From a virus, in IMG/VR virus record IMGVR_UViG_3300049728_000107, positions 1-25,127 of that record: a DNA stretch of 25,127 bases; one strand, 5' to 3'. Below, one piece after another: positions 1 to 25,127 of this stretch (within the stretch, counting starts at the first letter, position 1; the number at the start of each line of letters is the position of its first letter). Below the pieces are notes generated by a model. That model ran no database searches. It had not been told where the DNA came from and saw only the letters and a list, made by a program, of their open reading frames with translations. The translations under genes were made by a program, and so were the position numbers.

Positions 1-920
1 CCGAGCGTCGCACCGGAGGGCACGACCAGGGAGAGTGCGGAGCCGTTGGAAAGGTTGGTGACGGAGCCGAGACCGAGCGTCGCGGACCGGAAGGTCAGGG
101 TGGTTGGGCTTAGCCCGACGGTCAGGGTATTGGAACCGACCGTTCCGGTGACGCTCTGGATCTGGCCACCGATGCCAGTGAGCCCCGCCCCTGAGCCATT
201 AAACTGGCTGGCCGTCACCTGGCCCGCGAAAGACCAGTTGTTCGTGCCGGTGAGCAGGCCCACCGCGACCGCGCCGCCAGGGGTCAAGACCGAGAAATCG
301 TAGGTGCCGCCCGCCTTGGCCCAGGCAGTGAGGCCATCTGCTGCATGGAGGTAGACCGAGCCTGCTGCGAACCCGGCGACCGCAGTCCCGACCTGGAGGG
401 CCTGCCCGGTGAGTGCCCCGTTGGCATCGCGCATGGCGAAGGTGTTCGCGGTCCCGGGGATGGCCCCGTTGCCGCCGGAATAGACCCACCCGGCCGATCC
501 GTTGGCAAGCTGGGTGGTGGTGAGAGTGTTGGGGTCGGTGCTGTTGTTGGCGGTGAGGCAGACCACCGAAGCGAGGCCGGTGTTCAGCTGTACCTCCATG
601 CCGGGCTGATACCCACCGATGGATGCTGCCAGAGTGGCGTTGAATGGGAACTGACCACCGGCGTTGACCCACGCCTGGAAAGAAGTGATCAGGGCAAGTG
701 CACCGTTGAAGTCGGCGCCTGCCGGCGGTACACCGCCAGCCAGTGGACTGGTCATGTCAATGATCGGGAACCCATCGTAGAGTGAGGCGTTGGGGGAGAG
801 CGTCGCTCCTGCCGCCAGCACACCGGACGTGACCGTTCCAAGGGTGTTAAACAGCCCCTTGTTAGGTCCTGAGCCGGAGCCCCAGGCCGCCGGGATTAGA
901 GTTGGGAAAGTGAGGGTCAT
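1..920 (-). CDS. Tail fibre protein, N-terminal 306 residues (runs off left edge)
   Basis: The reading frame opens at the ATG at 920 and stays open to position 1, so only the first 306 residues are present. The start follows an AGGAG site that overlaps the stop codon of the upstream gene (TAGGAGCCAGACATG). Residues about 48-65 read YDGFP...PLAGG and continue to GVPPAGADFNG, a pattern I recognise from N-terminal virion-binding regions of phage tail fibres; a GGYQPGMEV segment follows. Later parts are rich in Gly, Ser, Thr and Asn, with ASQFNGSGAGLTGI typical of beta-structured fibre shafts. It is the last gene seen, after the baseplate genes, which fits a receptor-binding fibre or its adaptor. 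The receptor-binding tip lies outside the window. Confidence 0.8.
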   Translation of the reverse strand, partial: MTLTFPTLIPAAWGSGSGPNKGLFNTLGTVTSGVLAAGATLSPNASLYDGFPIIDMTSPLAGGVPPAGADFNGALALITSFQAWVNAGGQFPFNATLAASIGGYQPGMEVQLNTGLASVVCLTANNSTDPNTLTTTQLANGSAGWVYSGGNGAIPGTANTFAMRDANGALTGQALQVGTAVAGFAAGSVYLHAADGLTAWAKAGGTYDFSVLTPGGAVAVGLLTGTNNWSFAGQVTASQFNGSGAGLTGIGGQIQSVTGTVGSNTLTVGLSPTTLTFRSATLGLGSVTNLSNGSALSLVVPSGATL

Positions 921-929
921 GTCTGGCTC

Positions 930-1598
930 CTAGTAAGCGATGGGCAGGTAGTTGCCGGAAAAGAAAGGTCCGTAGCTGAGCGGCTGGCTGGTGCTTCCGG
1001 CCTCCCGGAATCCCAGAAATGTGTTCGGCGACCACCCAGTCAGAATCCACGCCCGCACGCCGCAAGGGCGCGCCAGGGCACTGGACTGGGTCAGTATGTA
1101 GAGGTTGACCAGCGAGAGCGTGTTCTCGAAGACTATCTGCAGCCGCATCCCGCCCATGTCCACGGCGTAGCAACGCGGACCGAACAAATTACGCAACTGC
1201 TGGTTGATGGCCTGCGCCGAACACAGGCTTATGTTGGACAGCGCCTTGGTGAGTATGAGGGAGCGAAAAGCGTCGTCCGACAGCCGGAAGTTCGTACCGC
1301 TGAGGGAGCCGTCCCACAGCGGGGCGGAGCCGCCAGGGCCAAGCGGCGAGCCTGCCGCAGACTCCCGCAGGTACATCGCGGACATACTGCTGGGGAGGGT
1401 GATGGTCCGTTGCACGCCGACGATCCGGCCCCAGACGTCCAGGCCGTAGCCTTGCGCGGTAACTACGTTGCGGACTTGGTTGTAAAAATTGTTTAGGTTC
1501 GCCGTGGGATCGATGCAGGTGTTCATGTTGGTCACCAGCGCCAGCAGAACTGGGCTGTTAGCATACTGCGCGAGGATGGTACTCTCAAGGTCGATCAC
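930..1598 (-). CDS. DUF2612-family baseplate protein (tail-fibre attachment / gpI-like position)
   Basis: This 222-residue protein carries the DUF2612 signature: an N-terminal TILAQYANSP, DPTANLNNFY, then GYGLDVWGRIVGV (about residues 50-62), followed by LSDDAFRSLILTKALSNIS (about 106-124). DUF2612 proteins lie between the J-like wedge and the tail fibre in myovirus-type phages and are thought to help complete the baseplate or attach fibres. The start codon is GTG at 1598 and overlaps the preceding stop as GTGA, so translation is probably coupled to the J-like gene. The C-terminal 40 residues are aromatic and Ser/Gly rich and resemble nothing I can name. Assignment to the family is strong; the exact structural role is inferred from position. 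Confidence 0.85.
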   Translation of the reverse strand: MIDLESTILAQYANSPVLLALVTNMNTCIDPTANLNNFYNQVRNVVTAQGYGLDVWGRIVGVQRTITLPSSMSAMYLRESAAGSPLGPGGSAPLWDGSLSGTNFRLSDDAFRSLILTKALSNISLCSAQAINQQLRNLFGPRCYAVDMGGMRLQIVFENTLSLVNLYILTQSSALARPCGVRAWILTGWSPNTFLGFREAGSTSQPLSYGPFFSGNYLPIAY

Positions 1599-3064
1599 GC
1601 GAGCACCAGCGAGATATTCCCGAGACTGGGAATCTGGTTTACCTGCATCGCCTGCGAGTAGGCTGTCGGAGACCCGGAGCCCACCAGCACGTTGAGGACC
1701 GTCACCCCTGCCGGCAGGATTCCGAGTATTGTCTGGTAGAACCGCGAGCCATAGACCGTCGCGCCGACCTGCGCCACCGGGGCTCCGCCGTCGGCACCGG
1801 AGAACGCGGTGGCCAGCCCGGTGCTGGCCTGGAGCAGGGCCAGCGCGTTGCTGGGCGGATTGCTCACCTGGGCCAGGGTGACCTGGATATTCACCGGCAC
1901 AGCGACGGCCACCGTGTAGACGACGTTATACGTAGGCTGCGGTGCCGCGTAAGCGGCATCCGCGACGACCACAACGGAGGCGGACCAGGCGGCGATCCCA
2001 GTAATCGTGGCCAAGGGTGCCCCGCTAAGGGTCCAGGCGGTGCCGCTGCCGCTGACGATGGTGACGGCAGCCCCGGCAGCAGTGACGTAAGGGACGCCCG
2101 CGCTGGTCAGCAAGGTCTGTCCGACAGCCACCACTCCAGAACTTACGGAGTTCACCGTAAGGGCAGTGCCGGTGACACTGGCATTGAAGATTGCGCTGGG
2201 AGCGTAACTGCATCCTTGGCTTTTCTTCGTCCAGATGGCGCTGGCGATCGCGGCTGGATTGCCACCGGAGACTGCCACGTAGAGGCTGTTTGGCGGTAGG
2301 GTGACCCCACCAGAGGTCACTGTGGCGTTGGTCGGGTTCTCAGAGACGTAGGCGGAGGCAGGAACCTGCGGAGGTACCAGGGAGGAACCAGAGGCCAGCA
2401 CGGCGCCACGGACTGCGGCACTACTCTGGCTGGCATTTGCCGCAACCGAGGCGGAACGGCGGGCCTCGAACTCCTGACTGCTCTCGACGGACTGTCCCAG
2501 CGTAGTCTGCGTGGCTCCAGTGATACCGTCCCACCCTGGAATGGTTTGGAAGATGGCCAACTGGCCGGCGAGTGCGATCGGGCCGGTGGCAATGTTAACG
2601 AACGTCATCGGAAGAGACCCTGAGGCTCCGATCGTGCCGCCCGCGCACGCGTACTGGTTTCCGGCTGCGTCCTGCGCCACGGGCACGCTCGCGGGGATCA
2701 CCGTGCCGGGCAGCCCCGCACACGTGGCCTGCACAGTAGTGCCCAGCGCGGGGAACCGATTCATGAAATAGATATTTCCTAGCGCGTCCTGGTAGAGCCC
2801 CTGCGCGTACTGCGGATCTACCTGCGCCGAGAGCGCGAGGAACTGGGAATAGCAGTCAGCGATGATGGCGGTTAGGCTGGTAGCCAGCTGCCCCTGCGGT
2901 GTGGTAAGGCTGGCCGTGTCCGCGATATTCAGGTTAAGGCCACCCCCGAAAGCTGCCTGCATGTCGGCAATGACGCCGGCAAGAATTTCTGACTCGGTGG
3001 GCATAACAAAGCCATTCGCAGAAAGATACGGAATTGGAACATTTGTCGTGGGGTTTGCCATCAT
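1595..3064 (-). CDS. Baseplate J-like wedge protein with an inserted beta-module
   Basis: This 489-residue protein has the layout of baseplate J/gp6-like wedge proteins: an N-terminal helical part (about residues 20-105, with VDPQYAQGLYQDALGNIYF), a beta domain with GTVIPASVPVAQDAAGNQY, and a middle segment ESSQEFEARRSAS that is a hallmark of the family. J-like wedges form the ring that changes shape when the tail contracts. Residues about 294-351 hold an extra module (TALTVNSVSSGVVAVGQ) inserted within the usual KKSQGC...YNVVYTV region; related modules occur in the sheath and cement proteins. Two ATG codons stand side by side at 3064 and 3061. The AGGAG site is only 3 bases from the first and 6 from the second, so 3061 may be the true start. 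Confidence 0.88.
   Translation of the reverse strand: MMANPTTNVPIPYLSANGFVMPTESEILAGVIADMQAAFGGGLNLNIADTASLTTPQGQLATSLTAIIADCYSQFLALSAQVDPQYAQGLYQDALGNIYFMNRFPALGTTVQATCAGLPGTVIPASVPVAQDAAGNQYACAGGTIGASGSLPMTFVNIATGPIALAGQLAIFQTIPGWDGITGATQTTLGQSVESSQEFEARRSASVAANASQSSAAVRGAVLASGSSLVPPQVPASAYVSENPTNATVTSGGVTLPPNSLYVAVSGGNPAAIASAIWTKKSQGCSYAPSAIFNASVTGTALTVNSVSSGVVAVGQTLLTSAGVPYVTAAGAAVTIVSGSGTAWTLSGAPLATITGIAAWSASVVVVADAAYAAPQPTYNVVYTVAVAVPVNIQVTLAQVSNPPSNALALLQASTGLATAFSGADGGAPVAQVGATVYGSRFYQTILGILPAGVTVLNVLVGSGSPTAYSQAMQVNQIPSLGNISLVLA
2012..2185 (-). repeat. Beta-module inserted in the J-like wedge (residues about 294-351)
   Basis: TALTVNSVSSGVVAVGQTLL, AGVPYVTAAG and GTAWTLSGAPLA follow the same order as in the cement and sheath modules; SSGVVAVGQ is almost the same as TSGVVAVGQ in cement copy 1. 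The J-like pattern resumes with ADAAYAAPQPTYNVVY. Confidence 0.7.
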
Positions 3065-3070
3065 CTTCTC

Positions 3071-3433
3071 CTAGAAAGTCACGCCGATGGCTTGACCAGT
3101 TGTATCAATCACCTCGACCCTGCCGCTCAACACACGATTGACGAAGCTGTCTATCATCACTTTTGCGGAAACGACACCTGGAACTTGAAGAGCCGCGTTC
3201 TGCAAAAGAGTGCTTGCGATCGAGGCGGAGAAAGGTTGGCCAAATATCTGCGAGAAGTACGGAACGCCGATAGTCGTGTCGTAGTAGACCTCCCCAAGGA
3301 AGGTTTCGATGGCTGAGGCGACGTCTTGGGCAATGGCGGCGGCACCTGTCGCAACCGACAAATTTCCACTGCTATCAAGAGTAAGATCCCAGGGATAAGC
3401 GGAGCTAGGCGAGCCAAGGGCAAGTGTGTTCAT
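3071..3433 (-). CDS. gp25/GpW-like baseplate wedge protein
   Basis: The 120-residue product matches the size and pattern of gp25-like wedge proteins: a short beta start (WDLTLDSSGNLSV), a helix AAAIAQDVASAIETFLGEVYYDTTIGVPYF (about residues 31-60), then IASTLLQNAALQVPGVVSA and a C-terminal strand pair RVEVIDTTGQAIGVTF. In T4-like and simpler myoviruses this protein anchors the sheath to the baseplate. Its place between the spike and the J-like wedge is the standard order. Start ATG 3433 follows AGGAG with a 5-base spacer; the site overlaps the stop of the spike gene. The family call is good; no domain search was made. Confidence 0.82.
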   Translation of the reverse strand: MNTLALGSPSSAYPWDLTLDSSGNLSVATGAAAIAQDVASAIETFLGEVYYDTTIGVPYFSQIFGQPFSASIASTLLQNAALQVPGVVSAKVMIDSFVNRVLSGRVEVIDTTGQAIGVTF

Positions 3434-3441
3434 TTCGTCTC

Positions 3442-4248
3442 CTAGTTGCTCGGCGGCGCGGTGATGGCTCCGCCGCTTTGAACGCCCGCGTGGGTGTGCG
3501 CGGTAAGCGTATGCCCACCGGAAGAGATCTCCTTCGTGGAGACGATTGGGACATTCACGTTGAGCTGGCCGCTGCCACCCGCACCGGACATGGTTCCGCT
3601 GAGCTGCATACTTGCGTCAGCCAAGAGCAGACCTTTAACCTCGGCCTGCGCATCGAACGTGGCGTTGCCAGTTACTTCAAGAGTGCCAACGATCTTGGTG
3701 GGACCAGTTAGAACAATGCCTGAGCTAGTCAGCACAGCCGTGATACCGCCGACCGCGACCTCAATCTGTGACTCATTGACCTGGATATAGTTCGTCGGGA
3801 CGACAGCAGACATCCACCCACCGAAGTAGACCCCGTCCGCCATATCAAAGCGCCGTGCCGAGGCCGGGCCTGCCGGCTGCCCCTGCGAAGCCTTGACCGA
3901 CGATATATCTTTGTCACAGAAGACGACGAGACCGACGTCACCAACAACGGGGTCCACCAGGATGGCTGCGGTCCCCGCCTGAAGGCGGAAGTAGGGAAGA
4001 TCAAAGATTGTGGTCGCGGGCCAGATGGCGCCGCTCCCATCAACCTGCCCCACCAGCGGAAGGACGTCCACGGTGCCGACGGCCTGAGAGGTATTGTTCG
4101 GAGCCGGGTTCACCGCAACAACCTGCGCCAAGGTGGCGATATTGAACTTACCGGTCAGCATGCGGACCACAAACTCCAGCTGGTTGAACTCACTGTTTCC
4201 AGTCGCGAGTTCTTTTTGCCCAAAAAATCCGTCGTTAGTTCCACCCAT
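3442..4248 (-). CDS. Baseplate central spike protein (phi92 gp138 / gpV-like)
   Basis: About 268 residues. The N-terminal half (about 30-135) looks like the Gp138 oligosaccharide-binding (OB) fold: LEFVVRMLTG, VGTVDVLPLV, then FFDLP-like PYFRLQAG and VGDVGLVVFCDKDI. It leads into a beta-helix-like stretch with VAVGGITAVLTSSGIVLTG. The C-terminus reads GGHTLTAHTHAGVQSGG; an H-x-H pair near the end is known in gpV and gp138 to bind a metal ion at the sharp tip that pierces the outer membrane. I chose ATG 4248 because AGGTGA lies 6 bases upstream; an in-frame GTG at 4257 would give three more residues but has only a weak site and overlaps the hub gene by 8 bases. A Gram-negative host is implied by this spike type. 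Confidence 0.85.
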   Translation of the reverse strand: MGGTNDGFFGQKELATGNSEFNQLEFVVRMLTGKFNIATLAQVVAVNPAPNNTSQAVGTVDVLPLVGQVDGSGAIWPATTIFDLPYFRLQAGTAAILVDPVVGDVGLVVFCDKDISSVKASQGQPAGPASARRFDMADGVYFGGWMSAVVPTNYIQVNESQIEVAVGGITAVLTSSGIVLTGPTKIVGTLEVTGNATFDAQAEVKGLLLADASMQLSGTMSGAGGSGQLNVNVPIVSTKEISSGGHTLTAHTHAGVQSGGAITAPPSN

Positions 4249-4249
4249 G

Positions 4250-5113
4250 TCACTCACCTACCCAGGAAGCATTAATCTCTGTAAGCCATGGACCGCCGGC
4301 ATGCAGCGCGGAGAGGTGGTGCTTGAGGCCGTTGACCCGCCAGACACCGCAGGCCACCTGCACGACCGACTGGACCTTGATGCTCCCGCCGAGCGTGATG
4401 CCAGGATTATAGAGGCACTCGACCTTGATACCCTCCTTGTCGAAGGCTGGGCACTCCTTCATGCCACTCTGTGCCGAAAGAAGGGGAACGACCGAGCCGC
4501 CACGAACTGTGCCGCGTGGCGCGATGAAGAGTACGCCGTTGTCGACGCCGAACTCAATGTTAGCAGCTGCCGCAAGTGCGGCGGCCTGCTGCATAGCGGT
4601 GCCGTTCAGGTAAGGGCTGTGGATCTGCGCCGTGACGCCGGTATTCTCGAAAGCGTATCCCATCTGCTTTGCGAGTGCGCTCATCACCGTCGCGACAGAG
4701 ACGCCACCCTTGTAGCTCTTCGGAGCGCAAGGCGCGATGGCCGGGTAGTAGCCTTCGGTGGCCTCGATGGAGAAGACGAGATTCGGTGGCGTCTTGTAGT
4801 TGGCGAAAGCGCCAACGATCTCGCCCTGGAAAGCCGTGGCCATACCGTTCTCGTCACCAGCCAGCACCTGCACGTAGTTCTTCTTCACCGCCAGGGCCTT
4901 GAAGCTCACGGTGGTGAGTTTGTTCATGTCGGTTTCAAGCATGCCGAAGATCTTGATCTTGGCGGTATTCTTCGATGGGTGGCCAGACTTGTCGATCGTA
5001 CATTCCGTGCGCAATCCGGTGAGGCTGACGCTGTTCGCGCCGTTGGCAAAGGTGCCAGACGCCAGCGTGATGTTGACGGTCAGAATCTTCTGGGTGAACG
5101 AGGTGTTGGTCAT
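4250..5113 (-). CDS. Baseplate hub protein (gp27-like)
   Basis: The 287-residue protein starts with a strand-rich region (residues about 10-70) containing TKNTAKIKIFG-like NTAKIKIFGMLETDMN, then VQVLAGDENGMATAFQGEIVGAFANY, which resembles hub proteins of simple myovirus baseplates (gp27/gp44 type). Residues about 138-175 (SVATVMSALAKQMGYAFENTG) form the helical segment usual in this family. It sits between plug and spike genes, which is where the hub that carries the spike is expected. ATG 5113 overlaps the plug stop as ATGA and has no clear Shine-Dalgarno site, so translational coupling is likely. The last 30 residues (GVWRVNGLKHHLSALHAGGPWLTEINA) are typical of a hub C-terminus. Confidence 0.75.
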   Translation of the reverse strand: MTNTSFTQKILTVNITLASGTFANGANSVSLTGLRTECTIDKSGHPSKNTAKIKIFGMLETDMNKLTTVSFKALAVKKNYVQVLAGDENGMATAFQGEIVGAFANYKTPPNLVFSIEATEGYYPAIAPCAPKSYKGGVSVATVMSALAKQMGYAFENTGVTAQIHSPYLNGTAMQQAAALAAAANIEFGVDNGVLFIAPRGTVRGGSVVPLLSAQSGMKECPAFDKEGIKVECLYNPGITLGGSIKVQSVVQVACGVWRVNGLKHHLSALHAGGPWLTEINASWVGE

Positions 5114-5406
5114 TTCTGGTGCAGGCTGAGAGTGCAGTTCTGGTTGTTGAGGATGACCGTGAGCTGCTGCGAGTAGACGTCCTGCAGCGGAACTTGAAAC
5201 TGCCCACCGGTCGGCGAGGTGTAGAGAAGAATGAAGCGCGTTCCCAGCCCAGGGGAGACTGGGTCACCGGAACCCTGTGAGTCGTAGAAGCAGAGCCAGC
5301 CCTGGAAACCCAAGTAGGGATAGTTACAGATTGGTGTCACATCCAGACAAACCTGCCCGGTGTACACCGTAACGCCGTTGACGACGAGATCGCAGTAGAG
5401 GCTCAC
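5110..5406 (-). CDS. Baseplate plug protein (DUF6983-like)
   Basis: The 98-residue product has the pattern I associate with phage baseplate plug proteins: an opening CDLVVNGVTVYTGQVCLD, then YLGFQGWLCFYDSQGSGDP (about residues 31-49) and GLGTRFILLYTSP (about 54-66). These small OB-fold-like proteins close the tail lumen at the baseplate until DNA ejection. Three cysteines lie in the first half (residues 5, 20, 27) and one more at 39. Start codon GTG at 5406 overlaps the upstream stop as GTGA. Position between the Dit-like protein and the hub supports the call. An alternative is a minor baseplate component of unknown role. Confidence 0.65.
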   Translation of the reverse strand: MSLYCDLVVNGVTVYTGQVCLDVTPICNYPYLGFQGWLCFYDSQGSGDPVSPGLGTRFILLYTSPTGGQFQVPLQDVYSQQLTVILNNQNCTLSLHQK

Positions 5407-6098
5407 GCGTGCGCCCCCAATTTCGCCGGGTCAATCCCCATGTTCTTGGCCATCGCCGCGTTCTGCTGCTCGATGGGGAGCGGGTCGGGCGGCTGGCTCG
5501 TCTGCGCCTTTCCGTTGTTCTTGGCGTCTGCGGCGGACTTTTTCTTGGGGCTGGGGAGCTTGACGGTGGTGTACTGTGCGCTGACCTGGATGACCTGCAT
5601 CAGCGTCAGCTCCACCGTAACCATCCCGCGACCCTTGGGGCCGGAGCGCGTGTAGTCGTATTTTTCCAGCGTCACGCCGAGGTAGTTGATTTCCGGAGTG
5701 TAGACGTTGTAGATATCCGTAGATCGCACCGCAGCGTACAGGGCGCCCAGCAGTGCTGCCACTCTTGTCTGCCCACCTACAGACAGCTTCACCTTCGGCT
5801 GGTAGGGGTGGGTGACTTTGTTGAAGGACGCGAACGCACCCTGCTCGACGGGAAAGTCGCTGACCTTGGCGGAGTCGCCGAATTTAAAATCGACGCAGGT
5901 GTCAACATCAAAAACCGGGTTGCCGCCAATGCCGTAGACACCCCACATGTCATCGAACGCAGGGGTCACTGAGTTCATCTGCTGCACGGCGGGGTCCGTG
6001 CCAGGGTTCTTCCACGGCTGAGGGTTTTCCTGCTGCATCGGTGGGTCACTCAGCCCGAACGGAAGCTGTGGTGTGTTGAATGGAAGGTAGAGCGGCAT
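5403..6098 (-). CDS. Dit-like baseplate/distal tail protein
   Basis: The 231-residue protein begins with a Pro-rich stretch (about residues 1-40) and then has VFDVDTCVDFKFGDSAKVSDFPVEQGAFASFNKV (in parts, about 61-94), PKVKLSVGG, and AALYAAVRSTDIYNVYTPEINYLGVTLEKYDYTR, a pattern found in Dit-like N-terminal domains of phage baseplate proteins. Such proteins form the ring connecting the tube to the hub. The last 55 residues are Lys, Ala and Gln rich and probably disordered. It overlaps the tape-measure stop by one base (TGATG). The domain call is good; whether it works as a true distal tail protein or as a hub accessory is inferred from position. Confidence 0.72.
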   Translation of the reverse strand: MPLYLPFNTPQLPFGLSDPPMQQENPQPWKNPGTDPAVQQMNSVTPAFDDMWGVYGIGGNPVFDVDTCVDFKFGDSAKVSDFPVEQGAFASFNKVTHPYQPKVKLSVGGQTRVAALLGALYAAVRSTDIYNVYTPEINYLGVTLEKYDYTRSGPKGRGMVTVELTLMQVIQVSAQYTTVKLPSPKKKSAADAKNNGKAQTSQPPDPLPIEQQNAAMAKNMGIDPAKLGAHA

Positions 6099-7867
6099 CA
6101 GACCATCCCTCCGTCAGCGTGATCGACCAAGCTGCGCGATCTGACCGCGCCGCCGATGTCCTTCGCGATGCCTTGGGCGTCCGTGGCCTGGGTCTGCACG
6201 TTGATCTGTCCGATGTGAGTCTCGCGGTTGGACTGGTTCGTGGTGTTGCGACTGATCGCGGCCTGTTGGGCCTGCCCCTGCTGCGCCAGCACAGTATGAA
6301 TGGAGGGCGTGGAGGCCGACGCAGGTGCCCCGGCGCCACCCGATACCGCCACAGCTGCGGTCACGATGGCCTTCCCGAACATGCTCGCGACCTTGGTGAC
6401 CATGCCGACGATCTTCGAGATCTTTTCCTCGATCCAGCGAAGTGGCTCCGTCGCCGCTTCCTTGAGCCCAGCCCACATTGCCTTGCCGGCTGTCAGCAGC
6501 TTACCAAAGAGCCCGATGATGAGCGTGACCTGGGAAAGAATGATGAACAGTATGATCATCCATGCCATGTGCAGCGCCGCCTTGCAGTGCTCCCACAGCG
6601 AGTGCCAGGACTCCTTGATCTTGTCGCCGTTCCACGTGAAGATCCCCACGAAAACATTGACCGCATCAGTAGCTGCGGAAAAGACATCCTTGATCACGTC
6701 CCAGATGGCCAGGAAGACCGTCAGCACGTAGTTCCTGATCCACCCGAAGACGCTACCAACGACATTCCGGAAACCTTCGAAATGATTGTAGAGCTTGACG
6801 ATTCCGCCGATGAGCAGCGCGATGAGTGGGATGAGAAGGATGAGTCCGCCCGTGGCAGCCACCCAGGCCAGCGCGGCGGAGGCACCCATGATGAGAAACT
6901 GCGCACCCGCCAGCAGCGAGGCCACGCCAGAGGCGACCCAGCCCGCCACGGTCAATTCCGCAGCCACCGCAGCATGCACGCCGATGGGGATAAACGCGAG
7001 GGCGATAGCGCTGAGAATCCCAAGGATAAGCGGCTTGTGGGCATTCATCGTCATGGCCAATGACGTCATCTTGTCGGCGGCCCAGCCCATGACCGGAATC
7101 AGCATGTTGGCGAACGCCTCGAAGAGCTTCGAGACCGCGATCTTCATGGTGTTCATGGACTCTTCGACCTTCTCAGCGGCAGCCGCGTCCTCTTCGCGGA
7201 CGACGCCGAGCGCCTTGGACTTGGCCATCAGCTCCTCGTACTCCGCGCCCTGCTTATGCAAGATGCGGATCATGGCCTCGCCCTGTAGCCCCATCTTTCT
7301 GCCCAGCGTCATAGCCTCCTGGAGGGAGAGCTTGCCACTGGAGAACTTTTCGTGTATCTGATCCAGGACGTCGGTGGTCTCGACATGCATCCCCTTACCG
7401 AGGCCCTGGATGCCAGCAGCCTGGAATGCTACCAGTGCGCGCCTGGCACGCGGCAGTCCCTTCCCGATGTCGACCAGGTTTCCGCCCAGTCCCTTGAGGC
7501 TGGCGTTGAACTCCTCGGCCGAGCCACCCGCTATCTTAACAGCGCTCTGCCACTTGCTGATCTCTTCCGTGGCCATCCCCGTCTGTTCTTTCAGATGGAA
7601 CATCTCGGTTCGAGACTTGATGGTGGACTCGGTGAAGGCGACGAGCGCCCCCACTGAGGCCATGATTCCGAAAAACTCAATCGCATGCTCTTTGAGCTTG
7701 TCAAAGAATTCTGCGCCGCGCTCGCCCTGCTTCTTGAGCTCCTCGGCTGTCTCCTTTGCCTTCTCTTTGGTCTCCTCCAGATCGTGCTTCGTCTGTTCGG
7801 CCCCGGCCTTGAACTCGCGAGAGTCAAGACCAAGCGTTACCAGAAGAGCATCAACAATTGTCGGCAT
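6098..7867 (-). CDS. Tail tape-measure protein
   Basis: This 589-residue protein follows the tail chaperone pair, as tape-measure genes usually do. It has an N-terminal charged coiled-coil (about residues 20-65), a helical body with LKEQTGMATEEISKWQSAV, a strongly hydrophobic block (about 278-358) with several membrane-like segments and another at about 434-455, and an Ala/Gly/Pro linker before a conserved end INVQTQATDAQGIAKDIGGA...DGGMV. Tape measures set tail length and carry membrane-active segments that help DNA cross the inner membrane. At the usual 0.15 nm per residue, 589 residues would give a tail of roughly 90 nm; this is an estimate from the family rule. Start ATG is 7 bases after the chaperone stop. 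Confidence 0.9.
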   Translation of the reverse strand: MPTIVDALLVTLGLDSREFKAGAEQTKHDLEETKEKAKETAEELKKQGERGAEFFDKLKEHAIEFFGIMASVGALVAFTESTIKSRTEMFHLKEQTGMATEEISKWQSAVKIAGGSAEEFNASLKGLGGNLVDIGKGLPRARRALVAFQAAGIQGLGKGMHVETTDVLDQIHEKFSSGKLSLQEAMTLGRKMGLQGEAMIRILHKQGAEYEELMAKSKALGVVREEDAAAAEKVEESMNTMKIAVSKLFEAFANMLIPVMGWAADKMTSLAMTMNAHKPLILGILSAIALAFIPIGVHAAVAAELTVAGWVASGVASLLAGAQFLIMGASAALAWVAATGGLILLIPLIALLIGGIVKLYNHFEGFRNVVGSVFGWIRNYVLTVFLAIWDVIKDVFSAATDAVNVFVGIFTWNGDKIKESWHSLWEHCKAALHMAWMIILFIILSQVTLIIGLFGKLLTAGKAMWAGLKEAATEPLRWIEEKISKIVGMVTKVASMFGKAIVTAAVAVSGGAGAPASASTPSIHTVLAQQGQAQQAAISRNTTNQSNRETHIGQINVQTQATDAQGIAKDIGGAVRSRSLVDHADGGMV

Positions 7868-7874
7868 TGTTCAC

Positions 7875-8102
7875 CTAGTCGGGTTGATTGAGAAGTTGTG
7901 CGTTGTGGTTGTCTACCAGTAGAACTTCGAGCATGTCCCACGCGTCCTCGGTACTGTAGACCGAACCAAGCTCATGGAGCGTGGCGTAGCGTGCGCCGAC
8001 CAGCACTCCGATGAGGTGAGGGACGTTTACGTATCGCTCGAGTCGGTGCCGGTTTTCGTCGCCACCAAGGTCCGCAAGTTCGAGAGCTTGGCGGCGAGCG
8101 AA
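7875..8102 (-). CDS. Tail assembly chaperone, C-terminal extension in the -1 frame (frameshift product)
   Basis: This 75-codon segment lies in the -1 frame relative to the chaperone gene at 8027-8488 and overlaps its end. It has no ATG near its start and no ribosome binding site, and its sequence becomes protein-like (NVPHLIGVLVGARYATLHEL, then STEDAWDMLEVLLVDNHN) just where the upstream frame ends. The same arrangement, with a short and an extended chaperone made by -1 slippage, is known for lambda G/GT and for many other phages just before the tape measure. A slip on the TTTTT run at 8101-8105 would join it to residues 1-129 of the first frame and give a protein of about 204 residues. Upstream of 8102 this frame is Arg/Pro rich and looks non-coding. 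Confidence 0.75.
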   Translation of the reverse strand, partial: FARRQALELADLGGDENRHRLERYVNVPHLIGVLVGARYATLHELGSVYSTEDAWDMLEVLLVDNHNAQLLNQPD

Positions 8103-8488
8103 AAACCGAGGTGCAGCTCGAGCAGCTCCTTCCGGATATTGAGAAGGGTGGTGACCTCCTCGATCATGTTGGGAAGGAGCAGCATGGGCTCGACGTTCTT
8201 CGCGGGCGGGATGAACCGCACGCAGGACATCATCTCGTCCAGAAGTGGCTCGGCCAGATCCCAGGGGATTGCCCCGAACGCTTTGATACCCACCGCAGCG
8301 ACTCCGGCAAGACCCGCGCTGGCGGCATTTTCCGGTAGCTCGATCCCGCTCTTCAGCAGGGCCAGCAAAGCACGCGCGGCCCACTTCTCGGCCTGCACGG
8401 CAGACATCTCGGTCAGAAGAAAACGCTTGCCCTTGTCCCGGTTTTCCGGGTCCTCTGATACGACGGTGAAGATCTTCGTTCTTCGCAT
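8027..8488 (-). CDS. Tail assembly chaperone (short form)
   Basis: The 153-residue protein has MSAVQAEKWAARALLALLKSG (about residues 28-48), GLAGVAAVGIKAFGAIPWDLAEPLLDEM (about 59-86) and a C-terminal helix pair with RKELLELHLGFSLAA. I recognise this pattern from the short tail chaperones encoded before the tape measure in phages with this tail gene set. Such proteins bind the tape measure while the tube polymerises and are absent from the finished virion. The gene starts two bases after the tube stop with little Shine-Dalgarno sequence, so it may be translated by coupling. Near codon 129 it carries a slippery T-run and a strong stem, described separately, which produce the extended form. Confidence 0.8.
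   Translation of the reverse strand: MRRTKIFTVVSEDPENRDKGKRFLLTEMSAVQAEKWAARALLALLKSGIELPENAASAGLAGVAAVGIKAFGAIPWDLAEPLLDEMMSCVRFIPPAKNVEPMLLLPNMIEEVTTLLNIRKELLELHLGFSLAAKLSNLRTLVATKTGTDSSDT
8059..8108 (-). promoter_or_regulatory. Candidate -1 programmed ribosomal frameshift signal
   Basis: Read on the minus strand, codons GGT TTT TCG (8107-8099) contain five T in a row. A tRNA-Phe on TTT can slip back one base and still pair with TTT, after which TTC is read in the new frame. Four bases after the T-run a stem begins: 8097-8087 pairs with 8069-8059, 11 base pairs with a single G-U pair, around a 17-base loop. Both frames are open here, and the second frame then encodes the chaperone extension. 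The heptamer C-GGT-TTT does not allow both tRNAs to re-pair perfectly, so slippage may depend on the P-site tRNA alone. Confidence 0.65.
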
Positions 8489-8490
8489 GG

Positions 8491-8925
8491 TTACATGCTC
8501 GCTTTCGTGACGGACTCGAAGGTGATGTCGTACTCCTGTGCCTGGAGCAGCTTCTTGGCGTCAGGCATCATCTTGTAGCTGGTGAGCGCGCCGTTGACGC
8601 ACACGTACTTGCTGCCGTTGCCGGGCATGGTGATAATGGCAGAGCAGAAGAAGGCGTCGTGCGCCACGACCTGTGCCGCGTACCAGGCGTCGAAGTAGGC
8701 GACGCTCGGGCTGTCAGGGCTGAGCTTGATCTTCATCTTGATGGGGTGGAACGCGAAGCCGATGGAGAGCTTTCCATCCACGCCCATGGAGACTTCGGTG
8801 GCGCTCTGTGCGTCGGCGGTGAACATGTCGTCGGCGGCGAAACCCTGAAGCACGATGGGTGCGGGAAAGAGTGCCGTAATCGTGAGGATGAAGCTCGCGT
8901 TGGCTGAGGTGATCGTCTTTGCCAT
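8491..8925 (-). CDS. Tail tube protein
   Basis: The 144-residue product lies between the sheath and the tail chaperone, the usual place of the tube gene in contractile-tail phages. Its sequence is beta rich with ANASFILTITALFPAPIVLQGFAADDMF (about residues 9-36), a conserved-looking MGVDGKLSIGF (about 47-57), FDAWYAAQVV, and a C-terminal LTSYKMMPDAKKLLQAQEYDITFES. I recall this pattern from tube proteins of related phages, often mislabelled as tail fibre proteins. The start follows AAGGAG with a 7-base spacer, one of the stronger sites in the window, in keeping with a protein needed in many copies. Confidence 0.72.
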   Translation of the reverse strand: MAKTITSANASFILTITALFPAPIVLQGFAADDMFTADAQSATEVSMGVDGKLSIGFAFHPIKMKIKLSPDSPSVAYFDAWYAAQVVAHDAFFCSAIITMPGNGSKYVCVNGALTSYKMMPDAKKLLQAQEYDITFESVTKASM

Positions 8926-8935
8926 GTCTGTCTCC

Positions 8936-9154
8936 TTACTTCAGTTCGGTTTCGGCGGCCTTGACGACGGCCTGTGCGGTGTCTTTGGCCGCCGAAACAC
9001 GCCCGAGCAGGCTGTCCAGACGATCCTTTGCTTTCAGCTCTTCCGCCTTGGCCGACGCCGCGATGGAAGTCGCCTCGGCGATGGCCCGGTTGCCGTAGAC
9101 GCGGTCAACCACGGCTCCGACTATGAATGCGACGAATACGATTAGGATGTTCAT
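8936..9154 (-). CDS. Small one-pass membrane protein in the tail operon, function unknown
   Basis: The 72-residue product begins with MNILIVFVAFIVGAVVDRVYG: a hydrophobic segment of about 15 residues followed by Arg, then an Ala/Glu/Lys-rich helix to the end that looks like a coiled coil (about residues 24-72). It has an excellent ribosome binding site (AAGGAG, 5-base spacer) and fits exactly between the sheath and tube genes, so it is very likely expressed. I do not recognise the family. The shape, short N-terminal membrane anchor and long helix, is like an inner-membrane spanin subunit, but spanins usually lie in lysis cassettes. A virion-associated or membrane-tethered assembly role is equally possible. 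Confidence 0.7.
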   Translation of the reverse strand: MNILIVFVAFIVGAVVDRVYGNRAIAEATSIAASAKAEELKAKDRLDSLLGRVSAAKDTAQAVVKAAETELK

Positions 9155-9164
9155 TTCTTCTCCT

Positions 9165-10925
9165 TTACTGGATGTCGATGGACGCGAGGTTCAGCTGGTT
9201 GACGGAGCCGCCGTCCATATACCACAACGAGCACGGCGGGGTGGTACGGTTGTTGCGAGAGGTGCCGGATGCTGGTAGAACCTGAAGGTAGTACCCGCGC
9301 GTCGCGAGAACCTGGTCGATGGCGACGCCAGCGGCCGAGTTCACCTGGGCGATCTGCGTGGAAGTGAGCGGCACGCCGATATTGATAACGCCCGCGTTGA
9401 GCGCCTGCGCGATGACGCCGCTACAAGCGGCCTCGATCATCGCATAGCCAGCGTTGTTGTACGGGACGGCGGGCGTGCTGGTGAACATGGTCATCAGGGC
9501 CAGCTGCAGAGCGCTGTTGAGCCAGATGGCGTTCACGTAGCTGTCGGCCCAGCTGAAGGTCCCGCTGATCTGACCGTTGTAGAAGACGTTGAACCCCTGG
9601 TTCGCCGTGGCGTAGGCACCATAGAAGTTGTAGCCATTGGCCAGCGCGTTGGCTGCAGAGGTGGGGTCGGTGACTGCCGGGGTGATGCCGCTGCCGGACT
9701 TGAAGGCCAGGCTGATGCGGCCGTTGGTCTGGCCGAAGTTCGCGCTGGCGAACGCGCCCATGGCGAACGCGGCCGCGAGCGGGTCCTGGTAGACCGAGAT
9801 GGTGCCGCCGAGGCTGTTGGTCTTCGTGTACTGCCCGATGCAGGTGGCCGAGGGCGAGCTGGTGACAATCGTGGCGTCGGTGTCGTAGCAGACGTACGCG
9901 AACTGGCCGCCCGTCCCGGAGGTCCACGTGGCGAACGCGGCCTTGTCTGAAGCGACCGGTTCGAAACAGGTGCCGAAGGTGGCCCAGTTCTGGAACGCCA
10001 GGATGATGTTGGCCATCGCGGTAGCGGGGGACATGGCAGCAGCGGTGCCCTGGCTCAGCACACCTGCCGAAGGAGCGTCGAGACCAAGCAGCGAAGCTGC
10101 GGTGCCGGTGGCGTACCCGATTGCGGACGTGCCGGCGATAAGCGGCGCGTTGACGACGAAGGCGTTGAAGTTGCTGTTCCAGGTGATCGTGGTTCCGACT
10201 GCGTTGCCGGTGAAGGTGAACAGCGCGGTGAGCGCGGTGGCCGCCGCAGAGGGAGACGGGGCACCCGAGAAGGCAGCCGCCACAGCCGCTGCCGTGAACG
10301 GCAGGCCGGCAACCGTAAGGGTAAGGCTCCCAGTAACTGCCTGGAGGACGCTGGTCGCGAGCATCCCGGGCTTGGCAAGGCCACGCAGGAACCCAGCGAA
10401 GCCGCTCGCGTAGCTGCCGTACTTGGCGAAGCTCAGGGAGGGCGGCTTGGTGGCCCCACCGTTGTAACCGGCGAAGTAGACGCTGGCCATGGCGTACTCG
10501 AGGCACACGCTGGTCATGGGCGAGGAGGTCGCCTGGGTGAAGCCTGCGCCACTGATCGTGACCGTGCCCACACCAGTCACGGTGGAGTAAGTGCCGAGCG
10601 CGGTGATGTAGGTGCCGGGCGGCAGTCCCACGGCGAGCGAGGACTGGAGCATCTGGCCGACAGCCAGGGTGCCCTGGGAAGTGCTCGTGACGGTCAGCGT
10701 GTTGGCGGAGCAGGTGGCGGTGCCGGCCCAGTTGTAGGTGCCGAAGTAGGCGCCGACCAGGGCGGCTGAGGTGAAGGAGGTGATGGCCGGGTTCGTGGGC
10801 GAGCTCGCCCAGGACGGCAGAAGCGGGTTCTGCGAGAGCAGAAGACCGTTCAAGGCGAGAGGATTCCCGCCAGCAGCCAAGACGCTCGGCACGACAGAGA
10901 CGATTGTTGAGGCAGGAATGCTCAT
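9165..10925 (-). CDS. Tail sheath protein, DUF3383 family, with an inserted beta-module
   Basis: The 586-residue protein begins SIPASTIVSVVPSVLAAGGNPLALNGL, the characteristic start of DUF3383 sheath-like proteins, and continues with VYFAGYNGGATKPPSLSFAKYG (about 149-170) and later FNVFYNGQISG and IGVPLTSTQIAQVNSAAG (about 523-540), all typical of the family. These proteins form the contractile outer layer of the tail. Residues about 68-136 (TLTVTSTSQGTLAVGQ...GTVTISG) interrupt the usual transition from YFG to the YFAGY segment and match modules found in the cement and J-like proteins, so I read them as an insertion. Start ATG 10925 follows AAGGA at 6 bases. It is the longest tail structural gene apart from the tape measure. 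Confidence 0.85.
   Translation of the reverse strand: MSIPASTIVSVVPSVLAAGGNPLALNGLLLSQNPLLPSWASSPTNPAITSFTSAALVGAYFGTYNWAGTATCSANTLTVTSTSQGTLAVGQMLQSSLAVGLPPGTYITALGTYSTVTGVGTVTISGAGFTQATSSPMTSVCLEYAMASVYFAGYNGGATKPPSLSFAKYGSYASGFAGFLRGLAKPGMLATSVLQAVTGSLTLTVAGLPFTAAAVAAAFSGAPSPSAAATALTALFTFTGNAVGTTITWNSNFNAFVVNAPLIAGTSAIGYATGTAASLLGLDAPSAGVLSQGTAAAMSPATAMANIILAFQNWATFGTCFEPVASDKAAFATWTSGTGGQFAYVCYDTDATIVTSSPSATCIGQYTKTNSLGGTISVYQDPLAAAFAMGAFASANFGQTNGRISLAFKSGSGITPAVTDPTSAANALANGYNFYGAYATANQGFNVFYNGQISGTFSWADSYVNAIWLNSALQLALMTMFTSTPAVPYNNAGYAMIEAACSGVIAQALNAGVINIGVPLTSTQIAQVNSAAGVAIDQVLATRGYYLQVLPASGTSRNNRTTPPCSLWYMDGGSVNQLNLASIDIQ
10518..10724 (-). repeat. Beta-module inserted in the tail sheath (residues about 68-136)
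   Basis: The encoded segment has the order: short Thr-rich strand (NTLTVTSTSQG), TLAVGQ core, GLPPGTYITALGTY, then GTVTISG. This matches the two copies in the cement protein (VVAVGQ / AIAVGQ, then YIETLGTYNG / YIAALGTFNG, then GTVNL / GTVIL). The flanking sequence resumes the DUF3383 pattern. Confidence 0.7.
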
Positions 10926-10934
10926 GCTGTTTCC

Positions 10935-11483
10935 TTATCGGGGAGTGGTTGAGACGTTGACAATGGTGCCAATATTGGCAGAGGCCATGAATTGCATCGG
11001 AATGGTCACCCCTGTGGTGATATTGATGTGCACCTTTACGATGTACCGGGACTCATATTGCTGCTCCTCATTGGTGAAAGCCATGGACTGAGGATCGTCG
11101 GAGTAGAGGGGCTCCATGGCGGAGTACCCGTTGGCGGCGACGTAGGCGCCAAAGAAGTCACAACCAGGTTCGGTGCCGAAGAGCGTGCTGATTGCGCTGG
11201 CAAGGTCGCCCGCGCCAACACCGTAGCAGTCGCACTGTATGATGACGTCGAAGGAGTTTTCAACGGACTCCGTACCGTTCGTGACGTTGTAGCTAGCGTC
11301 GAAGGTGGAGAGGCTCTTCTGACTGGTCTGGGTCATGACAATGTAAAGACCCGTCGGGGTCGCCGCGCCATTCTGCCGGCCCTGGATGACGTGGTTGGCG
11401 TCAAGACCTGTCACGGCCATCAGCCATGCCTGCAAGACGGTGAAGACTTGCAGAATAGGCGTCTCGAGTGTGTAGCCAGCCAT
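10935..11483 (-). CDS. Neck / tail terminator protein (LIC_12616-like)
   Basis: The 182-residue protein starts MAGYTLETPILQVFTVLQAWLMAVTGLDANHVIQGRQNG and goes on with TGLYIVMTQ (about 43-51), NSFDVIIQCDCYG (about 76-88) and ESRYIVKVHIN (about 143-153). This is the pattern of the phage neck terminator family (LIC_12616), which caps the tail tube and joins it to the neck. It lies directly upstream of the sheath gene, as expected. I chose ATG 11483, which overlaps the preceding stop by one base (TGATG); a longer in-frame start at 11528 would lie inside the upstream gene. Six cysteines are few enough not to suggest a metal site. Confidence 0.75.
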   Translation of the reverse strand: MAGYTLETPILQVFTVLQAWLMAVTGLDANHVIQGRQNGAATPTGLYIVMTQTSQKSLSTFDASYNVTNGTESVENSFDVIIQCDCYGVGAGDLASAISTLFGTEPGCDFFGAYVAANGYSAMEPLYSDDPQSMAFTNEEQQYESRYIVKVHINITTGVTIPMQFMASANIGTIVNVSTTPR

Positions 11484-11854
11484 CAGGACACCTGCTTCTG
11501 AAGAAGAGCCGAGCACCAATCCGGCCACGTTTCGATCACCTGAACTACAAGGTAGATCGCGCCGTCCGGGAGAATCAGGCGATCCCCGCCAAGACCAGCC
11601 GCGCGGTCAATTCCGGTGAGAATCTTGTCGCACCAAACTTTGCGGCTGATCCCCGAGAGGTTCTGTTCTTGAATGTGCTTGATGTCAGCAGCGGTAAGTT
11701 GCTGCGCCTGGCATGAAATGGCAAGGGGAGCGTTGTAGGTGGGGGTCAAGATGCCGCCAGCAGCAGATGAGGTCCCCGTATTCTTGTACCACTGGCACGT
11801 CATCATTGGGTTGATGCCGCAGATAGCGTTGGCGACCAGATCATGGAGACTCAT
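11483..11854 (-). CDS. Tail completion / collar protein
   Basis: The 123-residue product begins MSLHDLVANAICGINPMMTCQWYKNTG and contains a middle part ISCQAQQLTAADIKHIQEQNLSGISRKVWC and an end LVVQVIETWPDWCSALLQKQ. I recognise the recurring pattern of LTAADIKHIQ and VIETWPDW from small proteins encoded between the connector and sheath in related phages, often labelled collar or head-tail joining proteins. The gene overlaps the previous stop as ATGA. The role is inferred from order: it follows the HK97 gp10-like neck protein and precedes the terminator. I cannot say which ring of the neck it forms. Confidence 0.62.
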   Translation of the reverse strand: MSLHDLVANAICGINPMMTCQWYKNTGTSSAAGGILTPTYNAPLAISCQAQQLTAADIKHIQEQNLSGISRKVWCDKILTGIDRAAGLGGDRLILPDGAIYLVVQVIETWPDWCSALLQKQVS

Positions 11855-12378
11855 AGGACAATCCTGAAGTCGGCGGAGTTGATGAGGTTGTGGGAATCAA
11901 TTAGTGGGTGATCAAAACCCTTTGCGTTCTTGGTGGCCTCGGTGAGCGGAGGATCGGAGAAGTCGTTCATCGAGGCTTGCAGCTGTTCCTTGATCTTGAG
12001 ACCGCAGAGCTGCAGGGCGTCATATGCGTAGTAGTTGTTTGCCTTCAATGCAGCGGCAAGGAGACGATGCCAGGTCGGAGATTGCTTCGTCACCATGTCG
12101 TCGAAGAACGGTCGTGGAGGCAGGTTGTTCGGCGCGTACCCGTAGTTGAGGACCGCTGCGATGTAAGGTGCAGGAACTCCACCAGGCATGCCGCGCGCTT
12201 CTTTGGGCGTCTTCTTCCAGTTCTTGCTCTTCTTCATGGGGCGTGGGCCGTTCCAGCCTGCGGTCGAGCCCTCAAGAAAACCAACCTCAACACGTGGCTG
12301 GTAGTTGCTTCCAGCCATCCCCTGCTGCATCTGAGTCAGCAAGGCCGTGAGCTTGTCTCCTCCCGTGAAGACGTCCAT
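11851..12378 (-). CDS. HK97 gp10-like neck protein
   Basis: About 175 residues from ATG 12378. The middle holds APYIAAVLNYGYAPNNLPPRPFF (about residues 59-81, in part), the sequence feature of HK97 gp10-type proteins in which an N-Y/E-F-G segment precedes PPRPF. Near the end come GLKIKEQLQASM, LTEATKNAKGFDHPLIDSHNLINS, where PLIDS-x-x-L is the family's closing motif. These proteins act in joining the head to the tail. The chosen start overlaps the upstream stop by one base; a longer frame to 12495 would encode an Arg-rich stretch over the DUF4054 gene that looks non-coding. A basic KKSKNWKKTPKEARG loop at about 50 may bind DNA. Confidence 0.75.
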   Translation of the reverse strand: MDVFTGGDKLTALLTQMQQGMAGSNYQPRVEVGFLEGSTAGWNGPRPMKKSKNWKKTPKEARGMPGGVPAPYIAAVLNYGYAPNNLPPRPFFDDMVTKQSPTWHRLLAAALKANNYYAYDALQLCGLKIKEQLQASMNDFSDPPLTEATKNAKGFDHPLIDSHNLINSADFRIVL

Positions 12379-12803
12379 CAGAAACCTCCGAAGCCAAACT
12401 CTTCTGGGCAGTGCGGGCGCGCGAAGTGTCCGCCCAGCCGGTAGGGAAGAGAGGCCTGCCAGTAAGCTGCGCCGTACTTGGTTTGCATGAACCACGCCGC
12501 TCCCGGATCGGTCTTCATCTCGGTGCTGCCGTGAACCGACCCCTCGCCGGCAGAACTGATGCGACCAACCAACTGTGTGGACGCTTGGCCGTTCACACCG
12601 CCGTTGAGCGCGGCGATGTGAGCAGTCAGCATGTTCATGAATGTATCGAGCGTGGTCTGGTCCGAGACAGGACCGGCACCGTCGTTCCGGCAGTAGAACC
12701 CAGCCTCATTGAAATACATCTGGAGCAGCGCCTGGCTGAGCGTGCTGAACTCAGGATATCGCAAGGTGAAGTTGGCGAAGTTGAATACTGACGGAACGGC
12801 CAT
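12378..12803 (-). CDS. Head-tail connector, DUF4054 family
   Basis: The 141-residue protein shows the DUF4054 pattern: FNFANFTLRYPEFSTLSQALLQMYFNEAGFYC at the start, then TLDTFMNMLTAHIAALNGG (about 52-70), LVGRISSAGEGSVHGSTEM (about 78-96), and WFMQTKYGAAYWQASLPYRLGG (about 104-125). In phages with this gene order it forms the adaptor ring below the portal. AGGAG lies 6 bases before ATG 12803. It is followed without gap by the gp10-like neck gene. I am confident of the family; the ring position is inferred by analogy to gp6/gp15-type connectors. Confidence 0.85.
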   Translation of the reverse strand: MAVPSVFNFANFTLRYPEFSTLSQALLQMYFNEAGFYCRNDGAGPVSDQTTLDTFMNMLTAHIAALNGGVNGQASTQLVGRISSAGEGSVHGSTEMKTDPGAAWFMQTKYGAAYWQASLPYRLGGHFARPHCPEEFGFGGF

Positions 12804-12806
12804 GGC

Positions 12807-13226
12807 CTACTCCTCGAGAGCGTCGCGATCGTCAAGAGCACCGCCAACCACGCGGCCACTCTTGTCCTTCAGTTCTTGTTTGGGATCCAACTGCTCGAAC
12901 CCGGTCTTCATGGATTCCACATCCTTGGCTCGCGCGACACCGTCGGCCTTCTTCGCGTTCTCGACGGCCCACAGCATGCCGTTCTTCAAGGGTGCGTACT
13001 CCGCCCCGACCTTTTTCTTCCAGGCCTCCCAGAAGTCCTTGGCGACGGGAGTGCAGGTGGAGCCGAACACGATGAGCTTCTCGTCGGTGGGCTTGAACCT
13101 GGGGTGCGGCTGGATGTACTTGGCGGATCGAGGCAGCGTAACGCGCTTGATCTCACCGTCCACTTCCAGACACATGGTCAGGCCGTTGGGAAGCTTGCAA
13201 TAGACGTTGAGGTATTCAGTGGCCAT
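12807..13226 (-). CDS. Small conserved-type protein between capsid and connector genes, function unknown
   Basis: The 139-residue product begins with a beta-like part (EYLNVYCKLPNGLTMCLEVDGEIKRVTLPRS, in pieces) followed by VFGSTCTPVAKDFWEAWKKKVGAEYAPLKNGMLWAVENAKKA and an acidic, Lys-containing tail. I recall proteins of this kind, with FWEAW and a short FG segment, next to DUF2184 capsid genes in other phages, but know no function. It could be a connector accessory or a minor capsid component. The start has only a weak GGAG about 11 bases upstream, so expression is probably lower than for the capsid gene. The last 30 residues alternate Asp/Glu with Lys/Arg and are likely disordered. Confidence 0.75.
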   Translation of the reverse strand: MATEYLNVYCKLPNGLTMCLEVDGEIKRVTLPRSAKYIQPHPRFKPTDEKLIVFGSTCTPVAKDFWEAWKKKVGAEYAPLKNGMLWAVENAKKADGVARAKDVESMKTGFEQLDPKQELKDKSGRVVGGALDDRDALEE

Positions 13227-13232
13227 GGTGGA

Positions 13233-14303
13233 TTAGGCTCCGAGAAGACTGCTGATGGCAGCGGCGATCTTGATGATGGTGCCCCAGGTTCCGCCGGACT
13301 TCTTCTGGTGGGTGCTGGAGGTCTTGCGGACGATGGCGTGCGCGCGCAGCTTCTCGGTGAAGGCGCAGAAGCCGGTCTTCTGGCCCTGGACCTTGGGAGC
13401 GATGAGCTGCACGAGGTTGCCCGACGCGGTGACGTACTGCTGCGCGGTCTTGAACTCCATCTTGGGGAAGGCCTCCTTGAGGTAAGCCTTGACGGACGGG
13501 GTGCCGTAGACGTTCTGCATCGGGGTCAGCAGGTAGGGCTGCAGGGTGGAGGGCAGGGCCAGGATCAGCTCATCCTCCATTTCCAGGTTGCCGTTCAGCT
13601 GAGTCTGCAGGGTGACAAACAGGTTCTGGATGTCGGCCACGATCTGGACGCCGGTCGCGGACTTCCACACACCGTTGAGCGGGGTGAGGGAGGGCAGCAG
13701 CGCGGGGTCGTTCAGCAGACCGTAGTTGGAGATGCCGGCGACACCGAAGAAGTACGTCCGGTTCTGGAAGGTGTTCATGATCAGCGCGGAGGAGACGTTC
13801 TGCTCGGCGGCCCAGTCGATCTTCGCGAGACCGGCCTTGGCCAGTTCCTTGTCGCCCCAGCGGGTGAAGGTCTGGTAGGCGTACGACTGGCGAGGAACCC
13901 AGTTGGCGTTGGCGCCGACCAGCCCGTTGTCGTTGTCGTCACCGTAGGACGACACTTCGCCGGTGGACTCGATGATGGGGAACTGCGCGGAATCCATCAG
14001 CCAGTCGCCCTTCTTGACTTCGCCGAAGATGTCCACGGCCTTCATCGGGGTGGTGAGCACCCGCACGATCTCCGGGTCCAGGTAGTTGCTCAGGTAATTC
14101 GGGATGCCGGCATTGCTGGCGGTCACGAGCCCGGACTGGAGCAGGTTGGTGGGAGCGTCCATGGCCATCTGAATGGCCTGGTCGAAGCTCATCCCGATGG
14201 GGGAGTGGGTGTCGACGCAGGGGATGATGGCGTGGTCGCCGCTGTCCATGCCGATGCCGTAGCGCTCGGCGAGGAGTTGGGTCTTGTCAGTGAACTTCTT
14301 CAT
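13233..14303 (-). CDS. Major capsid protein, DUF2184 family
   Basis: The 356-residue protein matches the DUF2184 capsid family across its length: GIPNYLSNYLDPEIVRVLTTP (in part, about residues 66-86), IFGEVKKGDWLMDSAQFPIIESTGEVSSYGD (in pieces, about 92-122), QSYAYQTFTRWGDKELAKAGLAKIDWA, YFFGVAGISNYGLLNDP, and near the end GQKTGFCAFTEKLRAHAIVR. It should form the HK97-fold icosahedral shell. There is no separate delta-domain by length, in line with the separate scaffold-like gene upstream. The start follows AAGGAG at an 8-base distance, a strong site fitting high expression. The gene stops with TAA. Confidence 0.93.
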   Translation of the reverse strand: MKKFTDKTQLLAERYGIGMDSGDHAIIPCVDTHSPIGMSFDQAIQMAMDAPTNLLQSGLVTASNAGIPNYLSNYLDPEIVRVLTTPMKAVDIFGEVKKGDWLMDSAQFPIIESTGEVSSYGDDNDNGLVGANANWVPRQSYAYQTFTRWGDKELAKAGLAKIDWAAEQNVSSALIMNTFQNRTYFFGVAGISNYGLLNDPALLPSLTPLNGVWKSATGVQIVADIQNLFVTLQTQLNGNLEMEDELILALPSTLQPYLLTPMQNVYGTPSVKAYLKEAFPKMEFKTAQQYVTASGNLVQLIAPKVQGQKTGFCAFTEKLRAHAIVRKTSSTHQKKSGGTWGTIIKIAAAISSLLGA

Positions 14304-14315
14304 GGTTCTGGCTCC

Positions 14316-15305
14316 TTACCAGCGAGTGCCGATTTTGACGAGGTCGCCCACGTTGCCGGCGGAGTTGAAGTACCAGGGGGTCTCGATCCAGGCCGAGAAG
14401 TTGCAGGCCTGCGCTGTGATGGTGCCGGTCGTCGCTGCGGACAGGATGACCGTGCCGCTGGTCCCGTTGAAGGTGCCGAGCGCCGCGATGTAGGTGCCGG
14501 CGGGGACGCTGGTGATGGCCTGGACCATCTGGCCCACGGCGATGGCGCCGCTGGTGATGGTGTTGATGGTCATGGTGGTGGAGCTGGTGCTCGAGACGCT
14601 GGAGCAGACGCAGCCGCCGATGCCCACGTTGGCGACGGTGGTGAAGGTGCCGCCGGTCGACGCGGTCACAGCCGCCTGGGTCAGGTTGACGGTGCCGGCG
14701 GTGCCGTTGTAAGTACCGAGGGTCTCGATGTAGGTCGGGAACTGGCTGTTGAGACCGGGACCACTGACCTGCTGACCGACAGCAACGACGCCGCTGGTAA
14801 GGGTGGTGATGTTCATGCTGTAGCTACCAGCAGTGGTAGTGGCCACGATGGAAGCGGCAGAGCCGACGTTGGCGGTGGGGAACGCACCGGCTGCGGCCGG
14901 GTAGACGTCGCCGCTGAACAGGTTCACGAACACCTTGTTGCCGATGGCCGCGTCGGCGTAGACCGTCTTGGCCCAGAAGTCGCCCCGGTTGTAAAGGGTG
15001 ACAGGATAGCCTGCGGGAACGACCAGGCCAGACTGGCTCAGCCAGGTGGTGATCAGCACCTGCTGCTCGTTGCCGACGAAGCCGTCAGGCAGCGTGGGAG
15101 CGGTGGGGCTGAAGTTGTTGACGACGCTCAGGCCGGTGAGCGCGGTGTAGCTCTGCCAGCCGAACTTGCCGACCGTGCACCCGAGAATACCTGCGGTGAG
15201 GTTGAACGGACCCGCATCCACCGTGGCGGTGGGGTTCATCGAGGCGCGAGCACCCCAGACGGCGGGAGCCGGGTAGAGTCCGACTGCTTGCTGAAAACCG
15301 GTCAT
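14316..15305 (-). CDS. Head decoration (cement) protein with two inserted beta-modules
   Basis: The 329-residue protein begins like structural cement proteins: APAVWGARASMNPTATVDAGPF, AGILGCTVGKFGW (about 38-50), then FVGNEQQVLITTWLSQSGLVVPAGYPVTLYNRGDFW (in pieces, about 76-111), and it ends with WYFNSAGNVGDLVKIGTRW, also typical. These proteins sit on the outside of the capsid and strengthen it. The family is normally about half this length; residues about 146-297 are extra and contain two copies of a beta-module. AAGGAG before ATG 15305 is strong. Lying directly before the capsid gene with an equal binding site suggests equal copy number. The exact decoration site on the shell cannot be read from sequence. 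Confidence 0.8.
   Translation of the reverse strand: MTGFQQAVGLYPAPAVWGARASMNPTATVDAGPFNLTAGILGCTVGKFGWQSYTALTGLSVVNNFSPTAPTLPDGFVGNEQQVLITTWLSQSGLVVPAGYPVTLYNRGDFWAKTVYADAAIGNKVFVNLFSGDVYPAAAGAFPTANVGSAASIVATTTAGSYSMNITTLTSGVVAVGQQVSGPGLNSQFPTYIETLGTYNGTAGTVNLTQAAVTASTGGTFTTVANVGIGGCVCSSVSSTSSTTMTINTITSGAIAVGQMVQAITSVPAGTYIAALGTFNGTSGTVILSAATTGTITAQACNFSAWIETPWYFNSAGNVGDLVKIGTRW
14415..14576 (-). repeat. Beta-module copy 2 in the cement protein (residues about 244-297)
   Basis: Second tandem copy; see copy 1 at 14664-14819. A short Cys-containing linker (GIGGCVCSS) separates the two. After this copy the normal cement C-terminus resumes. Confidence 0.8.
14664..14819 (-). repeat. Beta-module copy 1 in the cement protein (residues about 163-214)
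   Basis: Encodes MNITTLTSGVVAVGQ, then TYIETLGTYNGTAGTVNLTQ. It aligns by eye with copy 2 (MTINTITSGAIAVGQ, TYIAALGTFNGTSGTVILS) over about 50 residues, with most positions of the G-x-x-A-V-G-Q and L-G-T-[YF]-N-G-T parts shared. Confidence 0.8.
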
Positions 15306-15317
15306 GTTCTGTACTCC

Positions 15318-16295
15318 TTAAGCCAGGCCGGGGAGCTTGGGGAACTCCTCGAGCAGGGACTTGGTGACGGCCGCATCCTGCGCGAACTTGGCCTTGGGGG
15401 TGGTCTTCTCGCTCTTGAGAAGGGTCTGGAGGACCGCCTTGTAGGCGACCTTGGGCACGCCAGCGAGGTCCGCGCCCTTGGCGTCGAGGGCCATCTTGTA
15501 GATGGAGGCGGCGGAGTCGGCGGCGAAGACGTTGACCTTACCGACGATGGGCTTCACGATCTCGGCCGCTTCATAGCGGGCGGCGAGGCGACGCACGGCC
15601 AGGTCCGCACCCTCGGTGCGGGCGGAGTCCATGGCGGAGTCGAGCGCACGCTTGGCCTTCTTGTCCTTGGCTTCGTTGCGCTCGCCCTCTTCGTCATCCT
15701 CATCGAAGTCGCCTTCGCGACCTTCGAGGTCTTCTTCGTTGCCGGGGACCTTCTTGTCCTTCGCCTTCTTGTCCCTCGCCTTCTTGTCCCTCGCCTTCTT
15801 GGCGTCAGCGGCCTTCTTGTCCTTGGCCTTCTTGTCCTCGTCCTCGTCCTCGTCCTCGTCGTCCTCGTCGTCCTCGTCGTCCTCGTCCTCGTCCTCGTCT
15901 TCCGCCTCGTCTTCGGCGGCCTTCTTCTTCATCTTCTTGGCATTCTTCTTGAACGCCTCGGGGAGCGCGTCCTCGTTCTCTCCGTCCTCGTCCTCGGCCT
16001 CCTCTTCCTTCTTCTTGTCCATGGCGAGGGTGGATGGCATCAGGGCATTGAGCACCTTGCGGAGGTCCGCGAAGGACTCGTCCTGGGCGATGCGGGAACC
16101 GAAGCGCTCCTTGACGGTGCCGACGATACCGTCTATCTGGCGGTCGTAGCGGCCAGGGGAGATGGACTTGCACAGCGCCTCGAGCTCGACGCTCTGGAGG
16201 GACTGGTCAGCGGCCAGTTTCGGCACGATGTAGGTGGCGAGGGCACCCATGACGCGGTGCCCCTGGGGGGTGAGGGTGATCATTTTCTTGCCCAT
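15318..16295 (-). CDS. Scaffold-like protein with extreme acidic tract
   Basis: About 325 residues from ATG 16295, chosen because AAGGAG lies 5 bases upstream; a longer start at 16334 would overlap the protease gene and lacks a site. Residues 1-90 form a folded-looking domain (TPQGHRVMGALATYIVPKLAAD, FADLRKVLNALMP). Residues about 128-154 are almost pure Asp/Glu, 155-182 alternate Lys/Ala/Asp (KKARDKK repeats), and 187-205 are acidic again. Residues about 215-325 form a helical C-terminus (AVRRLAARYEAAEIVKPIVGKV, FPKLPGLA). Similar N- and C-terminal parts occur, as I recall, fused behind DUF2213 proteases in other phages. Between protease and capsid genes, an internal scaffold is the natural reading, not proven by sequence. 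Confidence 0.72.
   Translation of the reverse strand: MGKKMITLTPQGHRVMGALATYIVPKLAADQSLQSVELEALCKSISPGRYDRQIDGIVGTVKERFGSRIAQDESFADLRKVLNALMPSTLAMDKKKEEEAEDEDGENEDALPEAFKKNAKKMKKKAAEDEAEDEDEDEDDEDDEDDEDEDEDEDKKAKDKKAADAKKARDKKARDKKAKDKKVPGNEEDLEGREGDFDEDDEEGERNEAKDKKAKRALDSAMDSARTEGADLAVRRLAARYEAAEIVKPIVGKVNVFAADSAASIYKMALDAKGADLAGVPKVAYKAVLQTLLKSEKTTPKAKFAQDAAVTKSLLEEFPKLPGLA
15835..15900 (-). repeat. Low-complexity tract encoding Asp/Glu run
   Basis: The plus strand shows repeated GTCCTC units with interspersed GTC, which on the coding strand read GAG-GAC mixtures and give about 22 consecutive acidic residues. Such simple repeats can change length by slippage, so the tract may vary between related phages. 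Confidence 0.9.
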
Positions 16296-16317
16296 TTGGG
16301 CTCCTTGTTGAAAGGGA

Positions 16318-18402
16318 TTACTTACCCTCGGCAAACTTGCCGAGCTTGAACTTCCGCTCTGCGGCGCTGATGCGCTTGTCGATCTTCGTCTGGTCCTCCT
16401 TCCCGTACTGACTTCTGTTCTTGGTCATCCCGAAGTAGGAGGCTGCAGCTCTCACGTGCTCGGGCGTGTCCAGAGGATATTTGTTGTTCTTGGGGTCGGC
16501 GAACTGCACATCGCCGTACTCGCGCTCACCGGACTTGGCGCTGACGTCGTCGCGTTTGGTGATCGAATCCTGACAAGAAAGGTCTTTTGGCATTGAATCG
16601 TGCCATGGCGCAATTTGACCCAGCGACGTGTGCACAGGCTTCCCGAACTTGATATAGCCAGAATTATGCTCACTTGCCTTGGCTGTGTGCACAGCTTTCT
16701 TTTCTTCGGTTGGCGCGACCTTGGCGGCACGTGTGTGTTCTGTCCACGCTTTTAGATGCGCATTTTGAATATCCTTCCGTGGCGCGTTTGCTTTCTCCAG
16801 CTTTGCCGCGTTCTTTGTAGCTTCACGTGCTTTCCCCGCAGCACTAGAATACTGGTTGATCCCCTCCGGGTTGCTGTCCTTCGCTCCGCCCGACCGCCGA
16901 GTCTCAAGCTCAGCGGCTTTCTCGTGGTAGGCTGCCTTTTCCTCATGGCCCCGCACTGGAAAATTGTTCCCCGTTGCTTTGGCTTTTTCTGCGGCGTTGC
17001 GATGTGCTTCTGCGGCCTTTGTGTGTGCCGCTGCCGCTTTGGCGTGCTCGCTCGTCGTGGACGAAAGTTTGGCGGCCTTGTTGGACGCGCTCTTAGCTGC
17101 TGCGGCCGCGCTGTTGTACTGGTTGATCCCCTCCGGGTTGCTGTCTTTCGCGCCACCGGCAGGCTTCTCGAACTCAGCGGCGACCTCGTCCCAGTACTTC
17201 GCCTGCTTGGCGAACCCGGCGCTGCGGTGGAGGCGCGCGGCCTCGCGGGAGAGCCTCGCCGCCTGCTTGCGGTTCTCGGGCGTGGGCTGCATCCCGGCGA
17301 GCGTGCCGGCGGACTTGGCCGCTGCTTCTGCGGTCTCGTAGTCCGAGCCGTGCACTTCCTTCGTGATGCTGCCGTCCATAGCCGCGTCTTTTCCTTTGGC
17401 GATCTCGGCTGAGGCCAGGCGATGCTCCTTGGCTGCTGCCAAGTGGTGTGCGGCCGCTTCCCTATTGCCAAGTGACTCATGTTCCTTTGCTGCTCTCGTG
17501 TGAACCCTCGCCGCCAGATCATGCTTGGCAGTAGTGCCCTCTTTCATGGCCCTCTTCGAGGTGACGCTGCCACTGACTGAGGTGTTGTAACCCTCGTCGC
17601 TCTGGGCGTTGACAGACCCACGATAGTTGGCCCCAGCTTCGCGACGGTTATTCACAGTAGGCGCTGCAGCTTCCTTGGCCTTTACCGCATGCTCGGCAGC
17701 CTTCTCAGCATGGCCACCGCCCGAGTACTGGCTGATACCCTCTGGGTTGCTGTCAATTCCGAACAGCACGGCGCGGACCTTTTCGGTCGCGCCCAAACCC
17801 AGCGCGGTGCTGACCTTCCGGTAGTCGACCACATTTGCACATCCATTCTTGGAATCCATGACCTTAACGTCGTGCCCTGCCCGCCCTTCCGTGACCAGCG
17901 CCACGTGGTTGCCCTGAATGTCACGCATGATGCCGTCGTAATGCTGCCCCTCGAAGGTGCCGGGCGTCATGTCGGGCTGGTAGCGATATGCGCAGGACAG
18001 CTCGTGCTTCTTCCTGGCCTGGATGTCGTCGATGGCGGACTTGGCATGCAGGACCAGTGTGTTGTTGAGGTAGGTGCCGTCGAACTCCGCGTCCGTCCCG
18101 GTCGAGCCGACGTAGAGCGCCTTGACTTCCGGCTTGTCCATGTCGAAACTGCTGACCGGGATGTGCTTGCTCAGGATGGGGAGGTTGTTGAATGTCGGGG
18201 CGGCCTTCTCCAGTTCCTTCGGATCGCGCAGCAGGTAGTAGACCTTGTTGGGGTCAAGACCCAGCTGCTCGCAGCCCGGGATCTCCGAACCCTTGTACGG
18301 ATTGACCGTGGCCTTGCTGATCGGGTTGGGCTCGACGTGCAGGTAGCCATTGGCGTCGATCCGGCGGGCGGACTGCTTGTCGAGTGCCAGGGTGATGCTC
18401 AT
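16318..18402 (-). CDS. DUF2213 prohead protease with long repeat-bearing C-terminal extension
   Basis: Of 694 residues, only about 1-183 make up the protease: DANGYLHVEPNPISKATVNPYKGSEI, LPILSKHIPVS (His80 a likely catalytic residue), HELSCAYRY (Ser136 the likely nucleophile) and GIMRDIQGNHVALVTEGRAG (in part). These are DUF2213 hallmarks; such proteases trim scaffold and capsid proteins during head maturation. Residues about 217-580 contain three DSNPEG-I-[SN]-QY motifs (217-226, 420-429, 509-518), each leading into Ala/His/Lys-rich helices. Residues about 600-694 (ADPKNNKYPLDTPEHVRAAASYFG) look like the DUF6582-type helical domain found on some phage proteases. The start has only a modest AAAGGG site. 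The extension is twice the enzyme's size and is the oddest region of the window. Confidence 0.88.
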   Translation of the reverse strand: MSITLALDKQSARRIDANGYLHVEPNPISKATVNPYKGSEIPGCEQLGLDPNKVYYLLRDPKELEKAAPTFNNLPILSKHIPVSSFDMDKPEVKALYVGSTGTDAEFDGTYLNNTLVLHAKSAIDDIQARKKHELSCAYRYQPDMTPGTFEGQHYDGIMRDIQGNHVALVTEGRAGHDVKVMDSKNGCANVVDYRKVSTALGLGATEKVRAVLFGIDSNPEGISQYSGGGHAEKAAEHAVKAKEAAAPTVNNRREAGANYRGSVNAQSDEGYNTSVSGSVTSKRAMKEGTTAKHDLAARVHTRAAKEHESLGNREAAAHHLAAAKEHRLASAEIAKGKDAAMDGSITKEVHGSDYETAEAAAKSAGTLAGMQPTPENRKQAARLSREAARLHRSAGFAKQAKYWDEVAAEFEKPAGGAKDSNPEGINQYNSAAAAAKSASNKAAKLSSTTSEHAKAAAAHTKAAEAHRNAAEKAKATGNNFPVRGHEEKAAYHEKAAELETRRSGGAKDSNPEGINQYSSAAGKAREATKNAAKLEKANAPRKDIQNAHLKAWTEHTRAAKVAPTEEKKAVHTAKASEHNSGYIKFGKPVHTSLGQIAPWHDSMPKDLSCQDSITKRDDVSAKSGEREYGDVQFADPKNNKYPLDTPEHVRAAASYFGMTKNRSQYGKEDQTKIDKRISAAERKFKLGKFAEGK
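16663..16878 (-). repeat. NPEGINQY/Ala-His repeat unit 3 (protease residues about 509-580)
   Basis: Again preceded by GGAK: DSNPEGINQYSSAAGKAREA, then NAHLKAWTEHTRAAKVAPTEEKK and AVHTAKASEHN. The turn APTEEKKAVH parallels APTKEDAKVH in the small protein at 20540-20860. Confidence 0.85.
16906..17145 (-). repeat. NPEGINQY/Ala-His repeat unit 2 (protease residues about 420-499)
   Basis: Preceded by GGAK, starts DSNPEGINQYNSAAAAAKSA and continues AHTKAAEAHRNAAEKAKATG, then HEEKAAYHEKAAELETR. The motif DNA at 17116-17145 is nearly identical to that at 16849-16878. Confidence 0.85.
17413..17754 (-). repeat. NPEGINQY/Ala-His repeat unit 1 (protease residues about 217-330)
   Basis: Begins with DSNPEGISQYSGGG, then HAEKAAEHAVKAKEAAA, a less regular insert, and a helical pair HTRAAKEHESLGNREAAAHH / LAAAKEHRLASAE. 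It is the most diverged and longest unit. The motif DNA (17725-17754) resembles the other copies. Confidence 0.75.
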
Positions 18403-18444
18403 CGTTCTGCCCTTTCGGTGACGTGATGGCCGGGTCTGTACACG

Positions 18445-18762
18445 CTACTGTGCCGGCGCGTCGGTGGGGACGTCGGACGCCGCGATCTCCAGCGGTGCCA
18501 CGTTCTCAGCGACGGTGGTGGCGTCAGCAGGCAGCGGCTGCACGGTGCGGAAGCGCGGCGCTCCGGTCGTGGCGTCGAACTCGATCACCGTGGCGGTCCC
18601 GTCCTCGTTGACGCCGAAGTAGGCCACGCTGCGGTCCAGGGCCGCGATCGCCGGCAGCTCTGCCTCGTACTCGGCGTGGAGCTTGCCGACCGTGTTCTGC
18701 ATGATGTCGGTGGCCTTCTCGACGTTGGCCTTCATCTTGTTGACGCTGTCCAGAAGGGACAT
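18445..18762 (-). CDS. Small protein of unknown function before the protease
   Basis: About 105 residues from ATG 18762, which follows AAGGAG by 6 bases; the longer open frame upstream is Ser/Pro/Arg rich and lies over the next gene, so I discard it. The N-terminus is a helix (SLLDSVNKMKANVEKATDIMQNTVGKL), then AALDRSVAYFGVNEDGTATVIEFDATTGAPRFRTVQ looks like a small beta domain, and the Ala/Pro/Asp-rich tail is probably disordered. I do not recognise a family. Being within the head operon with a good binding site, it is likely a head accessory or assembly factor. Confidence 0.7.
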   Translation of the reverse strand: MSLLDSVNKMKANVEKATDIMQNTVGKLHAEYEAELPAIAALDRSVAYFGVNEDGTATVIEFDATTGAPRFRTVQPLPADATTVAENVAPLEIAASDVPTDAPAQ

Positions 18763-18775
18763 AATTCTCTCCTTG

Positions 18776-19009
18776 TTATTTGCCCGCTGCCTTGAGCGAG
18801 TTGGCGGTTGTGAGGTGGTTGGTGGCAGTCGTCTGTGCGATGGCGGCCTTGGCGGTGGAGGTTCCGGCGACATTCCACGCGGCGCTCGCAGCCTGGTGCG
18901 CCTGGTACGCGGCGAAGTGCAGCTGTGAAGTGTTGAGGGTGTTGGCCTTCGCGGTGATGGAGTCGGCGTCTGCCGAGGCTTTGACTGCTGCGTCCTGGGC
19001 GATGGACAT
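18776..19009 (-). CDS. Small Ala-rich helical protein, function unknown
   Basis: About 77 residues from ATG 19009, which has AGGAG 5 bases upstream. The sequence is almost entirely Ala, Ser, Thr, Asn and Lys helices: KASADADSITAKANTLNTSQLHFAAYQAHQAASAAW, then TSTAKAAIAQTTATNHLTTANSLKAAGK. HFAAYQAHQAA resembles the Ala/His helices of the repeat family in the protease and in the protein at 20540-20860, but no NPEGINQY motif is present. It is the first gene after the AT-rich gap, so it may begin a separately transcribed unit. No function can be assigned. Confidence 0.65.
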   Translation of the reverse strand: MSIAQDAAVKASADADSITAKANTLNTSQLHFAAYQAHQAASAAWNVAGTSTAKAAIAQTTATNHLTTANSLKAAGK

Positions 19010-19272
19010 GTGAACTCCTGTGTGAATACGTAAGACGAGGTTCGACGAGCTTCTGCTTGCTGCATGGTGGGAAACATTTACGGTGGTCAACCGGACTCGG
19101 TAAAGTTGCACTAACAAGACAGGTCGCGACTTTGAGGTTCCTTTATTTACTCCATTACTTAATTACCAATATTTCAAAAGTAGTACAGTAGAAATAGACA
19201 GATATAAAAGGGAGAGGGCGAGAGTATATAGAGTTTGGGACCTCGGTAACGCGGCAGTCAGTAATAATCCGA
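19010..19272. other. Largest non-coding gap in the window, with AT-rich core
   Basis: No gene with a credible start is found in these 263 bases. By hand count, 19141-19200 has only 15 G or C in 60 bases, unlike the GC-rich coding around it; 19201-19260 has 30. On the minus strand a TATACT (19223-19228) could be a -10 element but its -35 partner is poor. GTCGCGAC is an 8-base palindrome near 19123. No hairpin followed by a T-run is seen. A promoter for the downstream head genes is the simplest guess. Confidence 0.6.
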
Positions 19273-19611
19273 CTACTGCGGTGCAGACCGCGCAGCCCTT
19301 TCATGCATCTGCGATTCGTTGGTGAAGATGGCGGCCTCATCCATCATTCCAGCGTTCAGAAGTGCATAGGCTGCAGCGATGCAGGACTGTGCAGCCGAGT
19401 TCAGGTTCATAAAGGTCGGCTGCGCAGCGGCTTTTGCAGACGCATTGTGCGCGCTGGAGATGATGTCCAGGAGCTCGAGGGACCCGAGCGGCCCGGTTAC
19501 GTCGGCCGGGGCCTCACCCGACACCTGGACCGACTCCATGGACTCCAGTTCAGCCTGATCGGCTGCGAGCTGCACCTCGTCTGCTTTGATCTTGTCTTGA
19601 AGGTCGCTCAT
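19273..19611 (-). CDS. Small Ala-rich protein of unknown function
   Basis: About 112 residues from ATG 19611, which has AGGAG 7 bases upstream and overlaps the stop of the head morphogenesis gene as ATGA. The first 30 residues are a charged coiled-coil-like helix (DLQDKIKADEVQLAADQAELE); after a Pro/Gly break come ISSAHNASAKAAAQ and SAAQSCIAAAYALLNAGMMDEAAIF, ending ESQMHERAARSAPQ. The second half recalls the Ala/His helical units elsewhere in this operon and has the look of a helical-hairpin (TPR-like) segment. I know no family. It is the last gene before the AT-rich gap. Confidence 0.7.
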   Translation of the reverse strand: MSDLQDKIKADEVQLAADQAELESMESVQVSGEAPADVTGPLGSLELLDIISSAHNASAKAAAQPTFMNLNSAAQSCIAAAYALLNAGMMDEAAIFTNESQMHERAARSAPQ

Positions 19612-20543
19612 TTGACACTCCTGTAACCTGGGATGATGGACGATGAAAGACAACCGCAGTTGATGGCCTCACCTGGCAGCACCAGTCCAAAGCCGTCGTC
19701 AAAGTCATGACCCTCATCAACCGGGTAGCTTTGACCGTCAAAATCCTCGTGCTCCTCGCGCGGGTGGAGGGACGCGCCCGTATGCTGCCACTCCGCCTCG
19801 GTGATGCCGCAGTCCAGCTGGCGGGTGCGATGGAAGAGCGCCGTCATCTTGTTGTTCTGGTCCCGGGCGATGAGCGCGGCGCGGCGGCGCGTGACGCCGA
19901 ACCGGTCCTCTAGGTTCTTGGTGAATCCGACGACGTCCCGGCCCTTCTCGATGCTCTCCTTCGCCATCTTGCGGATCTCGCCGAACGCCTTCTTGGGGAT
20001 GCTCGGTCCGTCCTTGATGCGCCGGTTGCTGATGAGGTCGACGTTGTCCTTGAGCTGGTTCTTGATCGTCTGCTTGAGGCGGTCGGTCATATCGAACTTG
20101 ACGGCGAACTTGCGCCAGATGTGCTCGGTGTCCGCGATGGAGTCCATCGTCACTGCGGTGCGGTCGCCCAGGACCGTCGGTGGGGGAACCTGGATGCCGA
20201 CCTTCTTGAGCGCGTCGGCGAAGGCCAGGTCGTGGTGGCGGAGTGCCATGTAGACGGCCTCGAAGGCGATGCTCAGCGCGCGCTCGTTGCAGATCTCGAC
20301 CCACTTCTCTTCCAGGTTGCTGAGCTTGTGGTTCATCTCGCCGTGGGGGAAGGTCGCCCAGGTGATCGGGCCTTCGCGGTCGGCGCGGGAGTAGAGAGGG
20401 ACCAGTTCACTGGCGACGTCCCGGAACATTTCGCCCACGAGCTTCGTCAGCTGCTTTTCGTACCACGCACGCACGCCCGCGCTGGGGCGAACCGGCGCGA
20501 GCTTGACGGGATCAGGTCCCGGTGCGTGGAGTTGGATGGTCAC
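19608..20543 (-). CDS. Head morphogenesis protein (Mu F / SPP1 gp7 family)
   Basis: The 311-residue protein has the family's C-terminal domain (about 205-305): RRAALIARDQNNKM (220-233), EWQHTG (251-256), PREEHEDFDG (261-270) and PGEAINCGC (290-298), where the R-x-x-H and C-x-C pairs are the conserved features of PF04233. The N-terminal 200 residues are helical and charged. Members bind the portal and are packed in small numbers in the head. GTG 20543 is the start, overlapping the previous stop as GTGA. Its place two genes behind the portal matches the usual order. I see no nuclease or ADP-ribosyltransferase motif fused to it. Confidence 0.85.
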   Translation of the reverse strand: MTIQLHAPGPDPVKLAPVRPSAGVRAWYEKQLTKLVGEMFRDVASELVPLYSRADREGPITWATFPHGEMNHKLSNLEEKWVEICNERALSIAFEAVYMALRHHDLAFADALKKVGIQVPPPTVLGDRTAVTMDSIADTEHIWRKFAVKFDMTDRLKQTIKNQLKDNVDLISNRRIKDGPSIPKKAFGEIRKMAKESIEKGRDVVGFTKNLEDRFGVTRRRAALIARDQNNKMTALFHRTRQLDCGITEAEWQHTGASLHPREEHEDFDGQSYPVDEGHDFDDGFGLVLPGEAINCGCLSSSIIPGYRSVK

Positions 20544-20860
20544 AGATTACTCGTGTATACACGGTTGTGCTGGTCAGCAAACTTTTCGTGGCGCTCCGCC
20601 GCCTTTTCGTGAACTTTTGCGTCTTCTTTGGTGGGCGCGTGCTCTGCTGCTTTCAAGTGTGCTGACGCAGCTTGGTGGTGAAGATCTTCAGCCTTCATGT
20701 GCGCTGACGAATTGCGCCCACGCGCCTCTGCCTCGTGGGTGGCCTTCTGTGCCACCTTGGTCTTCTCTGAAGCTTTCGCTTTCAGCCCACTAGCACCCGT
20801 GTACTGGTTGATCCCCTCAGGATTGGAGTCCTGCGTGATGCTGCCTCGAATGTCTTTCAT
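20540..20860 (-). CDS. Stand-alone NPEGINQY/Ala-His helical repeat protein
   Basis: The 106-residue protein is one repeat unit: a start MKDIRGSITQ, the motif DSNPEGINQYTGAS (residues 11-24), a Lys/Ala helix (KAKASEKTKVAQKATHEAEA), then AHMKAEDLHHQAASAHLKAAEHAPTKED and AKVHEKAAERHEKFADQHN. The same architecture occurs three times in the prohead protease tail and, without a clean motif, at the portal C-terminus. GSITQ at 6-10 parallels GSITK (344-348) and DSITK (612-616) in the protease. The GGAGG site 8 bases before ATG 20860 supports expression. No function is known to me. Head-internal location is suggested by its neighbours: the portal region upstream and the morphogenesis protein overlapping downstream. 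Confidence 0.8.
   Translation of the reverse strand: MKDIRGSITQDSNPEGINQYTGASGLKAKASEKTKVAQKATHEAEARGRNSSAHMKAEDLHHQAASAHLKAAEHAPTKEDAKVHEKAAERHEKFADQHNRVYTSNL
20561..20830 (-). repeat. NPEGINQY/Ala-His repeat unit 4 (in the 106-residue protein)
   Basis: DSNPEGINQYTGA followed by Ala/His paired helices with an APTKEDAK turn. The motif DNA at 20801-20830 matches those inside the protease gene closely but not fully, pointing to an older duplication than that between units 2 and 3. Confidence 0.85.
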
Positions 20861-20952
20861 CGTTGTTACCTCCGTCGTAATTTTCCTGCTGAACCTATGT
20901 GCTTAGTCAGATCGCGCGACGACCGTAGTTGTGTCGCTCGCTCGTCAGTTCG

Positions 20953-21198
20953 TCAGTTCCCGTCCCCGTTGGTGCAGGTGCCGTCGTCAGTTCCCACGAC
21001 GGTCGTGGTGCCCGGGACTTCGGCCTCGGTCTGGACCATGCCGACCTGCATCTCCTGCTGGAGAGTGGTGTTGACGGAGACGGCGGTGCCCACGCAGGGG
21101 ATGTCGCCGAGGCAAAGGTGCGCCATCTGAACAGTCGGCGCAGAAGAGGGATCGACCTGAACGGTGCGGCCGCAGCACTGGAAGACGTAGACGCTCAT
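20953..21198 (-). CDS. Small Cys-containing protein, function unknown
   Basis: The 81-residue product starts MSVYVFQCCGRTVQVDP and has cysteines at residues 8, 9, 29, 35 and 74, then a beta-like Thr/Val/Gly-rich C-terminal half (TTTVVGTDDGTCTNGDGN). The CC...C...C spacing could hold a metal but fits no zinc-ribbon pattern I know. It overlaps the stop of the upstream gene by one base (TGATG) and has GGAG a few bases before the ATG, so it is probably real. A 92-base gap follows before the next gene. It may be a short beta-rich accessory of the head; that is a guess from location. Confidence 0.6.
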   Translation of the reverse strand: MSVYVFQCCGRTVQVDPSSAPTVQMAHLCLGDIPCVGTAVSVNTTLQQEMQVGMVQTEAEVPGTTTVVGTDDGTCTNGDGN

Positions 21199-21410
21199 CA
21201 GAGCTTCTCCTTGGGGAGATTGGTTTTGAGGGACTTGAACTGGGTCGCGAAGCCCTGCTCCCGGAGCGCGGCGACCAAGCGCGGTCCTTCGATCTTGTGG
21301 TCAAACTCAATGGGCACTTCGAGCTTTGCTTCAAGGTAGATGTGCACGAGCATTGGGTGCAGGTGGAAGCGGAAGAAGCGGAGAACTTCCTTGTCGCTGA
21401 CGGCGTTCAC
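21198..21410 (-). CDS. Small protein of unknown function following the portal
   Basis: The 70-residue product starts at GTG 21410, with GGAGG 7 bases upstream and a GTGA overlap with the portal stop. The sequence NAVSDKEVLRFFRFHLHPMLVHIYLEAKLEVPIEFDHKIEGPRLVAALREQG has a mixed alpha/beta look, with a basic, Leu/Lys-rich end (FKSLKTNLPKEKL). I do not recognise it. Coupled translation with the portal suggests a packaging or head role, for instance a portal-binding accessory; no motif shows this. Confidence 0.68.
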   Translation of the reverse strand: MNAVSDKEVLRFFRFHLHPMLVHIYLEAKLEVPIEFDHKIEGPRLVAALREQGFATQFKSLKTNLPKEKL

Positions 21411-23380
21411 AGTTCCACCTCCTCGGGCAACGGGGACGATTCCATCTTGTGGTGCGCGATCGCGGCCTCGTGAGCGTCGATGTAGTTCTCGTGCACGACC
21501 TTGTTCTCACGGTTGGCTGGAGCCAGAGCAGCTTTGTGCGCATCAAGCGCGCGGCTGTGTGCATTGGCAGCCCGCTCGTGTGCCGCTCTGGTTCCAGTTT
21601 TGTGGGCCACGTTGGTGGCCTTCTGCGCAACCGCGCTTGCCTTCATCGCCGAGACTGAAGGATCTTCGTCGTCACCGCCGATCTTGCCGGTGTGCTGATT
21701 TCCTGCCCACAGCCCTGCGTCCATGGCCACGCGCTGGGCGTCCTCCAGCATCATGTCAGACGCAATGCGCAACATATCGGGCATTGCGTCGTTGCTGTTC
21801 TGCGCAGCGGTGAAGTCCGCGTCGGGATTTCCGCCAGCCTTGCCGCCCTTCTTCGTCCCACCGGGCTGCGGCGCGACCAACTTGCCCTCAGGCTTGTCGA
21901 CGTCGAGGTTGTCGAAGCCGCTGTCGGGATCTGCCGCCACCTTGGCACGCACCTCTTCGGGCGTCACGACCCCGGCCGTAATCAGCGCGACGTCGCGGTC
22001 GCCGTCCGACTTCCGCATCAGGGCCTTCTCCTTCTCCGTCTCGCTTACCAGCGTGACGAAGTCGAAGGTGATGTCGTCGTAGATCTCGCCGAAGAGGTCG
22101 AGCATGACGATCTTCGTCAGTGCCTCCAACGGGCGGCGGAAGTCCGACTCCTGCTTGGTGTTGACATGGTTGTTGTAGATGGTGATGTCGGTCTCCGCCG
22201 TCGCGGTGAGTCCGACCGGCGACAGACCGAAGAGGATGGTGAGCGGAGTCTTCGCGACCGAAGCCATGTGCTCCTGCGCCTGCGCCTGCAGCTTGTCCAG
22301 CCCGGCGAGCGAGGTGGACTCCTTGCTCATCTCCTCCGTGGCCTTGTCGCACATGAAGACGCCCTGGTTGTTCTGCATCGCTGTGTAGAACTTCATGCGC
22401 CGCAGGAAGCCCTCGTAGTTCTGCCCCTGCAGGATGCCCGTCATGTCGGTCTTGAAGACCGTGGTGGAGAAGTTCTTGAGCAGGCGACCCACGGAGTCCC
22501 GAGTCTGCAGCCAGTAGTCCACATACGGCTGGGCCAGCTGGGAGAGCGAGATACCCGAGAAGTTGTAGACGGGCTTCAGCAGGTCGGGCAGGGGATGGGG
22601 GATGAACGTCAGCAGCCGGGAGGTGTGCACCTTCTTGGAGTAGACCCACCACGTGCTCGGCTCATAGTAGTCCTGCGCGAGCGGGTCGTCGGCGTTGTAG
22701 TCACCAGGGTAGGTGGCGATCGGCTCGATGCCTTTGAGCCGCTTCAGACTGCCCTTCTTGATCTTCTCTTTCTGGATGAGTAGGGGCGTGCCCAGCTCTT
22801 CGTCGTCGTCCTCGAAGTCCATGAAGATCTGGGAGCGGCCCATTGAGCGCCCGGTCCGGGCCGCCCAGTTGAACCACTCCTTCACGTGCAGCTGGCTGAA
22901 TCGCAGATTGATCTTCTTGATGATATCGTCGCGGCCCTCTCCGGACTCCGAGCGGAACTCGATCCACTTGCGGGTCATCTCGTCGGCGGTCTTCTCATAG
23001 AGGTCACGATACTCCGTTATCTGCGTCAGCTCGGTGAGGTAGGGAAAGCCCGGGAACCCACCATACGACATGAGCCCGTTGCGACCGTGCCCTGCGAGCA
23101 GAGGGCCAACCGCTGCGTCCATAGCCAGCACGTGCTCATCGGGGCAGACCAGGTTCTTGATGGGAGGAACGTAGGGCGTCAGCGCGAACTTCGGGCGGGG
23201 AAGCTCAAGACGACCCTCACCGGAAGTCAGCGCGAAGGACATGGCCTCGTCGCTGATGGTGAACATCTGCCGCTTGTATTCCTTGTGCGCAATGGCGACG
23301 TTCTCGCCCTGCGCCTTGCGGCGACGAGCGAGCTCACGGTTGTTGCGCCAGTCGCGGATGGGGTGGAAGGAGATCGTCAC
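21407..23380 (-). CDS. Portal protein, DUF1073 family, with Ala/His-rich C-terminal tail
   Basis: The 657-residue protein carries the DUF1073 portal core at about residues 80-480: FPGFPYLTELTQITEYRDLYEKTADEMTRKWIEF (in pieces, 109-142), AARTGRSMGRSQIFMDFED (about 173-191), and TPLTILFGLSPVGLTATAETDITIYNNHV (in pieces, 378-406), all characteristic. The portal is the dodecameric ring through which DNA enters. Residues about 480-555 are a flexible linker. Residues 560-566 (GNQHTGK) look like a worn NPEGINQYTG motif, and 575-645 are Ala/His-rich helices (AHERAANAHSRALDAHKAALA) like those in the protease extension. GTG 23380 overlaps the terminase stop as GTGA. The core call is firm; the tail's role is unknown. 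Confidence 0.9.
   Translation of the reverse strand: MTISFHPIRDWRNNRELARRRKAQGENVAIAHKEYKRQMFTISDEAMSFALTSGEGRLELPRPKFALTPYVPPIKNLVCPDEHVLAMDAAVGPLLAGHGRNGLMSYGGFPGFPYLTELTQITEYRDLYEKTADEMTRKWIEFRSESGEGRDDIIKKINLRFSQLHVKEWFNWAARTGRSMGRSQIFMDFEDDDEELGTPLLIQKEKIKKGSLKRLKGIEPIATYPGDYNADDPLAQDYYEPSTWWVYSKKVHTSRLLTFIPHPLPDLLKPVYNFSGISLSQLAQPYVDYWLQTRDSVGRLLKNFSTTVFKTDMTGILQGQNYEGFLRRMKFYTAMQNNQGVFMCDKATEEMSKESTSLAGLDKLQAQAQEHMASVAKTPLTILFGLSPVGLTATAETDITIYNNHVNTKQESDFRRPLEALTKIVMLDLFGEIYDDITFDFVTLVSETEKEKALMRKSDGDRDVALITAGVVTPEEVRAKVAADPDSGFDNLDVDKPEGKLVAPQPGGTKKGGKAGGNPDADFTAAQNSNDAMPDMLRIASDMMLEDAQRVAMDAGLWAGNQHTGKIGGDDEDPSVSAMKASAVAQKATNVAHKTGTRAAHERAANAHSRALDAHKAALAPANRENKVVHENYIDAHEAAIAHHKMESSPLPEEVEL
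21446..21703 (-). repeat. Degenerate NPEGINQY/Ala-His unit at the portal C-terminus (residues about 560-645)
   Basis: GNQHTGK takes the place of the motif; MKASAVAQKATNVAHKTG and RAAHERAANAHSRALDAHKA correspond to the helix pair, and NRENKVVHENYIDAHEAAIAHHK to the second helix after the turn. The match is by pattern, so it is weaker than units 2-4. Confidence 0.6.
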
Positions 23381-24999
23381 AGCGCACCTACAATCGCAAG
23401 AAGTTCGTCAGTGATCTGCATCGGGCCGGGTGTTCCAGTCGCTTCTTCCAGTGCACCGACGAAGGCGTCGACGTCGTCGTCGTGCTTGATGGCGGGGAAG
23501 TTGGCGCACTGGTCCTCGAAGTCCGAAGTCCAATCTTCGTTCTCGAACATCCACACCAGGCCGCTCTCGTGGTTCGGCGACATCAGCTCAGCACGGAGCA
23601 CCTTGTCCAGCACAGCCGGCACTTCGAACAGAGGAACGCGGGTCTCGCGCTTCATGGTCTGCACTGTGGCCTTACCGCTTGCCGACCCGCCGCCTTCAAC
23701 GACGACCTTGACCGGGTTCCACATGTCGAAGAGCGTCTTGACTTTGTCCTTCACGTCGGGGAACGGCAGCTGTGCCTTCCACACGTTGAGGACGTAGTAG
23801 CGAGATTTGGCCACACCGAGTGTGACGCAGGCGGAGTAGTCAGACTTCTTCTTCTCACCCAGGGCCGTGTCCCAGCGCTGAATGATGCGTTCGATGCCCA
23901 GCTCACACAGATACATCTTGCGCTCTTCCTTCGTCATGAGCGTCAGCTGCGTCGGAGCGCGGATCTTCTTCCAGTTTTCTCGCTTGAAGATGTTGCCTTC
24001 TGCGGCACTCGGACGCTGCTGGTAGAGCGCGGCCCACACACGTGACCCGACGGCCCTCTTGATGCGGGCGAGGGACTCAACACCAAACCGCTCAGGGTGA
24101 AGTGCTTCGTCCTTCTTGCGCAGCAGATTGCCGTTCTCGTCGTATTCGTCTTCCTCGGCGATGGCGGGGAAACGGAATTCGTCCCAATGCTCCCCGTCCT
24201 TCTTCGCCTCGTCGAGCAGATGGCCGGCGAGGTCGTCCATGTGCCAGCGAGTCATGATGATAAGGATGCCTCCGCCCGGAGCGCAGCGGGTGTAAAGCGT
24301 GGACTTGAACCAGTCGAGGATGCCGTCGCGCACAGTCTGACTGTGGGCCTCCGCTGCATCCTTCAGGGGATCGTCCACCAGCAGGATCTCGCCGCCTCTG
24401 CCGGTAATGCCGGCGCCGACACCTGCGCTCTTGTAGACGCCCTTGTGCTTGACGACCTCGAAGATATCAGAATTGCGCAGGTAGCTGCCGTCAGCGACCG
24501 TGCGCACATTTGAGCCATTGAGCGACGTCTCAGGGAACAGCTCCTGGTATTCTTCGCTGTCGATGACGCACTGCACGTCCCGGTTCATGGAGGACGCGAG
24601 ATCGCTGGCGTAAGAAGTCGCGATGATGGAGAGGTCGGGATTCTTGCCGAGAGCGAAGGCCGGAAAGCGACGCGAGACCAACTCGGACTTGCCGCTGCGT
24701 GGGGGAGCTTCGATGATCAGTCGCGGAGACTTGCCGGCCTCGACGTCGGCGAGGAACTGGTCAAGGCGCGAAGCAAGACGACGGTGAAACCACCCGGCCT
24801 TGTATCCCGGATAGGTGAACAGCGTAAAGTGCAACATCTTGCGGCGAGCGCGTTCGGCGATCAACGCAAGAAGTTCCAGTTTCGCTGCACGTTCGGACTT
24901 CTTGGCACGCTCCGCTGCTTCGGCCGCGATCTCCGCGTCCCACGCTGCCTTCTTGGCAGCATTCTTGGCCTTCATCCTGGCCAGGGAGCCGGTGCTCAT
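23377..24999 (-). CDS. terL: Terminase large subunit
   Basis: This 540-residue protein shows both terminase domains. ATPase: Walker A APPRSGKSE at 98-106, Walker B EILLVDDP at 204-211, and a coupling motif IIMTRWHMDD at 247-256. Nuclease (RNase H-like): RWDTAL at 375-380 with Asp377, VVVEGGG at 432-438 with Glu435, and HDDDVDAF at 506-513 with the third acidic residue. It cuts and pumps phage DNA into the prohead through the portal. An Ala/Lys/Glu-rich helix of about 55 residues precedes the ATPase. ATG 24999 overlaps the preceding stop as ATGA. All catalytic residues appear intact, so the gene looks functional. The packaging type (cos or headful) cannot be told by eye. Confidence 0.95.
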   Translation of the reverse strand: MSTGSLARMKAKNAAKKAAWDAEIAAEAAERAKKSERAAKLELLALIAERARRKMLHFTLFTYPGYKAGWFHRRLASRLDQFLADVEAGKSPRLIIEAPPRSGKSELVSRRFPAFALGKNPDLSIIATSYASDLASSMNRDVQCVIDSEEYQELFPETSLNGSNVRTVADGSYLRNSDIFEVVKHKGVYKSAGVGAGITGRGGEILLVDDPLKDAAEAHSQTVRDGILDWFKSTLYTRCAPGGGILIIMTRWHMDDLAGHLLDEAKKDGEHWDEFRFPAIAEEDEYDENGNLLRKKDEALHPERFGVESLARIKRAVGSRVWAALYQQRPSAAEGNIFKRENWKKIRAPTQLTLMTKEERKMYLCELGIERIIQRWDTALGEKKKSDYSACVTLGVAKSRYYVLNVWKAQLPFPDVKDKVKTLFDMWNPVKVVVEGGGSASGKATVQTMKRETRVPLFEVPAVLDKVLRAELMSPNHESGLVWMFENEDWTSDFEDQCANFPAIKHDDDVDAFVGALEEATGTPGPMQITDELLAIVGAL

Positions 25000-25127
25000 T
25001 GAGCGTTGCCGGCGCGTTGTGCGATGAGTGCATCCAGCTCATCGTCCGTGAGTTCCTTCTTGGTGCGCCCGTCGCCGCCGTTCATGGTGACTTCAGTGCG
25101 GTCACGGAAGATCTCCGGCTTCCGGCC
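24996..25127 (-). CDS. Probable terminase small subunit, C-terminal 43 residues (runs off right edge)
   Basis: The minus-strand frame is open from the window edge to TGA at 24998-24996 and encodes 43 residues: KPEIFRDRTEVTMNGGDG, then KKELTDDELDALIAQRAG. A [KR]-P-E-x-[FY]-x-D-R/x-T-x-V segment followed by an acidic LTDDEL helix is common at the ends of small terminase subunits, and the ATGA overlap with the large subunit fits. The DNA-binding part is outside the window, so the call rests on the tail and on position. Confidence 0.65.
   Translation of the reverse strand, partial: GRKPEIFRDRTEVTMNGGDGRTKKELTDDELDALIAQRAGNAQ

Follow-up and report, generated by a model that had tools for sequence, protein, structure and literature searches.

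Head proteins of uncultured phages repeatedly carry a short peptide tag, in many cases with a small three-helix domain behind it, and this tag probably labels detachable passenger modules packed into the capsid. In the window, the whole 25,127-nucleotide stretch of viral DNA analysed here, units of this kind lie in the prohead protease, in the portal protein and in a small stand-alone protein. We give an even chance to the reading that the units are cargo modules of the phage head, which in DUF2213 phages are released by the protease and then probably ejected.

Results

The four copies of DSNPEGI[NS]QY reported in the preliminary description are present at protease residues 217, 420 and 509 and at residue 11 of the small protein. 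All four belong to real units, but a fifth, at the portal C-terminus, had been overlooked and the bundle of unit 1 is degenerate. All features located here lie on the minus strand, and arrows mark candidate cuts. Unit 1 (protease 217-342; 17377..17754) consists of DSNPEGISQY and an interrupted bundle, and the unit HMM matched its motif half at E 3.4e-6 and its bundle half only at E 0.53. It is followed by a helical segment without the NPEG motif (protease 343-419; 17146..17376), which begins AAMD343↓GSITK and is also found in L012 (E 4e-41) and L014 (E 8e-11). DSNPEGINQY with a bundle forms unit 2 (protease 420-508; 16879..17145; domain E 2.4e-20), unit 3 (protease 509-601; 16600..16878; E 5.7e-20) and unit 4, the stand-alone protein (20564..20830; E 1.2e-27), in which the leader MKDIRGSITQ precedes the motif. 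Unit 5, the C-terminal module of the portal (residues 555-657; 21410..21718; E 1.6e-17), carries GNQHTG within VAMDAGLWAGNQHTGKIGG and then an Ala/His three-helix bundle, the two covering residues 554-646, and follows the predicted site VAMD554↓A; the E values of units 2 to 5 are those of sequences that were themselves HMM seeds. Over 41 nt of motif DNA, units 2 and 3 are 93% identical, which agrees with the near-identity noted earlier and looks like a recent duplication, while the identity to unit 3 is 68% for unit 1 and 76% for unit 4. The recurring SIT motif is likewise found at protease 345-348 and 613-616 and at residues 7-10 of the small protein.

The protease that carries units 1 to 3 belongs to DUF2213 (residues 13-184; 17851..18366; Pfam PF09979, E 1.3e-47, 162.3 bits against a cut-off of 22), and as a whole it matches the head maturation protease family PHROG 2229 (E 5.7e-90). 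Its C-terminus, residues 612-685 (16348..16569), is a DUF6582 domain (PF20223, E 4.4e-25, 88.3 bits against 27.3). A separate scaffold-like gene (15318..16334) matches positions 203-422 of PHROG 2229 (E 1.6e-22) and, weakly, the fused genes of L045, L048 and L049 (E 0.003-0.006). In relatives without units, protease and scaffold are fused in one gene, which has scaffold with repeated A-x-D↓S sites where the window has units. Since the two genes are separate here, a new tether may be required for the protease, and this favours the proposal that tag and bundle anchor the protease, the portal and partners to the scaffold or the capsid lining during assembly, before and not after any cleavage. Against such docking or scaffold segments, L018 encodes a unit protein even though the ORF of its protease continues into a scaffold-like stretch (E 8e-7; the ORF is incomplete at the end of the DNA).

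AlphaFold predicted that in the small protein (unit 4; pTM 0.74) the motif is disordered and leads into a three-helix bundle, modelled with confidence and resembling MIT domains, with helices at residues 24-46, 51-73 and 78-103 and mean pLDDT values of 95-98 in ten-residue blocks over residues 31-100. The Ala/His helical pair proposed earlier is thus predicted to be stably helical, but with three helices instead of a hairpin. In VIA, MIT domains ranked high amid other helical bundles (Vps4 MIT 9bl8, Z 11.1, rmsd 1.9 over 79 residues), and in a profile comparison the NRBF2 MIT domain matched at E 0.16. Because helical bundles attain such Z scores without kinship, and identity to the listed MIT entries is 6-16%, we treat the shared three-helix architecture of the unit and of MIT domains (Vps4 and others) as likeness only. 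Foldseek gave no match to the bundle in BFVD and PDB at E <= 0.001.

The unit HMM was built from 11 seeds (units 2, 3 and 4, the portal unit and seven relatives) and searched against 4,861 six-frame ORFs of at least 50 aa from the window and loci L005-L044, where it recovered many relatives besides the window units. These sit in proteases, MuF proteins, small proteins and every identifiable related portal. The units are modular, duplicated and mainly on head proteins, as had been suggested; the wider motif family described below occurs on non-assembly proteins as well. We consider it very improbable that the units are a low-complexity Ala/Lys/His helix with a glycine-rich linker, spread by duplication and lacking a specific function. 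The resemblance of units 2 and 3 to a recent duplication and the Ala-rich sequences would suit that explanation. However, block-shuffled versions of the 4,861 ORFs gave zero matches at domain E < 1, decoys of equal local composition gave 0 of 290 at E <= 1e-3 in a further test, and alignment of 25 units revealed invariant Gln and Ala columns and near-invariant Asn, Ala and His columns.

With the small protein as query, one related locus was found, and its protein was identical. In tblastn searches of 50,697 phage records the small protein had no match at E <= 1, and a GHEF peptide and a unit-like query had none at E <= 10, which is weak evidence of absence since short, low-complexity queries lose sensitivity. 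None of 8 proteins had an NCBIfam match above a curated cut-off; the two matches below it were to the portal and MuF domains. Open PMC papers contained no mention of HEFHGNQ, HEFRGNQ, NPEGINQ or GHEFHG, nor of GNQYT together with phage.

The units are probably bounded by prohead-protease sites, and the sites at their boundaries resemble those of capsid propeptides. We scored the 374 Asp residues of the window with a matrix built on 39 sites, taken from four relatives in whose proteases no units are seen; the form hydrophobic-[A/G]-x-D is built into it, since the training sites were chosen with the pattern [LIVMFY][AG]xD. The highest ranks went to Asp49 and Asp20 of the major capsid protein (13233..14303; PHROG 264, E 2.6e-64), of which the first is the predicted propeptide end AMD49↓A. 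Portal Asp88 was also in the top four, and portal Asp554, the boundary of unit 5, ranked 4. Protease Asp343 ranked 19, unit 4 Asp11 20, unit 3 Asp509 23, unit 2 Asp420 24 (tied with Asp509) and unit 1 Asp217 29, while Asp612 before DUF6582 scored poorly (69); the matrix is not specific, as tail proteins hold 6 of the top 20 sites in the window. Rank 5 fell to Asp6 of a second small protein, MSIAQD↓AAVK..., with an Ala-rich region (18776..19009) and homologues in L005, L012, L014 and L028. The L012 homologue matches the unit HMM (E 3.7e-4), and this protein is possibly further cargo. Rank 17 was MuF Asp134, in the site VTMD134↓S of a linker (residues 123-141; 20121..20177; pLDDT < 50) at whose position L014 and L028 carry inserted cassettes according to the alignment. 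An A-x-D site is found in the N-terminal part of 9 of 14 MuF proteins, the remaining five being those with the later linker or a cassette.

In a wider comparison, 33 motif sites from 12 sources, with one Asp chosen per site by a fixed rule, were set against 2,174 other Asp residues. Their median percentile was 0.934 (Mann-Whitney p 8e-13); 15 of the sites reached the top 5% and 20 the top 10%, and 13 lay below the 90th percentile. Published data on cultured relatives point the same way: the capsid proteins of E217 and Pa193 are visible from residue 66, and the first 93 residues of the Pa193 portal are missing and were not found by LC-MS either, although the E217 authors allow disorder as well as cleavage as the cause (PMC11042391, PMC10329688). 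The homologue in PB1 has the sites SAMD64↓S and VAMD76↓S. The Asp ranking, the capsid start at residue 66 and the PB1 site AMD64↓S together make prohead-protease bounds probable, and the cleavage suspected before now has a specific candidate site, named from its resemblance to capsid-propeptide sites.

The same sites could mean that the units are propeptides, which fill or shape the core and are then cut out and discarded like other scaffold pieces. The repeated A-x-D↓S sites in the corresponding part of the relatives' fused gene fit this idea, and propeptides are generally expected to leave the head, according to the paper on SPN3US (PMC10052503). We nevertheless find it improbable: stand-alone unit proteins and tagged enzyme domains would be hard to understand as waste, and every related portal identified has retained the bundle.

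A sister motif, GHEFHGNQY, is found behind shared leaders and in front of ADP-ribosyltransferase (ART), topoisomerase, kinase, RelA/SpoT, HipA-like and other domains. The wider motif family, with the bundle in part of it, is found on ADP-ribosyltransferases, topoisomerase IB, kinase-like and acetyltransferase proteins and pentapeptide repeats, and 14 chosen records contain 2 to 21 copies each, the 21 being of a looser form in one viral record. Small GHEF proteins have leaders in common and variable cargo behind the motif, for example in L154, L170 and L116. The Asp preceding the motif in the GHEF group scored at the bottom (median percentile 0.0 over 229 sites), and another 34 sites keep the GNQ core with no Asp in range. 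This core suits a binding peptide and the common leaders suit targeting, both as expected if the units were docking segments; the repeated occurrence of the motif before enzyme-like domains without an assembly role speaks against it. Overall, we regard docking segments as unlikely, though a serious contender. For the wider family, docking of assembly factors is in doubt because tagged ART, topoisomerase IB and kinase-like proteins are not assembly factors. The earlier docking proposal is weakened to this extent, while docking of cargo to the prohead through the tag may still apply.

In the GHEF group, where no Asp site is supported, the tag resembles a targeting or docking signal. The GD before GHEF was considered as a DUF2213-type protease site and rejected, since its Asp is bottom-ranked and KGD is not enriched elsewhere in the group (8 seen against 11.0 expected, and 9 against 8.75). 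A DNA-level recombination signal was rejected too, because the conserved GNQ peptide is mostly written in different codons within a locus (L170 has 5 versions in 5 copies, L139 4 in 4, but L102 only 2 in 6), a feature that also argues against a low-complexity origin. HEF-x-GNQY has at least 120 matches in viral contigs. Contigs of bacterial and archaeal genomes gave 39 stretches, near the chance expectation of about 30 for equal base frequencies over 257 billion bases; among them L176 has a phage-like context and L188 and L191 carry a GHEFYGNQYTSGN form, and the remaining ones look like chance readings.

Discussion

We propose that the units would enter the prohead either fused to resident proteins (the protease and the portal, and MuF in relatives) or on their own, as small proteins that begin with a short leader. 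Because each unit is preceded by a likely prohead-protease site, approximately hydrophobic-[A/G/T]-x-D↓[S/A/G] in the DUF2213 phage of the window, the protease may cut the units loose inside the prohead. Once released, a unit would consist of a mostly basic bundle of three helices, as predicted, with NPEGINQY or GNQHT as its flexible tail, and would remain with the DNA and then enter the next host; the median pI of 25 units is 9.2. A head component is the favoured candidate for the partner recognising the NQ[Y/H/W] motif. Cargo fits better than docking of assembly partners, given the tagged non-assembly proteins and the unit-less relatives with protease and scaffold in one gene.

Several known systems are comparable. 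In T4, diverse injected proteins share a conserved capsid targeting sequence and mature IPI is a proteolysed form (PMC3012670), and Alt is an ADP-ribosyltransferase packaged in the head and injected (PMC5512222). The GHEF small proteins similarly share leaders and carry variable cargo that is partly ADP-ribosyltransferase, and in the window a single NPEG small protein is available for comparison with the T4-type shared leader. Here, unlike in T4, the tag lies behind the candidate cut and so would remain attached to the cargo; proteases, portals and MuF proteins contain it internally as well. The prohead protease of SPN3US cuts the portal and ejection proteins at A-X-E sites, which show a preference at P4 and have Ala at P3, an acidic residue at P1 and Ser at P1' (PMC10052503). 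The hydrophobic-A-x-D↓S form here shares these features, but has Asp in place of Glu, and the portions of that account at hand show no unit or NQ motif. In MuF toxins and polyvalent proteins, ART, RelA/SpoT and other effectors are joined to MuF or portal proteins and presumed to be injected, and the parts of those reports at hand describe no common tag or head-protease sites (PMC5576092, PMC5512222). Here, in contrast to the C-terminal toxin domain of MuF polymorphic toxins, the L014 and L028 cassettes are internal, modules lie in protease and portal genes, and the window MuF matches only PF04233 and, in PHROG, head families. The window protease has only DUF2213 and DUF6582 in Pfam and not the several unlike catalytic domains of a polyvalent protein.

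In its broadest form, G-x(0,1)-N-Q-[Y/W/H] (NPEGINQY, GHEFHGNQY, GNQHTGG) would serve several tailed-phage lineages, which differ in capsid proteins and proteases, as an address for head cargo: tagged proteins or domains would be loaded into the head, a dozen or more passengers in some phages, and would be released by the protease in some lineages. This is plausible, although we incline slightly against it. If true, the address would be a phage counterpart of the signal peptide and the injected proteome could be read from sequence. Head-carried and injected proteins are mostly unknown beyond a few model phages, and a readable tag would draw attention to numerous uncharacterised, enzyme-like cargo proteins of uncultured phages and could serve to load chosen proteins into heads. 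The Asp-site reading also yields a direct prediction of how well-studied DUF2213 phages, E217 and PB1 among them, mature.

Results and discussion

The window, a virus record of 25,127 bases, carries terminase, portal (Phage_portal_3), MuF, DUF2213 protease, scaffold-like and capsid genes, together with putative tail genes assigned by eye from position and sequence. The four repeat units of the preliminary description, three in the protease and one in a small protein, were all found where it had placed them, and the C-terminal end of the portal holds a fifth. Each comprises a DSNPEGI[NS]QY or GNQHTG motif followed by an Ala/His bundle; in unit 1 the motif is clear and the bundle broken. Among 25 aligned units the Gln of the motif and an Ala of helix 2 are invariant, and Asn, Ala and His columns nearly so. 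AlphaFold predicts for the small protein 20 low-confidence residues followed by three high-confidence helices. Most of the units are basic (median pI 9.2, range 6.3-11.1), a character that would suit DNA contact. A small protein encoded at 18776-19009 starts with MSIAQD|A, contains an Ala-rich region and has homologues in four compared loci (L005, L012, L014, L028).

A search of the viral contig collection for exact NPEGINQY gave 39 stretches, including one contig present twice (L011, L037) whose unit proteins are those of the window. Proteases, portals, MuF proteins and small proteins are among the carriers. A portal sequence pattern identified 9 portal ORFs (7 distinct) across 15 loci, a count covering loci whose DNA shows a portal by this pattern. 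The NQ[H/F] motif and bundle were present in all 7 distinct portals, in the window portal and in the L014 portal, the last identified via its unit rather than the pattern. The portal of the cultured phage PB1 (L222:1112-3421) has 769 residues and the Pa193 portal model is described as covering residues 94-528 only, so cultured phages may also have portal C-terminal passengers.

In the window protease the units occupy the place of the scaffold. Scaffold-like sequence and protease are separate ORFs in the window, L012, L013, L014, L017 and L031, as well as in L023 and L040, which are near-identical to L013; in L018 the protease ORF itself contains the scaffold-like sequence, and weak matches point to the same arrangement in L045, L048 and L049. 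At window 15318-18402 the two genes stand apart but form one gene in cultured relatives, with the units at the split.

MuF is a second carrier. An A-x-D site occurs in the N-terminal part of 9 of 14 aligned MuF proteins; those of the window, L012, L005, L014 and L028 have instead a VTMD linker or an inserted cassette. The predicted window MuF structure has its long low-confidence stretch at this linker (residues 123-141). The L014 cassette is about 160 residues long and contains IVLDDNPEGINQY, and that of L028, about 500 residues, starts after ALAMD, ends with VTMDA and matches DUF7178. After ALAMD the L028 cassette (L028:8784-11312) opens with EFEEDLHPRDDHGRFAG; its RDDxGRF motif stands approximately where NPEGINQY stands in L014, and thus the two motifs may be interchangeable.

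Candidate Asp cleavage site

In the window and five relatives alike, the N-terminus of the capsid protein has AMD[A/D] directly before the conserved fold, the equivalent position being LMD in L013, AQD in L014, AFD in L017 and AYD in L050. Site-pattern matches in the proteases of 4_D05 (5), Amjad_SA (4), phiAC-1 (6), Highwayman (3) and PA-1 (6) compare with 0.5-0.8 expected from shuffling. A site matrix was trained on 39 head-protein sites, themselves selected with [LIVMFY][AG]xD, from four relatives with no units in their proteases. Of the 374 Asp in the window, it placed capsid 49, capsid 20, portal 88 and portal 554 in the first four ranks. Portal 554 is where unit 5 starts; the remaining boundaries ranked 17 (MuF), 19, 20, 23, 24, 29 and 69. 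Since tail proteins hold 6 of the 20 best-ranked Asp, single sites are not proof. For 33 motif sites from 12 sources the median percentile was 0.934 with a fixed Asp choice (Mann-Whitney p 8e-13 against 2,174 other Asp) and 0.946 when the better of two Asp was used; another two motif matches lacked an Asp in range, and one of these two, in a tail protein, is a chance match.

Independent support for the Asp site comes from the capsid and portal N-termini of the Pbunaviruses E217, Pa193 and PB1. The PB1 protease is distantly homologous to that of the window (28% over 167 columns, E 7e-15), and the window capsid matches the solved capsids 8frs (E 1e-16) and 9b40 (Pa193 gp26, E 5e-16). The E217 and Pa193 capsid proteins are described as visible from residue 66 (PMC10329688, PMC11042391), for the missing E217 N-terminus the authors suggest cleavage or disorder (PMC10329688), and the 382-residue PB1 capsid protein reads SAMD64|S65. 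The PB1 portal reads VAMD76|S77, and the first 93 residues of the Pa193 portal are described as absent from the map and undetected by LC-MS (PMC11042391).

A sister motif and its downstream domains

HEF-x-GNQY gave at least 120 matches in viral contigs, and nearly all of the 125 non-redundant copies read were GHEF[H/R]GNQY. In 14 records picked for containing motif copies, the looser H-x-F-x-G-N-Q gave 129 matches (2 to 21 each) and its reverse none. L005 and L028 each contain both kinds of motif. A bundle HMM, whose training alignment already held some of the 290 segments following either motif, matched 35 of these at E <= 1e-3, rising to 41 after one iteration; shuffled segments gave 0/290 in both searches. 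GHEF segments are numerous among the matches (e.g. L085, L159, L140, L102). The L102 phage differs in both capsid family (Phage_capsid_4) and protease family; its protease carries four GHEF copies, with the bundle after three at E <= 1e-3 and after the fourth at 0.007, and one copy each lies in MuF and in a protein read by eye, without a database match, as ART-like. Small GHEF proteins often start with recurring leaders, such as MSGFT-x-NELLYPLTKGD in L154 and others, as listed for 126 first motifs of both kinds within 75 residues of a start chosen by a simple rule. In two Bacteroidota genome contigs (L188, L191) the possibly related GHEFYGNQYTSGN occurs in Asn/His/Ser-rich ORFs. A protein that reads as Dps-like from its sequence is encoded among tagged genes at L070:6691-7146, and DUF6582-like sequence, as at the end of the window protease, occurs in ORFs of GHEF-motif loci at L140:4369-6972, L149:2696-4741 and L158:2160-3893.

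Pfam was applied to 122 of the 290 segments, picked by hand with many bundle segments omitted. It identified pentapeptide repeats (6), ART-PolyVal (3), ADP-ribosyltransferase exoenzyme (3), topoisomerase IB N-terminal (3), GNAT (3) and topoisomerase I core (2) domains, and single matches to HipA-like kinase, PI3/4-kinase, RelA/SpoT, DRAT, DUF3990, MuF, DUF2213 and others; at least 77 of the 122 had no Pfam match at E <= 0.001. Several of these domain types also feature in accounts of injected polyvalent proteins and MuF toxins (PMC5512222, PMC5576092).

By the same matrix measure, the Asp of 229 GHEF-group sites fell at the bottom of the scale and a further 34 sites had no Asp in range; KGD was not enriched elsewhere in GHEF-group ORFs. 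Thus the candidate Asp site is a feature of the DUF2213 phages, and the NQ motif has a wider range. The units are best read as cargo modules of the phage head, which the DUF2213 protease would release; our confidence in this is moderate, because we infer every functional step.
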